This document shows positions 1 through 64,000 of a stretch of 64,000 nucleotides of DNA, piece by piece. Under the pieces are notes generated by a model. It did no database searches, was not told the origin of the DNA, and saw nothing but the letters and a program-made list of their open reading frames with translations. Where the stretch lies: IMG/VR virus record IMGVR_UViG_3300028822_000274, positions 1-64,000 of that record; one strand, written 5' to 3'. Made by a program: the position numbers and the translations under genes. This DNA is from a virus. Numbering within the stretch: position 1 is the first letter of the stretch; the number at the start of each line of letters is the position of its first letter.

Positions 1-45
1 CCCCTATATATGGTGGGTAGTACGGAACACTGAACCACGTGTATT

Positions 46-75
46 TTGTGAAAAACCCTGTCTGTTTGGTACTGT
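46..75 (+). promoter_or_regulatory. Candidate promoter of non-coding RNA
   Basis: A TTGTGA -35 at 46-51, an 18-base spacer and TGGTACTGT (extended -10, 67-75) resemble the phage's TTGACAAAAC/TGGTACTCT promoter family. Transcription would begin near 82. No ribosome binding site or convincing gene follows, and an intrinsic terminator lies at 497-526. Confidence 0.45.
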
Positions 76-309
76 GCAGGGTTGTCAAAACATCGAAATC
101 AAAATAAAAACGCGGAAAAAGCGGCCCGAAAAAGAGGAAAAGTCTAAGAATATCAATAATTTAATACATACTCTCTTTATAACCCCCTATACATGTACCC
201 CTATAAATAGAGAGAGTAGTACCCAAAGACCCTTACGCACCCCTCTGGGTGTGGGCCCTTAAGAATGCAGGGGACAGACTTTTTATCGATTTTGGAGAGG
301 CCTGCATTG

Positions 310-497
310 AGAGCACAGAGCCCCAATATCCTGAATGATTCCATAGAGATACCCAAAATAGAGCCCTACAGAGCACAGAGTACAGAGCCCATCATCTAAG
401 AGTACTTATACACTTAATTTGGCACGTCGCTTGCACTGTATGCCCCTGAGAGCACAGAGCTCCGGTTCCGACCCCTAAGAATGCTAAGAGTACAGAG
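310..497 (+). repeat. AGAG(C/T)ACAGAG repeat array, five copies
   Basis: AGAGCACAGAG occurs at 310-320, 370-380 and 449-459. AGAGTACAGAG occurs at 377-387 and 487-497. A partial GCACAGAGG lies at 1131-1139. Spacing is irregular (10 to 69 bases), unlike a CRISPR. Candidates are protein-binding iterons or repeated RNA motifs. Confidence 0.6.
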
Positions 498-526
498 TGA
501 CGGTACACCTCGTCACAAATTTTTTT
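497..526 (+). terminator. Rho-independent terminator
   Basis: GTGACG (497-502) pairs with CGTCAC (511-516) across an 8-base loop and is followed by AAA and seven T. It closes the transcript expected from the promoter at 46-75. Confidence 0.65.
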
Positions 527-1170
527 GGGGACGGTTTCTACAGAGGACCATTAAGCAATAATTACGTACACTTAACCCCCGTGCCACCCCCGAACGAACT
601 CAAAATGTAGTCGAAATGAGCCTCGAACTAGCCCCAAAGGAGCTGGGAAAAGAACGGTGAATGAGCCCGAGAAGCACCTCTTTTATAGGTTATAGGGGTA
701 AAAACATGACTTCCTTCCAGGACGAAGCCCGAGGTAACGTCGGACAAGCTCCTGAGTATCCAAAGAAATGAGTTTCTCTAGGAAAAACGAGTAGTTACGT
801 GGATAAGCCCCGATATACCGTAGAACATAGGAGCTAAGAACCGTGTGGTACGCCGCTTTAATTTTTATGCGGGATTGAAGCTTGTTTCTGCATAAAGTGC
901 ACATTTCAGATATAAGGGTAGACCCGATTTTTGCATAAACCCTACATTCCTCTAGTGGTTTTACCAAGAACATCTTATATTGAGTCAAGGGCACGGCATC
1001 ACGGGCTGCTGGTTGGAAGGACCTGAGGTACCATGAGCCAGTGAACATCTGAAAAGTTAAAGGCCTGAAAATTGAAATTCTGCTTCCTACTCGACCAGTC
1101 GTACTAAAAACCTACAAAATAGCGGTTAACGCACAGAGGCCTGAAAATATTGGGTTTTTGGGTGAATTAT
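527..1170. other. Non-coding stretch without accepted gene
   Basis: About 640 bases with no + strand gene. A 121-codon minus-strand frame (683-1048) lacks a ribosome binding site and has no familiar look. Some nested complementarity is visible: AGCTCCT near 751 with AGGAGCT near 831, and TATCC/GGATA inside it. AGGCCTGAAAAT occurs twice, near 1061 and 1138. A folded RNA or regulatory DNA is possible, but nothing is demonstrated. Confidence 0.3.
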
Positions 1171-1171
1171 G

Positions 1172-1199
1172 TTGACAAAACGGCTCTGTGTGGTACTCT
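1172..1199 (+). promoter_or_regulatory. Promoter, TTGACAAAAC family
   Basis: TTGACA at 1172-1177 within TTGACAAAAC, a 16-base spacer and TGGTACTCT (extended -10, TACTCT 1194-1199). It drives the 1237 gene cluster and rules out the longer start at 1150. Confidence 0.75.
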
Positions 1200-1236
1200 T
1201 TTTGTAGTTGGGCAACGCAATTACAACGAGGAAATC

Positions 1237-1368
1237 ATGGATCAAGCTGAACTGTACGATGGGCTTTTGATGTACTCGGCCCCTTACAATCGGGTCGTCG
1301 AACTTTTTGAAAAAGCCTATGCTGCTCTAGGTCGATGCTGGATGTCAGCATGCCAGGTGTTTCGATGA
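1237..1368 (+). CDS. Small hypothetical early protein (43 aa)
   Basis: First gene after the TTGACAAAAC promoter. The ATG at 1237 is preceded by GAGG. A longer frame starting at 1150 is rejected because its start lies upstream of the promoter at 1172-1199. The product is a short, mostly helical-looking peptide rich in Tyr, Leu and Ala, with no recognised motif. Its stop overlaps the next start as ATGA, so the three genes 1237-2017 are translationally coupled. Function is unknown. Confidence 0.6.
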   Translation: MDQAELYDGLLMYSAPYNRVVELFEKAYAALGRCWMSACQVFR

Positions 1369-1721
1369 TCTCTCAGTCAGAACAGTTCGAACTCATGGCT
1401 CAGCGAAAAGGTCTGAACGTCTTCGACGAGTTCGAGGACTCAAAGTTCAGGTTCATCTGGGTGAGTCCTAAACACCGGGAGCATGCCTACGGCGTCATTC
1501 GTGCCCGCTCATTTTTCGGGGCCTTCAAAAAAGCCGTGGAAGTCAACGACGTCCTCCAAGGCCTTGAGATCCTGAGCATGAGGTACGAAAACCCCATGGT
1601 CTTCTACGGCCGTGACCTCGTCGGCAGGCTGACAGTAATGTTCGATACCGTCGAATTGAGCATCATGAAATGCCTGCGTGATCCATCTGAAATTATGAAT
1701 AGCTCTAAGGAATTCCTATGA
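1365..1721 (+). CDS. Hypothetical protein, paralog of next gene
   Basis: 118 aa. I chose ATG 1365, which overlaps the upstream stop as ATGA, over 1335. From this start the N-terminus (MISQSEQFELMA) lines up with the next gene (MIDQREQFRLLA). The two also share a central aromatic segment, an AxSxFxAF segment, and a C-terminal VFYG...LSIxxC stretch. They are therefore diverged tandem duplicates. No catalytic motif is visible; the fold looks small alpha/beta. Function is unknown. Confidence 0.75.
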   Translation: MISQSEQFELMAQRKGLNVFDEFEDSKFRFIWVSPKHREHAYGVIRARSFFGAFKKAVEVNDVLQGLEILSMRYENPMVFYGRDLVGRLTVMFDTVELSIMKCLRDPSEIMNSSKEFL

Positions 1722-2017
1722 TTGACCAACGAGAACAATTCAGGCTTCTGGCCAAAGATTTTGACTGGTTGTTTGTAGAAGGGTCGAGTGTTTTTTATAA
1801 GTATTCTTGGGAGGACCGCGAGAAAAACGAAGGGGGTTTTGGCCTTTTTGAGGCCAAGAGCATGTTTGATGCTTTCTCCAGTATCATCGAGTTGTTCAGG
1901 AATTTCCGGGATCATGATTTGCTTAGAGTTTGTGTGTTTTATGGTCACGTGTCCATCTATTTTGAGGGCATTTTATTGAGTATCAGTAGATGTAAAGATC
2001 AATATGTGGATGTGTGA
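1718..2017 (+). CDS. Hypothetical protein, tandem paralog
   Basis: 99 aa, starting inside the previous stop (ATGA at 1718-1721), hence translationally coupled. It shares the MIxQxEQFxLxA N-terminus and the VFYG...LSISxC C-terminus with the 118-aa neighbour, but is shorter in the middle. A 16-codon mini-frame (2017-2067) overlaps its stop. Function is unknown. The pair probably arose by duplication followed by divergence within the phage. Confidence 0.75.
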   Translation: MIDQREQFRLLAKDFDWLFVEGSSVFYKYSWEDREKNEGGFGLFEAKSMFDAFSSIIELFRNFRDHDLLRVCVFYGHVSIYFEGILLSISRCKDQYVDV

Positions 2018-2076
2018 TGAATAAGATGTCAAACGCATGTGGAACGCTGGCGCTGCCAACAGAATAAGGAGTAACA

Positions 2077-2301
2077 ATGAGAAAAGGGGCATTAAGGTTA
2101 TTGGCGGACGTAATCTTGTCTGGTATCCCGTGGACTCCACAGACCCCTTGGTCAGGATCAGATGTTTCCGAATGCCTGAGGCTCAGGTGGTTGCGCAGCG
2201 ATGAGGAGGGTGGACTCGTACCGACCATGGAGGGCATCCAGTACTACGAAAAATTCAAGGGTCAGCTGGAAGCTCCTGGGGATGTTTTGTGCCGATGGTA
2301 A
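2077..2301 (+). CDS. Small winged-helix-like protein
   Basis: 74 aa with a good ribosome binding site (AAGGAG, 6 bases before ATG 2077). Residues about 29-50 read as a recognition helix followed by an acidic-Gly wing (RSDEEGGLVPT), then a C-terminal helix. This matches the pattern of the protein around 4787-5167 (RRDADGDFVLTTTGK). I infer a small DNA-binding or regulatory protein. No enzymatic motif is seen and specificity is unknown. Confidence 0.65.
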   Translation: MRKGALRLLADVILSGIPWTPQTPWSGSDVSECLRLRWLRSDEEGGLVPTMEGIQYYEKFKGQLEAPGDVLCRW

Positions 2302-2326
2302 TTCGCGGCCAAGAAAGAAGGAAGAC

Positions 2327-2581
2327 ATGAGCAAATTACTCAAAGTCAGGATTAAAAAGGAAGGCGATCAACACTCCACTACCCTGGAGTCCGAGCAGGA
2401 CATCATGTTATCCGAGGTAGTGTCGGTCATTAATTCTTTGTGCAGATCTGCATTTCGGCAGTGTGCCACGAACGTCGAATTTTGTGATGTCTTTGATCAC
2501 ATTATCCTGACTGTGAATTCGGCTCACAAAGAAGAATTTATGCTTTTTGGGCCAAAGGGAAGAAAAGAACAGCTATCTTGA
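2327..2581 (+). CDS. Hypothetical protein (84 aa)
   Basis: The start at ATG 2327 has a purine-rich AAGAAGGAAG ribosome binding site. A longer frame from 2201 overlaps the previous gene and is rejected. The product begins with a basic strand (KLLKVRIKKEG) followed by an acidic stretch and two cysteines. No known domain is recognised. It sits in the early block of small genes between the winged-helix-like protein and the Cys-rich protein. Confidence 0.6.
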   Translation: MSKLLKVRIKKEGDQHSTTLESEQDIMLSEVVSVINSLCRSAFRQCATNVEFCDVFDHIILTVNSAHKEEFMLFGPKGRKEQLS

Positions 2582-2603
2582 TGACTGTTTTCTGGAGGTT
2601 ATC

Positions 2604-2648
2604 ATGGCATTGATTATCGAAGTGACGCTCTGGAACGACGGCAGCTGA
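2604..2648 (+). CDS. Possible 14-codon leader peptide
   Basis: ATG 2604 has a clear GGAGG site 6 bases upstream and encodes 14 residues (MALIIEVTLWNDGS). Its TGA overlaps the next ATG as TGATG at 2646-2650. It may couple translation of the Cys-rich gene rather than make a functional peptide. Chance cannot be excluded for so short a frame. Confidence 0.35.
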   Translation: MALIIEVTLWNDGS

Positions 2649-3208
2649 TGAGAAGCGTACCTGACGATTATCATATTTATTGGACAACATGCCCTGATTG
2701 CGGGTCGCGGGTCCATCCAGCCGAACAGCCAGATTGTGACTGCGATGTATGCGAGGAGTGTGGTTGTGTGTACTGCGAGTGCCAATATTGCGAATGCTGC
2801 GGTGAGCTGATTCCAGCTGGGGATTCATTGTGTTGTGACTGTGCGGTCGATCTGGATGGGCCCACAGAGTGGGTTAAAACAAATAAGGAGCAAAAAATGT
2901 GTGAAGAGCCTACTGTACGTTGGTGTTATAATTGTGGTGCTAATCTTTTGGCATTGCCTTCGACACCAAACGAAGAACTGTTCTGCGATGCATGCGAGGG
3001 GAGAATCGCAGAAAAAGAAAATATTGTAGATATTGCGAAAGGTACCATTTGGACGAGACAGTCTGGTGAGGATGTCAAAGTACTTTACGCCAATGAAAAA
3101 TTTGTTCGTTTTCGCGGAGTCGAATCGGACAGGCGGCGTGCTAAACTAAAAAGGGAATTTATCAGGATGTTCTCGCCCCAGAAAAAGGCGAAAATGGGGG
3201 CTGAATGA
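2648..3208 (+). CDS. Cysteine-rich multi-zinc-ribbon protein
   Basis: 186 aa. The first 65 residues hold about 15 Cys in CxxC, CxC and CC spacings, enough for two or more zinc sites. A second zinc ribbon lies near residues 93-119 (CYNCGAN...CDACEG). The C-terminus is basic with a small beta-like region. Met84 (2897) is preceded by AAGGAG, so the second half could also be made alone, or the gene could be two genes fused in frame. Zinc-mediated nucleic acid or protein binding is the only inference I can support. Confidence 0.75.
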   Translation: MRSVPDDYHIYWTTCPDCGSRVHPAEQPDCDCDVCEECGCVYCECQYCECCGELIPAGDSLCCDCAVDLDGPTEWVKTNKEQKMCEEPTVRWCYNCGANLLALPSTPNEELFCDACEGRIAEKENIVDIAKGTIWTRQSGEDVKVLYANEKFVRFRGVESDRRRAKLKREFIRMFSPQKKAKMGAE

Positions 3209-3438
3209 CCGAAACGAAAACAAAAAGTTCTTATGATATTATTGATGATTTGGGGGTTTTGAATAGCCTCGAAATGAAAGAAATATCACGGTTAGCACAC
3301 CAAGTTTATTGGCTTGTAATGGACAACATTGGGTGGGCCCCCAAATCAGTGTCGGAGCGTATAATCCATGAGTTGGCCCGGCAGATCCTACGAAGGATGC
3401 CGGAGGATATAAAGGAGCAGTTGTGCCTAAAAAATTGA
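3205..3438 (+). CDS. Hypothetical helical protein (77 aa)
   Basis: It starts in the previous stop (ATGA, 3205-3208), so it is translationally coupled. The sequence is amphipathic-helical, with a central aromatic segment (HQVYWLVMDNIGW), and has no Cys cluster. Its last codons overlap the start of the Lar-like gene at 3423. Function is unknown. Confidence 0.65.
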   Translation: MTETKTKSSYDIIDDLGVLNSLEMKEISRLAHQVYWLVMDNIGWAPKSVSERIIHELARQILRRMPEDIKEQLCLKN

Positions 3439-3863
3439 AACCATGCCCACTTTGTGGTGGTGGAGCCTCGCTTCTCCCACATGGAGTTTCTTGCAATAAT
3501 TGTTCTTTGTGGTTGGGTGGAGGGACCAGAGCGATAGATAGGTTTCACGTCATAAGCGGCAACAAAAAAGATGTACCGCACAATTATGTGGCTGCAGTGT
3601 GGAACGAGCGTGTGATCGAGAAGCAGGCCGAGATAAAGTGTAATTTCAACGAACTCAGGCGAAGGATCGCTAGCGCGTACAATAAACTTGTTGCTTGCCA
3701 GGACGACATTGATGAGCAACAAGCAGCGTTGTGCGAACTACAGGTATGGCTAGGGACTCTGATGGAACTTCACAACCCCGACGATCCTCATGACTCTGAC
3801 GATTTGTCTGATGAGGTGAAGCTCCTCCATGCTGGTGAGCCGCAGGAGTTTCTGGGTACATGA
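3423..3863 (+). CDS. Lar-like restriction alleviation protein
   Basis: 146 aa from a GTG start with AAGGAG upstream. Residues 6-12 (KPCPLCG), a second Cys pair at 24 and 27, and AVWNERV at 58-64 reproduce the Lar family layout (CPxCG, CxxC, then A...WNxR). Lar-type proteins are known from lambdoid prophages to relieve type I restriction. Here a helical, acidic C-terminal half (residues 65-146) is added, making it about twice the usual length. Anti-restriction is inferred from the family. Many phage Lar homologues are untested. Confidence 0.7.
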   Translation: MPKKLKPCPLCGGGASLLPHGVSCNNCSLWLGGGTRAIDRFHVISGNKKDVPHNYVAAVWNERVIEKQAEIKCNFNELRRRIASAYNKLVACQDDIDEQQAALCELQVWLGTLMELHNPDDPHDSDDLSDEVKLLHAGEPQEFLGT

Positions 3864-3864
3864 C

Positions 3865-4206
3865 ATGACAGAGAAGAATAAATGTAAGACCTGCAAATAT
3901 TTCTTGTGGATACTTGGGAGCAATTTTGGGTGGTGCACTTATCGTATGATCGGAAAACTTCCGTTAGATGTATGTTGCAACCAAGAGCACGTGGAAACAA
4001 CTAAAAATATCCACCAATCCTGCGAGACGTGTGAAGCATTCGTTGAAAGCTCCGAGGAGTTTGGGACATGCCGTTACAACCCTCCGGTGCCTGGATCTGG
4101 GCCGAGTGTCCTGGGTTTTTGGCCTCCTGTGAGGAGGATTTGGTGGTGTAAAAAATGGGCGGTGAGGCGCAAACTAGTCCCTGCTGATGAAGATATTTCC
4201 AAATGA
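3865..4206 (+). CDS. Double zinc-ribbon protein
   Basis: 113 aa. ATG 3865 directly follows the previous stop; the longer start at 3829 overlaps the Lar-like gene and is rejected. Two Cys modules are visible: CKTCKYF...C near the N-terminus, and CETCEAF...GTCRYNPP...WCKKW in the C-terminal half. The latter pattern recurs in small phage and bacterial zinc proteins. The role is probably structural metal binding; the partner is unknown. Confidence 0.65.
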   Translation: MTEKNKCKTCKYFLWILGSNFGWCTYRMIGKLPLDVCCNQEHVETTKNIHQSCETCEAFVESSEEFGTCRYNPPVPGSGPSVLGFWPPVRRIWWCKKWAVRRKLVPADEDISK

Positions 4207-4213
4207 GGTAGTC

Positions 4214-4669
4214 ATGGAAGATTATTATAGGGACATGAACCAAAGGGAGTTCGACGAGCTGTACCAGGACTATGACTGGTGCGGTGACGTCTGTTCGAGG
4301 TGGCCCATTGGTCCTGGTGACTGCCCTATTTGTGGGGCGGACACTGTGCTTCGTGATGGTCCGTACGGCAGGTTTTTCGGGTGCTGCGATTTTCCCAGAT
4401 GCCGTGGAATCAGAAGATACAGTCAAGATCTTGTTCCATCGAAGCGAGAGAAGATAAGCGTCGAGTTGGAAATAAGGACGCACGAAAAACGTTGCGGGGA
4501 AGACTGCTGTTTTCTGTATGAGGATTCCGACACCTCGCTCCCAGGATGTAATTTGTTCCGGGTAATGCTGGATTTTGAAAGCGCAGACGAAATTTTGCGC
4601 TGCGAAGCGTGTATGCAAAAGACCAGTCGAAACAGAAGAAAGTGGTGGGTGACACACGATGGAAGATAA
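4214..4669 (+). CDS. Topoisomerase-type zinc-ribbon protein
   Basis: 151 aa. ATG 4214 is preferred over 4187 because GAGG lies 5 bases upstream and it does not overlap the previous gene. Residues 37-70 (CPICGADT...GPYGRFFGCCDFPRC) match the C4 zinc finger found at the C-terminus of bacterial topoisomerase I, here without any topoisomerase domain. Further Cys pairs follow at the C-terminus. A second solitary copy is at 13211-13420. Single-stranded DNA binding is a reasonable inference from the family. Confidence 0.75.
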   Translation: MEDYYRDMNQREFDELYQDYDWCGDVCSRWPIGPGDCPICGADTVLRDGPYGRFFGCCDFPRCRGIRRYSQDLVPSKREKISVELEIRTHEKRCGEDCCFLYEDSDTSLPGCNLFRVMLDFESADEILRCEACMQKTSRNRRKWWVTHDGR

Positions 4670-4786
4670 ATACCTTCAAAAATTATTGTCATCGTTTGTG
4701 AGCTTGTAAATATTTCTGAAAACCAACCTGTTTTTCCAGGTGATGTTCTGAGTCACGGGACAGCGAACCGTTGTGTTCATGCAGGC

Positions 4787-5167
4787 ATGGTAAGACGAGA
4801 CGCGGATGGAGACTTCGTGCTCACGACCACAGGGAAATCCATAGGAAGGAATGAAATGACGGGTTATTTCAATTACAGGGCAATGGGCATGTCTCGGGCA
4901 GAATGCCTCTCCAGGCTCTACAACAAGGCACAATGTCAGGGTATGGGTTTCCTGCATTTTGACTCGAAACCGATGACTCTGAAAGAAGCCGAGGGGATCA
5001 TCAAGTATCGAGAAGAAAACAAAATGGGTTTCTACTTCGATTACCTCAAGGGTAGGGTCATGAAAGTAGACCTCGGAGATGGGATTGTGAGTCTCGTGTT
5101 CTACGATAGGGACAATGGACCAGACGCTGGTGTGGAAGCACTGACAGACCCAAATTGGGTCGGATAA
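4787..5167 (+). CDS. Winged-helix-like protein, possibly frameshifted
   Basis: 126 aa from ATG 4787. The same frame stays open back to 4670, and that segment (e.g. PVFPGDVLSHGTANRCVHAG) reads as a natural continuation but has no start codon. A -1 step near 4703 would join it to ATG 4659 (MEDKYLQKLLSSFVSL). The composite aligns with the winged-helix-like protein at 2077-2301, including the wing RRDADGDFVLTTTGK. Either the gene is frameshifted or it starts at 4787 in truncated form. The downstream part is of unknown function. Confidence 0.6.
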   Translation: MVRRDADGDFVLTTTGKSIGRNEMTGYFNYRAMGMSRAECLSRLYNKAQCQGMGFLHFDSKPMTLKEAEGIIKYREENKMGFYFDYLKGRVMKVDLGDGIVSLVFYDRDNGPDAGVEALTDPNWVG

Positions 5168-5179
5168 AAAGGAGAAACG

Positions 5180-5296
5180 ATGAATAAAGCAAAGAAAAGA
5201 AGGAATCGACGTCGCAACAGGGACATGAGATGGGTCGAGCGTTGTGGTCATGACATCGAGGAGACAAAATCCTTAAGAATGACGACCGAGGTGTGA
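5180..5296 (+). CDS. Tiny basic protein (38 aa)
   Basis: ATG 5180 has AAGGAG 6 bases upstream. The N-terminus is very basic (KAKKRRNRRRNR), suggesting nucleic-acid binding. Its stop overlaps the next start as TGATG (5294-5298). It is too short for family assignment. Confidence 0.5.
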   Translation: MNKAKKRRNRRRNRDMRWVERCGHDIEETKSLRMTTEV

Positions 5297-5439
5297 TGCG
5301 CTGCGACGCGTATATCGAGGACATCCTCGACACCGATGAGGGTTATATGCCTCCAAACAGGCAAATTTACCCCGAAAGCCAAATCTCAGGTCCGATTCGT
5401 GTGGTCTGCATGAGGGAGATGCCAAATGGTATCGAGTAA
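5296..5439 (+). CDS. Hypothetical small acidic protein (47 aa)
   Basis: It starts at ATG 5296 by TGATG overlap with the preceding basic peptide and overlaps the start of the nuclease gene at 5426. It is acidic at the N-terminus (YIEDILDTDEGY). The continuous overlaps support a real, coupled gene, but no function can be assigned. Confidence 0.5.
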   Translation: MRCDAYIEDILDTDEGYMPPNRQIYPESQISGPIRVVCMREMPNGIE

Positions 5440-6301
5440 TTCTTGGTGGAAGGGAAAGAAGGCGTCTGAGATCAGCCTGGAACTTTACGCGGCAGTAAAG
5501 GCGGCGTTTCCCTCCCCTCAATGGATTGTCCTGGAGGAGATCTCTATCCCAGGTTCAAATGGGTCTCGCAGGGCTGACATCGTTGCTCTGTCTATTTGGG
5601 GACCCACGAGAGTCGTGGTTTGTGAGATCAAGGCTTCGAGAGCTGATTTTCTGAACGAGATTCGGGACCCAAGCAAACGTGAGCGTGGCGTCTCTTTTGG
5701 GACCGAGTTTGTTTTTGTCGTCCCTCACAACATGGTGAGGGTAGATGAGGTCCCTGAAGGCTGTGGTTTGTACGAGGTGCAGCGGAACCGAAGACTGAAG
5801 CGGACAAAATCTGGGACGCAGAAGAAGAACGTCGGTTGGACGCAAGCCGTGTTTCATAACTTCGTTCGCGCCATCGTGTATCGCAAGGATGAAGCTCACA
5901 GGGCGTTTTATGAGGCCGGGAACCAGGGAACGAAGATTTACAAGAATCTCTTCAAGGCTCTCGGCCAGGAATGGTCTTTGGAAGAGTTGTTGGACCTGAC
6001 GAAGACCCTGTATAGAGGCCTGTTATTCAAGAAGAGCGATGTTGAGCAGGCCTCGATGGATTTCAGGGCGCGTATGAATCAGGATAACGAGGTCATTCGA
6101 TTGCGAGATCTCGAAAGCACAGTCTGTGATTTGTGCGGCTATGGGATACGGACTGGACAGGATTTTGCCAGATGGTTTTCGAAAAGAGGGACTTTAGGTA
6201 ATCCAGATGACAGGAGGGATTTTTACGAGATAGAATCTGCCTACAGGGCGCTGAGCAACATTATCAAGAGAAGAAACGAACTTAAAAAAAGACGAAATTA
6301 G
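5426..6301 (+). CDS. MmcB-like PD-(D/E)XK nuclease
   Basis: 291 aa, AGGGAG 7 bases before ATG 5426. The core reads Asp51 (RRADIVAL), then Glu67-x-Lys69 (VVVCEIKASRADF), the D...ExK arrangement of PD-(D/E)XK nucleases. The SRADF segment right after ExK is typical of MmcB-like DNA repair proteins. Residues 1-110 form the nuclease. The C-terminal ~180 residues are helical with one CxxC (CDLC) and no second pair. DNA cleavage or repair is inferred; the target is unknown. Confidence 0.7.
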   Translation: MVSSNSWWKGKKASEISLELYAAVKAAFPSPQWIVLEEISIPGSNGSRRADIVALSIWGPTRVVVCEIKASRADFLNEIRDPSKRERGVSFGTEFVFVVPHNMVRVDEVPEGCGLYEVQRNRRLKRTKSGTQKKNVGWTQAVFHNFVRAIVYRKDEAHRAFYEAGNQGTKIYKNLFKALGQEWSLEELLDLTKTLYRGLLFKKSDVEQASMDFRARMNQDNEVIRLRDLESTVCDLCGYGIRTGQDFARWFSKRGTLGNPDDRRDFYEIESAYRALSNIIKRRNELKKRRN

Positions 6302-6310
6302 GAGTTTAAA

Positions 6311-6844
6311 ATGTCTGAAAGAATCCCTTGTCCTATTTGTGGTGAAAGCATCATGGCGTCTGCAAAAAAATGTAGATTTTGTAATGAGGACATCGAAAAG
6401 TTTGCGCGAAAACAGGAGGCACTAATAGAGCGCGACATCTTCAAAGGGAAGCTGCCGGTCATCTACGATCTTGGTCAGGTTGCAGTCATTTTGTTGCTGT
6501 CCTTGATTTTCATTGTGCCGGGTCTAATCGCTCTGTTGGTATATTGGATCAAGGCAACGACAACGCATTATCGAGTGACTACCCAACGGATTCTACTGAC
6601 GAGTGGCGTTTTTTCGCCTCGTGCTGACACCATTGAATTGTTTAGGGTCGATGATATTGGTGTCACCCGTCCATTTTTAATGCGTCCATTTGGTTATGGC
6701 TGCATTCATGTTTGGACTTCTGACCGTTCGTCAGCAGCAAAAGTAATTGTCACCAAAGAATATGATAGAATAGTAAATGATTTGCGGGGTCATTTATTTG
6801 CTTCACGAGAACAACGAAACGTCATGACACTATCAAGAGCATAG
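6311..6844 (+). CDS. Zinc-ribbon, PH-domain membrane protein
   Basis: 177 aa. An N-terminal zinc ribbon (Cys7, 10, 21, 24) is followed by a short helix, a hydrophobic segment at about 55-80 and a bacterial PH-like beta domain at about 86-170 (HYRVTTQRILLTSGVFS...DTIELFRVDDI). This combination resembles YdbT/bPH2 membrane proteins. The ribbon and PH domain probably both face the cytoplasm at the inner membrane. Its role in infection is unknown; it could modify the envelope or exclude other phages. Confidence 0.75.
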   Translation: MSERIPCPICGESIMASAKKCRFCNEDIEKFARKQEALIERDIFKGKLPVIYDLGQVAVILLLSLIFIVPGLIALLVYWIKATTTHYRVTTQRILLTSGVFSPRADTIELFRVDDIGVTRPFLMRPFGYGCIHVWTSDRSSAAKVIVTKEYDRIVNDLRGHLFASREQRNVMTLSRA

Positions 6845-6860
6845 GAAGGAAGGAAAAGGA

Positions 6861-7079
6861 ATGTCCGACATCATCAGCACAAAGGAATATCAAGAAGTCG
6901 TGAGCCTGGCGAAAAAGTCTCTGACGATGATCAAGGAAACAGTAGCGAGAGCAATCGATGGTGACAGCCTGGAACTTTCCGCAGCCGTGATTGTCATCGA
7001 GGACGAAGCTGATAGGGCGCTTGGAGCGCTTCGTCCAGTTGCTGCGACTTTCGAAACAGATGAGGGAGAGCATGACTGA
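6861..7079 (+). CDS. Hypothetical helical protein (72 aa)
   Basis: ATG 6861 follows a GGAAGGAAAAGG purine run. The product is alternating helical and acidic, without Cys or a membrane segment. Its end overlaps the next gene by 8 bases. No family is recognised. Confidence 0.65.
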   Translation: MSDIISTKEYQEVVSLAKKSLTMIKETVARAIDGDSLELSAAVIVIEDEADRALGALRPVAATFETDEGEHD

Positions 7080-7263
7080 GATGAAAAAGCTCACTGAAGA
7101 GCAGGCAGAAAATTGGCGTACCGTGTTGTCGATGACAGAATGCCCTCTTGTTGTTAAGCATCTCACGCACGATGAGGTTGAGCGCATTGCCTTCTTGGTC
7201 CAGGAAAAAGTGGATACCGAGATAGAGGAGCACGTCAAGGGTTACGTCGCGAACATACCGTAG
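7072..7263 (+). CDS. Hypothetical helical protein (63 aa)
   Basis: ATG 7072 has AGGGAG just upstream and overlaps the preceding stop. A longer frame from 6991 would overlap the preceding gene entirely in another frame and is rejected. It is helical and acidic, with a central Cys and two His. Function is unknown. Confidence 0.6.
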   Translation: MTEMKKLTEEQAENWRTVLSMTECPLVVKHLTHDEVERIAFLVQEKVDTEIEEHVKGYVANIP

Positions 7264-7279
7264 GGAAGCGAGGGTTCTG

Positions 7280-7660
7280 ATGGGCCTTTTAGATGATCTG
7301 ATAATCAGAGCAGAATGTAGCGGCACATGTAAGGGCCTTACCTTCAGGTACAAAAAATCTGTTTGGTACGATGACGATGGCAACTTTCACCTCAAGGAAT
7401 CATTCAGAAAGCTCAAGAGGGAATCTTGTGATGGTTTCTGCGATGAAAACACCGATAATCGTCAGTGCATAGCGAACGCATTCGAAGAAGACATCAGGAT
7501 GGTAGGCATAGATGAGATTTGGGGCAGCATGGAGTTCCCATACGACCTTGAGGATGGCTGCAAAGTGAAACTCAACATTAATCCTGGGCAACGTGACTAT
7601 TGGACGGGTTATTACGAAGACTGGAATTACGTGATCAATATTGCAGATAAACCAAAATAG
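7280..7660 (+). CDS. Hypothetical protein (126 aa)
   Basis: ATG 7280 follows GAGGG. It has five Cys, two of them in CSGTC near residue 13 and others at CDGFC (about 50-54), suggesting metal binding. The C-terminus is rich in Tyr, Trp and Asn. It ends 3 bases before the TTGACA element of the next promoter, so it closes the transcription unit that starts at 1172. No homology recognised. Confidence 0.65.
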   Translation: MGLLDDLIIRAECSGTCKGLTFRYKKSVWYDDDGNFHLKESFRKLKRESCDGFCDENTDNRQCIANAFEEDIRMVGIDEIWGSMEFPYDLEDGCKVKLNINPGQRDYWTGYYEDWNYVINIADKPK

Positions 7661-7663
7661 TTA

Positions 7664-7691
7664 TTGACAAAACTATCCCACCTGCTACTCT
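7664..7691 (+). promoter_or_regulatory. Promoter, TTGACAAAAC family
   Basis: TTGACA 7664-7669 within TTGACAAAAC, a 16-base spacer, and TGCTACTCT with TACTCT at 7686-7691. It heads the small membrane protein gene at 7731. Confidence 0.8.
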
Positions 7692-7730
7692 ATACAAAGT
7701 AGGCCACTTCACAAAAGAAAGGTTCTGATA

Positions 7731-7889
7731 ATGGAATTGATGTTCATCGTTTCTTTGTCTTTGTTTGGTTATATACTCCCTGAGTTTTTCGTGTCCATGG
7801 GAGGGTCCAAAGCAACAATACCTTGCGGGCAGAATTTAATCAGCTTCTCTTCTGCTTTGCTGTTTGCCCTGTGGTTCATTTACGGCTGA
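7731..7889 (+). CDS. Small two-helix membrane protein (52 aa)
   Basis: Begins at ATG 7731, preceded by AGAAAGG and downstream of the strong promoter at 7664. Residues 3-22 and 36-51 are hydrophobic and separated by a Gly/Lys/Cys-containing loop, so two membrane helices are likely. Having its own early promoter suggests a dedicated role such as superinfection exclusion or membrane modification, but that is inference only. Confidence 0.6.
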   Translation: MELMFIVSLSLFGYILPEFFVSMGGSKATIPCGQNLISFSSALLFALWFIYG

Positions 7890-7959
7890 GTGCATATTTT
7901 TGATTCATTTATGCATCTTCAGGCTTATTCCATTTGTTTTTCCTTCATGCAGTTGCTTA

Positions 7960-7968
7960 TGGTAGAAT
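7960..7968 (+). promoter_or_regulatory. Possible extended -10 promoter
   Basis: TGGTAGAAT at 7960-7968 is an extended -10. No convincing -35 lies 16-18 bases upstream. It would serve the genes at 8010 and 8308. Confidence 0.35.
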
Positions 7969-8009
7969 AAATAACGACCGATGTGGAGGACACAACAAAA
8001 GGAGTTGGT

Positions 8010-8291
8010 ATGGCTACCCTGGAAAACTGCTGCGGAATTGAGGACTTGATGCAGGCCGATTTTTGCTCTGAGCTGAAGAAGAAGCTATTGCATCAACACT
8101 ACACCAGATATTCCGTGTTGTTCGACGGAGCGAAGTTCTTCTACTTCTGCCACAGCTTTGCCCAGGCATTGGCGGTGGCCTGCAGTAATCTCAGGCTCAA
8201 AGGGTCGTACAGGGAAGTCTGGGAAGAAGACGATTCAGTGTGTTTCGATGTCGGTGGGGCACCGATGAAAATAAAGAAGATCAAAGCGTAA
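8010..8291 (+). CDS. Hypothetical protein (93 aa)
   Basis: ATG 8010 is chosen over GTG 7983 because GGAG lies 5 bases upstream. The protein has an aromatic central strand region (FFYFCHSFAQALAVA) and a basic C-terminus ending in KIKKIKA. It is 16 bases upstream of the large multidomain enzyme gene and probably co-transcribed with it. No function recognised. Confidence 0.6.
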   Translation: MATLENCCGIEDLMQADFCSELKKKLLHQHYTRYSVLFDGAKFFYFCHSFAQALAVACSNLRLKGSYREVWEEDDSVCFDVGGAPMKIKKIKA

Positions 8292-8307
8292 AACAAATAG
8301 AGGTAAA

Positions 8308-9930
8308 ATGTCTTCACGACGAACATTGGTTTCGGCTGGACCGATTCCTTCAAAACTGGACTCTGTCAAGTACATCACGAATAGATTCAAGGGCAGAACA
8401 ATAGTGGACATGGCGCACAAGCTTGCCAGCTGGAATAATATTGTTGATTTGGTTGTGTGGAAGCATTCTCCAGTCAAGCAATTCCTGGCATTCAAGTCCA
8501 TGGCTCGTGACGGTTCGATTATTCATGAGGTAGACGATGCCGTCGACTATTACGAAACCATGGAACGTCTTGCCCCAAAATATTCTGCGTTTGTCCTTGG
8601 AGCTGCGGTGGCAAACCTGATGCCGTCATATCCGTATGAAGGCAAGTTTCCATCTCACAGGTACCAGGAAGGCGAAGAGTTTGAGATCCAATTTGAAATA
8701 GCACCAAGAACAATAGACATGATAAAACACGTGAATCCACGTTGTTGCTTGATTGGCTATAAGCTTTACGACGGAACCCACGAAGAGCTTATAAAGGCAG
8801 CAAAAATTACTCTGGTTAACAGTCATGCGAATGCGATTATAGCCAATGATCCTAAAAATCTTATGGTTAAGCACGTCCTGCTTCCAGATGGCGCTACTAT
8901 TACTTTAAATGCAGGCAATAATGTTCAGCCAGCGCTTTTTATAGACGGTCTAATACGTCTTAAACACCATAAATCTGTCAGGGTTGGCTTGGACAGGGAA
9001 AGTATTTTACGGGAAAAGAACGAGCTTCCTATTTTGGTTTGCGAGCATTTCGAGAAATACATAAAGAAAGGCCATCATGGTGCCTGCGCTGTTCGTGGAA
9101 ATGGTTGCCATGTTATGACCTCACGCAATCACGAGGGCATAAGCATTGTTCTCGAAAACAACAAAATGAAGGACTGGGATAACCCGGAAATCTCTTTTGC
9201 AGGACACAAGCCGACAAAGAATGCTCCACTCTTATTTGACGAGCTAGCTAATGATTACGTTTTTGCCGTCCACCACAGACACGTAGAAAATTACGGTCTT
9301 GAGGTGTTCGGACATTCTTGTCCAGGAACAACAGAAGAGATGGAGAGCAAAAGCTCGGGGGATTACTACATAGAAAAGCACGGCACCATAGAGAAGAAAT
9401 ACCTCTACAACACAGACTGGAGCAAGTATTACGAATTGTATCCAGATAAATACTTCAAGACCCATCCATTGATGATGACAATATACGATGAAACCGAAGG
9501 GAAGGGTGTCTTGGACGTTGGGTGTAATACCATGTTCAGGAGTGAGTTTTGGCTCGATCCCAACATACACAGTGATAGGCCTGGACGTGTTACGTATGAA
9601 ACTCTTGGTAAATACGAATACATCATTCTCAACAACTCGATAAATTATCTCACAGAAGAGGAAATAGACCTTCTGATAGCCGCATTACAACCTGGTGGCA
9701 TGATGGTTGCCAATACGTTTGCCGATGCTCCGAAAAGGAAAATAACTGAGAACGAGATTGTGTATTCGACAGATACACATGTGTATCATATTTTGTGGGA
9801 TGGGCAGAGCAGGTACTACCAACACTCCTTTTATAACAGAGGGTTCAATTTCTGGCATTCGAAGAATTTCCTATCGAAGCTGTACAACAATAAGAGGTCT
9901 AGATTATTAACTATTGTGCGACCAAAATAA
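8308..9930 (+). CDS. CoaB-like / aldolase-like / methyltransferase fusion
   Basis: 540 aa, three apparent domains. Residues 5-195 resemble the CoaB (DFP, phosphopantothenate-cysteine ligase) domain: SAGPIPSKLDSVKYITNR near the start, AAVANLMP at 99-106, a KF.. segment, LIGYKL near 148, and ANAIIAND at 174-181. Residues about 238-345 resemble a class II aldolase: GNG-(C)HVMTSRN at 264-274, then KPTKNAPLLFDEL and a VHHRH zinc-type motif at 321-325. Residues 365-540 look like a Rossmann methyltransferase (GVLDVGC at 400-406, LQPGGMMVAN at 460-469). The joint reaction is unknown. CoaB chemistry is NTP-dependent amide bond formation, so making or attaching a small molecule is conceivable. Confidence 0.6.
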   Translation: MSSRRTLVSAGPIPSKLDSVKYITNRFKGRTIVDMAHKLASWNNIVDLVVWKHSPVKQFLAFKSMARDGSIIHEVDDAVDYYETMERLAPKYSAFVLGAAVANLMPSYPYEGKFPSHRYQEGEEFEIQFEIAPRTIDMIKHVNPRCCLIGYKLYDGTHEELIKAAKITLVNSHANAIIANDPKNLMVKHVLLPDGATITLNAGNNVQPALFIDGLIRLKHHKSVRVGLDRESILREKNELPILVCEHFEKYIKKGHHGACAVRGNGCHVMTSRNHEGISIVLENNKMKDWDNPEISFAGHKPTKNAPLLFDELANDYVFAVHHRHVENYGLEVFGHSCPGTTEEMESKSSGDYYIEKHGTIEKKYLYNTDWSKYYELYPDKYFKTHPLMMTIYDETEGKGVLDVGCNTMFRSEFWLDPNIHSDRPGRVTYETLGKYEYIILNNSINYLTEEEIDLLIAALQPGGMMVANTFADAPKRKITENEIVYSTDTHVYHILWDGQSRYYQHSFYNRGFNFWHSKNFLSKLYNNKRSRLLTIVRPK

Positions 9931-9933
9931 ACG

Positions 9934-9960
9934 TTGACAAAACTTAGTGTCTGCTATATA
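9934..9960 (+). promoter_or_regulatory. Promoter, TTGACAAAAC family
   Basis: TTGACA 9934-9939 within TTGACAAAAC and TGCTATATA (extended -10) at 9952-9960; the spacer is 15, or 17 if TATATA at 9957 is used. It lies directly after the fusion gene stop and drives the 10028 cluster. Confidence 0.75.
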
Positions 9961-10027
9961 TATTTCTCGTGCCAATAATTAACCAAAAATAACCGGCAAT
10001 TTGTTGGTAAGGCACAGGGAGGTTTAC

Positions 10028-10417
10028 ATGGGTTGTTCACATAGGAAAGATCTTTTTTGTTGGCAGTGTTCTGAGTCTGAGCCTTGCGCAATACCTCCGG
10101 CTGCGTGGTGTCAGCACTGCAAAAACATCGTTTCGAACAAGGCGAGCACGTCTCGTTCTTTGATTCAAAAAATAATCTCGAACAAAGAGAAGTACACTGA
10201 GAGAGAGGTGCTTCTGGCAGAAAACATGCTGTGGCTGATCTATGACGCGTCACAAAAAACTGAGGCGCTGATGGATTCGTACAGGAATCTCCTCGACGGC
10301 TATGTTTACGCCGTAAAGCGTTCTGAGGAGCTTCACCAGCAGCTTTTTGAACTGAGGAGGGATAAGGATGAGTCTGGTGATAGGGCAATGGATAGCAAAC
10401 AGCGGCGCGCAGGATGA
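10028..10417 (+). CDS. Cys-rich helical protein, paralog of 10561 gene
   Basis: 129 aa. ATG 10028 has GGGAGGT just upstream; the longer start at 10001 is rejected. The N-terminal ~45 residues hold CSH...CWQC...C...WCQHCK, a likely zinc site, followed by long helices. The block WCQHCKNIV...SxxSLIxKI...EMMLWL aligns with the protein at 10561-10812 (WCPRCRELV...MMSWLL). The C-terminal ~50 residues are basic and extra. It is a duplicated early family of unknown function. Confidence 0.65.
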   Translation: MGCSHRKDLFCWQCSESEPCAIPPAAWCQHCKNIVSNKASTSRSLIQKIISNKEKYTEREVLLAENMLWLIYDASQKTEALMDSYRNLLDGYVYAVKRSEELHQQLFELRRDKDESGDRAMDSKQRRAG

Positions 10418-10574
10418 TATGATGGCGGCCATCGAGTCATTCTTGTCTGAGCTTGATCAAGAAGGCGACCTCGGAGACACGGTAAACAATCTCAAGTTGT
10501 CTGAAAGGGTTCGCTTGTTCTCTTACATCTGTTCGTTGCTGGAAAGGGAGGCGGCGCTGCATGAAGCAACATAA
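10368..10574 (+). CDS. Hypothetical acidic helical protein (68 aa)
   Basis: ATG 10368 lies inside the previous gene's end with GGAGGG upstream. An alternative ATG at 10419, just after the previous stop, would remove 17 residues. The core (IESFLSELDQEGDLGD...) is acidic and helical. It overlaps the next start by 14 bases. Function unknown. Confidence 0.5.
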   Translation: MSLVIGQWIANSGAQDDMMAAIESFLSELDQEGDLGDTVNNLKLSERVRLFSYICSLLEREAALHEAT

Positions 10575-10812
10575 AAATGAATGTGTCTTAGGCAACTGCT
10601 GGGATTCGACTGACGAACATGAGGTTCTGCCTACTGATGAATGGTGCCCAAGGTGCCGTGAGCTGGTGAGTATTAGATGCGCGGTCATCGAGGGCGAAGT
10701 GGCAAAGGTCTCGAAGGATCCTTCCAGGTACTGTCAGGAGACGAGGGCGGCATCAGAAATGATGTCGTGGTTGCTGAGAAAAATAGCGTTGCTCCAAACT
10801 TACAAGGAGTAG
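10561..10812 (+). CDS. Cys-rich helical protein, paralog of 10028 gene
   Basis: 83 aa, GGGAGG upstream of ATG 10561. Cys8, 13, 29 and 32 (C...C...WCPRC) probably bind zinc, then a helix with a MMSWLL segment. It aligns over most of its length with residues 1-85 of the 10028 gene product. The two flank the small acidic gene at 10368. Function unknown. Confidence 0.65.
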   Translation: MKQHKNECVLGNCWDSTDEHEVLPTDEWCPRCRELVSIRCAVIEGEVAKVSKDPSRYCQETRAASEMMSWLLRKIALLQTYKE

Positions 10813-10817
10813 GGAAG

Positions 10818-11054
10818 ATGGAGAAGAGTTTGAGGGACAGGATTGGAAAGGTGATATTGGAGGCATTCGAACGCTCGTACTGGGAGAGCAGGCACGAGTC
10901 ATCTGATCCAAGAGAACACCTTAATTACGACCCTGATGTGTGTTGGAGGGCAGCAGACAGTGTTGTTGCAGTGATCGTCGAAGCTTTGACTGGGCAGAGA
11001 AGCGTACCGAAGAAAAACGGCGGGATCTTAGTAGACAGCCATCGTCTATTTTAA
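10818..11054 (+). CDS. Hypothetical protein (78 aa)
   Basis: ATG 10818 with AGGGA upstream, six bases after the preceding stop. The longer frame from 10677 is an overlap artefact. Helical N-terminus with a Tyr/Trp patch, then VVAVIVEALTG. No motif recognised. Confidence 0.6.
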   Translation: MEKSLRDRIGKVILEAFERSYWESRHESSDPREHLNYDPDVCWRAADSVVAVIVEALTGQRSVPKKNGGILVDSHRLF

Positions 11055-11066
11055 ACGGAGTCAAAA

Positions 11067-11549
11067 ATGAAATTGGAAGAAGTTCGACCTGAGCTGCGGT
11101 GGTTCGTCAAAAAAATGGAATCTCGAATGGCGGTAAACGACGGGGTGAAATCTGGGTGGGAGGTAGAGCCATTAAATTATTTTTTGGGCCGGATTGACGA
11201 CGCCGCTTCTGGGCTTTCCTCAAGAATAGTAAAGGGGTGCGGCGTGTTGGAGAAGGCCGCAGATATATCAAATTATGCAATGATGCTGGCTTATGTGTGG
11301 ATGAATGGCATATCACTAGGTGATAGGCGTTCAGCTGAGGACGATTTCCCAAAAATTCTTGAGGACAAAACTCAAGAGCATCATGCTAATTCTGCATTTG
11401 ACAGGCTCAACAAGCTCGAAAACGCGGTTGATGTATATCTTAAATACTGCGGCCCGTGTGAGACAGACACCGAAGAACATGGTTTCTGCTGTGACTGGGA
11501 CGACTGCCCCTATTGCAACCTATACAGAATAGTAAGAGAGGGTAGGTGA
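11067..11549 (+). CDS. MazG-like nucleotide pyrophosphohydrolase homologue
   Basis: 160 aa, CGGAG before ATG 11067. Residues 5-80 match the all-alpha NTP pyrophosphohydrolase pattern seen in phages: WFVKKME, then a GW segment, a short helix, and a helix with EKAADISNYAMMLA (Glu62, Asp66). The usual first acidic helix (ExxE type) is degraded to GRIDDAASGL, so metal binding and catalysis may be lost or altered. Residues 125-150 add a Cys cluster (CGPCE...CC...CPYC), a likely zinc site. Nucleotide pool control is the family role; activity here is doubtful. Confidence 0.55.
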   Translation: MKLEEVRPELRWFVKKMESRMAVNDGVKSGWEVEPLNYFLGRIDDAASGLSSRIVKGCGVLEKAADISNYAMMLAYVWMNGISLGDRRSAEDDFPKILEDKTQEHHANSAFDRLNKLENAVDVYLKYCGPCETDTEEHGFCCDWDDCPYCNLYRIVREGR

Positions 11550-11552
11550 AGT

Positions 11553-12326
11553 ATGCTGTGTGAAAGATGTGGTCAGTGGTCGGCATTTTATGAGCTTTAT
11601 GGGGAGAAGCTGTGCGACTTCTGTCTTATTGCCAGGAAGACAGAGTATCTGGATCAAGATTATGGTCATCACATATCTCTTCCGATAAAGAAGATTCCCT
11701 GTGTCACCGAAGCCATAAAAATCCGGTCACGCCTTAAGCAGACCAAACTTAACCGGGTCTTGATCGATATGTCGCCTGTCAAAGGGTCGGATGTTTATGC
11801 GTATGTAGTTGACCATGAAGTCACACCGGAATTTTTTGAACAGAAGGTTAAGCCGATCCTCAAGGCAGGTCATTTTTCTGACCCTACATTTATTTTGTGT
11901 CGTCCTGTTTTTGAGGAAGAGCGTGCTGTGAATGAGGTTGGGAGGGTGTTTAGTCTTAGCAGCACCAAAGAATCCGACATGACAGACACCTTAGATGTAT
12001 TCTTTTCTTTCTTGACACGTCTGAATTATGAGAAGGATCTATGCGAAATAACCGGTCGCAAATATAGTTTTTCTGAGTTTGTATCTAAACTCATAGGCGC
12101 TCAGTTTTATGACTGTATGCATAGTGGAATGAACAAAAAGCTGGTCTCGTTGCTCAAAACTCTTATCAGGCGTTTGGGTGCGGATCTTAGTACTGAGGTT
12201 TATCCTGCGGACACCAAAGGTGACAATTGGTATACTCTTGGTGATTGGCTTATGGAGGTTCACGACTTGCCGGAAGTAAACTTGAAGGCGATGCCTGAAA
12301 ACGTCGTGTCTGCACTAACAAAATAG
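11553..12326 (+). CDS. Zinc-ribbon protein of unknown function (257 aa)
   Basis: It starts 4 bases after the MazG-like stop. An N-terminal zinc ribbon (Cys3, 6, 21, 24) is followed by ~230 residues that read as a mixed alpha/beta globular domain with no catalytic motif I recognise. One of the larger early proteins, so probably more than an adaptor, but nothing specific can be claimed. Confidence 0.7.
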   Translation: MLCERCGQWSAFYELYGEKLCDFCLIARKTEYLDQDYGHHISLPIKKIPCVTEAIKIRSRLKQTKLNRVLIDMSPVKGSDVYAYVVDHEVTPEFFEQKVKPILKAGHFSDPTFILCRPVFEEERAVNEVGRVFSLSSTKESDMTDTLDVFFSFLTRLNYEKDLCEITGRKYSFSEFVSKLIGAQFYDCMHSGMNKKLVSLLKTLIRRLGADLSTEVYPADTKGDNWYTLGDWLMEVHDLPEVNLKAMPENVVSALTK

Positions 12327-12346
12327 GCGGTAAAATGAGGGAGGAT

Positions 12347-12595
12347 ATGAAATACATAATGATAAACAAGCAAGCTCCTGTTTTGTTCTCTCCAGCTTTG
12401 GAACATGCTGCTGTAGCTAATGCATGCGTACAAAGTGCTTCTGACATAATTACAGGCGCTGGTTTTGTGATGATTTTGCCTGAAGGCAGAGCAGAATGTT
12501 ATGGTTCTAGTGTAAGCCTCGGTGATTTACCTGCAGGAAAACATGACAGTAAAATAGTCACAAAAACGTTGTTCGGGGAGGAACACAATGGCTGA
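12347..12595 (+). CDS. Conserved-type small phage protein (82 aa)
   Basis: ATG 12347 is chosen because GAGGGAGG lies right before it; ATG 12335 has no good site. The protein opens MKYIMINKQAPVLFSPALEH and continues with AGFVMILP...C.GSSVSLG. This layout recurs in small phage proteins of unknown role; I recognise the type, not a function. It overlaps the next gene by 8 bases. Confidence 0.65.
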   Translation: MKYIMINKQAPVLFSPALEHAAVANACVQSASDIITGAGFVMILPEGRAECYGSSVSLGDLPAGKHDSKIVTKTLFGEEHNG

Positions 12596-12920
12596 CAAAA
12601 AAGAAAACAACAAAGGTATTACGTCCGGCGTAGATTTGGCTTCTCTCTTGGATGTCTCGCCGGAACAACTTGCGGCCCTGCAGTATGATGCGTTGAAGGG
12701 GCATGCCATTTCCAGGCTCAAGAAAGTCATCTCCTTATTGGAGGACAATCATTTGTGCCAAATTGAGGGTGAGATGAAATATTCTCCCGCTGGTGGCGCA
12801 TATGGTGGAGACAACCACTACGTTGATTTTTCCTGGTGCGAGTCTCAGCGTGAACATGGACGCGGTGTTGATTTGTTGGAGGTCGTGATCGATTTAATGC
12901 GACTTCAAAATCAAATATAG
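12588..12920 (+). CDS. Hypothetical protein (110 aa)
   Basis: ATG 12588 with GGGGAGG upstream. The N-terminus is charged and disordered-looking, then LLDVSPEQLAAL...LKKVISLLEDN forms helices. A central Gly/Tyr-rich region (AGGAYGGDNHYVDF) precedes a final helix. No family recognised. Confidence 0.6.
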   Translation: MADKKENNKGITSGVDLASLLDVSPEQLAALQYDALKGHAISRLKKVISLLEDNHLCQIEGEMKYSPAGGAYGGDNHYVDFSWCESQREHGRGVDLLEVVIDLMRLQNQI

Positions 12921-12950
12921 GGTGCACCATGGGTAAACCGGAGAACAAAG

Positions 12951-13184
12951 ATGAATAAAAAAGAAGCAAAAATAAAAGCACTTGGGCATGTTACTTTAGT
13001 TATTGATACAGCAATAGATGATATTTATGACTATTTTTGTACTATGCCAAGTAAGGATAGGGAAAAAGTAAAAGAAGCAATGGGTGAAATCAATGGAACC
13101 CTTTGGCGTCGCTTGCTGAGATTGTCGAGCAATAAAACAAAGGGCGAAAAGCCCACTGAGGAAGAGTTCGGACAACGTTGTTAA
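12951..13184 (+). CDS. Hypothetical protein (77 aa)
   Basis: ATG 12951 follows GGAGAACAAAG. Charged, helical and lysine-rich at both ends, with a Tyr/Asp central segment (IDDIYDYF). Nothing recognisable. Confidence 0.6.
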   Translation: MNKKEAKIKALGHVTLVIDTAIDDIYDYFCTMPSKDREKVKEAMGEINGTLWRRLLRLSSNKTKGEKPTEEEFGQRC

Positions 13185-13210
13185 GGCACTAACTGAGTGG
13201 GGAGCTACTC

Positions 13211-13420
13211 ATGGTCAATGATTTTGAGCCCGTTGCAAGCGAATATGGAGCGGAAGAAATAAACCTGTCCGTATTCCAGGCCCATGGTCCTGGCTCATGT
13301 CCTCTATGTGGCAGCAATACGATACTGACATCAGGGGAGTACGGAAGGTTTTACGGCTGTGTCAATTTTCCAGATTGCTGCGGATCGAGGCAGGTGAAAA
13401 TCATATACATACTAAAATAG
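13211..13420 (+). CDS. Solitary topoisomerase-type zinc ribbon
   Basis: 69 aa, GGGGAG before ATG 13211. Residues 28-60 (SCPLCGSNTIL...EYGRFYGCVNFPDC) are a C4 topoisomerase finger with Cys30, 33, 50 and 56. This is nearly the whole protein. It is the second free-standing copy in the window (compare 4214-4669). Single-stranded DNA binding is the likely activity; what it recruits is unknown. Confidence 0.75.
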   Translation: MVNDFEPVASEYGAEEINLSVFQAHGPGSCPLCGSNTILTSGEYGRFYGCVNFPDCCGSRQVKIIYILK

Positions 13421-13427
13421 GATCGTC

Positions 13428-13727
13428 ATGAAGATTAAGATTGAAAACAAACATCTTTATTCAATGGGCGAAAATGTTGTTGTTACGGCTATATCTTCTT
13501 TTGAGAATATAGATGGGAAAATGGAGGTTAAGACAAACAAATTGGCTGTCCCTAGAATCGGAAAGGTCACTGGTGTAAAAAGCGTTTGTGGTAATGAGTT
13601 CTGGACTGTTCGTTGGGGGATCATGAACAAAGAGGTCCTGGTTTCTCCAGAAAACATACGGGTTCCCCCTTACGGAAAAGCCGGTGATTTTCCTGTTTTA
13701 AACAGACAGAAAAGTTATTTTTGTTAG
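13428..13727 (+). CDS. Hypothetical beta-rich protein (99 aa)
   Basis: It follows the zinc ribbon by 7 bases. Alternating hydrophobic strands (VVVTAISSF, RIGKVTGV, EFWTVRWG, EVLVSPENI) suggest a small SH3- or KOW-like barrel. It ends 8 bases before the next promoter. Function unknown. Confidence 0.65.
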   Translation: MKIKIENKHLYSMGENVVVTAISSFENIDGKMEVKTNKLAVPRIGKVTGVKSVCGNEFWTVRWGIMNKEVLVSPENIRVPPYGKAGDFPVLNRQKSYFC

Positions 13728-13735
13728 TAGTTCTG

Positions 13736-13762
13736 TTGACAAAACCCACCGTATGGTATACG
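13736..13762 (+). promoter_or_regulatory. Promoter, TTGACAAAAC family
   Basis: TTGACA 13736-13741 within TTGACAAAAC and TGGTATACG (extended -10; TATACG 13757-13762), 15-base spacer. It drives the lipoprotein gene at 13807. Confidence 0.75.
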
Positions 13763-13806
13763 TTACTGCTTGGTAGTTGCTGACACCCAAAAAGAAAGGG
13801 TCTTCG

Positions 13807-14772
13807 ATGAAACACTTATTGTTAAGTGTCTTGTTTTTGGTGTCCTGTGAAACAGCAGATGTGCCTTATTATGTTACATTTGGCTCAGGACCTGGCACTA
13901 CATCTGAGACATTCGAAGGTACGCATCAGACTTCAGTAGATACCGAGGAGACCGATGATTGGATTTGGATTGAAGATACTGGGAGCACTTCTGATTTTTC
14001 TACTATTTCTACCGTGGATACTGGTAGTGACAGTGAGGCAGGAAGTGCTGTTTCGGGTTCAGCAACGGAAACTGAAGATACGTGGCCGCACGAAACAGAA
14101 CAAGAAATGACCTCGACGGAGGTGGAGACTGTGGAAACGGACTCGGTGCCGGAGCCTGATACGGAAACGGAAGAAGAAACTCAGGGAACTGAGGACCAGA
14201 CGGTTGAGACAGAAGAAGACACGATAGACACAACAGATTTTTTGGATACTTTTGACAGTGACACTGGCTCAGGATCAGAATACGTCGATACGGTCTCTGA
14301 ATTTGATTCCGGCGATACTGACCCAGAAGAAGACACAGGAACAGGTATAGATACGAACCCGGATACAAACTGGGTGACAGATCCTGATACCGGCGATCCT
14401 ATTTGTCCTCTGAATGATGCGATGTTCGATGGTTTGTCAGATACATGCTGGTTTCTGGGCGAGGGGGACGAGAGTTGTTTGGATGTTTGCAGTAGGTTCA
14501 ACGGCGAATACAGTATTAGAACATCATCTTATGTAGGCTCAATAGGAATAGCTGATCATGGTTTTGAAGCTATGATTGCCTGCAGGGACATGCTGAAATG
14601 GTTTGATGTTGACCGCAAGGGAAAAGACCCAAATGAGCTGGGTTCAAACGACACTCATTTAGGTTGTTACTTCTTCACTAGCCAGGAAACCAGCTATATT
14701 GGGTTGTCCTCGACAACACCAGAGGCACGTGATCCAGAAGCACGGCGTTTGTGCGCCTGTGTAGTTTATTAA
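13807..14772 (+). CDS. Phage-encoded lipoprotein with acidic Thr-rich stalk
   Basis: 321 aa. ATG 13807 has AAAGAAAGGG upstream; the 13777 start would destroy the signal peptide. The signal sequence MKHLLLSVLFLVSC carries a lipobox LVSC, so Cys14 should be lipidated. Residues about 20-205 are a low-complexity Thr/Ser/Asp/Glu stalk (repeated DTG, TET, EED). The last ~120 residues are a folded Cys-rich domain with about nine Cys. It has its own promoter between early genes, like a moron. A cell-surface role during infection or lysogeny, such as superinfection exclusion or receptor masking, is inferred. Confidence 0.75.
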   Translation: MKHLLLSVLFLVSCETADVPYYVTFGSGPGTTSETFEGTHQTSVDTEETDDWIWIEDTGSTSDFSTISTVDTGSDSEAGSAVSGSATETEDTWPHETEQEMTSTEVETVETDSVPEPDTETEEETQGTEDQTVETEEDTIDTTDFLDTFDSDTGSGSEYVDTVSEFDSGDTDPEEDTGTGIDTNPDTNWVTDPDTGDPICPLNDAMFDGLSDTCWFLGEGDESCLDVCSRFNGEYSIRTSSYVGSIGIADHGFEAMIACRDMLKWFDVDRKGKDPNELGSNDTHLGCYFFTSQETSYIGLSSTTPEARDPEARRLCACVVY

Positions 14773-14790
14773 CTGAAAGGACAAATAGAT

Positions 14791-15075
14791 ATGGCAAAGC
14801 CAGAGAAGGAAACTCGAAGTTTGGCCATGGCAGCGTATTGTCATCAATGTCTTGGGTATTATCAGGACGGAAAACACGACTGTGAGGCCGCAAGGTGTCC
14901 TCTCTACAAATGGATGCCGTACAGGAAGCTCGAACCCGACACGACCTGGTTAAAGTACAACCCGAGGTCGAAAGGACTGGTTACTTGGGAAGATAGCGAG
15001 CGGGAGCTTAGCGCTGAAGCAAAGCAGGCTGCAGCGGATAGAATCCGTGGCTTGCACAAGAAAAAGGAAGGATGA
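14791..15075 (+). CDS. Small Cys-cluster phage protein
   Basis: 94 aa. Cys17, 20, 31 and 36 in the order CHQCLGYYQDG...DC....CPLYKWMPYR. This pattern is frequent in small phage proteins and probably binds zinc. A basic helical tail (AKQAAADRIRGLHKKKEG) follows. Function unknown. The stop is followed two bases later by the P-loop gene. Confidence 0.7.
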   Translation: MAKPEKETRSLAMAAYCHQCLGYYQDGKHDCEAARCPLYKWMPYRKLEPDTTWLKYNPRSKGLVTWEDSERELSAEAKQAAADRIRGLHKKKEG

Positions 15076-15076
15076 C

Positions 15077-15403
15077 ATGGATATTTTCTTCGGGCCGTCA
15101 GGAAGCGGAAAAACAACAGAACTTTTGAAACTTGCGCACCGATCTCCTTATATTATTGTAACGATGTCAAAACAGCGAGCCTATTTTTTATATAAGGAAT
15201 CACTCAGTTCTGATCTTTCTATTTATTATCCGATTACCTATACTGAACTTTTACATAATAGCGTCATTCATGAAGGGTCTAGGATCCAGGGATTTTTGTT
15301 TGATGATGTGGAACAGTTTTTACATCTAATCTCTAACGGAAAGGCTGTTCGCGCAATGACGTTTTCTGCGCCGGTAAAAGGCGAAGTTCACGGAGCGTCC
15401 TGA
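15077..15403 (+). CDS. Minimal P-loop NTPase (108 aa)
   Basis: ATG 15077 is chosen with AAGGAAGG upstream; the 15047 start overlaps the previous gene. Walker A GPSGSGKT is at residues 6-13 and a Walker B-like FLFDDVE at 73-79, in only 108 residues. That is enough for a stripped RecA/helicase-like core, lacking later motifs. It could be a nucleotide-dependent switch or a remnant. The TGA overlaps the next ATG (TGATG). Confidence 0.7.
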   Translation: MDIFFGPSGSGKTTELLKLAHRSPYIIVTMSKQRAYFLYKESLSSDLSIYYPITYTELLHNSVIHEGSRIQGFLFDDVEQFLHLISNGKAVRAMTFSAPVKGEVHGAS

Positions 15404-15669
15404 TGTTGAGGTTTCGGGCAGTAGACAAGGGAAATATCTGCTATGGCGAAGATTCGGTTCAAGAAACGTGTACAAAAAAACGAGGTCACTTCTCAGTCGA
15501 AAGAAAAATCAGAGACGGTTCAGCAGTCTTTGGAGTGTGCCACGACGGCTGGTCAGAACACGAAGTCTGCAGAACGAGAAAAGAGGCAATCAATAGAGCA
15601 GAACAACTCAGAAAGCACTTCAGCTGGGGTAGAGATTTCATTTTCAGAGTTGTCCACATCACCGAATAA
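15403..15669 (+). CDS. Hypothetical small alpha/beta protein (88 aa)
   Basis: It starts by TGATG overlap with the NTPase stop. The sequence from residue 27 (GHFSVERKIRDGSAVFGV...) reads as three strands followed by a basic helix (TRKEAINRAEQLRKHF), a DNA- or RNA-binding-like layout. An overlapping frame (15443-15850) covers most of it and encodes the next protein's possible extension. Function unknown. Confidence 0.55.
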   Translation: MLRFRAVDKGNICYGEDSVQETCTKKRGHFSVERKIRDGSAVFGVCHDGWSEHEVCRTRKEAINRAEQLRKHFSWGRDFIFRVVHITE

Positions 15670-15676
15670 CCCACCG

Positions 15677-15850
15677 ATGTTCCGGTCACACCATGACGCG
15701 GCAAAGGAAGGGTGCCCGGCATGTGGGGCAGAACTCAACGCGAAATGCGTTATCCCAGCTCACCAGTACTGGACGATTTGTTGTTGGCGATGCCAAAAGA
15801 AGAAGCTTTATGATGTCAACTACCACATCAAAGGCACTAAAAAATCATGA
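15677..15850 (+). CDS. Zinc-ribbon protein (57 aa, possibly 135 aa)
   Basis: The zinc ribbon is clear: CPACGAELNAKC followed by ICCWRCQKKK. I give the conservative ATG 15677, which has no strong ribosome binding site. An in-frame ATG at 15443 would give 135 aa, but its extra 78 residues are low complexity (Ser/Glu/Lys/Gln) and lie wholly inside another gene, as expected of a shadow. The stop overlaps the next ATG (ATGA). Confidence 0.6.
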   Translation: MFRSHHDAAKEGCPACGAELNAKCVIPAHQYWTICCWRCQKKKLYDVNYHIKGTKKS

Positions 15851-16023
15851 ATAGTGAATTAAATCTCACGACCGACAATTTCATGTTGGTCTGCTCCAGG
15901 TGCGGCTCTTTTGAAGGCCCCCTTTATCTCATACCAGGTAGAAACGGACAGTTTTTATCTGGGTTCATTGTTTGCTGTGAGGGTTGTCTGGAAGTTGTAA
16001 TACCTAATAACAAGGATGAATGA
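15847..16023 (+). CDS. Zinc-ribbon protein (58 aa)
   Basis: It starts at ATG 15847 by ATGA overlap and its stop overlaps the next gene. Cys16, 19, 43, 44 and 47 (CSRCGSFEG ... CCEGC) make a zinc ribbon typical of this region. No further domain. Probably a small adaptor or nucleic acid-binding protein. Confidence 0.6.
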   Translation: MNSELNLTTDNFMLVCSRCGSFEGPLYLIPGRNGQFLSGFIVCCEGCLEVVIPNNKDE

Positions 16024-16226
16024 TGTTTCACTCTATGGATATTGATGGAAAATTCTTTGTGGAAATTATGTGCGATAAATGCTCTCACGCTGGCCCAAGA
16101 GTTCCGGCCAAAGGTTTCCTTGATCCAGAAGCAAGAAAAGAAGCAATCGAAAAAGCAAAAGAAAACGGTTTTTTGGACGAAGAGTGTTACGGCGGAAGGG
16201 CTTACTTCTGCGCAAACTGCAAATAG
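16020..16226 (+). CDS. Zinc-ribbon protein (68 aa)
   Basis: It starts at 16020 or 16023, overlapping the previous stop. One Cys pair (CDKC) lies near residue 18 and another (CANC) at the C-terminus, with a charged helix between (EARKEAIEKAKENG). This two-pair layout resembles other phage small zinc proteins. Function unknown. Confidence 0.65.
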   Translation: MMFHSMDIDGKFFVEIMCDKCSHAGPRVPAKGFLDPEARKEAIEKAKENGFLDEECYGGRAYFCANCK

Positions 16227-16235
16227 GAGAACGAC

Positions 16236-16454
16236 ATGGGAGACAATTACATCTTTACATTTGGCGTAGGGCATGAACTGGCAAAATATTACGTCGAGCT
16301 TTGTGGCGACATTTCCTCTACTCGGGAGGAAATGTTTCGTCTTTTCGGACCACACTGGGCCTTTCAATATGACAAGAAGAAAGGGGACGAGCTTGTGAAG
16401 GAATACAATTACATCCCTCTCAAAGTCGATTCTCCGGTGTCATTCCATCAGTAA
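16236..16454 (+). CDS. Hypothetical protein (72 aa)
   Basis: AGGAG precedes ATG 16236. A strand-helix beginning (YIFTFGVGHELAKYYVEL) and aromatic centre (MFRLFGPHWAFQY) suggest a small globular protein. It lies directly before thyX by 10 bases and may be co-expressed with it. No family recognised. Confidence 0.6.
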   Translation: MGDNYIFTFGVGHELAKYYVELCGDISSTREEMFRLFGPHWAFQYDKKKGDELVKEYNYIPLKVDSPVSFHQ

Positions 16455-16464
16455 AGGCTTTGTC

Positions 16465-18099
16465 ATGAAGATAGAAAAAGCAAGAGTTGAAGAAGTACGC
16501 CTCTCTGTGCCTGAAGGATTCAAAACAGCAGCAGAAGCTATAGAGCATTACGGCAGGATTTGCTATCGCTCAGAAGACAAAATCACCGAAACTTCTGCGG
16601 ACAAATTTGTGGATCGCCTGTACAAGAGTGGGCACCACGCCATGCTCGAGTTCTGTGATGCGACCGTAATCTATTCCTGTGATAGGGGTATGTCTCACGA
16701 GCAGGTTCGTCACAGGCTGGCCTCCTTTGCCCAGGAATGTGTTTCAGGTTCGACGAAAGTCCACAAAAAATGGTCTGTGAAGCAACTATACGATAGAAGC
16801 CAAACAGCCATGGGTAGGGAGTACAACAGTAGGCTTTTATTAAGAAGCGTGGACTCTGTTGGGAATATAGTTCAGAACAAGATGAAGGATATATGGCTTG
16901 TGGGTAAACGGCCGGTATTTCGTTTAATGACGAAGCTTGGCTACAGTATAGACGTTACTTCAGAGCATAGGTTCTGCATGAAGGACGGCTCAGAGATAAG
17001 ACTGAGCGAACTGAATGTAGGAGATCGTGTCTTGGTGAACGGGAGACCGGCGGCAATAAAAATTCCACATGAAGACGTTGAGGCCATGTATTTGCAGGAA
17101 GCAATGAGTCCGAGCGAAATAGCTGATACACTGTGCGTTCCTTACAGGAGCGTATTAAATTGCCTGCATAAACAAGGGGTATTTCAAAGGCGTCTTAACG
17201 ACAAAAACAAAGAAAAATATACCAAAAACCACACGAACGATTCTTATGAGAAGATGCGTTGCTCTATAAAAGAGCAGTACAAAAACGGCAGAATGGCGTG
17301 GAATAAAGGTCTGTCAGAAGACGACCCTTCTGTGTTTATCCAGGCGGAATCTCTTCGAAAAAACCATTATGACAATCGTCCTCTAGAGGAAAATTCTAAT
17401 TGGAAAGGGGGTGTGGATTCTGGTGTTGCACGGCGACGCAAGGCTGAGGTGGATGCTTGTGAGCTATGTTCTTTCCAAGGTTTTCTTGAGGTTCACCACA
17501 TAGATAAAAACACGAAAAACAATACGCCAAAGAATCTGGTAAAGGTGTGCAGGAATTGTCATAAAAAACTTCATTTTGGTTGGCATATCGGAATGGTTGC
17601 ACATGAAGATGAGGTAATATCCATAACGCCACTAGGTTTTGAGGATGTGTTTGACATCGAGATGTGCTCCCCATATCACAATTTCGTTGGTAACGGGATT
17701 GTGACCCACAATAGCACGCGATACTGCTCGTACAACAAGTCAAAATTCGATGGGGAAATCACAGTCATCGAGCAACCCTCCATAGCCGCTGCTGAAGGCT
17801 CAAAAGGAGCTGTTGCCAAGGCTACCTATGAACAGGCAGCACTATACGCTGAGGAGGCGTACAAGAAGCTCCTGGAGTGCGGAATAAAGCCCCAGGAGGC
17901 GCGGGCGGTACTACCGATAGGTCTCAGGACACGTATTGCAGTTAAGGCGAATCTGAGGGAGTGGCTTACGATTTTCAGCCTTCGTTGCGATACCCCAGCA
18001 CATCCGATAATCCGCGAATGTTCAAAGGAGGTACTCCGTGTCTTACGAGAGCGAGTCCCGTCAGTCTTTTCGGACCAGGGGGAGAGGTTCATGCTTTGA
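16465..18099 (+). CDS. thyX: ThyX thymidylate synthase with intein
   Basis: Flavin-dependent thymidylate synthase (dUMP to dTMP with methylene-tetrahydrofolate and FAD). The 544-aa precursor contains a 325-aa intein at residues 92-416. After splicing, residues 1-91 and 417-544 join to a 219-aa enzyme, the normal ThyX length, and restore the signature RHRLASFAQESTRY. The C-terminal extein keeps PIGLRTRI and NLREWLTIF, consistent with an active enzyme. It supplies dTMP during phage replication. Confidence 0.9.
   Translation: MKIEKARVEEVRLSVPEGFKTAAEAIEHYGRICYRSEDKITETSADKFVDRLYKSGHHAMLEFCDATVIYSCDRGMSHEQVRHRLASFAQECVSGSTKVHKKWSVKQLYDRSQTAMGREYNSRLLLRSVDSVGNIVQNKMKDIWLVGKRPVFRLMTKLGYSIDVTSEHRFCMKDGSEIRLSELNVGDRVLVNGRPAAIKIPHEDVEAMYLQEAMSPSEIADTLCVPYRSVLNCLHKQGVFQRRLNDKNKEKYTKNHTNDSYEKMRCSIKEQYKNGRMAWNKGLSEDDPSVFIQAESLRKNHYDNRPLEENSNWKGGVDSGVARRRKAEVDACELCSFQGFLEVHHIDKNTKNNTPKNLVKVCRNCHKKLHFGWHIGMVAHEDEVISITPLGFEDVFDIEMCSPYHNFVGNGIVTHNSTRYCSYNKSKFDGEITVIEQPSIAAAEGSKGAVAKATYEQAALYAEEAYKKLLECGIKPQEARAVLPIGLRTRIAVKANLREWLTIFSLRCDTPAHPIIRECSKEVLRVLRERVPSVFSDQGERFML
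16738..17712 (+). mobile_element. Intein with HNH homing endonuclease
   Basis: Residues 92-416 of the ThyX precursor. It begins with Cys92 and ends VTHN with Asn416, followed by Ser417 as the +1 nucleophile. Block B is TSEH at 165-168; block F/G is DIEMCSPYHNFVGNGIVTHN. The insert contains an HTH-like segment (MSPSEIADTLCVPYRSVLN), a NUMOD3-like stretch (GRMAWNKGLS), and an HNH core with Cys332, 335, His344-345, Cys362, 365 and His366. Insertion is inside the catalytic RHR motif, a typical highly conserved intein site. Confidence 0.9.
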
Positions 18100-18172
18100 T
18101 GTTGACTTCGATGTTGAAGACAAAATAGGCACTTCGATTCTATGCGAAAAGCTTGCGAGCGGGTAATTATTG

Positions 18173-18191
18173 TGCAGTTGGATTGACTGCA
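18173..18191 (+). other. Short perfect stem-loop between thyX and terL
   Basis: TGCAGT (18173-18178) and ACTGCA (18186-18191) around a 7-base loop. No T-run follows, so it is not a clear terminator. It may be an operator or part of a packaging site. Confidence 0.3.
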
Positions 18192-18235
18192 AACGTGATA
18201 TGTGTTTTAAATGCCCCGTCAGAACCCTTCCCCTG

Positions 18236-18269
18236 CCCCGTCTCCTATTTGCCCTACTAGGAGGCGGGG
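18236..18269 (+). other. GC-rich hairpin before terL
   Basis: CCCCGTCTCCT (18236-18246) pairs with AGGAGGCGGGG (18259-18269) over 11 positions with one G-U. No T-run follows within 20 bases. Its position just upstream of the terminase gene makes a packaging (pac/cos) or regulatory role possible. Confidence 0.4.
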
Positions 18270-18303
18270 CTCCTTGCATCGAAAGTAGTTTTTTGCTCCT
18301 ATC

Positions 18304-18312
18304 TGGTATATA
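18304..18312 (+). promoter_or_regulatory. Extended -10 promoter of head operon
   Basis: TGGTATATA at 18304-18312 is an extended -10 with a poor -35 (TAGTTT region near 18286). It lies 36 bases before terL. Confidence 0.45.
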
Positions 18313-18348
18313 AACTTTAGGTAGGGCCGCATAAGACATGGTGAAAAC

Positions 18349-20118
18349 ATGGCAGATAGATCTAAAAAAAGCGAACAGGATTATGATGATGAGGTTCAGG
18401 CAGTAGCCAAAACCTTGGAAAAGAAAGAGCTGACCGACAAAGAAGTCGAAGCTCTGAGTGACATGGTTATGGCTTTTGTCGCACAAATGACTGGAGTCGA
18501 ACTCTATCCATATCAATATGAGTTTGGTTGGCGCGTCGTCTATTCCCTACTCGTAGAAGACGCGGAGGAAGTAACCGCGTTATTCAGCAGGCAGATGGGA
18601 AAGTCAGAAACAATAGCGAATATAGTTGTTGCTTGCATGGTTCTCTTTCCAGTGTTTGCCAGGAACATCACCTGGGACGAAAGAATATCCAAGTTCAGAA
18701 ATGGCGTTTGGGTAGGTATTTATGCTCCAAACTATGAGCAGGCTGGTATCCTGTGGACAAGAATGAAGTCCAGGTTGTACTCAGACGAAGCCAGGTCAGC
18801 TCTTCTTGACCCGGACATCGATATGGACATCGATAAGATTTCGAAGAACATGTCTCTGCCGAATGGTTCGTTTGTGGATTCTGGCACGGCTTCTCCACAG
18901 TCCTCGATTGAAGGTAAGACCTACCATCTAATCATCCTTGAGGAGTCTCAGGATATACCGACGAACAAAATCAAAGAGTCGATCCATCCTATGGCGTCTG
19001 CTACAGCGGGAACGTTGGTGAAGATCGGAACTCCAAACAGAAAACGCTCTGAGTTTTATGAGGCATGCCGCAGGAACAAAAGAGCTGACCTTGCTGACGG
19101 TTCTCTGCGATCCAAAAAGAGGCGTCACTTTGAATATGATTATACAGTAGGCCAGAAACACAATCCCAGGTACCGCAAGTATATCCAAAAAGAAAAATCA
19201 CGACTAGGCGAGGATTCTGATGAATTCCGGATGAAATACCGTCTCCACTGGTTGCTTGACAGAGGTATGTTCATCAATCCCGACGTTTTCGAAGAATGTG
19301 GTATCAAAGATTCGAGTTCGAATCTCACGGCTGTGATTGGCAAGGGCAGAAGAAAACGCGAAATAAAATTCATTCGTCCGCCCAATGTCGTTACCTACGA
19401 TCCTGGCACAGAAGGGATTGTTGCTTCCATAGACGTCGGGCGAACAAACTCAACAGTTGTCACCGTGGCAAAGGTATTCTGGGACAACCCGGTAGAGTTT
19501 GCAGATTCGGATCGATATTACATGCACATTATGAATTGGCTTGAGCTTGTTGGTGATGACCATGAAGCTCAGCATCCCCAGATAGTTGATTTCCTGAAGA
19601 ACTATTCTTTGTCTCAGGTCATCGTCGACGCCACAGGTAAGGGCGACCCTGTCTATTCCAGAATTGCGGCATCACTCGATGGTTATGGCGTCTACGTTCA
19701 GCCGTTTGTTTTCAATGCAGCGTCGAAAGACGTGGGGTATAAAACTCTCGGTCAGGAGTTGTCTTCCAGGAGGCTCACGTATCCTGCAGGAAGTCGAGCT
19801 AGTAGGCTGCAGAAGTGGCAGCGGTTTGTGTCCCAGATGGAAGACCTTGAAAAAGAATGGCGAGGCCAACAGATGGTGGTCCACAAGCCGAAGCACAGCT
19901 CTGATGCCCGTGATGACTTTTGCGACTCCTTGATGATGCTCTGTTGGCTTGTGAATGTCAGAGGCACCATGGAGGTAGAAGAAGGCCCGAATCCATTCAT
20001 CGGTCGTCAGTCTAGATGGACTGCTGCTGGTATGCTTCAAGACGCGAAAGCGTGGTATAAGGGTGTAACAGAGCCTGCGAAGATGCCCCGTAAGAGCAAA
20101 CGTGGGAAGTGGGATTAG
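18349..20118 (+). CDS. Terminase large subunit
   Basis: 589 aa packaging motor. Walker A-like FSRQMGKSE (about 79-87) and Walker B LIILEES (194-200) form the ATPase. The nuclease half begins with SIDVGRTNS, continues with VIVDATGKGD, and ends with the acidic DARDDFCDSL motif. Length and motif order fit TerL. No separate small terminase is recognisable next to it; the short helical genes upstream are not obvious candidates. The start lacks a strong ribosome binding site, but no better one exists. Confidence 0.9.
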   Translation: MADRSKKSEQDYDDEVQAVAKTLEKKELTDKEVEALSDMVMAFVAQMTGVELYPYQYEFGWRVVYSLLVEDAEEVTALFSRQMGKSETIANIVVACMVLFPVFARNITWDERISKFRNGVWVGIYAPNYEQAGILWTRMKSRLYSDEARSALLDPDIDMDIDKISKNMSLPNGSFVDSGTASPQSSIEGKTYHLIILEESQDIPTNKIKESIHPMASATAGTLVKIGTPNRKRSEFYEACRRNKRADLADGSLRSKKRRHFEYDYTVGQKHNPRYRKYIQKEKSRLGEDSDEFRMKYRLHWLLDRGMFINPDVFEECGIKDSSSNLTAVIGKGRRKREIKFIRPPNVVTYDPGTEGIVASIDVGRTNSTVVTVAKVFWDNPVEFADSDRYYMHIMNWLELVGDDHEAQHPQIVDFLKNYSLSQVIVDATGKGDPVYSRIAASLDGYGVYVQPFVFNAASKDVGYKTLGQELSSRRLTYPAGSRASRLQKWQRFVSQMEDLEKEWRGQQMVVHKPKHSSDARDDFCDSLMMLCWLVNVRGTMEVEEGPNPFIGRQSRWTAAGMLQDAKAWYKGVTEPAKMPRKSKRGKWD

Positions 20119-20191
20119 GTTTATTGCCCTAAATTTTGTAGACTGTATTTGTTTCTGGCTTTGCGCCGTAGTTTAATGAGGAGGATCCAAA

Positions 20192-21793
20192 GTGGGAACT
20201 TATGAGACCCCAAGTCATGCAGCTTCTCTGTCTATTTCCGATATGTACGATTCATTCTTTGGTGATGACGCAGCACAGTCTCACAGTAGGAGGCTCATGG
20301 CATACCGGAGATATTGGCTTTACTATACAGGAAAACACTGGTCTTACACTCGTGGGGAGAGCGACCCGACATTGACGTTTAATTACTGTAGACGCCTTGT
20401 TGATCTGCACGTAAATTTCACTTTTAAGGGCGGATTCAAGATCACTATTCCTGAAGACCCGGTCACGCCTGGGCCAGACAAAAAAGACAGGGATTTTATA
20501 CGTGTTATGCTTGAGGAAACGTGGAATAACAACGATAGGGACCTATGGCTTATGGAAGCTGGCCAAAGTGGTTCTGTTACCGGCGACGTTTTTGCTAGGG
20601 TGTCTTGGGACGATACGGATCCTCTCGAAAACCCATATGCGCGAGTTGACCTCCTCCCCTCTCATTTTTGTTTTCCTGAGTTTTGCGGTCCTCACGGAGC
20701 GAACAAGAAGAGTATTCGCAGGATCCTGATTGTGAATCCGGTGTATAAGGAACCGGAAGACATTGCTGTTTCTGGGGTGTACTTCAGCCGGAACCCAAAG
20801 CCCAATACGACGTCCTCTTTGTTACTCGAATCAGAAGAGTGGATTGCTGCCAGGTATGATAAGCGAACCGGTGAGATGCTGTCGCCAGCGAAGGTTCGCT
20901 ACTACGAAAACAAAGAATATGTTGGTGAGAAAGTTTCCCCGATAGGCGAGATACCGATAGTGCATATCCCAAACTATCCGCTGTCTGGCGAGTATTATGG
21001 AATGTCAGATCTTGCTGACATCATGGATCTGAATCGGGAGCTTAATGAAAAGGCGACCGACATCTCAGACATCATCAATTACCATGGCTCACCGACAACG
21101 ATTGTTTCTGGTGCCAAGCTCACGGATCTTGAAAAAGGAGCAAACAGGGTTTGGTCTGTGCCGGAAACCGCCAAGGTTTACAACCTGGAGTTGAACGGGG
21201 ACCTCTCCGCTGCTTCTGAGCATTACGACAAGGTTCGCTCTGCTCTTATCGAGCTGTCAGGAACCACTGAACAGGCGCTCGGTAATTTCGAAGGTTCTGT
21301 TCCACCCTCGGGTGTCTCTCTCCAGCTTCAATATTTGCCTATGTTGGATAAGCGCGATGTGCGCGTCCTGATGTTCAGGACTGGATTGAGATTGATCAAC
21401 CGCCTGATCCTGAAAACGACTGAGATAGGGGACCCTGCTTTTGGTGCCAAAATGGCCAAGGTCGACGGAAACCCGTATCGAAACGACGTTACGTTTGCTG
21501 AACCTCTACCACAGGATGAGAGGCGAGAGCTTGAGGTTACGAAAGAGCGTCTTGTGCTCGGTCTTTCGAATAGACGTCGTGAGCTGGAGAAACAAGGTGT
21601 ACCTAAAAACGAGATCGATAGAATCCTCGAAGGCGTCAAAGAAGACATGATGCTCGACAACGATGCTATTTTCTCTGGCACTGATGATGTAGGAGTCGGG
21701 AGCGGTAATTTCCAGCTTGATCGAGGTGGCGCTGACTCAACGAGAGGTGAGAAGATCGTTGACAACGACATCGATAACAACCTCGAAAAATAA
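20192..21793 (+). CDS. Portal protein (SPP1 gp6-like)
   Basis: 533 aa from GTG 20192, with GAGGAGG upstream. The order of features (RRYWLYYTGKHW near the start, a NYCRRLVD helix, a mid-protein GMSDLADIMDLNRELN segment, the GTTEQALG...PSGVSLQ motif, and a basic/acidic C-terminal crown) fits SPP1 gp6-type portals. It forms the dodecameric ring at the head vertex through which DNA is packaged. It sits directly between TerL and the gp7-like protein, as expected. Confidence 0.88.
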   Translation: MGTYETPSHAASLSISDMYDSFFGDDAAQSHSRRLMAYRRYWLYYTGKHWSYTRGESDPTLTFNYCRRLVDLHVNFTFKGGFKITIPEDPVTPGPDKKDRDFIRVMLEETWNNNDRDLWLMEAGQSGSVTGDVFARVSWDDTDPLENPYARVDLLPSHFCFPEFCGPHGANKKSIRRILIVNPVYKEPEDIAVSGVYFSRNPKPNTTSSLLLESEEWIAARYDKRTGEMLSPAKVRYYENKEYVGEKVSPIGEIPIVHIPNYPLSGEYYGMSDLADIMDLNRELNEKATDISDIINYHGSPTTIVSGAKLTDLEKGANRVWSVPETAKVYNLELNGDLSAASEHYDKVRSALIELSGTTEQALGNFEGSVPPSGVSLQLQYLPMLDKRDVRVLMFRTGLRLINRLILKTTEIGDPAFGAKMAKVDGNPYRNDVTFAEPLPQDERRELEVTKERLVLGLSNRRRELEKQGVPKNEIDRILEGVKEDMMLDNDAIFSGTDDVGVGSGNFQLDRGGADSTRGEKIVDNDIDNNLEK

Positions 21794-21802
21794 AACCCTA
21801 CC

Positions 21803-22693
21803 ATGGATAAAGAACCAAAATTCGCTGTAGGTGGCAGTGACCCTGATTTAGCCAAAGCGAAGTCAGCGCTGTATTCTGCTCTTGTTGCTGACGCAAAAAT
21901 AGTCCGAGGAAGAATTGTATCTTTATTAGAGTTGCTGCTGCCTTATCTAAATGATCCTGCAAACTACACTGCTGACGGTACGCGTTTACTTTCAAGGCCA
22001 AAGTCAATTTTGATGGGAAGAATAAAAAGGTCTTTTCCTGAAATAATCAGGAAGATCGATTTCGATATAAGATCAAGCGTACGGTCAGCGATCAACACTA
22101 CAGTTGATAGCCAGATTGAATCGATGTCTAAAAAGAAACTACCTGTACCTACAAGGCAAGAAGCAGACATAGTAAAAGAAGAAGCTTTACTTGGTCTTGG
22201 ACGTGACTTCCCGAGAGGAAGTGGTGTGACTTACGAAAACCGTCTTTCAAGAATAGAGCGTGTTCACTCAAAGCAGCTTGAAAGAATAGTCGGCTCCACG
22301 CACACAGAAAATGCAAAAAGCAAAATAACCTCCGACGTAAGAACTGCTCTCTTACACTCAAGCCCTGGCCCCACTCCTGTTCAAAATGGAAGTCTGGCGA
22401 AAAAGGTCATGCGTCTGTCTTCTGCTGAATCAATGAGGCTTGTAAACGAAGCAGAATCCGGTTTGTTTGCGAGCGCTGGCGTAGAGTTTGCCTATTGGCG
22501 TTTGAGCCCATCTCACAAATGGGAAGGTGGTGGTGAAATTTGTGAACAAATGGCATCTCGCGAATCTTCAGACATAAATGCTCTTGTAAAGCAGCGTGAT
22601 GCTGCCTTGATGACAGAAGGACTGTACCTGATAAAGAATTGGCCCTCATATCCACATCCATTTTGTAAGTGCTTCGCTGAAGCCGCGATATAG
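21803..22693 (+). CDS. Head morphogenesis protein (SPP1 gp7-like)
   Basis: 296 aa. The C-terminus has FAYWRLSPSHKWEGGGEICEQM followed by a Pro/His/Cys motif (PHPFCKC), the hallmark of the SPP1 gp7 / Mu gpF minor head protein family. The N-terminal 200 residues are helical. Position after the portal agrees. There is no clear ribosome binding site; translation may be coupled to the portal stop 9 bases upstream. Confidence 0.75.
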   Translation: MDKEPKFAVGGSDPDLAKAKSALYSALVADAKIVRGRIVSLLELLLPYLNDPANYTADGTRLLSRPKSILMGRIKRSFPEIIRKIDFDIRSSVRSAINTTVDSQIESMSKKKLPVPTRQEADIVKEEALLGLGRDFPRGSGVTYENRLSRIERVHSKQLERIVGSTHTENAKSKITSDVRTALLHSSPGPTPVQNGSLAKKVMRLSSAESMRLVNEAESGLFASAGVEFAYWRLSPSHKWEGGGEICEQMASRESSDINALVKQRDAALMTEGLYLIKNWPSYPHPFCKCFAEAAI

Positions 22694-22763
22694 GAACCCC
22701 ACCCTTTTTTTATTTTTTCAGACCGATAGTGGCTGTTTTTTACTTTTGGTCTCTTCCCAATCG

Positions 22764-22792
22764 TTGAATTTATTTTGGGAGAGTGCTATCTA
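22764..22792 (+). promoter_or_regulatory. Promoter upstream of capsid genes
   Basis: TTGAAT at 22764-22769, a 17-base spacer and TGCTATCTA (extended -10; TATCTA 22787-22792). It would boost the scaffold and major capsid genes, whose transcript ends at the terminator at 24876-24907. Confidence 0.6.
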
Positions 22793-22875
22793 TGTTAGAG
22801 ACACTTTGACAGAGTTCTATGAATTTTTAGGCTCTGTTACAGATTTAGGAAAATCGATTCACAGGAGGTCGAAAA

Positions 22876-23055
22876 ATGGCGATGAACGCAGGACAAGTTG
22901 GTGGCGGGAATGGTGGCCAAACTGACATGGACCGTGGCAAGAGCCACGCATTCCCATATTCGAAGGGTCAGAGGAAGACCGGCAAAATCGGGGGTGGAAG
23001 CTCCGCTCCTAACCCGGTCGACAAAAGTGGTCTTTCGAGGCCCATGACCAAGTAA
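22876..23055 (+). CDS. Small Gly-rich head-region protein (59 aa)
   Basis: ATG 22876 has a strong AGGAGGT site 6 bases upstream. Composition is Gly-, Ser- and Lys-rich with few hydrophobic residues, so it is probably extended or disordered. It lies between the gp7-like protein and the scaffold, under the same promoter as the capsid. It may be a capsid-associated or decoration peptide; no family recognised. Confidence 0.7.
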   Translation: MAMNAGQVGGGNGGQTDMDRGKSHAFPYSKGQRKTGKIGGGSSAPNPVDKSGLSRPMTK

Positions 23056-23109
23056 CACTAGAAAGACACACACCTTCGACCCAGTTGAAAACACTTTTTG
23101 GAGGACCCT

Positions 23110-23868
23110 ATGCCAGACAAGACGAAACAAGACAATGACACACGGCAAGCGAGCGATGACAAAACCTCGCAGACACACGACATGACACCCCAGAGCGACA
23201 AGGCAGTCGAACCAACAAAGAGTTCCGAAAGGACTTATTCCGACAAGGAACTCTCAGAGCTTGTTGAAAAGGCGCGGGCTGAAGAGAAGAATAAGGTCTA
23301 CTCGAAGCTCGAATCTTTTAAATCAGAGAAGGAGAAAATCCTTTCAAATCTCGAAGAACTGCGGGAAGCAAAAAAACAATTGGAGGCAGACCGAGATTCT
23401 TTGAGGGAAGGACGCGCATCCGACTTGAAATCAGTGAACGAAGAGCTGAGCCAACTGCGAGAGCAGAATGAAAAACTCCAGCAGGCAATCGACGCCACGG
23501 TGGAAAACTCTTCTCGTCAGATTCGCGAACACGAATTGCGTGCTTACAAGGCCGATAAAATTCGTGAGGCCGGTTTGAAACTCACTGAGCTTGTCTCAGG
23601 GTCTTCCGAAGAGGAGATCGAAACTGCAATTAAGGCCGCAAAGAAGCGTGAGGACGAAATTGCCGAGCAGGTTCGCGAGCAGGTCAAAAAAGAGCTTGCT
23701 GGTGATCTCCCGAGGCCGATTTCGACCGACAGCTCCAGGGGCAGGGGACCTGATCCGCAGGTTAATGTCCAAGACAGAATGTCTGTGGCTCGATTGCCGC
23801 GAGACGAGTACCTCAAGCGGCGTGCGCAACTGTTGAGTGATGCGAGAATCAAGGCCGGGCTGGAGTAA
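23110..23868 (+). CDS. Scaffolding protein
   Basis: 252 aa. ATG 23110 is preferred to TTG 23098 because GGAGG sits 5 bases upstream. A disordered Gln/Asp/Thr-rich N-terminus precedes a long coiled coil (about residues 45-145, Glu/Lys/Leu-rich) and a helical C-terminus ending in a basic segment. This is the normal build of a phage capsid scaffold, placed directly before the major capsid protein. No protease motif is seen. Confidence 0.8.
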   Translation: MPDKTKQDNDTRQASDDKTSQTHDMTPQSDKAVEPTKSSERTYSDKELSELVEKARAEEKNKVYSKLESFKSEKEKILSNLEELREAKKQLEADRDSLREGRASDLKSVNEELSQLREQNEKLQQAIDATVENSSRQIREHELRAYKADKIREAGLKLTELVSGSSEEEIETAIKAAKKREDEIAEQVREQVKKELAGDLPRPISTDSSRGRGPDPQVNVQDRMSVARLPRDEYLKRRAQLLSDARIKAGLE

Positions 23869-23895
23869 AGCCCGCCATTTTAAGGAGGAATTAGA

Positions 23896-24858
23896 ATGCC
23901 TTTTTCAGCTGTAAGTACCGCCGCAGGAACCCACCTTGCACTGCCCCAAGCAATCCTCGACGTCTATTCGATGGACATCGAGCACGAAGCTCTTGGAATC
24001 ATGCGATTCGAGGAGTTTGCGACTCTGAAGACTGATCTGATGGCCCAGGCTGGCCAGACGATCACGATGAATCGCTACAACAATCTGACTCGCGGCTCTG
24101 CCCTCACGGAGAGCACGGAAATGTCGGAAGTGGCGATCACGGCAACCCAAAAAGCCATTACCGTTACCGAGTATGGTAACGCTGTTGGTGTCAGCGAGAA
24201 GCTGCTCAAGATGGCTCAAGACGACCTCTTGAAAGAATCCGCAGTTCTCTTGGGTCGTGACTACGCGGTCGTGAACGACCTGATGATTCGTGATGCCCTC
24301 GGTGGTGCCACCAACGTTCTGTACGGTGGTAACAACTCGTCCCGCGCTGCCATGGACGGAGCCGTTGACTTTTTCGACGTTGAAATTCTCCGGCAAGGCG
24401 TGGAGACTCTCCAGACCAACAATGCCCCGAAATTCATGGGTGATTTTTACGTCTGCTTCATCCATCCCCACCAGGCTGCGTACCTGAAGAGGGACCCTGA
24501 CTGGGTTGCCGCGCAGAACTATGCTGGCACCCGCAATCTGTTCAGTGGTGAGTTGGGCCGCTGGGAAGACGTGGTCTTCATCGGCACCACTCATTGCCGT
24601 AACGGTGCCGCTGGCACATCCGATCCGGGCTACCTGGCGGCGTTGGCTAATGCCGCGACTGGCGGAGCTTCGAACGCTAATGTGTATGAAGCGCTTCTGT
24701 TCGCCGATTCCGCAGTCGGTAAAGCCATGGCGCTGCCGGTAGAAATGCGTGACGGTGGGACCATGGATTACGGCAGGAAACACGGGCTGGCCTGGTACTC
24801 GATCATGGGTTCCGGAGTCCTGGAAGATGATTTCATCGTCCGTCTTGAGACCGTCTAA
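23896..24858 (+). CDS. Major capsid protein (N4 gp56-like)
   Basis: 320 aa, AAGGAGG upstream, followed by a strong terminator. The sequence pattern (AGQTITMNRYNNLTRG, TVTEYGNAVGVSEKL, a KESAVLLGRDYAVVNDLMI helix, then Asn/Gly-rich strands) matches the N4 gp56 branch of HK97-fold capsid proteins. Codon use is cleaner and GC higher than in neighbours, as expected of the most expressed structural gene. Forms the icosahedral shell. Confidence 0.82.
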   Translation: MPFSAVSTAAGTHLALPQAILDVYSMDIEHEALGIMRFEEFATLKTDLMAQAGQTITMNRYNNLTRGSALTESTEMSEVAITATQKAITVTEYGNAVGVSEKLLKMAQDDLLKESAVLLGRDYAVVNDLMIRDALGGATNVLYGGNNSSRAAMDGAVDFFDVEILRQGVETLQTNNAPKFMGDFYVCFIHPHQAAYLKRDPDWVAAQNYAGTRNLFSGELGRWEDVVFIGTTHCRNGAAGTSDPGYLAALANAATGGASNANVYEALLFADSAVGKAMALPVEMRDGGTMDYGRKHGLAWYSIMGSGVLEDDFIVRLETV

Positions 24859-24875
24859 GGTCTGCACGTTTGGGT

Positions 24876-24907
24876 GTGGCCCCCGGAAACGGGGGCTACG
24901 CTTTTTT
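24876..24907 (+). terminator. Rho-independent terminator after capsid gene
   Basis: GTGGCCCCCG (24876-24885), GAAA tetraloop, CGGGGGCTAC (24890-24899): 10 pairs with one G-U, then GC and six T. Confidence 0.9.
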
Positions 24908-24931
24908 GTCTCAAATCTTTAAGGAGTCATT

Positions 24932-25321
24932 ATGGCTTACAAGAAATCGAAGAAGTTGACGAAGAAGGACACTACAAAGAAGAGTGAAAAACCTTCCGTG
25001 ACTGAGAAAAAAGCTATGGACTCTACTAAGAAGGAAGAAAAGCCCGCACCTATTCCCGAAGAGGAAGAGGTGGTTGAAAAAGTTGCTCTTCCTAAAGAGT
25101 CTCCGCTTGAGAAAAAGATCGAGGAAGAAAAACCACCGAAAGAGCTGGACAAGCTCCCTGTCGCTCTTCCCAGCGAGGAAGCGAAACAGTACGAGACTTC
25201 GGTCGCTCTCAAAACTACCGTCAAACGTTGCGGTGTGTGGTTCAAGCTCGTCACCGGAAAAAAGGTTACCGGGACGAAAGAGCAAATTGCGTACCTTCGG
25301 TCATGTGGACTGGTGAAATGA
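24932..25321 (+). CDS. Lys/Glu-rich protein with small C-terminal domain
   Basis: 129 aa, AAGGAG upstream. The first ~85 residues are Lys/Glu/Pro-rich and disordered. The last ~40 (VKRCGVWFKLVTGKKVTG...) are a compact basic domain. This build resembles small head-tail or decoration proteins found after capsid genes. Role inferred from position only. Confidence 0.6.
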   Translation: MAYKKSKKLTKKDTTKKSEKPSVTEKKAMDSTKKEEKPAPIPEEEEVVEKVALPKESPLEKKIEEEKPPKELDKLPVALPSEEAKQYETSVALKTTVKRCGVWFKLVTGKKVTGTKEQIAYLRSCGLVK

Positions 25322-25331
25322 GAGAGGCATC

Positions 25332-26102
25332 GTGGCAACATACAACGAGATCATCAATACGGTTCGTAGGCGGGTAGCCGACTACAAAGAGAATCGAGTT
25401 TACTCTGACGAGTATTACTCAGACGCTGTCTCGTTCGCGCTCAGCAAACTAAGCCACGATTTTTCTGAAAACTACGCCACTGTCTCTGACGTACCTACCT
25501 TCAGAGTATTCCTTCTGACAAAACTTGCTGTCATCGAGATGTGCTACGTCCGCGCTGCGGAATTTGTCGATGTCGATGCTGGCGAGGAAATTTCTGGGAG
25601 CGCCCATTCAATCAAGGTCCCTGATCTTGAAATAGACGGCGAGGGCACTTCTCCCAGTGAGGCTGCTCAGTCTTGGTTGCGGTATGCTCAGAGTCTACAG
25701 AATGAGTATGATGGCGAACTTGCTCATTCTGGGGGATCCTCAAATGCTGCAGAGGTTCAAGTAGCCAACCTGAAGCGTATCTCTTTGACCACAGGCGGTT
25801 ACAGGAAATATGCTCTTGATCGTGGTCTTGCTGCTGTGACTGTTTCTGCTGTTGTTGCTGACAACAAAGTCACTCTGTCTTGGTCAATACTTTATGACGA
25901 AACTTTCATGGCCTATGAAGTTCTTAGGGGCACCTCATTATCCATGGAAAATGAAGAACGAGTGGCTTATATCACAGACAACCAGAAAAGCTCTTATGTT
26001 GATATTGTCCCTGATTCCGGGACGTATTACTATCGGGTTAAAACGGTCAACCCGAACAATATCAAGAATGCTGGGAACACCCTGACTGTGGTGGTGCCGT
26101 AA
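25332..26102 (+). CDS. Head-tail adaptor with C-terminal FN3-like domain
   Basis: 256 aa from GTG 25332 with GAGAGG upstream. Residues 1-135 are helical (EIINTVRRRVADY...SDEYYSDAVSFAL), as in connector proteins that dock on the portal. Residues about 165-256 have the beta pattern of a fibronectin type III or Ig-like fold (NKVTLSWSI, YEVLRG, YYYRVKTVN). Position after the capsid genes supports an adaptor role. The added Ig-like module could decorate the neck. Confidence 0.65.
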   Translation: MATYNEIINTVRRRVADYKENRVYSDEYYSDAVSFALSKLSHDFSENYATVSDVPTFRVFLLTKLAVIEMCYVRAAEFVDVDAGEEISGSAHSIKVPDLEIDGEGTSPSEAAQSWLRYAQSLQNEYDGELAHSGGSSNAAEVQVANLKRISLTTGGYRKYALDRGLAAVTVSAVVADNKVTLSWSILYDETFMAYEVLRGTSLSMENEERVAYITDNQKSSYVDIVPDSGTYYYRVKTVNPNNIKNAGNTLTVVVP

Positions 26103-26518
26103 TGCTGACTGAGGTACATATTCAGAGGATGGTAGATAACGCCATCACCAAGTATGACTCTGGACCTATTATGTATTATCCATACGAAGCAGGAGCTGTG
26201 GATATTTACAAACAGCGGACGAAGTCATTCGGAACAGCGGTGTATCTCGTTGGCAGAGCGATCCTGAACCCTACAAAAGAACAGATTTCAGTCATAGGTA
26301 ATGAGGAGCGCTACGACGTAGCGTTCCTCTTTTCCAGGCTTGAAATGATCAAGAAGTTTCCGTCTGCTTCTGAGGGTGAATGGATAAACGTAGATGGAGA
26401 ATTTTCGTGGTGGGATAGAAGGTATAAGATTGAAAAGGTGGCTCCGTCAGGACAAATCGGAGCTTCTTTTTCTCTGGTGATTGCCCTTGGCATGACGATT
26501 CAGGGAAGTCGTGATTGA
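26102..26518 (+). CDS. Head closure / neck protein
   Basis: 138 aa, starting in the previous stop (TAATG at 26100-26104). The beta-rich C-terminal half (EWINVDGEFSWWDRRYKIEKV) resembles head closure proteins, which seal the portal and bind the tail. Assignment rests on size, pattern and location between the adaptor and the tail completion protein. Confidence 0.6.
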   Translation: MLTEVHIQRMVDNAITKYDSGPIMYYPYEAGAVDIYKQRTKSFGTAVYLVGRAILNPTKEQISVIGNEERYDVAFLFSRLEMIKKFPSASEGEWINVDGEFSWWDRRYKIEKVAPSGQIGASFSLVIALGMTIQGSRD

Positions 26519-27000
26519 TGACCTCTAGCAAGCAAAGCTCTGTACGGCTAACTGGTGACTGGGAACGTTTTAGAGCCTGGTGTAGCTGGATCGTAAACGG
26601 CGGCCATATGGCAGAGCTTGAGAAAATGGGAGAGCAAATCGGGGGTTTGGTTAGAGGTACACTCAGACGTCATATCACGGCGCAAGACCTGGGATGGAAG
26701 AAGCTCTCTGATCACACAATACAAAAAAAAGGACACCCCGTAGTCTATGTGGATAGTGGAACGTATGTGAGTAGCATAGGAGTAGAAGTACAAAAACAAA
26801 ACACATACGATTTAACAATAAGCATCTTTCCGGACGGTTATTATGAAGAACGCGGCAAAGAAATTGCTGAAATAGCTTTCTACATGGAATACGGAACGAA
26901 GGATATGCCAGCAAGACCTCTTTGGAGACCTGTTTATGAAGCAACCAGGAACATGGAAGAGATCGTGAATTTTGACATGGAAAGGGTGTTTTCTCCATGA
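26518..27000 (+). CDS. Tail completion protein (HK97 gp10-like)
   Basis: 160 aa. ATG 26518 overlaps the upstream stop (TGATG). The C-terminal motif FYMEYGTKDMPARPLWRPVYE is characteristic of HK97 gp10 / tail completion proteins, which connect the neck to the tail tube. Preceding helical segments agree with the family. Ends by ATGA overlap with the next gene. Confidence 0.75.
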   Translation: MTSSKQSSVRLTGDWERFRAWCSWIVNGGHMAELEKMGEQIGGLVRGTLRRHITAQDLGWKKLSDHTIQKKGHPVVYVDSGTYVSSIGVEVQKQNTYDLTISIFPDGYYEERGKEIAEIAFYMEYGTKDMPARPLWRPVYEATRNMEEIVNFDMERVFSP

Positions 27001-27704
27001 CGTCTCTGGCTACCACACTAAAAGCGATAGACGCTGCATTGATAGCCAAATACAGCGGAATAACGATAACTACGAGCGATGGAGATACGGCCGTAACTCC
27101 TTTCATAGAATCCCCTCTGCCAGAGGTTTTTGATGAAAGGTCATTTCCTTCAATATCGATAAAACTCCTGTCTGTTCTTCCTGATTACACGAGGATTTAT
27201 GAGTCAGAAGATTTCAACGAAGAAGAAACTGACTACGACGTTACAGTAGATCCACCTGTCAGGAGCATGAGGAGCAAACCTCTTCCGTATCGTATTTTGT
27301 ATTCCGTTGACACATGGCATAGAGCCAGAGCAGGTGAATCTAGGGATCTTGTCACGGAGGCAATTCTCCATAAAACAAGACCTAGAGGTAGTATGACCGT
27401 CCAAAACATAGATGGAGTCGACATAGACGTTTGGATGTTTTGGGAGGGCGGGATACGAACACTCGACGAGATAGATGTTGACGAAATTATCTATCACAAA
27501 ACTTTGAGTGTTGTTATATTGGCTTACTTAAGCACAACTAAGGCTGACACTGTGTCTGAAGAAAAAGCTGTTACTACTGTTGATTTGGACATATACAACA
27601 GACATGTTGAAACCGACTCAACTGGAACAACGGTTGATGACTCTAAGAACGTGAAAGACATTTCAATACGTGTTACAGATACAGATGTCGAAGTGAGTCC
27701 ATGA
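26997..27704 (+). CDS. Probable tail terminator protein
   Basis: 235 aa, starting by ATGA overlap. The first ~180 residues form alternating strands and helices (SISIKLLSVLPDYTRIYES, LPYRILYSVDTWHRAR) as in tail terminator or neck proteins. The last ~50 are an acidic Thr/Asp/Val-rich strand region. It directly precedes the sheath gene, the usual place of the tail terminator. Role by position and general pattern. Confidence 0.55.
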   Translation: MTSLATTLKAIDAALIAKYSGITITTSDGDTAVTPFIESPLPEVFDERSFPSISIKLLSVLPDYTRIYESEDFNEEETDYDVTVDPPVRSMRSKPLPYRILYSVDTWHRARAGESRDLVTEAILHKTRPRGSMTVQNIDGVDIDVWMFWEGGIRTLDEIDVDEIIYHKTLSVVILAYLSTTKADTVSEEKAVTTVDLDIYNRHVETDSTGTTVDDSKNVKDISIRVTDTDVEVSP

Positions 27705-27788
27705 TGAGTTTTCACTCCTCCGGAATGCGCTTTTGACATTGGTGTTCTTTAGTGGAGGAGCAAAGCGTTTGTCGCAAAGGAGTAAATG

Positions 27789-30242
27789 ATGCCAATTTAT
27801 ACGTTTCCAGATGTGTACGCGGAGGAGGTAACCTCTCTTGAGGGTCCTATCCAAGCCGCTGCAGTAGGCAAAGGTGGTCTGCAGGCAGTGACTCAGAAGG
27901 GTCCTCCTGGAATCCCGATCAGGACTCGGACCTTCGACGCGTGGAAAGAGATTTTTGGTGGTTATGAGGCTGCGGCTCGTGGCGATGCGGCTTACGAGGC
28001 CAAGGCGTTTTTCGCTGAGGGTGGCTTCGAGTTGATCACCGTTCGCCAGGTGGCCTACACCGACATCGACGACAAGACGACCTTTGTTGGCGGTGTTGCA
28101 TCGAGGACCATCGATACTGACGGTGTTGCTGCGACTGCTGCTACGAAAACAGGGGCTGTCGGTACGTACGCCATGTCTGCAGGTGATACCGTTGTAGTAG
28201 ACGTCGATGACGCCGGTGACGCTACGGCAACGTTTGACGCTGCTGCCGGATATGTCGAAGACACGACTGGTTATCCTGTCGCAGATCAAGACGGTCTAAC
28301 CATCACCCTCAAAATTGATAATGGTGCTACCCAGACAGTGACGTTCTCCGGAGCAACCACAACTGTTGCTGGCATCATCGATCAAATCAATGCCCAGATT
28401 TACGGTGGTTACGCAACGGAAAATGGCGGGCAGCTCAGGATCGTCAGTGACAAGCTCGGAACTGGGAGTTCTGTGGAAATCACTGGTGGTACCCACGGTT
28501 TGACGTTTGGTGCTGCCACTGCCGGTACCGGTGATGTTGTTGACATTCGTGCAGTCACTGCCACTGAGGTTAAAACTGTCATCGAGGCCGACACCACTGC
28601 GACTGTGACGGTGAATGCAGATGGATCATTTACGATTTCTTCCCCGACGACTGGCGCTGCCTCTGAGCTGGACTTTACCGGCGGTACTGGCCTCACTGCT
28701 CTCGGCCTTTCGGTCGAAACCATCGTCGGAACTGCAGCAGGTGCGACGTTCAACACGTTGACACTTCAATGCGGCTACCGCAGCTACACTGCTCCAGGAG
28801 TTTATGGTAATCTGTTGAAGGCGAAGATCACCCAGAATCCGAGGCATGCGTCTGCAGGAGCTGGATCCGACATCGCCGCTGACATTACCGCTTCGGATAC
28901 GTCCGTCCAGGTTGTTTCGGCACAAGGGATCAATGCTGGCTCAGTGATTAAGGTCACTGATGGTACGAACACCGAGTACAAAGAGGTGACCGGTGTGAGA
29001 ACCACTGTTGTGGCCGGAGTCGTATCATTCTTCGTCGACATCGATGGCACGTTCTCCAACCCCTATGTGACTGGTGTTACCACGCTTCAAACCCAGGAGT
29101 TCGACATCCAGGTGTACGAGGGCGATGTTTTGGTCGAGACATGGCCTCAGTTGTCGATGCTCGATACCGCTGACAACTACGTCGAAACGGTCATCAACGA
29201 TGAGAATTTCGGTTCGAAGTACATCGTAGCGACCGACCTTGACGCTGCTGCCGGACTCGGTGCTGATCTTCCTGCCAGTGATTCTGCTGCTACAGCTCTT
29301 TCTGGTGGATCCTCTGAGATCGTTGGCTTGGCCGACACTCACTGGATTGGATCCTCGACAGGCAAGACAGGTCTGTATGCGTGGGATGAGATCAACGAGT
29401 TCATGCCGTTCTGTACGCCTGGTAACAACAACGCTGCTCTCGTCCATGCTGCTGCGGCTTATGCCAAGGACAGAATCTGGATGGAGTACCTGACCTACGT
29501 TGACACTGGCATGGCCGGTGCTGACGCTGTGGCGTATCGTGAGTCCATCCTCGGTGTTGATTCGAGTTACGTGTCTCTGTACGCCGGTGGCGAGAAGGTC
29601 TTCGACCCTGCTGGTTCCGGGTCCGCTCCACGGCGTCTCATCTCTGGCCTGGGTGCCATGATGGGTATCCGTGCCCGCGTTGATTCTTTGTCCGATTCTG
29701 GACCGTGGGAAGCCCCCGCTGGCCAGGGCGACTTCGGTGTCCTCCGCTCTGCCCTCGACGTTGCTACCGAGTACAGCAACACCGACCACGGGCTGATGAA
29801 CGACGCTCACATCAACGTCATCAGGAAGTTCTCAAACACGAGTGCTCCGGTTGTTTGGGGTACCAGAACTCTGGACGCTTCTGTGCCGCAGAAGTTCCGG
29901 TACATTCCAGTACGCAGGTTCTTCCAGTTTGTGGAGAAATCGATTGTCGACTCCACTCGTTGGGCTGTGTTCCGGAACAACAACGACAACCTGTGGGTGC
30001 GGCTGAAAGATCGTATCAGTGATTTCCTTCTGGGTCTGTTGGGTGACGGGGCTTTCCCGACCACCGAGGCGGCAACCGCGTACTTCGTCAAGATCGGATT
30101 CGCTGACGGAACCATGGACAGCGACGACGTTGACAGCGGCAAGGTCATCGGACAAATCGCACTCGCTCCGAACAAGCCGGGCGAATTCATCATTTTCCGT
30201 TTCAGCCAATACACTGCTGGAGCGGATGTAACTGAGGCATAA
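27789..30242 (+). CDS. Tail sheath protein with inserted domain
   Basis: 817 aa. ATG 27789 is best spaced from GGAG; 27786 is also possible. The C-terminal part (INVIRKFSNTSAPVVWGTRTL...YIPVRRFFQFVEKSI) is the conserved core of contractile tail sheaths. An insertion of roughly residues 105-450 makes it longer than T4 gp18. Its first part contains two similar beta segments (about 170-242 and 257-310) resembling flagellin/FliD hook-IN repeats. It contracts around the tube to drive DNA delivery. The insert probably faces outward. Confidence 0.88.
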   Translation: MPIYTFPDVYAEEVTSLEGPIQAAAVGKGGLQAVTQKGPPGIPIRTRTFDAWKEIFGGYEAAARGDAAYEAKAFFAEGGFELITVRQVAYTDIDDKTTFVGGVASRTIDTDGVAATAATKTGAVGTYAMSAGDTVVVDVDDAGDATATFDAAAGYVEDTTGYPVADQDGLTITLKIDNGATQTVTFSGATTTVAGIIDQINAQIYGGYATENGGQLRIVSDKLGTGSSVEITGGTHGLTFGAATAGTGDVVDIRAVTATEVKTVIEADTTATVTVNADGSFTISSPTTGAASELDFTGGTGLTALGLSVETIVGTAAGATFNTLTLQCGYRSYTAPGVYGNLLKAKITQNPRHASAGAGSDIAADITASDTSVQVVSAQGINAGSVIKVTDGTNTEYKEVTGVRTTVVAGVVSFFVDIDGTFSNPYVTGVTTLQTQEFDIQVYEGDVLVETWPQLSMLDTADNYVETVINDENFGSKYIVATDLDAAAGLGADLPASDSAATALSGGSSEIVGLADTHWIGSSTGKTGLYAWDEINEFMPFCTPGNNNAALVHAAAAYAKDRIWMEYLTYVDTGMAGADAVAYRESILGVDSSYVSLYAGGEKVFDPAGSGSAPRRLISGLGAMMGIRARVDSLSDSGPWEAPAGQGDFGVLRSALDVATEYSNTDHGLMNDAHINVIRKFSNTSAPVVWGTRTLDASVPQKFRYIPVRRFFQFVEKSIVDSTRWAVFRNNNDNLWVRLKDRISDFLLGLLGDGAFPTTEAATAYFVKIGFADGTMDSDDVDSGKVIGQIALAPNKPGEFIIFRFSQYTAGADVTEA

Positions 30243-30267
30243 ACAGCTTCGAGACTGGAGGAAATAG

Positions 30268-30723
30268 ATGCCTGATCCGTATCGCAATTTTAAGTTCGAG
30301 GTTGAAATCGATGGTTTCGTCAGGGCTGGCTTCTCGATGGTGAGTGGACTCAGCGACACCACCGAGGACATCACATACCGGGAGGGAGGGGAGAATGAGA
30401 CTCCTCACCATCTCCCAGGGCAGACCACATTCAATGACCTCACTCTGTCGCGTGGTTCGTCGGATGATTCTGATTTCATCTCTTGGCGAGAGGAGATCTT
30501 TGACATCGACAAATCGAACGGTGCTCAGGGTGACAATGAGTCGTTCCGGCGTTCGCTGACGATTTATCTCAAGGATAAATCCGGTGCGAGGGTCAAGAAG
30601 TGGAAAGTTCGGAGGGCTTGGCCCAAGGAATTCACCACTGAAGATCTCGACGCCAGTGGAAACGATGTTTTGATTGAAAATATCGTCCTCGCCAATGAGG
30701 GCGTGAAAAAAGAGACATTGTAA
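30268..30723 (+). CDS. Tail tube protein (T4 gp19-like)
   Basis: 151 aa, GGAGG upstream. The pattern MPDPYRNFKFEVEIDG, then FSMVSGLSDTTEDITYREGG and a KKWKVRRAWPKEF strand with a C-terminal ENIVLANEG, is the gp19 / contractile tail tube family. It stacks as hexamers inside the sheath. Directly follows the sheath gene as usual. Confidence 0.92.
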   Translation: MPDPYRNFKFEVEIDGFVRAGFSMVSGLSDTTEDITYREGGENETPHHLPGQTTFNDLTLSRGSSDDSDFISWREEIFDIDKSNGAQGDNESFRRSLTIYLKDKSGARVKKWKVRRAWPKEFTTEDLDASGNDVLIENIVLANEGVKKETL

Positions 30724-30733
30724 GTAACACGTA

Positions 30734-30762
30734 GTTGTTTCGGCATAAGCCACAACAATTTT
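30734..30762 (+). terminator. Weak terminator/attenuator after tube gene
   Basis: GTTGT...GGC (30734-30744) pairs with GCC-ACAAC with a 3-base bulge, then AATTTT. It could lower transcription beyond the abundant sheath and tube. Confidence 0.3.
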
Positions 30763-30781
30763 GACCACAGGAGACAATTCA

Positions 30782-31621
30782 ATGACCGACGAGATCCATT
30801 CTATCGATGATTATGTCAGCCAGGATGACGTAGACATCTCTGATGCCGTTCGTTTGCCCGTAGGGTTGGAGGTCAACGGCACCCGTTATCGTGAAGTTGT
30901 TATTGACGAGATGACGGGTGTCGACGACCACAATCTGTCTTCCAAAAAGGTTTCCACAAACGGAGCGAAAGGCGTGTCCATGATTCTGAACCGTTGTATC
31001 CAGGAAGTACCTGGTTATCTCGATCAGAAACGGGATCCGTCCAAGCTTTTCAATCGTTCGTTGGCTCAAAACCTGACTGTGATCGACCGTGATTACCTCA
31101 TCTCCAGGATCTACATGCTTGGCGGCGAGAATGACGTTGTTATGGCCGGTAAATGCCCGAGGTGTGGTGATTCCTGGGAGGAAGATACGAAGCTCAGTGA
31201 CATGGAGGTCATCGAGTGGCCTGAGGACAAACCACTGGAGATCGAATTCGAGCTTCCTGTCGGATTGACGACAGTCAAAGATGGAAAAAGAGTGATCCAC
31301 AAAAAAGGGCGTTTGAGGTTCCCTACTGGAAAAGAGCAAGAGCGTGTCGGAGATCTCGACAGTCCGGCGTCTGCTTTCGATGCCATGTTTGCAGCATGCA
31401 TCGTTGAGCTTGGCGAGTTGGCGTCTGAGGACATCGACCAAACGACCATGAGGAATATGAAGTCGAGGGACCGAAGATACCTCATGCGACACATGCAAGT
31501 TTCGCTTCCTGGTCTTCGCCAGTGGAAAATTGTAAAATGTGAATGTGGTCGGCTGTTCGACATTACCGCTGACCTCACGGCTTTTTTCGATGGGAGGCAG
31601 GAGAGCGGAAACAAGTCCTAA
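30782..31621 (+). CDS. Tail assembly chaperone, zero-frame product
   Basis: 279 aa. ATG 30782 with AGGAG upstream; the 30761 start is rejected. It contains a zinc ribbon (CPRC at about 125-128 and CEC near 257). It lies between tube and tape measure, the chaperone position. Near its end the heptamer T TTT TTC (31582-31588) allows a -1 slip into a second frame that ends at the tape measure start. The short form ends FFDGRQESGNKS. By analogy with lambda gpG/gpGT, the short and long forms would coat the tape measure protein during tail assembly. Confidence 0.75.
   Translation: MTDEIHSIDDYVSQDDVDISDAVRLPVGLEVNGTRYREVVIDEMTGVDDHNLSSKKVSTNGAKGVSMILNRCIQEVPGYLDQKRDPSKLFNRSLAQNLTVIDRDYLISRIYMLGGENDVVMAGKCPRCGDSWEEDTKLSDMEVIEWPEDKPLEIEFELPVGLTTVKDGKRVIHKKGRLRFPTGKEQERVGDLDSPASAFDAMFAACIVELGELASEDIDQTTMRNMKSRDRRYLMRHMQVSLPGLRQWKIVKCECGRLFDITADLTAFFDGRQESGNKS
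31582..31588 (+). other. Programmed -1 ribosomal frameshift site
   Basis: T TTT TTC in the zero frame fits X XXY YYZ. After slipping, reading continues CGA TGG GAG at 31588 and stays open to the TGA at 31759-31761. That frame is open only from 31573, so it has no start of its own. Confidence 0.8.
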
Positions 31622-31761
31622 AGAATCTAGTCGAACAGGTTCACCATCTTGCGACAGCTTACGGATGGACCGAAGATCAGGTTCTGCGCCTCCCAAACAA
31701 ACGGCGGTTGGCCTATTGTACTTTAATCAATAGGGACTGGCGAAAACAACGAGGTACCTGA
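31588..31761 (+). CDS. Frameshift extension of chaperone (DUF6760-like)
   Basis: 57 residues added after the -1 shift, giving a 326-aa fusion. The extension contains ERKQVLKNLVEQVHHLATAYGW followed by LRLPNKRRLAY, the pattern I associate with DUF6760 proteins next to tube and tape measure genes in contractile phages. Its TGA overlaps the tape measure ATG as TGATG at 31759-31763. The extension would be the tape-measure-binding or T-like segment of the chaperone. Confidence 0.78.
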   Translation, partial: RWEAGERKQVLKNLVEQVHHLATAYGWTEDQVLRLPNKRRLAYCTLINRDWRKQRGT

Positions 31762-34559
31762 TGCCCCTTTCTCTCAGCGGAACCGGTGGTAGCAACATGA
31801 TGATGGGTATTCAAATGCACATGAGTACTCAGGGTGTTGTTACCGGCGCAACTCTAGTCAATCAAAAAATGGAGAATATCGGCAAAACGGCCAGGAGAAC
31901 GGCTCGTAATATCGATGCGACCTCTGAATCAGTCCACGAAATGGGCCAAGCGTATCTCCAGGCATCAGCGAGTCTGGCTGCGTTTGGGTTTGGGATTCGA
32001 CAAATAGGCGTTTCGATTTTCGAGGGTTTCACTAAGCCTATTGTTGATGCCGCCTCCAAATATGAAACCGCCATGTCTCGCATGCAGTTTGCGACGAATG
32101 CGACAGAAAGAGAGATGGCGGATCTGGACAGGACTATGATTCGCGTTGGTTTGGAGACAATTGAAACTCCTGCCAGTGCCGCTGAGGCGTTTCGTAGTTT
32201 GAGGACTGCTGGTCTTGAAACTAACGAAGCACTCGCTCTTCTGCCCAAGACAGTTCAGATGGTGACTGGCGCTGCCGGTATGATGGGGATGGATCAGGCC
32301 GTTCGTGCGACTGTTGCGACGGTTAAAAAATTCCAACATACCGGAGCGTCCTTCACCAAGCTAATGGATGACATCGCACAGGCGACACGTGAGACAGCGT
32401 TGCAGTGGGAAGATATGCCTGTGTTCATCAACGCACTTCGTGATGCTCCTATGAGACTTCGGGCGACTACGGCAGAAATGCTGGCACTTGGTGGTGTGAT
32501 GAAGGCCGGTGGTATGCAGTCTGCGCAGGCCGGTCAGGCGATTTCGATTTTCGCGAACAAGCTGATCACGAACTCACGTAAAATTAATGCCGTCATGGCC
32601 AAGGGCGGCCTGGCAAAAGAAGATTTCTTCGCGATGGACCCGAAGAATTTACGACGAAGAATGATCATGCTCCAGAAATTCGGTGTCGAAATGTTCGATG
32701 TCGCTGGCAAGCTGAAACCACTGAAGCAGATTCTAGTTGAGGTCATAACGAGATCTCAGGAGCTTGCGAAAGTCAGTGACGAGGAGGCTCTGACGACAAT
32801 CAGTGGCGTGTTCGGAGAAAAAGCGGGTTCAATGATCTCCATGCTCCAGCAGCTATCTAAAAACGGAATTGATGCTGGGCAAGCCATGTCAAAGCTGATC
32901 AATTCTGTGGATAAGTCAGCAGGAGCAATGGAAAAAGCAGAAAAGGCTTTCCTCAATACTTCAGAAGGTATCAACAAACTCATTGAAGGTACCCAACAAA
33001 CGATTCAGCTCCTTCTAGGAAGGACCGTTCTTCCTCTCTATGCAGACCTTTTGGTCATAATGAAATCTGTGCTGAATTCATTCTTATCTTTTGTCGAGAA
33101 TCACCCAGCTGTCGCTCGTGCACTCACTGTCATAACAATAGGGATAGGTGCATTGGCAGTAGCATTCGGAACACTGCTTCTTGTTCTTGCTGGAACACTG
33201 TTTTACACACAAATCCTTGGTCCTGCTTTGCTTGCGATTGGTGGTCCTGCTGCAGCGGTTGCTTTAGGTCTTACGGCAATACAAGCTGCTATGGCTCCTC
33301 TTGCTGTTATGGGTGCTGTGGTAGCCGGTGTATTTGTTGCTATGTTTGCTGCTTTCAAGTTGTTTGATCATGTAATGACGTCACAGACTGATGCCGTTGC
33401 GATAACGATCAGAAATTTCTTCAACGACATCAAGTTGATCGCTCAGGGTGTTATGGAATGGTGGAACGGAAAGGGCGGACCGAACTCGATGAAACTGTTC
33501 GAGCAACTTGAAGAACGAGAGCTTACCGGAATAGTCGGGGCTTTACTCCAGTTTAAGGAAAGAATAGTCAGTTTGTTTTCTGGCATTTGGCAGGGGGTTA
33601 AAGATGCGTTTTCTCCTTTGTTGGCTGCCATCAGGGGTGTTTGGTGGGCGGTAGGGTTCTTGTTCGATAGAGTAAATTCCTTGTTCCGTCTATTTGATAC
33701 GAGCGACATCAGAGATCAGCTGCCTAAGTGGGAAGCTCTGGGTAGAGTCATAGGATGGATCGCTGGGACTGTTTTAGTTCTATTCATAGCTAAAACAGTA
33801 GCTGCAACTGTGGCTCAGGCTGCACTTGGTGTTGTTATGTTGGTCACGAATATCAAAACAATAGCTCTTGCTGCAGCAGTAATTGCCTTGGGGTATGCGT
33901 ACGTGTGGGCCTTAAAGAAAGCTGATTCATTTGGCGAAAAACTTGGCCCGTGGATGTATGACATGATTGATAAAGCACAGATCGCTGGCGCAAAAATGCA
34001 GCACAAAATAGGCGATCTTGGCAGATTTGTTGTGGCTTGGTTCAAGGAAGGGTTTACTGAAGGATGGGATCAGTTTGTAAGCTGGCTTTTGAAGCAAGCC
34101 GAATATGTAATTACTTTGTTAAAATCGCATATAGGATTGGCTAGTTCTGAAGATGTTGACAAGGCTTTTAAAAAAGCTGCCGGTAAAGCGATGTATGCGC
34201 CAAAATATGGCACAGAAAGAATTGCGGAACTTACAGTAAAGGAACATTACGGTGTGCCAAACGCAGCCGAAATGAAAAACGAAGCCATGCGAGCCGAGAC
34301 TGCTTATGCTTATGCTCGCTCAAAGGGCGTTAAATTAGAAAAGCCTGATAGAGGTTCTATCGACTACTCTCTTGAGTCTGGTGGCCATCGTGAATGGGGT
34401 GATTACCATAAAAACCACAAAATAGAAAACGTCAACATCACAATACAGGGCGATGTAACACGAGATAACGCCAAGCATTTTGCTGACAAGGTTTCCGATG
34501 CCATGTATTCCAAAATGGAGCAGGAATGGGAACTTGGCTATTCTGTCATGGAGGAGTAG
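31761..34559 (+). CDS. Tape measure protein
   Basis: 932 aa. It starts by TGATG overlap with the chaperone extension. The N-terminal part (residues about 70-330) matches TP901/PhageMin tape measures: MSRMQFATNATE, TAGLETNEALALLP, AVRATVATVKKF. Strongly hydrophobic stretches (about 448-543 and 663-705) are membrane-active segments typical of the family. The C-terminus ends in a charged beta/helix region (ENVNITIQGDVTRDNAKHF). It sets tail length, which at ~1.5 angstrom per residue suggests roughly 140 nm, and helps DNA entry. Confidence 0.92.
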   Translation: MPLSLSGTGGSNMMMGIQMHMSTQGVVTGATLVNQKMENIGKTARRTARNIDATSESVHEMGQAYLQASASLAAFGFGIRQIGVSIFEGFTKPIVDAASKYETAMSRMQFATNATEREMADLDRTMIRVGLETIETPASAAEAFRSLRTAGLETNEALALLPKTVQMVTGAAGMMGMDQAVRATVATVKKFQHTGASFTKLMDDIAQATRETALQWEDMPVFINALRDAPMRLRATTAEMLALGGVMKAGGMQSAQAGQAISIFANKLITNSRKINAVMAKGGLAKEDFFAMDPKNLRRRMIMLQKFGVEMFDVAGKLKPLKQILVEVITRSQELAKVSDEEALTTISGVFGEKAGSMISMLQQLSKNGIDAGQAMSKLINSVDKSAGAMEKAEKAFLNTSEGINKLIEGTQQTIQLLLGRTVLPLYADLLVIMKSVLNSFLSFVENHPAVARALTVITIGIGALAVAFGTLLLVLAGTLFYTQILGPALLAIGGPAAAVALGLTAIQAAMAPLAVMGAVVAGVFVAMFAAFKLFDHVMTSQTDAVAITIRNFFNDIKLIAQGVMEWWNGKGGPNSMKLFEQLEERELTGIVGALLQFKERIVSLFSGIWQGVKDAFSPLLAAIRGVWWAVGFLFDRVNSLFRLFDTSDIRDQLPKWEALGRVIGWIAGTVLVLFIAKTVAATVAQAALGVVMLVTNIKTIALAAAVIALGYAYVWALKKADSFGEKLGPWMYDMIDKAQIAGAKMQHKIGDLGRFVVAWFKEGFTEGWDQFVSWLLKQAEYVITLLKSHIGLASSEDVDKAFKKAAGKAMYAPKYGTERIAELTVKEHYGVPNAAEMKNEAMRAETAYAYARSKGVKLEKPDRGSIDYSLESGGHREWGDYHKNHKIENVNITIQGDVTRDNAKHFADKVSDAMYSKMEQEWELGYSVMEE

Positions 34560-35108
34560 ATGAGTTACTCAGGTAGACCACTAAAAAAGGGTTGGCTTGG
34601 CAGGATTAGAAACGGTGAATTAGACGGTTTCTATGATTTTCAATACAACCCGACGGACTTTACTGAGTCGGTGAATCCTCAATACTCAATGGTAGACCCT
34701 CCCGGGTCTCCAATGCCTACTGCCGTTTTTAAATCTTTATCCAATGATGAAGTTGCATTCCGGCTTTTGCTTGATGCCACAGATCCTTATTACGACGAGC
34801 AGCTAGGGATATGGGCTCAGCAGGCATTCCTAGAAAGCCTCGCTCGTCCTGAACTCGAAACATACATGGAAGGCCTCGGTCAGTTTGTTCCGCCGCCTCG
34901 TGTTGTCCTCGGTTTAGGGCCTAGAATTTGGGATTGTGTTCTCACTAACTATTCTTTCCGTACTATTCGGTGGAATCGGGAAATGATTCCTACACGTGGT
35001 TTTGCAGATGTTGCATTCAAAACAGTATTTGTCGATTTCGACACGATAACTGGCCAGTATCAAGAGCTTCTTGTTTATAGAGATATGGCAGAGCTAAAAG
35101 GAGCGTAA
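34560..35108 (+). CDS. Tube-initiator / baseplate hub-associated protein
   Basis: 182 aa, start abutting the tape measure stop. The N-terminus (DGFYDFQYNPTDFTESVNPQYSM) is the QYNP-type opening common in contractile injection system tube-adaptor proteins that pair with LysM proteins. The rest is beta-rich. It precedes the LysM gene and hub, the standard order. Confidence 0.65.
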   Translation: MSYSGRPLKKGWLGRIRNGELDGFYDFQYNPTDFTESVNPQYSMVDPPGSPMPTAVFKSLSNDEVAFRLLLDATDPYYDEQLGIWAQQAFLESLARPELETYMEGLGQFVPPPRVVLGLGPRIWDCVLTNYSFRTIRWNREMIPTRGFADVAFKTVFVDFDTITGQYQELLVYRDMAELKGA

Positions 35109-35405
35109 ATGACGATTTTCTCTGGATCTAGGTATCGGATAGAAAAACCGATTCAAGTTCAAACAGCTGAAGGAACGAGTATTTGCCATAAGCTCAGGAA
35201 AACAACAGTTGAACCGCCTTTGGGTTCAAAAAGATACACTACAAAAGCGGGGGACACGTTAGAGTCGTTGGCCTTCGAACGCTACGGAAACGCGAATAAG
35301 TGGTACATCATAGCTGATGTCAATCCACATGTTTTCTGGATGTTCGATTTGATGGCTGGCCAGGACATCATCATTCCACCGAAATCATACGCGGAGCTTG
35401 GTTAA
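35109..35405 (+). CDS. LysM baseplate protein (gp53-like)
   Basis: 98 aa. Residues about 38-90 form one LysM (YTTKAGDTLESLAFERYG...DLMAGQDIIIPP). Such small LysM proteins join hub and wedge in contractile baseplates (T4 gp53, P2 gpX-like). It ends by overlap with the hub gene start. Confidence 0.85.
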   Translation: MTIFSGSRYRIEKPIQVQTAEGTSICHKLRKTTVEPPLGSKRYTTKAGDTLESLAFERYGNANKWYIIADVNPHVFWMFDLMAGQDIIIPPKSYAELG

Positions 35406-36817
35406 TGAATGCAGTTAAATTCCCTCTTATGGCATTTTGGGTTGCTGGGAAAGAGTTATCCTCAAGCGCTATGAGAAACATTCTCAACATTTCTCTAACG
35501 TACAGAGAGAAGAAAGCTTCTGATGGCACTGTTATTTTCAGTGACCCTGATTTTGAGCTTGCGTCATCTCAGGTCTTCAAGAAAGGGCGCAGTTTTGCAT
35601 TTTTATTGGGGTGGGCTAACGAGGCGAAGCCTTGTGGCCCATTCATAGTTAAGAAGTACTCTATCGACGCCGGGTCAGATGGGATGCCAAAATTTATACT
35701 ATCTTTTCAGGACCTGTCTCACAAATTGAACAAGAAGCAGAAAACGAAAAAACATCTCGGAAAACCTGCTCAAATCATAAAAAAGATTGCTGAGGAAAAT
35801 GATCTTGGGTACGACATCCAGAGTATCGAAGCTCTTGAGTTCACAGATTCTTTTCCTTTGATGCAAGCCCACATGACAGACGCACACCTTATCCAGTGGC
35901 TGGCGAATAAATACGGATACGTTTGGGGTCTTGAAGGACAAACATTGGTTTTCCGCAGACCTGAAAATGATGATGACGCTGGCAGGCAAACTGAGGTTCC
36001 TGTTTTGTCATACCGTATTCATGGCGCATCAATGTCGAGTTTTTCGTGCGAAGTTAAGTTCGCCAGCAAAGGTAAGAGAAAAAATGCTACGCAGAAGAGT
36101 TCTGGCATAGATGTTTTGACAGATGCTCCATTGAAGAATCAATCTATAGCAGCCATAGATACCGTAAAAGATTCAATACGTGAGGTTGTTCCACAGATTG
36201 GCCAGGCGATTGAAGGTGCATTTTCTGGTAGTGAAGCTGCACAAACAGATAAAGAAAAGCCATATAGCGGTAAGGTTAAAAATTTTGATGCTCCGACTGG
36301 TTTTTGGAGTGAGACCGAATTAGGGTCTGCCATATCCGATGCCATTGGCACAGATGAAAAAGATGAGGAATCTGGCGGTGACACTAAGAGCAGAGAAGAG
36401 GCTCTTAGGGAGTCTGCTGGTGTCCTATCGAGGTCGACTGAAATAATAGAAGCATCAGTTCAGCCGAGACTGGCCTCCATGAAGTACCGTCCGGGTGCAT
36501 CTGTGATTCTCGCTGGTTTAGGTCCTAGATTCAGCGGTAAATATCGCATTACCGAAGTCAGACATGTGTATGGGGAAAATTCGTTTACGACAACTTTGTC
36601 TGTCGTTAAACGTGATTTTGGTCCTTCAGGAAAAGACAGGGAAAAAATAGGTGACGCTGCCGAACAGCCTGAAAACATACCAGGCAACGAAGACACAAGT
36701 ACGAAGCCCCCCTCTAAGGATTTTTATGATGATTATAAAGATTTTGGCCTTGGTACGGGGCAATGGTCAACCAGAAGAGAAAAGCGAAAAAAGATCGACG
36801 GAGTAGATGATGTTTAA
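35405..36817 (+). CDS. Baseplate hub protein (gpD/gp27-like)
   Basis: 470 aa, overlapping the LysM stop. The order (GPFIVKKYSIDAG, FQDLSHKLNKKQK, AQIIKKIAEENDLGY, a WLANKYGYVWGLEGQTLVF segment) is that of phage late control D / VgrG N-terminal hub proteins. A C-terminal extension of about 200 residues is acidic and Lys-rich. Forms the trimeric hub under the tube and holds the spike encoded next. Confidence 0.82.
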   Translation: MNAVKFPLMAFWVAGKELSSSAMRNILNISLTYREKKASDGTVIFSDPDFELASSQVFKKGRSFAFLLGWANEAKPCGPFIVKKYSIDAGSDGMPKFILSFQDLSHKLNKKQKTKKHLGKPAQIIKKIAEENDLGYDIQSIEALEFTDSFPLMQAHMTDAHLIQWLANKYGYVWGLEGQTLVFRRPENDDDAGRQTEVPVLSYRIHGASMSSFSCEVKFASKGKRKNATQKSSGIDVLTDAPLKNQSIAAIDTVKDSIREVVPQIGQAIEGAFSGSEAAQTDKEKPYSGKVKNFDAPTGFWSETELGSAISDAIGTDEKDEESGGDTKSREEALRESAGVLSRSTEIIEASVQPRLASMKYRPGASVILAGLGPRFSGKYRITEVRHVYGENSFTTTLSVVKRDFGPSGKDREKIGDAAEQPENIPGNEDTSTKPPSKDFYDDYKDFGLGTGQWSTRREKRKKIDGVDDV

Positions 36818-37517
36818 CCCGGAATTCAGGGATCGTTTTTCTGGTCGGTATTTCGGAAAATACCGTGCTTACGTGACCGACATTGATGACCCAAAACAGT
36901 TGGGTAGGGTCAAAGCTAAGGTCCCTGAAGTCCTCGGGGATGACGAGGAGATAGGGTGGGCTTTGCCTGCTCCCGTGACTGGCGGTGCTCCGAATGTCGG
37001 TGATATGTGGATTCCGAATGTCGGCAATTTCGTGTGGATCGAATTTGAGTCTGGGAGTCCTGAATATCCTGTTTGGTCGCCTGGTCCTTGGGCGATACGT
37101 GATGGCGGAAGCATGACCCCTAAGCATTCTCGCGGCGAAAAAGATCTGACGGATTATTCTGTTCGCGAAGCTGGGAATGCTCCTCCCTCCCAATTTTCTG
37201 GCTCTTATACTCGCGTTCGTTCCATCCAGAGTGACGATGGTTCTTTTTTGGAGTTTGACGCTACGTCGGGGCAGGAAAGGGTTCAATTATCACATCGATC
37301 TGGCTCAAGACTTGAGTTCACGGCAGATGGTGGTGTCCAGGAAGTAGGTATTGCCGGTGTCAGGAAGATGGTAACCGGTAACTACAACCTACAAGCTGGT
37401 TCAGAAGAGCGTCTCATACTCGGCGAGAAGAATCTTAGGGTTGAGGGTATAACGAGCGAGGAATATGTCGGCAATAACGAGCGAGGAATATGTCGGCAAT
37501 GTGTCGAGGGCATATAA
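36807..37517 (+). pseudogene. Baseplate spike, N-terminal part (frameshifted gene)
   Basis: 236 aa. Residues about 15-100 are the OB-fold of gpV/gp5-type spikes (YRAYVTDIDDPKQLGRVKAKV...GWALPAPVTGG...VWIEFESGSPEYPVW). Reading then continues through beta repeats until a 25-bp tandem duplication (37450-37499) shifts the frame, and translation ends 18 bases later with unrelated residues. Removing one repeat copy would join it to the next frame as one 448-aa spike. It could be decayed, phase-variable or an assembly artefact. The ribosome binding site is GGAG before ATG 36807/36810. Confidence 0.75.
37450..37499 (+). repeat. 25-bp perfect tandem duplication splitting spike gene
   Basis: Two identical adjacent 25-base units, 37450-37474 and 37475-37499, both containing GAGGAATATGTCGGC. 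Because 25 is not a multiple of 3, the spike frame is broken here. Confidence 0.95.
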
Positions 37518-38178
37518 TGCTGTGTCTGAGGCAGGGAGCAGTTATTCGTCCTCCTGGGAGGGATCACATGAGGTATCTTGTGACGGCGGTTATTCTGTTG
37601 GATCTGCTGGAAATGGTTCGCTGTCTTTTGCTGGCCAGCTTGCTGTTTTCACTGGTTCGAATGTTCAGTTAACGGCTCTCGAATCGATAGATATGATCGC
37701 TTCTGCTGCCACGACAGGGGAAGTCCCTCGCGGACCTCTGGCACTTCCGGCGATGACTTTGCATGGATTCAATGGTCTTGTGAGTCTTAAGGCGACTGAT
37801 GTGACTGGGCTGGCCAAGGTCTGTTCACTCGAACACAATCCTACGACACTGGGGACAGCATCATCGACGTGGCAGGTTGCGCTTGGCGCTGTTCCGAGCG
37901 GGAAAATAGAGCTGGTGGACACACCCGCTACTCCAGCCACACCGAACGTGATGCTGGGGTCTGGAGCACTGAAACAACCTGTGCCAATGGGCGACAACGT
38001 GGTTCAGCTTATATCAAATATTTGGACGTTTTTATTGACTCACACGCACCCATCAGGTGTTGGGCCTACAGGTCCGTCTGCTGAATTGGCGGCTGCTTCA
38101 CCAACGATAGATCCTGTTCTTTCTGCTCCAGCGGGTTCTCCGAATGCTCTCAAATCCATGTACACGGTTACATCATGA
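37465..38178 (+). pseudogene. Baseplate spike, C-terminal part (frameshifted gene)
   Basis: 237 aa, open from ATG 37465 inside the first repeat, with GAGG 3 bases upstream, so independent initiation is imaginable. Content: beta-rich shaft followed by LLTHTHPSG, the His-x-His tip motif typical of spike proteins that bind iron at the apex. It is the natural continuation of the 36807 gene once a repeat copy is removed. Its stop overlaps the next gene (ATGA). Confidence 0.75.
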
Positions 38179-38681
38179 GTATGATAGCCGCCAGACCGAT
38201 ATTCATCTCGAATCTCGTTAGACTGTGGGAGGTAACAAAGCCCGACAGCTATGTGGACACCTGCGATGAGATAGAAGATTTTTGGACGAATGCTCGTGTT
38301 ACTGGTTTCGAGGCAGCGGCAGGTCCAGTGTTTGTACCCCAGGTCACGTATACGCCTATGGCTGTGCTGTCTGTTCCTGGTGGCACTGCAGCTGGAGCGG
38401 CCGGGCAGATTGAAAATGCGTTGACGATGTTGTGTATTTCTTCCGTCTTCACTGTCATCCCTCCATCAGTTTCTACGCCTCCGCCAGTACCTATTCCAGG
38501 TGGACCAGCCACACCAGGGCTTTTGACAACGAATTTGACCTCGATTTTTATTTCTGGGGCGCAAGGGTCTATTGCGAGTCCTGCTAATTCTGCGGCAAAA
38601 GCCATCGCGAATTTTTTGAGTGGGTGGCAAATTGTAGTTGCCGTTCCTCCAGCAGCCGGTTCTCCGGTACCGATAATTTGA
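38175..38681 (+). CDS. Hypothetical baseplate-region protein (168 aa)
   Basis: Starts by ATGA overlap with the spike fragment. Pro/Ala/Gly-rich, with weak hydrophobic strands and a PPSVSTPPPVPIPGG linker. No helices or catalytic motif. Given its location between spike and wedge genes it may be a baseplate or spike-tip accessory protein, but no family is recognised. Confidence 0.6.
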   Translation: MSMIAARPIFISNLVRLWEVTKPDSYVDTCDEIEDFWTNARVTGFEAAAGPVFVPQVTYTPMAVLSVPGGTAAGAAGQIENALTMLCISSVFTVIPPSVSTPPPVPIPGGPATPGLLTTNLTSIFISGAQGSIASPANSAAKAIANFLSGWQIVVAVPPAAGSPVPII

Positions 38682-38686
38682 TCGCC

Positions 38687-39004
38687 ATGGTTTGGGATTT
38701 AACAAAAAAACACGCAGAAAAACACGATTTGGCCTCTTGCGATCCTGCTGCTATTCAGAAATGGAAAGAAGATCTTCTTCCTAAAATAAAAGAAGCAACA
38801 AAAAACACTGATATTAAGCAAAAGCTTGAGGCCTTATCAGAAGCTTGTTTTTTGTTTTCATCGCAAATGGCGTATGATTCTGCTATGAAAACACGTGCTC
38901 TTGTAACAGTGATGAAGCATAGACACGGGTTGACAGACGAGGAGATAGAAAAATGCCTAACTGGATCAGCTTCGACCCTTCGGATCTCTACCCGCAAGAA
39001 ATAG
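38687..39004 (+). CDS. Hypothetical helical protein (105 aa)
   Basis: ATG 38687 is the first start after the previous stop; the GTG at 38624 overlaps that gene and is rejected. Charged and helical, rich in Lys/Glu/Ala, with three Cys but no paired motif. Overlaps the next gene by 52 bases. Could be a baseplate assembly factor. Confidence 0.55.
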   Translation: MVWDLTKKHAEKHDLASCDPAAIQKWKEDLLPKIKEATKNTDIKQKLEALSEACFLFSSQMAYDSAMKTRALVTVMKHRHGLTDEEIEKCLTGSASTLRISTRKK

Positions 39005-39912
39005 ATGACGCGTTAGGCGGATTCAGTACAGTAGTAAGCACGTTATCTTCTGCGCTGGATACTCTTGGGGACATAATTGATGTAATATCTGCTTTTGCTG
39101 GCGGAATTGATGACATAAATGCAGCGATAATAGAAGCGGTCCAGGATTTGATTGTGAGTATCACTCAACAATTGACACAGACCGGCGTTTTTCAGCTTTT
39201 TCATACATCTCCTTCTGTTTCTTACACTCTCCCACCAAGACAGTGGCTTGCCGATGTTGCTGCGTCTCTCACCGATAGGATGGACGAGAGAAGGCCTATA
39301 TTGGTTGATGAAAGCGCTTATGTCGGGGCTGTTGTGGTATTGGCTACATCAGAAAATTTAAAAGATTTATTTACTGATTATTACAACCTCTCACAGTTGT
39401 TCCAGAGAAGGATTGCTAGACTTTCCCAAATAAATAATTGGCCTGTTGTCGGCCAGGAGTTTACTGTTGAGGAAGGTGTGGGTAGGGAACCAAATTGGAA
39501 TTCAAAAAAGGTTGTCGATATAATACCGAGGCTCGGCGAAATAACAGAAAAGATGCTCGGGTTTGCTAATTCGATCTCAGGGCCAGCGTCCTCGTCTGAT
39601 CTTTATGGAAACTTTGCTGACATGTTGTCTGCAAAAGCTTCCTATCTCACAAACTTTGTTTCTGACATAGAAGATATACTCAATGCAATCTCTATCGTGT
39701 TGAATTTTGATGGGGCTTACGTTCTTCCAATTTACGGTCAAGGAGATGCAGACTGGCTAAAAACACAGTTATTAAATTCTAGTGGTGGCCCACTTGACGC
39801 TGAAGATGCTAATTACTCTATGGGAGCAATGCTTTTATCGACAGGAGCAACGACAACACCTGCGGATACGTTGTTTTCGTTGTTTGGTTTGGCCACGGAG
39901 GTGACGCCATGA
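38953..39912 (+). CDS. Hypothetical baseplate-region protein (319 aa)
   Basis: ATG 38953 with GAGGAG about 12 bases upstream. Residues 20-75 are hydrophobic helices with a GG turn (STLSSALDTLGDIIDVISAFAGG), the middle is mixed, and the C-terminus is Ser/Gly/Thr-rich. Nothing specific is recognised. The gene order (spike, X, X, gp25-like) suggests a baseplate component, perhaps wedge- or hub-bound. Confidence 0.65.
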   Translation: MPNWISFDPSDLYPQEIDDALGGFSTVVSTLSSALDTLGDIIDVISAFAGGIDDINAAIIEAVQDLIVSITQQLTQTGVFQLFHTSPSVSYTLPPRQWLADVAASLTDRMDERRPILVDESAYVGAVVVLATSENLKDLFTDYYNLSQLFQRRIARLSQINNWPVVGQEFTVEEGVGREPNWNSKKVVDIIPRLGEITEKMLGFANSISGPASSSDLYGNFADMLSAKASYLTNFVSDIEDILNAISIVLNFDGAYVLPIYGQGDADWLKTQLLNSSGGPLDAEDANYSMGAMLLSTGATTTPADTLFSLFGLATEVTP

Positions 39913-40286
39913 CAATTTATCCGAGCGGGATAAAATTTCCATTCACTTTTGTTAGTGCGGGTGGAGTAGGAAAAGCAGATAATGGAGACAAAGTTCTTGC
40001 TAATTTAAAAGCACTAATTTTGTCTAAAATAAATGAACGTCTCATAAGAAAGAGTGTTGGGACGATAGGTTATTCACGTGTTTTCAAATCAGCTCATGCG
40101 ACGACATTAGAACCTGTAAAACATTTGATTAGGCAGGCAATAGTGAAGTTTGAGCCAAGAGCTGTTGGGGTAACAATCGACTTTAGGTCACAAGATGATA
40201 GAGCTGGCTCTAAGGTCATAGCAGATGTGGCTTTCATTTTTAAAAACACAGGGGAACCTGTTAAGATGAGTTTGGAACTGGATTAG
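39909..40286 (+). CDS. Baseplate wedge protein (gp25/gpW-like)
   Basis: 125 aa, ATGA overlap at 39909. Contains LKALILSKINERLIRKSVGTIGY and a C-terminal QAIVKFEPRAVGVTIDF, where EPR is the hallmark of T4 gp25 / P2 gpW. It nucleates the first sheath ring at the baseplate. Directly precedes gpJ-like, as in P2-like orders. Confidence 0.8.
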   Translation: MTIYPSGIKFPFTFVSAGGVGKADNGDKVLANLKALILSKINERLIRKSVGTIGYSRVFKSAHATTLEPVKHLIRQAIVKFEPRAVGVTIDFRSQDDRAGSKVIADVAFIFKNTGEPVKMSLELD

Positions 40287-40294
40287 GAGGACAC

Positions 40295-42058
40295 ATGCCA
40301 GTCGTTACGACTCTCTCCGGAGAAACAATTTCAGTTGATTTGGAGACTCGAGATTTTGAAGGTTTTCGATCTGACGTCTTGGATTCAGGTGGCCTCGCTG
40401 ATACGTATGCTCCTGACTGGACAGACAGGTCTGAGCTTGACCTCGGTGTCGCTCTTGTTGAGTCTTTTGCTTTCATGGCTGATAACCTGGCGTATTACCA
40501 GGACCGCTGGGCGAATGAAGCTCTTTTCCCATCTGCTGTTCAGAGAAGATCGATTATCGAGCACTGCAAGCTCATAGGATATGAGTTGCGCCCTGCGGTG
40601 AGTGCGAGAGTAGAGCTGACGTTCATCGCAAGCGGAGCTGGCACTGTTCCAGCCGGAACGAAAGTTCTCGTAGATACTTCCGATGGTTCAAGCCCAGCCA
40701 CGTTTGAGCTTGTCTCTGATTTCGTCTCAGCAGGTGCCGGTACTACGACTGGTGTCATTGCCTACGAAGGAAGCTCTGTCGATGAGGTCATCGGTTCGAG
40801 TGATGGTTCTCCGGATCAGTCGTTCGAGCTGTCGAGCACTCCACTCGCTTTGAATCCAGATGGATCTTCGAGCCTGGAAGTGACTGTTACAGTCGGAGCT
40901 GTCGACCAGGTATGGACCGAGGTTGACAATTTTTTGGAATCAGATTTTACAAATCAGCATTTCCGCACAGAAATAGACGAGAATGACACTGTCACTGTGA
41001 TTTTTGGTGATGGTGTCAACGGTGCGATCCCGTCGAGCGGGGTGGACAACATATCAGCAAATTATCGTGTTGGCGGCGGTATTTCTGGAAACCAGATTGC
41101 CCCTGATAAGCTGACTCGACTTGTTGGCTCATTTGCTTTTGTTACGTCAGTGACGAACCCTGCGGCTCCTACAGGTGGCATCGATAGGGAAACGATAGCG
41201 CAGGCAAAGGTAAACGCTCCTTTGAGCCTTAAAGCCATGAATAGGGCTGTGACGCACGACGATTACAAAGCTATCGCTCTCCAGGTACCTGGTGTGCTTC
41301 ATGCGTTTGCTTATCGTGGTGCCGGTAGTTTTGAGGAACGTGTTGTGATCGCAGGTGGCGGGTCGGATCCTGTTCCTGCTGGAACATGGGATCCTTACAC
41401 AGAGACTGGCACCGACTTGATAGGGGCTGTCGGCGAGTATCTCAGCGCAAGAAAAACGACACCTGTAGTGCTCTACGTTGATCCTGTTCGCGTTGTAGAT
41501 GTGCGGCTGATTGTGAACACATATTTGTACAGCAACACGAGACAGTCAGATGCACTGAGGGTTATCGACGATGCGATAACTGATTTGTTTGCTACGGAAA
41601 ACCAAGTCCTCGGGCAGCAGGTTCCTCTTTCCAGGGTTCATGAAGTAATAGAAGGGCTCACTGGGATTGATTACGTTAATGTCCTTCAGATGCAGCGTGT
41701 ACCGAATCCCAGAAAATTGCCGTTTGGTAGCTCCACTGATGTTTCGATTGGTGATTTTATCGTCGGTCCAGATACATTAGATGAAACGTATACTCTGTCA
41801 TTTCTGACTTCCACAACATTTGAGGTTGTAGGCGCTGCAACAGGGTTTCAAGGAACCGGGATTGTCGGTTCGGCTTTTACTACTTCAGATGGTACTTTAA
41901 CCTTTACTGTTACAGCTGGCGCTATAGCTCCTTCAAACACAGACAGGTTTGAAATAGTTACTGGCCCATACGTTGGGAACATAAATCCAGCCGACGACGA
42001 GATGGTCAGTCTTTATAACGATACTTTCCAGAGTGTAGTGTATGGCGGTATAGTCTAA
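40295..42058 (+). CDS. Baseplate wedge protein (gpJ/gp6-like)
   Basis: 587 aa, GGAGG upstream. N-terminus LADTYAPDWTDRSELDLGVALVESFAFMADNLAYYQDR and the C-terminal VPLSRVHEVIEGLTGIDYVNV fit the baseplate J family. The middle holds beta modules (SGAGTVPAGTKVLVDT). It forms the wedge ring that triggers contraction. Longer than P2 gpJ by inserted beta domains. Confidence 0.85.
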   Translation: MPVVTTLSGETISVDLETRDFEGFRSDVLDSGGLADTYAPDWTDRSELDLGVALVESFAFMADNLAYYQDRWANEALFPSAVQRRSIIEHCKLIGYELRPAVSARVELTFIASGAGTVPAGTKVLVDTSDGSSPATFELVSDFVSAGAGTTTGVIAYEGSSVDEVIGSSDGSPDQSFELSSTPLALNPDGSSSLEVTVTVGAVDQVWTEVDNFLESDFTNQHFRTEIDENDTVTVIFGDGVNGAIPSSGVDNISANYRVGGGISGNQIAPDKLTRLVGSFAFVTSVTNPAAPTGGIDRETIAQAKVNAPLSLKAMNRAVTHDDYKAIALQVPGVLHAFAYRGAGSFEERVVIAGGGSDPVPAGTWDPYTETGTDLIGAVGEYLSARKTTPVVLYVDPVRVVDVRLIVNTYLYSNTRQSDALRVIDDAITDLFATENQVLGQQVPLSRVHEVIEGLTGIDYVNVLQMQRVPNPRKLPFGSSTDVSIGDFIVGPDTLDETYTLSFLTSTTFEVVGAATGFQGTGIVGSAFTTSDGTLTFTVTAGAIAPSNTDRFEIVTGPYVGNINPADDEMVSLYNDTFQSVVYGGIV

Positions 42059-42103
42059 ACCAATGTGCTGCTCTGAGTAACGCGAAATTGTGAGGAGAGA
42101 GAA

Positions 42104-42916
42104 ATGGCGAGTAAAAATTATGGTCAAATTGGCGTTGGTTCTCCGATAGAACTAGGGAAGGGCGGCGCAAAAGTCAAAAATAACTCGGGGGTCGTAGAGG
42201 CGAGGAATAACGCCGACGACGATTTTGCTGTTGTCCGCGCAGCTTCCCCCCTTGGCGATGATGATGTGGCGACCAAGGCATGGGTTGAACGGAGATATGG
42301 CGTCGCTATATCTGGTCAGATTGACGGTGGTGCCCCCCCTGCTGCCGGTACCCCGGGCAGAATATTCCTCTGCACCACAGCGGGTGGGTCATACACTCTC
42401 AATTATCTGTATCGTGATGATGGCGCTTCCTGGAATGAGATCGTTCCTGTTGAGGGTATGACCATCGGTGTTACCGATGCTTTATCCGGAGGAACAGTCG
42501 AGTTCCAGGCCGATCACGTTTACATTTGGGACCTCGACGCGACTCAATGGGATGACGTTGGTCCGGGTTCATCAGGCACAGTCGCGCAAAAAGTCGAAGA
42601 GCGAGCTGTTCAAGTAGAATACACAGACACGACAATTAATATTGGCGGGACCGTCCCTGCGAACGCTACTGTCTTGAGGGCAAGGGTGTCGGTGTCCCAG
42701 GCATTCGATGGTGTTACACCGACAATCATAATAGGTGATGCTGTTGATGATGATCGTATCATGAAAGCAACTGAGAATGATCCTGAAACGACTGGCTTGT
42801 ATGTTGTTGATGCTCATTACAAATATGGTGGGAGTACTCAGCTTGTTGCTGAAGTGACTACCAGCGGTGCATCTCAAGGCATAGCAACCGTTATCGTGGA
42901 ATTTGCAAATACTTGA
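42104..42916 (+). CDS. Fibre / wedge-attached structural protein (270 aa)
   Basis: GAGGAGAG upstream of ATG 42104. Beta-rich with Gly/Asp turns. Residues about 84-150 (GRIFLCTTAGGSYTLNYLYRDDGASWNEIVPVEG...VYIWD) are like tail-fibre carbohydrate or chaperone-type modules. The last ~80 residues form another beta sandwich. It follows the wedge and precedes the long fibre, suggesting a fibre connector or short fibre. Confidence 0.65.
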   Translation: MASKNYGQIGVGSPIELGKGGAKVKNNSGVVEARNNADDDFAVVRAASPLGDDDVATKAWVERRYGVAISGQIDGGAPPAAGTPGRIFLCTTAGGSYTLNYLYRDDGASWNEIVPVEGMTIGVTDALSGGTVEFQADHVYIWDLDATQWDDVGPGSSGTVAQKVEERAVQVEYTDTTINIGGTVPANATVLRARVSVSQAFDGVTPTIIIGDAVDDDRIMKATENDPETTGLYVVDAHYKYGGSTQLVAEVTTSGASQGIATVIVEFANT

Positions 42917-42932
42917 TAGATAGAGGAGTGCC

Positions 42933-45900
42933 ATGAGCGTTTTCAGCAATTTACGCGGTGTCCTGTCAACTGCTTTTTCTCTCGGCAAAACAGATAAGAT
43001 CGAGATAGAAAACAGTTCTGGAGACTTTGTTTTAAAAACAGCAGGCTCAGAACGTGCTCGTCTAAATTCCAGTGGTGTGACAGTTACTGGTGATTCGGAT
43101 TTGTCAGCAGGGTCTGTATATAAAATAAATGGCACACAACTTGACGGTGGCGATGTAGGGCTCGGAAACGTCACCAATGACGCACAGCTAAAAAGAGCAG
43201 CAGGAGACATAAATACTTTCACGGAAAAAGGTACTCCTGTTGCTGCTGATCTCCTTCTCGTAGAAGATAGTGCTGACAGCAACAACAAAAAGAAAGTACA
43301 GATAGACAATCTTCCTGCGAGCGGATCAAAACCTATCGTTCAGACTCTGAAAGTCGGACAGGCTGGATCGGATGTAGATTACAACTCGATCAAAGACGCA
43401 GTTGATGCAGCTGTTGCAGGAGGAGCCTCTGGATCTGCCCCGTGGAGAATCGACGTGTACCCTGGAGCATACGTCGAAGACCCGATGACGGTTCCTCTTG
43501 GGGTTAATATCATATCAACAGATCAACGGGTAGACACTGTATTCGTAGTAGCTTCTGATCCCACAAATGACCTATTTACTCTTGCCGGTGGGTACATTTG
43601 TGGCCTGAATATGTCTGGAGTCACCTCTACTGGGAAGGCTCTCGTAACAGCTTCTACGGCAGGGTCCCTGAACGTCCTTCACGGAGTTTCTTTCAACAAC
43701 TGCTATTATGGAATCCACGTATCAGGCGGGGCTACGATGATTTGCACCAACGTATCCTGTTTGATCGCAAGCGCTGGCGTATCAGTTGACACAGGGATTC
43801 GTGTTACTGGGACAAGCTCTTTCTTGCTTATGTCTGGTTGTTTTTTCAGTGTACCATCAGCAGTTCTTCCTGCATATGCTTCGAATCCGATTGAAACTGC
43901 AGTTTGTATAGAAGATGCAGCTGATGCTTTTATATTAGGTGGGGTTTTTCAGGTTTCCCCTAAAAATTCTGACGCGAATGCTATTCTTGTTGATTCTGCG
44001 GCTACTTGTTTTGTGTCGAGCGGCGTTTTTGCAGGTTGCGGCAATGCAATCCATATAGGGTCGTCTGGTTCGAATACTTCTGTTGTTTCCCAGGGCAGTT
44101 CTTTCAAAGACAATTCTCTGAACACTCTCATTGATAGCAGCACAGGTACTATTTTCTGTAACGAGACTGTTGATCTTGTCCAGGATTCCCTTGTTTCAGG
44201 AGCAAAAAAACTGGGTGTAGCCCAGATTCGAGATGACGAACGAGTAGACCTCTTAGGTGATGTTCAGTACAAATTCGTAGAAACGGATAGACGAGCTGGG
44301 CTCGGTGTTTTCTTCAATGAGATGGGTGCTTCCGGTGTGTCCTCAGGTGGCATCGTGTCCATAAATTCAGGCCTCGATGTAGACGTTTCCGCTGGTACAG
44401 GATGGGTTAGGCGCAGGTCGACCTACAACGATTTGGCGTCTGTTGTCTGGAACGACGTCATAGCGCTGACGTTGACGGCAAGCAACACAAACTACGTTTA
44501 TTACAACGAGACTTCTGGTGCTGTTACAGCTTCTGTTACTCCTCCTGGGTATTCAGATTCAATTTTGTTGGCTACTGTTGTCACCGATGGATCTGGGGTT
44601 CGGTACATTCATCAAACAAGGAACTATGTAGACTCTCCTGCTGAGCAGCTGAGGGATTATCTCCTGGCTACAAGAAAGATTGCTTTGAATAGTGGTCTGG
44701 CTGTAGACGCCGGGACGACTTCGCTGAAGTTCGACGTTACGGTTGGTTCCTACTACCTGGGTCTTGACCTTATCTCGTTCGCCGGTGCTGCTGATGCCAC
44801 GTTCTCATATTTTTACGGGACAAATGGGGCGAACGAGGTCTCGTCTCAAACTGAGATCGACGACGAATACTACGACAACGCAGGTACACTGACACTCCTT
44901 ACGGCTGGGTATTTCAAGGCCGATACAGTTGTCTTGACCAGCGATGGCAGAATCAGCGTCATCTATGGCACCGAGGAATTCGCGACTCAGGAAGAAGCAG
45001 AGTCGGCGGCTGTAGCGAATACCCCTACTTTCATCGAGCACTCAGCTATTCAGTTGGCAAATATCGTCGTCGAAGACGGTGCTGGCATAGCATCTTTCGT
45101 CGACATCAGGCCTCAGCCTGGCGCTATTACAGGTGGTGGTGGAGCTGCTGGAGTCAGCAACCACGGTCTTCTCTCTGGTCTTGCTGATGACGACCATGTT
45201 CAATATCTGCTGTCTTCTGGTTCGAGGGCCATGTCAGGTTCTCTTGATATGGGCGGGAACAACATCACGAACGTTGCGAACGTAGATGGTGTCGATGTCT
45301 CAAGCCACGCTTCACGTCATGATCCTGGAGGAGCTGACTCACTCACAACTGGTACTCCCGTAACAACTCTGGTGGATGGCGCAGCGGCAGAAGGGTCTGC
45401 TGCGAGTTATGCCAGGAGCGATCACCAACACGGAATAGCGAGTGGCGTTCCCTCTTCTGTGGGAACCTCCAATTCTGCTGGTTCAGCGAGCACTGTTGCT
45501 GCCAGTGATCACGTTCATGACCATGGCGCTCAAACAGATGGGACTTTACATGCTGCAGCCACAACTGGGGTCAATGGCTTTATGTCTGCAGCAGACAAAA
45601 CAAAGCTTGATAATGCCACGGCAACACCAACGGCAGACAGGCTTGTCATTGCGGACGGATTCGGCACAGTTGATGATTGGATAACGAGTGGTGATTTAAC
45701 AGAAGCAGTCTCGTCTGTACTCACCATAAATAATGGTTCTGGGGCAGTTCTTGGCTCAGGCACGTCTATCCAAATTGCACAGGCTGGTGCAGGTCAAAGT
45801 GGCTATTTAACTTCTGTTGATTGGAATACATTTAATGATAAAATTGACGGTGGCGTTAATGTTGGCGCATTAGGTGTAGGTGTTTTCAAACAAAAAAATG

Positions 45901-47024
45901 GAACCGATCTAGAATTTTTGAACATAAATTCTGGATCGAATAAAATCACAGTTGTTGCTGATTTAAGTAACGATGAAATAGATATAGATGTAGATGAGTC
46001 TAATGTCGTCCATCAAAATCTTTCTGGGGCAGGGACAAATGATCATTCAGCCATAGACGCTCATATTGGAAACTCTAACATACACTTTACTGAAAGTTCT
46101 ATCGACCACACTAACATATCTAATATTGGGGCGAATACACACGCTCAGATTGATACACATATTGCAGACAGCACCATTCATTTCACTGAAGGGAATATTG
46201 ATCATACTGCTATTCAGAACATAGGGACAAACAGCCACGTTCAGATCGATGCTCATATTGCGAGCACAACGAACCCACACTCTGTTGACAAGACTGATGT
46301 GTCCCTCGGGAACGTCACCAACGATTCTCAGCTGAAAAGGGCGGCAAATGATTTTACAACTTTCACTGAGAAGACTTCACTCGCAGACGATGATGTAATT
46401 CTCATTGAGGACAGCGCTGACACTTACAGCAAAAAGCGGCTGAAAGCTGTAAACCTCCCGAGTGGTTCCGGTGGTGGAGGGCCTTCTACTCCAGGGACAA
46501 CGACTGATAATGCCATTGTTCGATGGGACGGGACAGACGGTTCTGCTATTCAGAACAGCGGTACAACTGTCGATGACAACGACGTCATCACTCTCAATAG
46601 CGATGGTGGTGCAGTCAAGGTTTCGACTCCAGCTAGTGATTTAAATGCAAACGGAATCATAATTTCAGGTACAGTAGACACTAACGCAACTGGTGTCGGA
46701 GCGCTGCTTTTCCTGAATACAGATGGGAACTGGGACGAAGCTCAGGCAAACTCTGCTACTACAGTTGGTCAGCTCGGCTTGGCCATGGAATCTGGTACAG
46801 GGACGAAGAAAATCCTTCTGTATGGTATTTTCAGGAAGGATGCCTGGGGTTGGTCTGTCGGACACCAAAACGGCGCTCTTTACGTGAGCGGGGCGACTGC
46901 CGGAGCCATGACGCAAACCGCCCCTAGCACTGATGGTTACCAGATTCAGAAATGCGGATACGCGATAAGCGCAGATGCGATTATGTTTGCGCCGTCGCCT
47001 GACATCGCGGAGTACGTAGCATGA
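42933..47024 (+). CDS. Long tail fibre protein with beta-helix region
   Basis: 1363 aa. Residues about 75-130 (LGNVTNDAQLKRAAGDINTF...ADLLLVEDSADS) recur near 1120-1175 (LGNVTNDSQLKRAANDF...DDVILIEDSADT), a repeated fibre module. Residues about 150-420 resemble a pectate-lyase-type parallel beta-helix (YNSIKDAVDAAVAGG, a PWRIDVYPGAY rung). Later a HxxN/HIxDSTIHF repeat (about 1045-1120) forms a shaft. Receptor binding by the trimer is inferred. No intramolecular chaperone recognised. Confidence 0.8.
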   Translation: MSVFSNLRGVLSTAFSLGKTDKIEIENSSGDFVLKTAGSERARLNSSGVTVTGDSDLSAGSVYKINGTQLDGGDVGLGNVTNDAQLKRAAGDINTFTEKGTPVAADLLLVEDSADSNNKKKVQIDNLPASGSKPIVQTLKVGQAGSDVDYNSIKDAVDAAVAGGASGSAPWRIDVYPGAYVEDPMTVPLGVNIISTDQRVDTVFVVASDPTNDLFTLAGGYICGLNMSGVTSTGKALVTASTAGSLNVLHGVSFNNCYYGIHVSGGATMICTNVSCLIASAGVSVDTGIRVTGTSSFLLMSGCFFSVPSAVLPAYASNPIETAVCIEDAADAFILGGVFQVSPKNSDANAILVDSAATCFVSSGVFAGCGNAIHIGSSGSNTSVVSQGSSFKDNSLNTLIDSSTGTIFCNETVDLVQDSLVSGAKKLGVAQIRDDERVDLLGDVQYKFVETDRRAGLGVFFNEMGASGVSSGGIVSINSGLDVDVSAGTGWVRRRSTYNDLASVVWNDVIALTLTASNTNYVYYNETSGAVTASVTPPGYSDSILLATVVTDGSGVRYIHQTRNYVDSPAEQLRDYLLATRKIALNSGLAVDAGTTSLKFDVTVGSYYLGLDLISFAGAADATFSYFYGTNGANEVSSQTEIDDEYYDNAGTLTLLTAGYFKADTVVLTSDGRISVIYGTEEFATQEEAESAAVANTPTFIEHSAIQLANIVVEDGAGIASFVDIRPQPGAITGGGGAAGVSNHGLLSGLADDDHVQYLLSSGSRAMSGSLDMGGNNITNVANVDGVDVSSHASRHDPGGADSLTTGTPVTTLVDGAAAEGSAASYARSDHQHGIASGVPSSVGTSNSAGSASTVAASDHVHDHGAQTDGTLHAAATTGVNGFMSAADKTKLDNATATPTADRLVIADGFGTVDDWITSGDLTEAVSSVLTINNGSGAVLGSGTSIQIAQAGAGQSGYLTSVDWNTFNDKIDGGVNVGALGVGVFKQKNGTDLEFLNINSGSNKITVVADLSNDEIDIDVDESNVVHQNLSGAGTNDHSAIDAHIGNSNIHFTESSIDHTNISNIGANTHAQIDTHIADSTIHFTEGNIDHTAIQNIGTNSHVQIDAHIASTTNPHSVDKTDVSLGNVTNDSQLKRAANDFTTFTEKTSLADDDVILIEDSADTYSKKRLKAVNLPSGSGGGGPSTPGTTTDNAIVRWDGTDGSAIQNSGTTVDDNDVITLNSDGGAVKVSTPASDLNANGIIISGTVDTNATGVGALLFLNTDGNWDEAQANSATTVGQLGLAMESGTGTKKILLYGIFRKDAWGWSVGHQNGALYVSGATAGAMTQTAPSTDGYQIQKCGYAISADAIMFAPSPDIAEYVA

Positions 47025-47530
47025 CGACTGGATGTATTTGGGGATATTGGGATAGATGGCACGAAGGCATGACTGCAAGCATGACTGAGGCCATGAGAGT
47101 ATGTGATGGCGATGACCTTCATGTTGTTGTTATTGAAGGATCCACTGAAATAAATGAAAAGGTAGAAGTAAAAAGAAGTTACCTTGTGCACAGAAGAAAC
47201 TATGTGAAAGATAAGGTCAAAGACATAGCAAAAGATACAGGGTACAAACCAAAAATAATTTACCATATCTATGAAACTCTAACTGAAGCAATAACAGATT
47301 GTGGCTCTTATCCATTTGATATTTTGTTTGTTGTTGAACATGATAAAAATAATTGTGTGCCATTTAACGCAAATATAGCAGCAGCACAGTTTTCAAAAAC
47401 TTCTTCCGGGCGCAAGGAAGCTAAATTGCATGTTGTTAAATCTGTATTTGAAGAAGGCACTGAAATAACATGCTCTTCAACAAGGTTAAGAAAAAGGGAG
47501 AAGCTAAGAAATAGGGCTAAAAATAAATGA
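47021..47530 (+). CDS. HIGH-type nucleotidyltransferase in fibre cluster
   Basis: 169 aa, ATGA overlap with the long fibre stop. Residues 8-17 (GYWDRWHEGM) reproduce the G-x-(F/W)-D-xx-H-x-G-(H/M) motif, and residues about 152-158 (SSTRLRK) the C-terminal STxxR motif, of cytidylyl/adenylyltransferases of the CoaD / TagD / NadM superfamily. The spacing of strand, helix and LHVVVIEG between them fits. The substrate is unknown. It could make a CDP- or ADP-linked compound. It is unexpected among tail fibre genes. Confidence 0.65.
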   Translation: MTTGCIWGYWDRWHEGMTASMTEAMRVCDGDDLHVVVIEGSTEINEKVEVKRSYLVHRRNYVKDKVKDIAKDTGYKPKIIYHIYETLTEAITDCGSYPFDILFVVEHDKNNCVPFNANIAAAQFSKTSSGRKEAKLHVVKSVFEEGTEITCSSTRLRKREKLRNRAKNK

Positions 47531-48165
47531 GCACTTCTATTACATTATACACTGCTGCGGAAAACGACGCGCAGGACCATGGTTCCTCTATAAGTAACGC
47601 TTTGCCCCTAACTGTAGGGTCTATTAGTGGTGGTTTTTCTTCGACCTCCTATAATGTAGCTTATAGACATAAACCTAATATATCTCAATCTGGTGAGCGT
47701 GTTGTGGTTGACAATTTTACGACAACAGTTACTGCTTCAAGCTCAAACGGAGGTGGGGCATTTAATGGTGTTGTTGGTATCCATGATGGTGATTGTCCTG
47801 ACTTGTCAACTAATAATATAGCTAAAAATTATAGTGATATAGGAAATAGTGTTTCTGTATCTTTCCCTTCAAGCAAATCTGCTGGGGACACTCTTACCCC
47901 ATCTTCGCTGAAAGATGCTGCGCAGGCTTGGTTTGATAGATCAGGTTATGCGCAAGATGATTATATTGGGATTTGGTGGGACGAGTCAGATGCGGCAAAA
48001 GGTGAGTATTGGGATTTGAGGGATGGTGATTATGAACCCCAAACTGATAGGCCAAGAATCGATCTTGAGTACCACAAAGCAAGCAAAGCCAAGTGGAATA
48101 AAACAACAAATATAAACTTAAAGATTAATGGTGTTCCATCTGATAATCTGGGCGAGGTTCTATAG
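47527..48165 (+). CDS. Tail-associated beta protein, paralog 1
   Basis: 212 aa, ATGA overlap. Ser/Thr/Asn/Gly-rich beta composition like a receptor-binding domain. Aligns with the next gene over its whole length: AYRxxPxISQxGERVxV, a GAFxxxxGxHDG segment, AQAWFDRSGY and the identical HKASKAKWN near the C-terminus. Low GC relative to the capsid genes suggests exchange. Function: probably fibre or adhesin subunit. Confidence 0.7.
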   Translation: MSTSITLYTAAENDAQDHGSSISNALPLTVGSISGGFSSTSYNVAYRHKPNISQSGERVVVDNFTTTVTASSSNGGGAFNGVVGIHDGDCPDLSTNNIAKNYSDIGNSVSVSFPSSKSAGDTLTPSSLKDAAQAWFDRSGYAQDDYIGIWWDESDAAKGEYWDLRDGDYEPQTDRPRIDLEYHKASKAKWNKTTNINLKINGVPSDNLGEVL

Positions 48166-48794
48166 TGGGTACGACTACTACATGGTATACGCAAGCTTTG
48201 TCTGATGCACAAGAATGTACCTCTTCTGTTATTTCTAATACTACAAACCTAACTGTCGGTTACCCAAGTAGCACTGACAAAAGGGTCGCCTATAGAGTTC
48301 AACCTAGCATTTCTCAGGACGGTGAAAGGGTAATCGTTAGCACAGCCACTTCTTCTATAAAATGCTCTACTGGAAATGGCGACGGTGCGTTTATCTCCCC
48401 TATAGGGGTTCATGACGGCAGCGCTCCAGATTTGACTTCCGATAATTTGGCTTTTAATTATACGGAAATAGAACCAAACATAGATTTTTCTGTTCCTTCG
48501 ACAAGAAGCGCAGGGGATGTCTACACCACTGGGAGCCTAAAAGATCATGTCCAGGCTTGGTTTAATCGTTCCGGATATAGCTCATCAGATTATTTGGGCG
48601 TTATTTGGGAGGGCGGCGATTCTGCGAAGAACGAATATATAGATACTTATCAGGGTAATACTTCTGCAACGGGGGATAGGTGTAGGGTCGCGTGTACTTA
48701 CCATAAAGCCAGTAAGGCAAAATGGAATGGTACAGCAAATTCTAAGTTGAAACTTAATGGTGTGGGTTCTGATAATCTGATTGAGCTGGTGTAA
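48165..48794 (+). CDS. Tail-associated beta protein, paralog 2
   Basis: 209 aa from GTG 48165 by TAGTG overlap. Clear tandem duplicate of the previous gene: ISQDGERVIV, HDGSAPDLTS, VQAWFNRSGYS, HKASKAKWN. Divergence is greatest in exposed-looking loops. Two adjacent related adhesins may allow different receptor use or form a heteromer. Confidence 0.7.
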   Translation: MGTTTTWYTQALSDAQECTSSVISNTTNLTVGYPSSTDKRVAYRVQPSISQDGERVIVSTATSSIKCSTGNGDGAFISPIGVHDGSAPDLTSDNLAFNYTEIEPNIDFSVPSTRSAGDVYTTGSLKDHVQAWFNRSGYSSSDYLGVIWEGGDSAKNEYIDTYQGNTSATGDRCRVACTYHKASKAKWNGTANSKLKLNGVGSDNLIELV

Positions 48795-48817
48795 CTCAAA
48801 CGGAAGTTGAGATTATA

Positions 48818-49393
48818 ATGTCGAACGGAACCCACGAGAAGTACAACACACCGACAAGAGGGAATTCTTCATCTTTTCTTGAGAAGTATTTGGATAAAAA
48901 GGCTGACAGGGACTGGATTGAAGCAAAACTGGAGTCTGCTGCCATGCAAGTGAACACTCTGAGAGCTGATATGCACGACACGAAGAAGATCGCAAATTCT
49001 GCAAAAAGGAAATCTGAAATGCCTCATGAATGCTCACAAAAAGATATGATTGAATACACTACACAAACAATAGCCAGCTGGACAAAATGGTGGCGTGGCA
49101 TATTGGTCAGTGCGTTGGGTTTCTTGATTATAGTTGGTGGCTCGTGGCTTTATCAATACTTCACTTTAAACAACGATGTGGCAACAACAAAAACAGCTAT
49201 AACTGAGCTCAAAGGCTCTGTAAGAAGCATAGAGGAATCACAGAAAGAGCTTAGTGACATAGTTAGGGAGTCTATTATTAATGAAGACAAAAAGAACCAG
49301 AAAAATATTTCTGAGATTAGGTCTGCATTAAGAGATGTGCTAAAAGAATTTAGAGTGGCAAATGAAAATCGCAGTGGTAGGAGAGGTAGCTGA
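48818..49393 (+). CDS. Single-span membrane protein with coiled coils
   Basis: 191 aa. Charged N-terminal helix, one hydrophobic segment at about 96-115 (ILVSALGFLIIVGGSWLYQYF), then an acidic/basic coiled coil (residues about 120-170). It could be an inner-membrane accessory protein, perhaps related to lysis or injection. Single membrane span and coil also fit an inner spanin, but a better spanin candidate exists at 60916. No family recognised. Confidence 0.65.
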   Translation: MSNGTHEKYNTPTRGNSSSFLEKYLDKKADRDWIEAKLESAAMQVNTLRADMHDTKKIANSAKRKSEMPHECSQKDMIEYTTQTIASWTKWWRGILVSALGFLIIVGGSWLYQYFTLNNDVATTKTAITELKGSVRSIEESQKELSDIVRESIINEDKKNQKNISEIRSALRDVLKEFRVANENRSGRRGS

Positions 49394-49971
49394 TGCCGAG
49401 AAAAGTATTACTAGGTCCTATAGTAGACCAATTTCCTATCTACGAGCTAGACGGGATTCACAAGCATTCTGGTGGTTCTGCGTATACAGTTACGATCTGG
49501 AAGGATGGTGTTGAGCAGGCTATTGACTATACGATTACTGAAATCGGTACTTCCGGCGAGTATACATTTGAGTTCACGCCAGATGACGTCGGTTATTGGG
49601 TGGCCGAAGTCATTATCGCTTACAACACCGAGGTTTACGCGGGCGAGTATGATGTTTACGAGACGGATCCTGCTCAGGCATTGTTCAATGCTGCTTACGA
49701 TTCAGGAACGCTATATCTCGAAGCGTGGCTTGATAGGCAGGGGATTTCGGTTCCTGCCGCTGATCTGGTGTCTTGCCAGGTTGATGTGTACGAGCAGGAC
49801 GGTTCACTACTTGTCTCGTCGACATCTGCTGCCCCAAGACTGAACGGAAGATTTAGCATGACGGAATCCGTGGTTTTGTTAGACGATAAGCCGTATAATG
49901 TATCTGTGAGCGTGACTGATGCATTGGGTACAATCACAACGTACCACGCGTTTACTACGGTGCAAGGATGA
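49393..49971 (+). CDS. Ig-like fibre / adhesin module protein
   Basis: 192 aa starting by TGATG-type overlap. Two beta-sandwich-like halves: residues 25-95 (YTVTIWKDGVEQAIDYTITEIG...EYTFEFTPDDVGYWVAEV) and 100-190. Ig- or CnaB-like repeats of this kind are common in fibre proteins. Followed by the 48-aa gene by overlap. Confidence 0.65.
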   Translation: MPRKVLLGPIVDQFPIYELDGIHKHSGGSAYTVTIWKDGVEQAIDYTITEIGTSGEYTFEFTPDDVGYWVAEVIIAYNTEVYAGEYDVYETDPAQALFNAAYDSGTLYLEAWLDRQGISVPAADLVSCQVDVYEQDGSLLVSSTSAAPRLNGRFSMTESVVLLDDKPYNVSVSVTDALGTITTYHAFTTVQG

Positions 49972-50114
49972 CGACTATTTTCGTGAAGAATGAACGAGTG
50001 CAGCCACTGTTTTTATCAGGGCTTGAGCCTGGTGAGTCGGTTCCGGATATTTACACGAATCTGGAAGTAGAGGTTTTAGATACCATCGAAGTCTCGATCT
50101 GCTGGGAGGACTAA
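49968..50114 (+). CDS. Small acidic protein (48 aa)
   Basis: ATG 49968 overlaps the previous stop (ATGA). The product is acidic with several short strands (TNLEVEVLDTIEVSICWED). Its stop abuts the next ATG. Probably a structural accessory of the Ig-like proteins on either side. Confidence 0.6.
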   Translation: MTTIFVKNERVQPLFLSGLEPGESVPDIYTNLEVEVLDTIEVSICWED

Positions 50115-50462
50115 ATGGGACCTGTTGCAGCTACCTTTGCGATAAAACAAAATGCCAGGCGACCATATTTGAGGATGCTCGTCAAAGACCAAGATGGTAA
50201 TCCGTTTGACTTTTCTGGCGCATCTGGCGTTACTTTTTTGATGTACGACGGTGAAGGAAACGAGATTGTATCCGCTCCGGCTTCTATTGAGGCTCCTCCT
50301 TCTTCCGGGGTCCTGAGGTATGCTTGGGCTGATGGAGATACGGAAGAAGCTGGTGAGTTTCGAGCGGAATTTGATGTCTCTTACGGAGCTGATGACGTTA
50401 TGACAGTTCCGGTTAAAGGGAACATCCTTATTAGGATTTTTGGAGGTGTGAACGATGCCTAG
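50115..50462 (+). CDS. Baseplate upper-protein-like (BppU N-terminal) domain
   Basis: 115 aa, GGGAGG before ATG 50115. The sequence PYLRMLVKDQDGNPFDFSGASGVTFLMYD is the pattern of small Ig-like baseplate/neck proteins (BppU N-terminal type). Single domain. Overlaps the next gene by 8 bases. Probably attaches adhesins to the baseplate. Confidence 0.65.
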   Translation: MGPVAATFAIKQNARRPYLRMLVKDQDGNPFDFSGASGVTFLMYDGEGNEIVSAPASIEAPPSSGVLRYAWADGDTEEAGEFRAEFDVSYGADDVMTVPVKGNILIRIFGGVNDA

Positions 50463-52866
50463 TGTTTCTTTGGTTGTTAATGTTGCAGGTGAATCAGAAG
50501 GTGTTCCAGGCCAATCAAGAACGTTTCCTTACTCAAAAATATCCGGTGCTGGGGCCTTAGTTACTGTGTCTCTGTCAGATAATACGGGCATCACGAGCTA
50601 CTTTTGGGAGATCGTAGATAAACCGCCCGGTTCAACTGCTGTATTGAGTGATGCCACTGCATCAGCCCCGACTTTTACAGCAACACATGCAGAGCCTGGA
50701 ACGTATCTCATACGGTGTACTGTTAACGGTGGTCAGTCTTTTGGTACTATCGGTGTAGCCTTTACGACTGATACATTGGCTCTAAGGAAAATCGCAGCAG
50801 GGGAAACCACTGAGTTCGATGCACAAAAGGGTTGGTCAGTAGCGATAAATGATATTATAGAGGCAGCTGAGAGTTTTGGTTCGGGTGCCGTCTCAGGTGT
50901 TATTCGTTCTGATGGTTCGGTGGCATTTGAGGGGGATCAGAGCTTAGGCGGCAATAAGTTGACAGATTTGGCTGCTGGGACAGAAGATAATGATGCTGCC
51001 ACGTATGCCCAGGTAGTTGCTGCATCATTGTCTGGCAGTTCTTTGTACGGCTTCCCAAATTTTAAGGAAGATTCTACTCTATCTTTTGAGCCTATTTTTT
51101 CTGAATGGCAGTTTACCATTTCTCCAGTAGATACGACTTTTGATGTTTGGGTTGGGACAAAATTCAGTCTCACAGAACAAACGTTATTGATTTCTGGTGA
51201 TTCTGGGTATCATTGGATATATTTCAACTCTGATGGGATTCTTACTGAAGTTGTAAACCCAGACGAGGTTACAAAAAGAACTTTATACAGAGAAACTGCG
51301 CTTGTTGCTATCATTTATTGGATTTCGCCAGGAACATGGATCTCCATGTCTGACGAGCGTCATGGTACGCTCATGGATGGTGCAAGTCGATATAATTTAC
51401 ACACAACGATAAGCCCAAAATACATGTCTGGTTTTGATCTTGGAGATTTTTTGCCTGATGAAGATGGATCTGTAATTGCACATGCCCAATTTTCTGTTTC
51501 TTCAGGTTCTTTTTCAGATGAAGACCTAATACATGATCTTGAAGAGCAAAGCAGTACAGCTGCTTGGTTTACTTATTTTAAAAATGGGGCTGGTGTGTGG
51601 GAAAGACACATTAATCCGGACGTAAAAAAATGTGCATCAGCAATAAAATACTTTTCTCTCGGAGAGGCATTCCTAAGCCATTACAATTTAAATTCAGAAG
51701 GCACATGGAGCTTAGAGCCTATTCCAAACGAAAAGTATTTCATGGTTCATGTTTTTGCGACTAGCGACCCAGATAGACCTTTTATATCTGTAGTTGCCAG
51801 GTCATACCATAGTATTTTATCGAAGGCGTTTTCGTCTGCCAGGGATGACATAATTGATATTTTGGCTGACCTTCCATTTCCAGAATGTATACCGATTGCG
51901 TCTGTGTGTTATCGTTCCTATAGAGGCGATACATTTGTTGTATCACTTAATTCAGATGGTGTTACTACGCATATAGATTGGAGAGAAGACACACACGAAG
52001 GAAATGTGATATTAAAAGATGGGGTAAACGTTGGGCCTCGATTTCCTGGGGACTCACTGAAACTGAGCCAGTATTCTTCTGATAGTTTGCTGGATAGGGC
52101 ATTTATTATAAATGGTATTTCTGTTGGAGATAGTATATCCGAACCTTCTATAACATTTACGATAGATGATGATTTTTGGGCTTCTATCGAGGTTTATGGT
52201 ATATCAGGTGAACTTGGATACTATAATAATATTCGGTTTCTTATACCGGATTATTTTGGTGGTGAAACAATTAATATAGCTAACTTCGGTGAGCGGCAAA
52301 CAATTTTAGGTTGCGGTGGCAGTGATCATGAGCTTATCATAGATGGAGATGATTACTCTGAGCTTGGTTTTTATTCCGATGGGGACTACAGGTGTATGTT
52401 TGAATATTCACTTGGTACAGATGCACTAACAGTTAGTGGTATAGGACTTGGCGGAGGGGATAACTACCTGTGGATTACGCCTGGTTCGTTTTATATCTCT
52501 AATGCTGGTTATTACGACGGATGTGTAGGAATACAGACTAGTGAGCAATATGACGAAACAGGTACTTACGTAGTAGATTCTTTTGAACCTTATAGAGATG
52601 CGGGCGGCTGTGAGTGGTTGTATGTTGCAGCAAATGATTCTGGGGCATCAGAAATTGTAAGAACAGGTAGAATCCATGTTGCATATAACATGGCTGATTC
52701 TTTGCTGGATGTAAATGAAGTTGTAGGGTCCGAAATAGGTACTTCAACAGACATAACTTTTGATGTAGCTATAAACGGAAGCTCAGTAGAGCTGAAGGCG
52801 ACAAATTCGCTTGGATCCTGGAGGATCACTACCTATCTACTGAACATGGATAGCAGTCACGGCTAG
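50455..52866 (+). CDS. Large receptor-binding / fibre protein
   Basis: 803 aa. Residues 1-110 are PKD/Ig-like (ISGAGALVTVSLSDNTGITSYFWEIVDKPPGSTAVLS). A connector follows (LGGNKLTDLAAGTEDNDAATYAQV, a fibre-type repeat). The remaining ~600 residues are Tyr-, Asp- and Gly-rich beta structure with no recognised enzyme motif. GC is lower than in the head genes, suggesting host-range exchange. Likely an adhesin or fibre tip. Confidence 0.7.
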   Translation: MPSVSLVVNVAGESEGVPGQSRTFPYSKISGAGALVTVSLSDNTGITSYFWEIVDKPPGSTAVLSDATASAPTFTATHAEPGTYLIRCTVNGGQSFGTIGVAFTTDTLALRKIAAGETTEFDAQKGWSVAINDIIEAAESFGSGAVSGVIRSDGSVAFEGDQSLGGNKLTDLAAGTEDNDAATYAQVVAASLSGSSLYGFPNFKEDSTLSFEPIFSEWQFTISPVDTTFDVWVGTKFSLTEQTLLISGDSGYHWIYFNSDGILTEVVNPDEVTKRTLYRETALVAIIYWISPGTWISMSDERHGTLMDGASRYNLHTTISPKYMSGFDLGDFLPDEDGSVIAHAQFSVSSGSFSDEDLIHDLEEQSSTAAWFTYFKNGAGVWERHINPDVKKCASAIKYFSLGEAFLSHYNLNSEGTWSLEPIPNEKYFMVHVFATSDPDRPFISVVARSYHSILSKAFSSARDDIIDILADLPFPECIPIASVCYRSYRGDTFVVSLNSDGVTTHIDWREDTHEGNVILKDGVNVGPRFPGDSLKLSQYSSDSLLDRAFIINGISVGDSISEPSITFTIDDDFWASIEVYGISGELGYYNNIRFLIPDYFGGETINIANFGERQTILGCGGSDHELIIDGDDYSELGFYSDGDYRCMFEYSLGTDALTVSGIGLGGGDNYLWITPGSFYISNAGYYDGCVGIQTSEQYDETGTYVVDSFEPYRDAGGCEWLYVAANDSGASEIVRTGRIHVAYNMADSLLDVNEVVGSEIGTSTDITFDVAINGSSVELKATNSLGSWRITTYLLNMDSSHG

Positions 52867-52875
52867 GAGGGACAT

Positions 52876-53199
52876 ATGGCTAGAAGCAAAATATTTGAGG
52901 TTGATGACTATACTTCTTCCTTTGGTGTAAGTAAAGAAGGTTTGAAGAGCGTTGTCAGCTCTAGTGCTTCAGGAAAATTTAGCAAAAAGAAAAAAGTGAA
53001 AAAGACCACCCCAAAAGAAACAGTCATACCTACGCGCGAAATGATCGAAGAGGTGGTTTCTTTGCTAGCTAAAGGGTGGACCCCCGAAAAGATAAGAAAT
53101 ACGATAGTTGATTCTGAAGGGAAAAAAATGAGTTCGGCTCAGGTAAAGGCGATTTATGATCTTGTTCGTGAGCACTTGAAAGAGACGGGTGCGCAATGA
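52876..53199 (+). CDS. Small protein with helix-turn-helix-like C-terminus
   Basis: 107 aa, AGGAGG upstream. N-terminal ~55 residues are Ser/Lys-rich and disordered. The C-terminus (IEEVVSLLAKGWTPEKIRNTIV...MSSAQVKAIYDLVREHL) reads like a helix-turn-helix. Could be DNA-binding or a fibre assembly factor. Ends by ATGA overlap with the next gene. Confidence 0.6.
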   Translation: MARSKIFEVDDYTSSFGVSKEGLKSVVSSSASGKFSKKKKVKKTTPKETVIPTREMIEEVVSLLAKGWTPEKIRNTIVDSEGKKMSSAQVKAIYDLVREHLKETGAQ

Positions 53200-53600
53200 G
53201 AATCAGGAACCCACTTAATCCGGCAAGGGCTCAGGTACTTGCAGAAGCGGCGTTTGTTAAAATAGTCCCCACCCAAGTTGTTTGTACAGACAACTCTACT
53301 GAGGATATTGTTTTGGCTACTGCTTCTAGTGTTCGTGGATGTACTCTAGAATATTCATTCTTACTTCCTATAAGCGGAAAAATTCAAACTGGTACGTTGG
53401 ACGTCATACATGATGGTGCTACAGCGACGATAATCTCGAATTTATATAACTACGATGAATCTGTTGGTGAATTTCCTGGGTTGACATTTTCTGCTTCTAT
53501 AGTCGGGGATGGTTTGGTTTTGTCTTTAACTATGGCAGCCATTGGCGAGGATCCACTTTTTTCTTACAAGAAGATCGATTGGCCAGCAAGCGAACTTTAA
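53196..53600 (+). CDS. Hypothetical beta-rich protein (134 aa)
   Basis: ATGA overlap start. The product is a run of short strands (TLEYSFLLPISGKIQTGTLDVIHDG, ATIISNLYNYD). This looks like a small beta sandwich, possibly a fibre- or capsid-decoration domain. No recognised family. Confidence 0.6.
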   Translation: MRIRNPLNPARAQVLAEAAFVKIVPTQVVCTDNSTEDIVLATASSVRGCTLEYSFLLPISGKIQTGTLDVIHDGATATIISNLYNYDESVGEFPGLTFSASIVGDGLVLSLTMAAIGEDPLFSYKKIDWPASEL

Positions 53601-53666
53601 AATATAAGTTTGGTTGCAGCTATAAAAGTTTGGTACCATAGACAACAACAAAGGAGACACGGCATC

Positions 53667-54122
53667 ATGAAGAATTTTGAAGTACTGAAACTGACTCAAT
53701 TTTTGAATGCCAAAGAAGCGCAAGATCTTGTCTTGTCTATAAAGGCAAACATTGCCCTACAAAAAAATATTCCTGTTTTGCGTGAAGAATTACGTGTTAT
53801 GGGCGAAGTTGAAAAGAAGGTATTGGCAAAGTCGGATAGATTTTCTGAATTTGAGAAGATAAAAAAGAAGCTTGAATCGGATTTTGAGGGGGAGGAAGAT
53901 TTAGGAAAAAAGAACAACTTGCAGCGTCAGTTTAATGATGTCGTCTCAGAATATGAGGATGAAATCGTTGAACAAAACAAAAAAATAAACGAGTGGAAGA
54001 ATTTTTTGGAGGAGCCTTCTTCACTTGATTTGATGAAGATTTCTCTTTCAGATATAAAAAACGAGTCGATGAGCAAAGCTGGGTTCGAGGCCTTATCCCT
54101 TCTCATCGAAGAAGATGAGTAA
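53667..54122 (+). CDS. Charged coiled-coil protein (151 aa)
   Basis: ATG 53667 has AAAGGAG upstream; the start at 53610 is rejected. Almost entirely helical and Lys/Glu-rich (EKKVLAKSDRFSEFEKIKKKLES), with a hydrophobic N-terminal patch (NFEVLKLTQFLN). A chaperone for fibre assembly or a scaffold-like role is plausible, but unproven. Confidence 0.6.
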   Translation: MKNFEVLKLTQFLNAKEAQDLVLSIKANIALQKNIPVLREELRVMGEVEKKVLAKSDRFSEFEKIKKKLESDFEGEEDLGKKNNLQRQFNDVVSEYEDEIVEQNKKINEWKNFLEEPSSLDLMKISLSDIKNESMSKAGFEALSLLIEEDE

Positions 54123-54190
54123 CCGGCTTTTCTTGTTTTTATGCTCAATATGTTTGTGACTATTGGGTTGCTACGTGATAGGATTTTGAC

Positions 54191-55459
54191 ATGCCTGGAG
54201 TAGGAGTAAAACCTTATGGCGTTTCTGGGAGCATAGGACCTTCGTCTGCTTCGTCTTCTCCTACGTCATTGGGTCCATTTGGTTTCGATGTGAAGGCAAA
54301 AAGCGTTGGTAATGCTCTGACGATTTCTCTGGGTATTCCTGAGTTGACTGCATCTCCTGACTGGAACAGGCAGCTCAAGATCCTTCGAAAAATCGGAGAG
54401 TATCCACAGGCTCACAACGATCCTGATGCGGAAGTATTTTTGGTGAAGTCTTACGCTGCAATAGGTGGTGTGTCAGAGACTTATGATGACGCGGTTCTCC
54501 TTCCGGGACAGATTTACTATTACGCGATTTTCGCTCAGACATTGACCGGCTCGTGGGTTCACGATTGGCGCCTGGATCGAGCTGCGGCTTATCCGTATGG
54601 TCGTTGGGGTTGCGCTGATTATTTGTTTGGCTCATTGCCTTTTGGCTGGCAGAAAGCGGATTCTGATGGCTCTGGCCATCTTGAGGATTTTATCACAATC
54701 TTTGGGGCCCTTTGTGATAACATCAAGACTGACGCGGAGCATCTTCGAAGCCTTTTCGACACCACGAATATCCATACTGAGTTGATAGAGTACCTCGACG
54801 ACAAAATTGCGTGGCCGACGTGGTACTCGGCAGGCGGATTGAAGCGCAGAAAAGACACAGAAAGAGCTGTAGACCTCTACAAGCTTATCGGTCGTGAGGA
54901 TGCCTACGTCCAGCTTTTGGAGTCTGTTTCAGATTGGGACGCTGAAATAACTGAGGGCTGGCGATTCGTCATGTTCTCAAACAACAAATTTAGCTCTACG
55001 ACTCCTGACACCTCGGATCCTGACCTCTTGCCGAATGTTGGACTGACGACAGATCTCCTGAAATATACGAACGACGACGGTTCTTGGCACAGTCTTTCTG
55101 GTCTGTTGTTTTTGATGTCTGAAATAGCAGGTGTTTCTGGCCCGTTTACTTTGGCAATGGTCAGCAGGTACCATGAGCTGATAGAGCTGGCTAAAGCGAC
55201 TTATGCCAATTATCAGCTTGTGCTCATTCCTAGCAGCGAAGAACTATTTGACTTGGCATCGAGGGTGGCAGATGAGTGGGGTGTTGGCTTTGATACGATT
55301 ATCAGGCACTCTTTTGTTGACTCCGCTCTGGAAACAGATCTTGGTGCTACGACATCGAGTGTAAGCTTGTTCGAATCGTGGGGTCCTGCTGTGGCTTATA
55401 CGAGCCTGTCGAGCAACATTGATTATAGGACCTATCATTCGGCGCTAGCCTACACGTGA
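54191..55459 (+). CDS. Tail protein I-like baseplate protein
   Basis: 422 aa, GACATG start after a short gap. The centre (residues about 155-235: HLRSLFDTTNIHTELIEYLDDKIAWPTWY, then KRRKDTERAVDLYKLIGREDAY) is the P2 gpI / tail protein I pattern, which links fibres to the wedge. The N-terminal 60 residues are Gly/Ser/Pro-rich. The C-terminal ~180 residues are an extra module. Confidence 0.72.
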   Translation: MPGVGVKPYGVSGSIGPSSASSSPTSLGPFGFDVKAKSVGNALTISLGIPELTASPDWNRQLKILRKIGEYPQAHNDPDAEVFLVKSYAAIGGVSETYDDAVLLPGQIYYYAIFAQTLTGSWVHDWRLDRAAAYPYGRWGCADYLFGSLPFGWQKADSDGSGHLEDFITIFGALCDNIKTDAEHLRSLFDTTNIHTELIEYLDDKIAWPTWYSAGGLKRRKDTERAVDLYKLIGREDAYVQLLESVSDWDAEITEGWRFVMFSNNKFSSTTPDTSDPDLLPNVGLTTDLLKYTNDDGSWHSLSGLLFLMSEIAGVSGPFTLAMVSRYHELIELAKATYANYQLVLIPSSEELFDLASRVADEWGVGFDTIIRHSFVDSALETDLGATTSSVSLFESWGPAVAYTSLSSNIDYRTYHSALAYT

Positions 55460-55466
55460 GGTATTT

Positions 55467-56033
55467 ATGAAGTCTTTGACAGAAAAATTTGGGTCCGTTG
55501 AGGGACCGAGAATTGTCGGGCGTTGGTTTGACAAAATCAAGTATTCGGATGGGACTGTTGAGCTTGGTCAGCACGGTGAGTTCGAATGGGGGTGGAATCA
55601 GATTCAGAATTCCTTCGCTACTCTGCTCGCCGCTTGGTGCCGTGCCGAAGCTGGTTATGGCAGAATCAGCTATCTTGCCGTTGGTGCTGGCCAGGCTTCG
55701 TGGGATGTGACTCCACCAACACAGCCGTACGCAGAAACGACGTTGAACAACGAGACGTTCCGGAAAACCATCGATCAGGCGAACATCGTATTCATTGACC
55801 CTGTGACGAATGCCTCGACTGGGGGCACACCAAGCTCAAAGCTTGAGATTACCACAACCCTTCTCGCTGCCGAGGCGAATGGTACACTGAGGGAATTTGG
55901 AATGTTTGGCGGAACAGCTACTGGAGTCACTGATTCCGGTGAAATGGTAAACTGGATTGTTCATGCTAGAATTGATAAAGATTCGAGTATGGAAATAGAA
56001 AGAAAAATCCGACTGGAATTCGTGACTGTATAG
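55467..56033 (+). CDS. Tail fibre-associated protein (188 aa)
   Basis: GAGG upstream of ATG 55467. Contains ISYLAVGAGQASWDVTPPTQP followed by ETTLNNETFRKTID and LREFGMFGG. This arrangement is common in phage tail proteins next to gpI-like genes (fibre N-terminal adaptor type). Beta-rich, probably trimeric. No enzymatic motif. Confidence 0.65.
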   Translation: MKSLTEKFGSVEGPRIVGRWFDKIKYSDGTVELGQHGEFEWGWNQIQNSFATLLAAWCRAEAGYGRISYLAVGAGQASWDVTPPTQPYAETTLNNETFRKTIDQANIVFIDPVTNASTGGTPSSKLEITTTLLAAEANGTLREFGMFGGTATGVTDSGEMVNWIVHARIDKDSSMEIERKIRLEFVTV

Positions 56034-56042
56034 GAGTTAAAA

Positions 56043-58274
56043 ATGGCTGGAGTTACACCAAACGTAAGTAGAGATAGTTTCGATTTCTCAAAGGCGTATG
56101 AAAAATTGAGCCTTCAGCAAGGCGTTCCGATCATGGATAGTGACTGGAACGAGGCTCTGGACAATATCTGGATTCGCGGTGTGCATATGCTGAACCATCT
56201 GTTCATCGGGAATTGCCGCTTTCCTATCGTCGAGCCTGACGGAACGGAAACTTCTGGGTCTGGTTTTCGTGTCGAGGAGTCAACGACAGATAATACGAAC
56301 AACTTTACGATTTCGGCTGGATATGCTTGTTGCTATGGTGTTGTTGTTGGTTCAACGCAGACCATGCCTCCGGCTGATATTGAATACGAAGACCAGGAGA
56401 TGTTCTCAGGTACAATTAGTGTTGTCTCTGGGTCAGACATCGTAGATGATGACAAGGCATTTTCAGCAGATCACGATCTTGTGGGCTGCCGAGTAAAGAT
56501 GACTTCTGGTGCTGCATCAGGAGCCATAAGACCAATATCAGCTCGTGTCAGTGGGACCAGGATAACTATATCTTCTGTAGTCGGTGTCTCGTCTGGTGAT
56601 ACGTATGTCATTATTCCCCCAGAATTGACGACTCCTCCATTGAGCAACAGGGATGACGATGTTTATCTTCAGGTCTATTTTGAAGATATGAATGAGGATG
56701 AGGATTCGGCGATCAACCATCCTGGAACTGGGATCGAATCTGTCCATAAAACGAAGATCAGATCAGTAGTTAGGGTAGCTGAAGATTCGAGTTATTCTAA
56801 TTCGACAGCAACAGGCGCTCTTGCCAGTTATGCTGTCAGGACCATGAAGATCGCTACCCTGAGAAGACTGGTCTCTGATACTCGTATCCAGACGTCGATG
56901 ATTGATGAGGAGGACAATTTAAAACGAGGCCTTGGTGTTCTTGACGCAGAAGATATTCCGTTTGGCCTGAGTAACTTCACGGGTCTGGGATATGATATTG
57001 GTACTGGCGGTGCGAATGTCCAAGATGCCGTAGATGGTGTAATTACTTCATTGAGTGACGACAGTGATCCTGCTTTGGGTGCTGGGTTGATCGGTATAGG
57101 TGATGTTTCAGGAGCTCCTAATAGCTTGAGCGCCGGTACTCTGTATGACGCCATGGGCGAGCTCCTTGAGCATGTGAACCATAGATTAAACCAAATACAT
57201 CCGACCAGTTCCATATCAGAACCCCTCCTTATATGGAGATCACATAACAAGACGGCAGATTCACATGTTGACTCTGACACAACATCAGTTTATCTACTAA
57301 ATACCCCAACAGGTCTGGGTGGAGATTGTATAGCATTTTGTCATGGGTGTTATTTAGACGGAGCGCTGGCCTACCCAGCAAATGATTCGCCTGTGACAGC
57401 CTCCATTTTTATGTGGGGGGCAAACGGTTCTAAACATACGAGCAAAGAGCTTCCACTGGCTAGTTGGAGCTGGGATACTGACGCAGACTGGGATGCGATA
57501 GAAGAGTATGCCAGGCCTTTGACAATTTTATCGGGCAGATCTATCGGTTTGTCGGGTCAAAAGGGTTCTGTCACTTTGGGCCTCAATTCTATTACAGACG
57601 GAGCAGACCACGATGGGGAAGCATATATAAGTGGCTATATGCCTACCCCCGTTGTAAACCCGTTAAAATTTTTCACGGCATACGACCCAGATTATTGCGG
57701 GCCACACATATACTACACGTCAGAGGGTCTCTGGATAACGTCTAATGCTCACTGGAGCAGTATAACAAACGAGTGGTACCCAAATGATGATACTGAAGAT
57801 GCCAATGCGGTGTTAATCGCAACATATGGCGTTATATTCTACCACAAATCGAGTTCAACACCGGGTTACTCAAGCGGCTGGCCGCTTGATACCTGGGACG
57901 CGGCACAAAGAATTGGTCAAGTCGTCGGCGCAGAAGCAGCAAGCGCAGGGACAAATTACATTTATGGTGGTATCACATCTACAGGAAACATTTACGAGAG
58001 GAGCTACTATAGCCTCTTCTTTTCATTTAGATTTTCTTCAATAACAGACACGATTTCATTGATGGGTATGGAACAAGCGAATAACTTCAAAACAAGATGG
58101 TCTACGCCTCCGGCAAGTTATTCTATGATTGAATCTTCCAGTAATCTTAAAGACACCTGTACGGTGTCTGAAGTAGGTAATTGGGGTTTTGAAATTGATA
58201 TGAACGTCGTAAATGTAACAGCCAACGTTTACAATGCGGCGTACGTTAGGGGTGAAGTTGAATTTTACAACTAA
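56043..58274 (+). CDS. DUF6519-like tail connector / fibre protein
   Basis: 743 aa. Residues 9-45 (SRDSFDFSKAYEKLSLQQGVPIMDSDWNEALDN) match the DUF6519 opening (RDTFDPSK...QQGR...LDADWNE) found in contractile-tail baseplates. The first ~360 residues look conserved in style; the last ~380 have different composition (lower GC, more AT-ending codons from about 57.2 kb) and a beta-rich receptor domain. The change suggests recombination of the tip. Confidence 0.72.
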   Translation: MAGVTPNVSRDSFDFSKAYEKLSLQQGVPIMDSDWNEALDNIWIRGVHMLNHLFIGNCRFPIVEPDGTETSGSGFRVEESTTDNTNNFTISAGYACCYGVVVGSTQTMPPADIEYEDQEMFSGTISVVSGSDIVDDDKAFSADHDLVGCRVKMTSGAASGAIRPISARVSGTRITISSVVGVSSGDTYVIIPPELTTPPLSNRDDDVYLQVYFEDMNEDEDSAINHPGTGIESVHKTKIRSVVRVAEDSSYSNSTATGALASYAVRTMKIATLRRLVSDTRIQTSMIDEEDNLKRGLGVLDAEDIPFGLSNFTGLGYDIGTGGANVQDAVDGVITSLSDDSDPALGAGLIGIGDVSGAPNSLSAGTLYDAMGELLEHVNHRLNQIHPTSSISEPLLIWRSHNKTADSHVDSDTTSVYLLNTPTGLGGDCIAFCHGCYLDGALAYPANDSPVTASIFMWGANGSKHTSKELPLASWSWDTDADWDAIEEYARPLTILSGRSIGLSGQKGSVTLGLNSITDGADHDGEAYISGYMPTPVVNPLKFFTAYDPDYCGPHIYYTSEGLWITSNAHWSSITNEWYPNDDTEDANAVLIATYGVIFYHKSSSTPGYSSGWPLDTWDAAQRIGQVVGAEAASAGTNYIYGGITSTGNIYERSYYSLFFSFRFSSITDTISLMGMEQANNFKTRWSTPPASYSMIESSSNLKDTCTVSEVGNWGFEIDMNVVNVTANVYNAAYVRGEVEFYN

Positions 58275-58283
58275 GGAGCGATT

Positions 58284-58790
58284 ATGAGTGTGGTAGAAGC
58301 AACCAAGCAGTGTATAAAGTCGGTTTGTCCTTGCGGGGCTTTGTCAAAAATTGAATATTCTGAAGTGCTTGTAGCACGGGCCTCAGTTCAGTTTCCTGTT
58401 TGTGAGGAATGCAAAAAGCGTGTCAATGGCGTGCTGGCAAATCCGTACGACGACTCCTGGGCAAACTTAAGCCGCGAAGAAGTTCGAAGGCAAGTAATAG
58501 GGCAGGTAGTGCATAAATGGGCGTTAGAAAGCGGAGTTGCTAAGCTAAAAAAAGAGGATTCAGTAGAAGATCTGATGCAAGTCGCTGCTCTAGAAGGGAG
58601 ACACGAGTTCGTATCTGACGACAAAGAAATATACACAGCGGAGATTCAACCAACAAAAAAGGAAAGACGAAGAATCTACCTAGAGACTGGCAAACCAGTT
58701 GAGGATCCTTCTGTGCAAAAACCTAATAAGGAGCTTACAGAGTACAAAAAGAAGGTTATAGAGATCGCATCAGAAGGAAGCACCGATTGA
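58284..58790 (+). CDS. Zinc-ribbon protein with charged C-terminus
   Basis: 168 aa, AAGGAG upstream. Cys pairs near residues 10-17 (CIKSVCPCG) and 38-42 (PVCEECKKRV) make a zinc ribbon; a helical, Lys/Glu-rich C-terminus follows. Unusual at the end of a fibre region. Could be a late regulator or assembly factor. Confidence 0.6.
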   Translation: MSVVEATKQCIKSVCPCGALSKIEYSEVLVARASVQFPVCEECKKRVNGVLANPYDDSWANLSREEVRRQVIGQVVHKWALESGVAKLKKEDSVEDLMQVAALEGRHEFVSDDKEIYTAEIQPTKKERRRIYLETGKPVEDPSVQKPNKELTEYKKKVIEIASEGSTD

Positions 58791-58804
58791 TCTCTTCGAG
58801 GAAA

Positions 58805-58833
58805 TTTCAAAAAATCAGAAAACCATATATAAC
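58805..58833 (+). promoter_or_regulatory. Possible promoter for repeat-protein gene
   Basis: TTTCAA at 58805-58810, a 17-base spacer and TATAAC at 58828-58833. A GCGCCG/CGGCGC stem near 58874-58894 lies in the leader. It would drive the codon-optimised genes at 58914 and 59875, ending at the terminator 60285-60321. Confidence 0.35.
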
Positions 58834-58913
58834 ATGTAAAAGGTGGATCAATGGTTGGTCTGTCTTTAACCTGTTGCGCCGGGGAATAAACGGCGCGGAA
58901 GGAGGTAGTCGAG

Positions 58914-59819
58914 ATGGGTAGAGATATTCGAAAACTCGACTTGCTGGCGATTTCTGCCAGTAAAAAAGCTGTGGATCTACTTCATGGGTACTTGAAGGGG
59001 ATTCGCGAGGACATCGTTTCGTCGCTGAGTGGTGGACTGAGGAACTTCCATGTTATTCCGAGAGCGCTCATCACGACTGCCGACGCCACGGATTTGGCGA
59101 GTGGTCAGACTTTGGCGAATGCGATCAAAGCTGACATGAACACGCACTTTGCGTCGACTGATGAGCACCCTTTGGCCTCTGGTCAAACGATTGCTGCTGC
59201 AGATGCATCAGATCAGGCGTCGATGAACACTTTGATGAACGAAATCAAGGGGGACCTGAACACGCACCTTACCGAGGCTGGCGTGCACATGGTTTCTGAC
59301 CTGTTCAACACCGTGACTGCAGCTAACGCAAGCGACGAGGCGACTTCGGTCACTCTCGTGAACCAGGTGAAGGCTCTGTACAACGTTCACATCGCGTCTT
59401 CTATCGCTTCGCTGGTCGCCCATAAAGGAACAGTGGGGAATCAGAATGTTGTGGCGGCTGACGCATCCGACCTCGGAACTGTGGTCACTCTGGCGAATGA
59501 CCTGAAAGGTGTTGTCAACCTGCACCTGGCTTCGTACGGTTTCCAGGGATCTCACGTTGCTGCTTCTGCTGAGACCGTTGCTGCTGCAGATGCATCAGAT
59601 CAGGCGACAGCGAACACGTTGCTGAACGAAATCAAGGCCGATTTCAACACTCACCTCCTGGAGTCGGGTGTTCACATTTCGTCTGATTTCAAGAGCATCA
59701 TCTCTACTGCGGATGCTTCTGACCTTGCGTCAAGCGTCACCCTGGCGAATGCTCTCAAGTCGACGTTCACGTTACACATTGCCAACGCCATGACCGCAGG
59801 TTTCATCGCGGACATGTAA
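58914..59819 (+). CDS. Six-repeat structural protein
   Basis: 301 aa, GGAGG upstream. After a ~50-residue basic helix come six imperfect repeats built on AADASDxATxxTLxNEIKxDxNTHL, spaced about 40-50 residues. Two copies share an identical 29-base DNA stretch (59191-59219 and 59578-59606), so duplication is recent. Codon use and GC match the capsid gene, suggesting high expression. Probably a virion protein such as decoration, whisker or fibre shaft, but no family is recognised. Confidence 0.7.
   Translation: MGRDIRKLDLLAISASKKAVDLLHGYLKGIREDIVSSLSGGLRNFHVIPRALITTADATDLASGQTLANAIKADMNTHFASTDEHPLASGQTIAAADASDQASMNTLMNEIKGDLNTHLTEAGVHMVSDLFNTVTAANASDEATSVTLVNQVKALYNVHIASSIASLVAHKGTVGNQNVVAADASDLGTVVTLANDLKGVVNLHLASYGFQGSHVAASAETVAAADASDQATANTLLNEIKADFNTHLLESGVHISSDFKSIISTADASDLASSVTLANALKSTFTLHIANAMTAGFIADM
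59191..59606 (+). repeat. 29-bp direct repeat inside repeat-protein gene
   Basis: Identical 29-base units at 59191-59219 and 59578-59606, each encoding the AAADASDQA core of a protein repeat. Indicates recent internal duplication or gene conversion. Confidence 0.85.
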
Positions 59820-59874
59820 GATTTGATTGGTGCTGAAGGTATTACCGGGCATCTGAAAAGAGAAAGGAACTACA

Positions 59875-60255
59875 ATGGCTAGTTTGAAAATTGGTTATGA
59901 CATGTTTGCCGGATCCTCACAGGCCGGTACCGATTCTGGTGTTCCTGGTGTTATCCAGGTGGAAACTGCCAAGGCTGAGCCGTACAAATGTCGGATCCAA
60001 GAGCTGGACACGAATGAGTACTACGACGCCGTCACCCGCACTTTCCAGGGTGGTGCGACGACTCCGTCTGAGGAGTTGACGATCCCTGGGTCGGACGAGG
60101 CGAACCCGCAGGCTTTGCGTCGCATTGCTTTCCGGATTCCTGAGGAAGCTCAGGCCGGGATCGGTGCTGCCGGTGCGACTTTCACCATTTATGCGGCAAC
60201 GACTGATGCGGTTGATTCGGGACAAGAGTCCCTGACGATCACATTCCAGCCGTAA
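59875..60255 (+). CDS. Putative virion protein, paralog of 61678 gene
   Basis: 126 aa. Opens GYDMFAGSSQAGTDSGVPGVIQVETA and continues with CRIQELDTNEYYDAVTRTF. The 61678 gene repeats this as GFDIFDGSSQAGTNSEVPPVIQVETA and CRIQRISDNLYYNATTRAY. Beta-rich, followed by a terminator, codon use like the capsid gene. Likely a decoration or fibre protein. Confidence 0.7.
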   Translation: MASLKIGYDMFAGSSQAGTDSGVPGVIQVETAKAEPYKCRIQELDTNEYYDAVTRTFQGGATTPSEELTIPGSDEANPQALRRIAFRIPEEAQAGIGAAGATFTIYAATTDAVDSGQESLTITFQP

Positions 60256-60284
60256 TAGGTTGACAACAGGAAATGTTTTTACTC

Positions 60285-60321
60285 GACGCCCATCTTAAAA
60301 ACAGGTGGGCGTCTTTTTTTT
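60285..60321 (+). terminator. Rho-independent terminator
   Basis: GACGCCCATC (60285-60294) pairs with GGTGGGCGTC (60304-60313), 10 pairs, then eight T. It also rules out the GTG start at 60305. Confidence 0.9.
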
Positions 60322-60331
60322 GGAGGTACAT

Positions 60332-60712
60332 ATGGGATTCCAGAGCGCATGGACATTTTTCGTTGATTCAGTTTTTCCCCACTGGCCGGGTTTGTTTTTT
60401 GCTGTATTCGTGTCAATCATTGCACAGGTGCTGAAGAATAATATTCTGACAAGGACATTAGCGGCTAAAAGTAAAGTGATATTCTGGGTTCGGCGTTTGT
60501 TTCCAGTGATTTTGCTTTTTCTAGGTTTGGTTCCAGGTTTGACTTGGCCAGATGAAATTCTTCCGGGAATAGATACGACAGTCGAAAAAGTTTGGTATTT
60601 TGTGGGGTGTGCAGGTTGCTCGATACTCTGTTACAACATTTTTAAGCAGTGGGTTAAGAAAAAATACGACGTAGAACTTATTCTACAGGAGGAAAACGAA
60701 AGTCATGGCTAA
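60332..60712 (+). CDS. Holin-like membrane protein
   Basis: 126 aa. ATG 60332 has GGAGGT 5 bases upstream. Three hydrophobic segments at about 15-38, 58-78 and 90-112, with a short charged tail, fit a class I holin. It opens the lysis cassette with the PGDYG-type protein and two spanin-like genes. No endolysin follows. Confidence 0.65.
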   Translation: MGFQSAWTFFVDSVFPHWPGLFFAVFVSIIAQVLKNNILTRTLAAKSKVIFWVRRLFPVILLFLGLVPGLTWPDEILPGIDTTVEKVWYFVGCAGCSILCYNIFKQWVKKKYDVELILQEENESHG

Positions 60713-60914
60713 ATTCAGAAAAATACCTGTGATCATAGACGCCATCAGGATAAAAAAAGAAATGACGATCGATACTCTCGAAGGTCGTATGAATGGTAAA
60801 GCTGGTGATTGGCTTCTTACAGGTGTTGATGGCGAGCAGTACCCATGCAAGGACTCGATATTCAGAAAAACATACGAACCAGCCGACGAAGATGCAGAAA
60901 AGATGTGGAAATAA
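60705..60914 (+). CDS. PGDYG-type conserved phage protein
   Basis: 69 aa, AGGAGG upstream, overlapping the holin gene by 8 bases. The order KIPVIIDAIRIKK, TLEGRMNGKAGDWLLTGVDGE, YPCKDSIFRKTYE is that of the small PGDYG family found in many phages. Function in those phages is unknown. Confidence 0.75.
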   Translation: MAKFRKIPVIIDAIRIKKEMTIDTLEGRMNGKAGDWLLTGVDGEQYPCKDSIFRKTYEPADEDAEKMWK

Positions 60915-60915
60915 T

Positions 60916-61263
60916 ATGAAAACAATCTGGAAATGGGTAAAAGACAAAGCAGCCTGGATAGTAATAGCATTTTTTATTGTTTTTTCTGTGTTATTCGGAT
61001 CGTTTTTGTCTTCAAGAAAAGTAGAAAGGAGGAAAAAAGAAGCTAAAAAGAAAATTGAAGGGGCAAAAAAGTTGGGTGAAAAGGCAACATATTATGATGG
61101 AGTAGAATCTGGTTTACACGAATCTGAGTTTCTATTGGACTCACAGATAGAGGGCATAAACGAAGAATCAAAGAAGACAAAAAAAGAAATAGGAGAGATG
61201 GATGCTCAGGAAGTTGCTGATCGTTTTAACGCTCTGTACGATTCCGACTCTCGCTCAAACTGA
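60916..61263 (+). CDS. Inner-membrane spanin-like protein (Rz-like)
   Basis: 115 aa. ATG 60916 follows the previous stop; the longer start at 60793 overlaps it. One N-terminal membrane segment (about 12-30), then a long charged coiled coil, ending MDAQEVADRFNALYDSD, a tail like that of many phage i-spanins. The next gene, lying in another frame and overlapping by 62 bases, has a signal sequence, as in Rz/Rz1 pairs. Confidence 0.65.
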   Translation: MKTIWKWVKDKAAWIVIAFFIVFSVLFGSFLSSRKVERRKKEAKKKIEGAKKLGEKATYYDGVESGLHESEFLLDSQIEGINEESKKTKKEIGEMDAQEVADRFNALYDSDSRSN

Positions 61264-61666
61264 GGAAGTGGCTGAGGAAGTGGCAGACCTGGACAAGTAC
61301 GAAATCCAAGGAGCTTTTGTTCTTGACGTAGACGGTGTGACTGGTGTTTGGATGCCATTAAATATGGCCCGAAAAGCTCTTGCTGCATCTGAACTCGCTA
61401 AAAAGTTGGAGCTTCGACAGGATCTTCTGGAGCTGAAAATAGATATTCGAGGCGAGAGAATATCTGCCTGCAAATCTGCTCTTTCTTTATCGAAAGAGTC
61501 GCAGGAAAAAGCTCTTGAAGCCGTGACAATACAGAATGAGGTAATCTCCGACCTGGAGGAAGAACAGGATTCGTGGTATCGAAAACCGATTGTTTGGACC
61601 GGTGTCGGTGCCGTCCTCGTTGTGGCTCTTGAGGTCGGTTTGTTTTTTGTTGTTCAGTCAATGTAA
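61202..61666 (+). CDS. Secreted spanin partner with C-terminal anchor
   Basis: 154 aa. AGGAG 6 bases before ATG 61202, which lies inside the previous gene. Signal peptide MLRKLLIVLTLCTIPTLAQ, central coiled coil (EKALEAVTIQNEVISDLEEE), and a hydrophobic C-terminus (WTGVGAVLVVALEVGLFFVV). The signal looks type I, not a clear lipobox, so it differs from classical Rz1. It probably bridges the envelope together with the i-spanin-like protein. Confidence 0.55.
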   Translation: MLRKLLIVLTLCTIPTLAQTEEVAEEVADLDKYEIQGAFVLDVDGVTGVWMPLNMARKALAASELAKKLELRQDLLELKIDIRGERISACKSALSLSKESQEKALEAVTIQNEVISDLEEEQDSWYRKPIVWTGVGAVLVVALEVGLFFVVQSM

Positions 61667-61677
61667 AGGAGGTTCCT

Positions 61678-62094
61678 ATGGTCATGCCTGGTGGACCTGA
61701 CATGCCTCTTGGTCCAAGTAGTGGTATGTATAGAGCGGGGTTTGATATTTTCGACGGTTCTTCACAGGCCGGTACGAATTCTGAGGTTCCACCCGTTATC
61801 CAGGTGGAAACTGCCTTGCCGACGCACTACTATTGTAGGATCCAGAGAATATCTGACAATTTGTATTACAACGCGACGACGAGGGCCTATCAATTGTTTC
61901 CGCCGTCTCCATCCGACGAGCTGGGGATTCCGGGGTCTCTTGAGGCGAGACCAGATTCTATCAGGCGGCTTATGATGAGAGTCCCGGATGAAGCAAGGGA
62001 TGGGATGAACCATGAAGGTGCTGTCTACACTGTCTATGCGCCAGTAGACACAGCTAGATTTGGTGTCGCAATAGTCGCCACATTCAAGCCATAG
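61678..62094 (+). CDS. Putative virion protein, paralog of 59875 gene
   Basis: 138 aa, AAAGGAGG before ATG 61678. Core SSQAGTNSEVPPVIQVETA and the YYNATTRAYQ segment match the 59875 protein; it has an extra N-terminal ~15-residue Met/Pro/Gly-rich part. The stop codon lies at the start of a tandem palindrome. Likely decoration or fibre protein. Confidence 0.7.
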   Translation: MVMPGGPDMPLGPSSGMYRAGFDIFDGSSQAGTNSEVPPVIQVETALPTHYYCRIQRISDNLYYNATTRAYQLFPPSPSDELGIPGSLEARPDSIRRLMMRVPDEARDGMNHEGAVYTVYAPVDTARFGVAIVATFKP

Positions 62095-62117
62095 TCAGCC
62101 TGACCGTCAGCCTGACC
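62094..62117 (+). promoter_or_regulatory. Tandem 12-bp palindromic operator-like sites
   Basis: GTCAGCCTGACC occurs twice in a row (62094-62105, 62106-62117). Each GTCAG-C-CTGAC is a near-perfect dyad. They lie 24 bases upstream of a -35 element. Confidence 0.6.
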
Positions 62118-62140
62118 AAACGAAAATTAAAAAAAATTAG

Positions 62141-62168
62141 TTGACAAAACTTTTTCGCTTGGTATTAT
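62141..62168 (+). promoter_or_regulatory. Promoter, TTGACAAAAC family
   Basis: TTGACA 62141-62146 within TTGACAAAAC, 16-base spacer, TGGTATTAT (TATTAT 62163-62168). Same family as the early promoters, here downstream of the palindromes. Confidence 0.85.
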
Positions 62169-62210
62169 TTCCTGGAAGTAACGGCAACAAACAAATTCCA
62201 GGAGAAGAAA

Positions 62211-62921
62211 ATGAAACGAATTAAAGACTTGTCAGAAAGCGAAATCTTAGAATTGACCCAAGAGCAGCTCGAAGAGTTGGTTCTAATTGAGGCAGCACAT
62301 TCCGGCGTGAAGCTGCCTGACTCAGCTCCTGCGGTTCCTGATTACCCGGAAATCGGTAAGCCGAGCAAAACTCTGTACACATGTGGAGCATTCAACTTTC
62401 ATTGTGATTCGCTCGACATTTTGAACGAGTTCATCAAGGTCATTGTTGACCACAAGGACAACCTGTTCACATGTGAAACAGACTGGCAAACCAAGGCGAC
62501 ACACTGTGAGAAGGGCATCCCGACATCTGGATGGGCCAACAAGATCGCTCCTGCGACAGAAACGGCGTACACGCAGGGAGAATATGCCGAACTCAAGGGT
62601 GAAATCAAAAAGAAGGAGGAAATGCGGGAGGAATACAAAAAAGCTCTCGATGAGCACAGTGCTCAGATGGAGGAGTACGATGATATCTGTTCTGATGTCA
62701 TGTCGCATTATTATAATGCGGTACGAGCAAAGAACAGGAAGCAGCATCTTGTAGCAACATTCCTGAAGTATTATAAGCTTGCGGAGCAAAATTTCGACAT
62801 CGCTCTGAAGTTCTTCAAGAATGCTTACGCTGACGAAAACGAGAACATGGAAGAGCTTGAGGCTCTCTTCCAGGAAGAAGTTTCTGCCAAAGATGAGGAA
62901 AATGGCAAAGAGAAAGTCTGA
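62211..62921 (+). CDS. Hypothetical early protein (236 aa)
   Basis: Begins 43 bases after the promoter with CCAGGAG upstream. Acidic N-terminal helix (SESEILELTQEQLEELVLIEAA), a mixed middle with Cys, then long charged helices. Overlaps the next gene by 20 bases. First gene of the downstream early operon. No family recognised. Confidence 0.65.
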   Translation: MKRIKDLSESEILELTQEQLEELVLIEAAHSGVKLPDSAPAVPDYPEIGKPSKTLYTCGAFNFHCDSLDILNEFIKVIVDHKDNLFTCETDWQTKATHCEKGIPTSGWANKIAPATETAYTQGEYAELKGEIKKKEEMREEYKKALDEHSAQMEEYDDICSDVMSHYYNAVRAKNRKQHLVATFLKYYKLAEQNFDIALKFFKNAYADENENMEELEALFQEEVSAKDEENGKEKV

Positions 62922-63207
62922 AGACCTGGACAAGTACGACTGGCTCCTGATTCTGATGATTCAGCATTTCTTGGACTCGGGAGCCGTAATCTCGATTCGG
63001 AAGCTGAGTGAATATTTCTATGACTTCGATTATCCGAAGGTAAAGAAGAGGATGACCAAGCTCAAGTCTATGGGGATCGTCTCGGCAAAGCGTGCCAGTT
63101 CCAAATTGTGGGAGTACGAACTCCACACCGAAGTCATGGATAAATTTGCACTCAGGGAAAAACTCACCACCGATTTTGGGCACAAACTTTCTCGTGGTTT
63201 ATTCTAG
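62902..63207 (+). CDS. Winged-helix DNA-binding protein (101 aa)
   Basis: ATG 62902 with GAGG close upstream (62893 is also possible). Basic start, helix (YDWLLILMIQHFLD), then VISIRKLSEYFYDFDYPKVKKRMTKLKSMGIV, a helix-turn-helix with following wing. Resembles the 63428 protein in layout. Probably a regulator of the control region. Confidence 0.7.
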   Translation: MAKRKSEDLDKYDWLLILMIQHFLDSGAVISIRKLSEYFYDFDYPKVKKRMTKLKSMGIVSAKRASSKLWEYELHTEVMDKFALREKLTTDFGHKLSRGLF

Positions 63208-63297
63208 ACGATGTAATTTTATTCTTTCTCATTTTGTTGTTTACTAAACTTCGGTCTTTGTGTAGTGTGTGTGGTGTTCAGGTTTTCGATGACACGG

Positions 63298-63332
63298 TAG
63301 ACATAATCACCCTCACCCTATGATTATGTCTA
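63298..63332 (+). promoter_or_regulatory. Perfect 12-bp inverted repeat (operator-like)
   Basis: TAGACATAATCA (63298-63309) and TGATTATGTCTA (63321-63332) around an 11-base spacer. Located upstream of an extended -10 and the 63428 winged-helix gene, so autoregulation is plausible. Confidence 0.7.
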
Positions 63333-63350
63333 TTCAGTTTGTCAATAGTT

Positions 63351-63359
63351 TGGTATGGT
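63351..63359 (+). promoter_or_regulatory. Extended -10 near the inverted repeat
   Basis: TGGTATGGT at 63351-63359. The -35 (TATTCA at 63331-63336) overlaps the inverted repeat. Start near 63366 would place the following hairpin at the transcript's 5' end. Confidence 0.4.
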
Positions 63360-63362
63360 CTG

Positions 63363-63417
63363 AAAACCCGATAACGAACTGGAGTGGTGAGGCCCGGTTT
63401 GTTATCGGGTTTTTTTT
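63363..63417 (+). terminator. Strong ~20-bp terminator/attenuator hairpin
   Basis: AAAACCCGATAAC (63363-63375) pairs with GTTATCGGGTTTT (63401-63413), extended inside by G-U then AACTGG/CCGGTT, total about 20 pairs, followed by T-run to 63417. It ends just before the ribosome binding site of the next gene, so it may terminate the upstream operon or attenuate this gene. Confidence 0.8.
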
Positions 63418-63427
63418 GGAGCCTGAA

Positions 63428-64000
63428 ATGCTCGATTTTCTCCTCTGCCCTGATTTCGACGCCGTCGACACCAAAATACTTTTGATCTTGCATGAAATTC
63501 AGAAGGTCTATGGAAGCGTGAGCCAGAAGGATGTCGCTACTTCCATGGGTGTGAGTACAGCAACAATTGAACGCCGTATGAGCAGGCTCAAGGATCTTGG
63601 TGCCGTCGATGTAGAAAAAACGGGGACACGCAGGAGAAAGTATGACATCCCCCTCTTGATTCTCAGCGAAGCGAAAGACCTTACGAAAACAGATGTGCGG
63701 GAAAATTACCCCCTCGCTGGTGAGGGAATAAGTTCTCCCTCATCGCAAGTATGTTTAGGATCTATTACCAATATCAAAAAAGGTACTGATAACGATCTGG
63801 ACGTCTCTTCTAGTTCGTCTGACGTATATGGTACTATACTTGCGATGATGGAAAACTTTCCGGAGGAGGAACCGATGAAATTTTCCGGTCCACAGGGAAA
63901 AATCGCTGATGCGATAACTGCGGCATCAGAACGAACCAAGAAGGTCCATAATCAAGTCCGCGAAAAACGGATCGCACATCAAAAAGCGAATGCCGATCTT
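63428..64000 (+). CDS. Winged-helix DNA-binding protein, truncated at window end
   Basis: 191 codons visible, no stop before 64000. GGAG 6 bases before ATG 63428. Residues 12-65 form a winged helix: DTKILLILHEIQKVYGSVSQKDVATSMGVSTATIERRMSRLKDLGAV then a basic wing (TGTRRRKYDI). A Ser/Asp/Thr-rich linker and an acidic/basic helical part follow. Probably a repressor or replication initiator-type protein acting at the inverted repeat 63298-63332. Confidence 0.75.
   Translation, partial: MLDFLLCPDFDAVDTKILLILHEIQKVYGSVSQKDVATSMGVSTATIERRMSRLKDLGAVDVEKTGTRRRKYDIPLLILSEAKDLTKTDVRENYPLAGEGISSPSSQVCLGSITNIKKGTDNDLDVSSSSSDVYGTILAMMENFPEEEPMKFSGPQGKIADAITAASERTKKVHNQVREKRIAHQKANADL

Follow-up and report, generated by a model that had tools for sequence, protein, structure and literature searches.

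Which reaction would a phage entrust to a single protein that joins a CoaB-like ligase, a class II aldolase-like domain and a methyltransferase? This combination was proposed, from the sequence alone, for one open reading frame in the window (the 64,000-nucleotide stretch analyzed here, which belongs to a virus record of 103,713 bases (103.7 kb)), and it was taken to be an undescribed architecture that might conceivably serve a small-molecule or nucleobase modification pathway. We asked whether the three domains are real, whether their catalytic sites are retained, where else they occur together and what they may make.

Three enzyme-like domains in one reading frame

The frame runs uninterrupted from its ATG at 8308 to its stop at 9928-9930, and encodes 540 amino acids in which three domains were recognized (Table 1). 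The Pfam DFP family covered residues 2-183, and solved CoaB structures were matched by the CoaB domain both in sequence search and in Foldseek, where the target TM was 0.65-0.77 for most bacterial entries. Foldseek recognized the CoaB fold of residues 1-203 in a predicted model with a mean pLDDT of 80.7. A separate model of the aldolase part (pLDDT 80.9; residues ~225-391) matched L-fuculose-1-phosphate aldolase (FucA) at E=2.3e-5, with a probability of 1.00 and TM values of 0.55/0.46. The aldolase part of the window protein had no Pfam match; Pfam Aldolase_II was matched by 6/16 homologues (best 2.8e-5), and the aldolase-domain profile reached aq_1979 (2irp) at E=4.4e-5 and FucA at 0.0013 when run against the PDB. 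Similarly, the methyltransferase part of the window copy had no Pfam match, and 10/13 homologues of the methyltransferase matched Methyltransf_23/25.

The leave-one-out profiles were built from homologues only, with the window excluded, and run against all window ORFs and 2000 shuffled copies. All three picked out this ORF only, while the best shuffled copies scored 0.09 (CoaB), 0.95 (aldolase) and 0.79 (methyltransferase), none of the 2000 falling below 0.08. Against viral models, a Foldseek search with the whole protein returned only poor-TM matches, to generic methyltransferases and RNA-virus capping proteins. PADLOC matched the window protein to no known defence system; its one weak hit, mad2, fell on a homologous methyltransferase and probably reflects generic methyltransferase similarity.

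Table 1. Features of the fusion protein in the window
Feature	Position	Strand	Basis
CoaB-aldolase-methyltransferase fusion protein, three domains	8308..9930	+	540 aa; ORF, model and leave-one-out profiles
CoaB/DFP-like domain, residues 1-203	8308..8916	+	Pfam DFP E=8.7e-18; Foldseek to solved CoaB E=3e-11; leave-one-out profile E=8e-67
K21-YIT-N25: Lys for cysteine-orienting Arg (Msm R207), Asn (Msm N211) kept	8368..8382	+	Alignments; role from PMC7794376
A100-V-A-N103: Asn for cation-binding Asp (Msm D281)	8605..8616	+	Alignments; role from PMC7794376
KFPSH loop, residues 113-117, where the bacterial K-X-K-K triphosphate loop would sit	8644..8658	+	Invariant 16/16; alignment to solved CoaB
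Class II aldolase-like domain, residues ~215-368	8950..9411	+	Profile, model, Foldseek; leave-one-out profile E=3.4e-12
N305-A-P: Asn at the position of FucA Glu73	9220..9228	+	Invariant 18/18; alignment
H323-x-H325, predicted metal ligands 1 and 2	9274..9282	+	Invariant 18/18; aligned with HxH of FucA and aq_1979
H358-G359, predicted metal ligand 3 (IEKHG)	9379..9384	+	Invariant 18/18; aligned with HHG of FucA
Shortened class I SAM methyltransferase-like domain, residues 369-540	9412..9927	+	Leave-one-out profile E=8.4e-16 and alignment; VLDVGCN, LDP, NNSINYL, NTF

Elsewhere in the window, two genes upstream of the fusion encode an MmcB-like DNA repair protein (5426-6301, +; E=3.2e-5) and a bacterial PH-domain protein (6311-6844, +; E=9.5e-14), and a ThyX gene (16465-18099, +; Pfam Thy1 E=1.4e-37) is split by an intein that carries an HNH endonuclease domain (Intein_splicing 6.7e-13). 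The sequence-only reading had also suggested a nucleotidyltransferase at 47021-47530 (+) as a partner of the fusion. That ORF sits 37 kb away, starts where a 1363-aa fibre-like ORF ends and matched no Pfam family, and a search of the whole 103.7 kb record for CTP_transf_like gave no match; the suggested link is left unsupported.

An altered ligase site and a retained metal triad

In Mycobacterium smegmatis CoaB, R207 serves the second half-reaction, the attack by cysteine, which it orients, while D281 binds a cation and a K-X-K-K loop binds the triphosphate (PMC7794376). The AAVAN and IIAND motifs noted earlier are both present in the window protein, as is the Asn of the ITN motif; other positions of the site have changed. 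Lys stands in place of the Arg and Asn in place of the Asp, both invariant in 16 members, KFPSH replaces K-X-K-K, and F(K/R)G is found where solved CoaB has SSG. The GFK motif remains in the family (the window copy reads GYK), and the CoaB positions N25, K113 and K152 are invariant in 16/16. Curated equivalog models scored 52 (TIGR02114), 45 (TIGR00521) and 52 bits (PRK06732), against cut-offs of 217, 220 and 265. Given that the cation-binding Asp and the cysteine-orienting Arg are replaced, NTP-dependent ligation may be changed or lost. Judging by these residues, the present reaction probably differs from that of CoaB, and cysteine is an unlikely acceptor. At one Patescibacteria locus (L036) the CoaB site is canonical (Arg, SSG, AAAVSD), although the aldolase and methyltransferase beside it are those of the other loci, which indicates that the cassette derives from a true ligase; we regard this ligase origin of the CoaB-like domain as firm.

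For the aldolase-like domain, a GN...PxxxAP...HxH layout had been proposed, which is better read as AVR / KPTKNAP / HxH, with IEKHG supplying the third His. Each of 18 members keeps the complete set of metal His together with the K...NA segment and GT. At the position of Glu73, the catalytic residue of FucA, Asn stands in 18/18. TIGR03328 (MtnB) was matched by just 5/16 members with a best E of only 0.0033, and we do not place the family in MtnB.

Methyltransferase motif I and the acidic motif II are clear in the homologues, and the NY/NTF motif is conserved. The window copy reads DVGCN at motif I and LDP at the acidic loop, but the stretch between the two is shortened and no Pfam family matched, so that SAM binding by this domain is no more than likely.

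Linkage and distribution of the cassette

All three activities occurred together, on one strand, in 21/21 loci with full context; a 22nd, L015 (Clostridia), runs off the end of its contig and stands outside the 21. At 19 of these loci a CoaB-aldolase gene accompanies a separate methyltransferase gene, the two usually overlapping or abutting, often with an overlap of 1-4 bases; at one (L088), three ORFs lie between them. The other two, the window and an Oscillospiraceae contig (L016/L042), encode a single fused protein. Comparison of all neighbourhoods against one another revealed no further gene common outside close phage lineages, save isolated pairs.

The homologues, which were brought in by alignment queries (single-protein scans of viral contigs, P0001 and P0004, gave nothing new), came from LR745208.1 (a 485 kb phage), IMG/VR phage contigs and bacterial contigs. 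Carriers comprise phage contigs of up to 548 kb, Patescibacteria and Clostridia, and the distribution is patchy: profiles matched 4/380 Patescibacteria genomes, one of them (L037) with a plain CoaB without the aldolase part, and 2/394 genomes from the order to which the Oscillospiraceae carrier belongs, one of them (L039) with CoaB only. In the tree, the window copy groups with L015, L016, L020 and L035 (support 100/100). Reading the flanking sequences, we found the cassette amid housekeeping-looking genes (gyrB, smpB and an argS-like arginyl-tRNA synthetase gene) in the Patescibacteria genomes G004 and G006, and adjoining a cystathionine/methionine-lyase-like gene and other cellular genes in G003. 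By the same kind of reading, the L016 contig (387 kb), perhaps a large mobile element, carries ParM-like and replication-initiator-like ORFs. As no PHROG family covers more than 1/16 members and targeted searches of a library of papers found none on such a cassette or architecture, the earlier impression of novelty has held: the cassette is real and conserved, and apparently undescribed.

Several neighbourhoods deserve separate mention. A Patescibacteria cassette with canonical CoaB residues (L040, 6945-11859) is preceded or followed by an EamA-like transporter and an APH-family kinase, and at its opposite end by a class IV aminotransferase. Beside the cassette, L044 (a Harrisonbacteria genome; 11791-13020) and L078 (a 318 kb phage; from 11903) share a membrane protein whose C-terminal domain is soluble, which suggests transfer between the two. 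In the huge-phage records LR756501 (L003, 2904-4681) and LR756500 (L013), a separate CoaB-like gene without the aldolase part was seen by eye; in L003 it comes after a CoaC-like gene whose C-terminal part resembles a peptidase. On the Priestia plasmid pBMG3 (L012, 4806-8267), a stand-alone CoaB-like gene sits beside KAS III, DHFR and methyltransferase genes, possibly as a small biosynthetic cluster.

A candidate pathway and its relation to known enzymes

Three parts that lie side by side in ~20 very different giant phages and bacteria probably belong to one small biosynthetic pathway, and since they are linked without other conserved partners, a complete short pathway starting from common metabolites is suggested. 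With moderate confidence, we propose that the window protein represents, in fused form, a conserved cassette of three enzymes that is self-contained and produces or remodels a small metabolite, probably a phosphorylated one. That the three domains are obligately linked favours the small-molecule half of the earlier proposal. More tentatively, we suggest that the pathway is exchanged among huge phages, Patescibacteria and Clostridia, and that it yields a methylated phospho-amide, a new metabolite or cofactor with a probable connection to NAD economy in infected cells.

The NAD connection comes from the gene neighbourhoods. In three related phages (G782, G790 and G791) the cassette lies between pncB and nadE, with a gap of 275-681 b to nadE, and in two more (G784 and G785) pncB and nadE occur as a pair 5-6 kb downstream of it. 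With each lineage represented by a single record, the nadE-cassette distances gave a combined chance p of 0.001-0.013, depending on the record chosen; since the records were selected by the cassette and the test was framed after the three cases had been seen, we treat this proximity as a lead only. Moreover, a macro domain gene adjoins the cassette in L063, and a KptA gene lies nearby in L008. Two further candidates suspected by eye, a nicotinamidase close to L032 and a NADAR-like gene close to L063, had no Pfam support and were set aside. What the cassette makes or consumes probably connects, in several phages, to the salvage of NAD (pyridine nucleotide). These same neighbours could argue for a specifically NAD-directed role, in which the cassette repairs, reroutes or decorates a metabolite derived from pyridine nucleotides or ADP-ribose, e.g., as a counter-defence against NAD-depleting immunity. 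However, the clear phage lineages number just two, huge phages hold many such genes, the Patescibacteria copies do not adjoin NAD genes, and nadE, carried by 7/15 phage records, is missing from the other 8, including the window's own, whose 103.7 kb hold no match to nadE or pncB. We consider such a dedicated role unlikely; the 8 records that lack nadE count against the looser NAD tie as well.

Less likely still is that the window copy is partly degenerate, its methyltransferase and perhaps its ligase being inactive, and that it acts as a binding or regulatory protein. Its long branch (2.63 vs a median of 0.54), shortened motif region and missing Pfam methyltransferase match would fit such decay, yet the active-site-like columns of all three domains are retained. 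Hypermodification of DNA nucleobases, the other half of the earlier proposal, appears very unlikely: the phage setting would fit, and a ligase and a methyltransferase could plausibly act in tailoring, but the chromosomal copies in Patescibacteria near housekeeping-looking genes, and the lack of any other conserved neighbour, leave this role unsupported. Least probable of all is canonical CoA biosynthesis by a phage phosphopantothenoylcysteine synthetase whose aldolase domain replaces the CoaC decarboxylase, for despite the clear CoaB homology and a CoaD-like gene that adjoins the cassette in one Patescibacterium, two key positions and the bit scores depart from CoaB, the pathway has no place for a methyltransferase, and CoaC is missing from 13/13 phage records and, as is CoaE, from G003, G004, G006 and G373 (4/5 cassette Patescibacteria genomes for CoaC). 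Across all records, CoaC was found in 3/21 and CoaE in 4/21, with controls positive in 14/14 and 10/14; draft genomes and contigs may be incomplete, which makes an absence in any one record weak evidence, though the pattern is consistent, and on it ordinary CoA synthesis was set aside.

Returning to a self-contained cassette for a small metabolite, 4'-phosphopantothenate, on which CoaB acts, is a phosphorylated hydroxy acid, and the substrates of class II aldolases are phosphorylated sugars and sugar acids. As both kinds of substrate are phosphorylated, a common phosphorylated hydroxy-acid scaffold is the simplest unifying guess. In the scheme that we infer, including its order of steps, substrates and product, the CoaB-like domain would bind an NTP, activate a carboxylate as an acyl-nucleotidylate and couple it to an amine other than cysteine. 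The aldolase-like domain, with its three-His metal, would carry out C-C or C-O chemistry, as a lyase, dehydratase or decarboxylase, on that molecule's phospho-sugar or hydroxy-acid moiety, and methylation by the methyltransferase would follow; being fused or translationally coupled, the enzymes would hold the intermediate within a single complex.

Retention of the whole cassette in carriers so far apart must bring a benefit, yet our searches met with no described pathway that unites its three chemistries. The cassette offers a testable route to a metabolite of huge phages and ultra-small bacteria, and presents a CoaB-type ligase that appears to be re-purposed outside CoA synthesis; the NAD link, if true, would add to how phages manage host NAD.

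Among known enzymes, the methyltransferases of the homologues share with class I SAM methyltransferases (Methyltransf_23/25) the DxCGG/DIGG motif I, the acidic motif II and the NY and NTF strands, and the nearest solved ones are phosphoethanolamine and toxoflavin N-methyltransferases; they nevertheless form a distinct subfamily, with the window and L016 copies shortened after motif I. The aldolase-like domain has the HxH and HG metal triad and the PGT and KxxxxAP segments of the class II aldolase superfamily (PF00596: FucA, aq_1979), with weak similarity to MtnB (methylthioribulose-1-phosphate dehydratase), but lacks ~25 residues between HxH and PGT and has an invariant Arg/Lys instead of the usual phosphate-loop residues. 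The ligase part is nearest to the stand-alone streptococcal type of CoaB (PF04127 DFP; PDB 2gk4), with which it shares the fold, the ITN Asn, the AAVA strand and the GFK and AND motifs, and from which it differs by the four replacements described above and by its linkage to an aldolase and a methyltransferase, not to CoaC. In this it resembles the CoaBC fusion, where CoaB is likewise joined to an enzyme that presumably supplies or uses its substrate; here, however, the partner has a metal lyase fold, in place of the FMN decarboxylase CoaC that most carriers lack.

Follow-up and report, generated by a model that had tools for sequence, protein, structure and literature searches.

The window analysed here is the first 64,000 nucleotides (bases 1-64000) of the 103,713-bp record of an uncultivated virus. 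In it the gene for the central spike of the tail baseplate lies in two reading frames, with a 25-bp tandem duplication where its halves meet. No intact spike can be read from the record in its present form, and the homology of the locus to gp5/gpV-type spikes is clear. Very probably a recent tandem duplication of 25 bp broke the frame of a single spike gene, and the resulting lesion is functionless in itself; a real mutation and an assembly artefact are about equally likely as its source. We infer that the spike is essential and that the lesion is recent and non-adaptive. A functionless frameshift is of little importance, and it shows how a short duplication can make one structural gene resemble two in an environmental virus record.

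A spike gene in two reading frames

The features of the locus are listed below; identities refer to the closest relative, IMGVR_UViG_3300040801_004573 (L002).

35405..36817, + strand: baseplate hub/tail protein, intact, directly upstream of the spike (PHROG 52, E=3.8e-16; 71% identical in L002, where it is in one frame)
36807..37517, + strand: N-terminal spike ORF, 236 aa, with the OB fold at residues 19-95 and the first part of a gp5-type beta-helix
37450..37474, + strand: copy 1 of the 25-bp tandem duplication, containing ATG 37465 and a GAGG Shine-Dalgarno-like sequence
37475..37499, + strand: copy 2 of the 25-bp tandem duplication, opposite a 25-base gap in the L002 alignment
37465..38178, + strand: C-terminal spike ORF, 237 aa, with the remaining shaft, a variable middle domain and the THTHP tip motif (75% identical to the C part in L002)
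38175..38681, + strand: intact gene directly downstream of the spike, with no Pfam or PHROG match, conserved in L002 (65-66% identical)
39909..40286, + strand: gp25-like baseplate wedge protein, intact (Pfam GPW_gp25, E=2.5e-8)
40295..42058, + strand: baseplate J-like wedge protein, intact (Pfam Baseplate_J, E=2.7e-13; 87% identical in L002)

The two identical 25-base units are present where the earlier note had placed them, and the two halves of one spike gene are in different frames, as it had claimed. The identical run in fact extends over 27 bases (37449-37475 versus 37474-37500). The N-terminal ORF stops 18 bases beyond the repeat, so that its final 13 residues, NERGICRQCVEGI, are out of frame; its second ATG, at 36810, corresponds to the start position in L002. 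The C-terminal frame opens just past 37449, and its first start codon is ATG 37465, within copy 1. Tandems of this kind, with 25-base units, are expected by chance about 6e-11 times in 64 kb, and the duplication at 37450-37499 is the only exact tandem in the window with a run of at least 14 bases. Among the tandems in 455 kb of sequence from the window phage and its relatives, it alone has a period that is not a multiple of 3, the remaining short tandems in the relatives having periods of 12, 18 or 24. One relative (G001) carries a cluster of in-frame tandems at 12094-13428 of locus L040, their periods being 12, 18 and 24 bases.

The identification of the locus as a spike begins with the N-terminal ORF, which matches Pfam Phage_base_V above the Pfam cut-off (E=2.6e-19), bearing out the OB fold that had been read from this half, and PHROG 430, baseplate hub/tail lysozyme (E=4.6e-19). 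Its residues 125-214 align with positions 378-460 of T4 gp5, in the beta-helix, and a profile built from the relatives matches T4-like central spikes with E values of about 1e-15 to 1e-12. The C-terminal ORF alone gave no match in the Pfam and PHROG searches. The His-x-His motif described in this half (THTHP) is conserved in most orthologues, and on the strength of the motif it is predicted to form a metal-binding tip. Structure models, which were monomeric and of low to moderate confidence, place short regular strands in the shaft region; the full-length model was poor (mean pLDDT 47) and served for strand positions only. A fold search with the shaft fragment found no significant match. The spike sits among baseplate genes assigned by Pfam and PHROGs, namely the hub/tail protein, a LysM-like tail protein X, gp25 and J, and the relatives are collinear. 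The Phage_base_V OB fold, the match to the gp5 beta-helix, the THTHP tip and the baseplate neighbours therefore identify the locus as encoding the central spike of a phage with a contractile tail. In its intact form the gene most likely encodes a single-chain, trimeric central spike of the gp5/gpV type. The record holds a single Phage_base_V domain and a single spike locus, in two pieces, with neither another Phage_base_V gene nor a spare spike.

The gpV-type spike of phage P2 is encoded, like the spikes of most of the relatives studied here, by a single gene with an OB fold, a shaft and a C-terminal HxH motif, which in the gpV type forms a metal-binding tip. Set against the general architecture of the gpV type, the window gene differs in being split by a duplication and in having a longer, variable middle domain. 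T4 gp5, the baseplate central spike and tail-associated lysozyme (PDB 1k28, 1pdl, 5iv5), likewise combines an N-terminal OB fold with a beta-helix shaft region (profile E about 1e-12). Unlike T4 gp5, the window spike has no visible lysozyme domain between the OB fold and the shaft, and its tip motif is inside the same gene, as in P2 gpV.

The spike gene in related viruses

In L002 the spike is one ORF of 448 aa without the 25-bp duplication, 84% identical to the window in the N part. The single 448-aa ORF that the earlier note obtained on removing one copy thus has exactly the length of the spike in the closest relative. L002 is collinear with the window across the whole baseplate region, and because the flanks are collinear the locus is not a chimeric join.

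The relatives, a clade of uncultivated myoviruses, were found first by a scan with baseplate J, which brought out L002, and then by one with an alignment as query; degenerate-pattern scans with the two halves of the window's own spike found none, since all are too distant for such patterns. The spike is one uninterrupted ORF (301-473 aa, including maximal start extension) in every one of the 18 orthologous contigs that carry the gene whole, and its domains are on a single polypeptide in each, whereas in the window they are divided between two frames. The sample consists of 13 contigs (L009-L021) and 5 from a second scan (L071, L072, L073, L074 and L076); some are near-identical to one another, and together they represent about 14 distinct lineages. 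Two further contigs, L075 and L077, hold the start of the spike gene only and are outside the 18. A natural two-protein arrangement, for which it had been proposed to search the homologues, is ruled out in this sample. A TGA reported as an internal stop in the spike of relative G012 proved to be the normal stop of that gene. An exact 33-base pattern of the duplication site retrieved no near-identical strain, and no one-copy or other copy of the site, from the viral contigs scanned, a set from which near-identical records may be absent.

The spike orthologues vary at the tip and in the middle. In a 104-kb relative (L017, 2986-4338) the His-x-His tip motif is missing and the remainder is conserved; judging by its sequence, this tip may be capped differently. 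In the spikes of L018 and L020 (301-302 aa) the whole middle domain is missing and the shaft joins the tip directly. The gap of these two in the alignment with 36807-38178 starts near the site of the window's duplication.

Apart from the spike, no sense-strand gene was found in two frames when the record and its relatives were compared in both directions. The comparison covered about 65 record ORFs (18,000 aa), a few of which are antisense ORFs; two-frame matches in the antisense ORFs were rejected as broken genes, as these are not genes. The two spike halves show no visible decay, and they are under constraint like that on their neighbours. Against L002, the N half has a dN/dS of about 0.06 and the C half one of about 0.08, compared with 0.03-0.13 for neighbours with an estimable dS, all of these figures being rough because synonymous sites are near saturation. 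Amino-acid changes polarised with an outgroup are balanced, with 12 window-specific versus 8 L002-specific changes and 14 versus 10 in the two halves. Undecayed halves fit a recent event, an event that occurred only in assembly, or a gene that still works, and the constraint data do not separate these because most of the divergence predates the event.

Origin and possible function of the duplication

Since the relatives are all whole, a chance mutation or an assembly glitch is likely, rather than a new biological switch. There is close to an even chance that the duplication is a real replication-slippage mutation in the assembled phage molecule or in a minor genotype. The earlier note, which was correct that a frame-shifting duplication breaks one gene, had weighed phase variation, a defective prophage and an assembly error; it left out a plain deleterious mutation, as well as the internal start codon that the duplication creates for the tip half. 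If the duplication is real, slippage during replication would have produced the tandem copy, and the genome would yield an OB-fold chain without the shaft and possibly also a tip-half chain. To make infectious tails, a two-copy genome would then most likely depend on spike supplied by an intact sibling. Ribosomal frameshifting, considered as a way of joining the frames, seems unlikely: inspection of the overlap (37453-37517) by eye showed neither a familiar slippery heptamer nor a hungry codon, and after a +1 shift the shaft would still hold eight duplicated residues.

Somewhat short of even, and still substantial, is the probability that the molecules have one copy and that the second was introduced in assembly, for example because two overlapping ends of contigs were joined end to end or because strain variants were collapsed. 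Consistent with this, the record is that of an assembled, uncultivated virus, and the duplication is exact and occurs once, in an otherwise conserved gene, when all other comparable genes are intact. The consensus, moreover, carries a break in a gene expected to be essential; such a break should be rare in the population and therefore seldom the consensus, and this speaks either for an artefact or for a gene that has kept its function. Against an artefact, the record sequence examined has no further duplicated joint and no ambiguous bases, and a double copy of 52 bases is normally represented in read k-mers. Most current de Bruijn assemblers reach a final k above 52 bases, and a double copy then usually needs reads that carry both units.

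Both biological readings put forward in the earlier note fare poorly. RecA-independent slippage can add or remove tandem direct repeats of about 25 bp, and a repeat of the size seen here could in this way pass between one and two copies and turn the spike on and off. We consider such phase variation very improbable, because there are only two copies and no conserved mutable tract, the 25-mer being unrepeated in L002; no relative shows any sign of a switchable spike or has a frame broken at this site, and a spike-less particle, with a structural spike turned off, has no evident advantage. A full-text search of the literature found no relevant paper on phase variation of phage tails by slipped-strand tandem repeats. 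It is just as improbable that the record represents a decaying prophage, trapped in a host chromosome and losing its genes. A broken structural gene is typical of such elements, and the ParB-like gene makes plasmid-like lysogeny conceivable; against this, none of the other comparable ORFs is broken, and the record encodes its own DNA polymerase A, helicase, primase, RecA and DNA ligase, which are found elsewhere in its 103,713 bp together with the ParB-like protein, QueC and glycosyltransferases. The idea is weakened further because neither an integrase nor a prophage relative was found: the record yielded no tyrosine integrase, serine recombinase or AAA_31 ParA, and scans of the genomes of about 85,000 species of bacteria and archaea turned up no relative of either the spike or the head protein, whereas the 24 loci of relatives found by the head protein are all in virus contigs.

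A functional two-chain spike, in which the tip half is started at ATG 37465 and assembles with the chain of OB fold and shaft base, would be a genetically encoded counterpart of cleaved T4 gp5. We regard this as unlikely; it keeps a small chance because the duplication puts an ATG in the frame of the tip half, and the Shine-Dalgarno score of this ATG is typical. That score, -7.4 kcal/mol, equals the average over 37 gene starts of the window (-7.4) and is reached by 3.5% of random sites, although the spacing is short, with 3 nt from GAGG to the start. Both halves also appear constrained, but the constraint measured against L002 is mostly older than the event. In T4 the mature spike likewise has two chains per subunit, gp5* and gp5C, which remain together after cleavage; it is the complex (gp27-gp5*-gp5C)3, in which gp5C, a stable trimer on its own, trimerises the whole (PMC3004832). 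C-terminal beta-helix fragments fold alone, as trimers, and the intertwined shaft of gp5 comprises residues 428-575 (PMC4576200). T4 gp5, however, is split by a protease, in a linker and after assembly, whereas in the window the gene itself is split, within the shaft. The break falls at about residue 223, some 9 residues beyond the part aligned to gp5 460, and by extrapolation it would therefore be inside the intertwined shaft. The models place strands on either side of it, with low to moderate confidence (in the fragment model the block pLDDT is about 78-84 there and poor elsewhere). The N chain would lack the element that trimerises gp5 and would carry 13 unrelated residues, and no relative has a split gene. 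If true, a two-chain spike would be an example from nature of a contractile-tail spike in two parts, and it would test the need for a covalent link between the beta-helix shaft and the OB fold.

Distant relatives and other genes of the record

The nearest named phages are the Streptomyces phages BRock, LuckySocke and their relatives (112-116 kb), which are distant from the window phage (34% identity in the terminase and 30% in baseplate J) and match its gene order around the baseplate. By position, the putative counterpart of the spike in LuckySocke is gp96, a single gene annotated only as 'minor tail protein' and, at 201 aa, much shorter.

The ParB-like gene (ParB_N and HTH_ParB) is at 15511-16701 of locus L006, which is 79511-80701 of the record, and it stands there without an AAA_31 ParA. 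At 1961-3741 of L007 (about 85961-87741 of the record), QueC is followed by a radical SAM protein and then by several glycosyltransferases; QueC and the radical SAM protein are perhaps part of a 7-deazaguanine pathway. Within the window, an intein that carries an HNH endonuclease interrupts the thymidylate synthase ThyX at 16465-18099 (Pfam Thy1, Intein_splicing and HNH). The gene at 58914-59819 has internally repeated segments, with an exact repeat of about 28 bases at 59191 and 59578. Finally, a putative tail fibre (42933-47024; 1363 aa) matches a 478-aa ORF at the end of the L002 contig in two separated places, a pattern that suggests internal repeats or a big difference in length.
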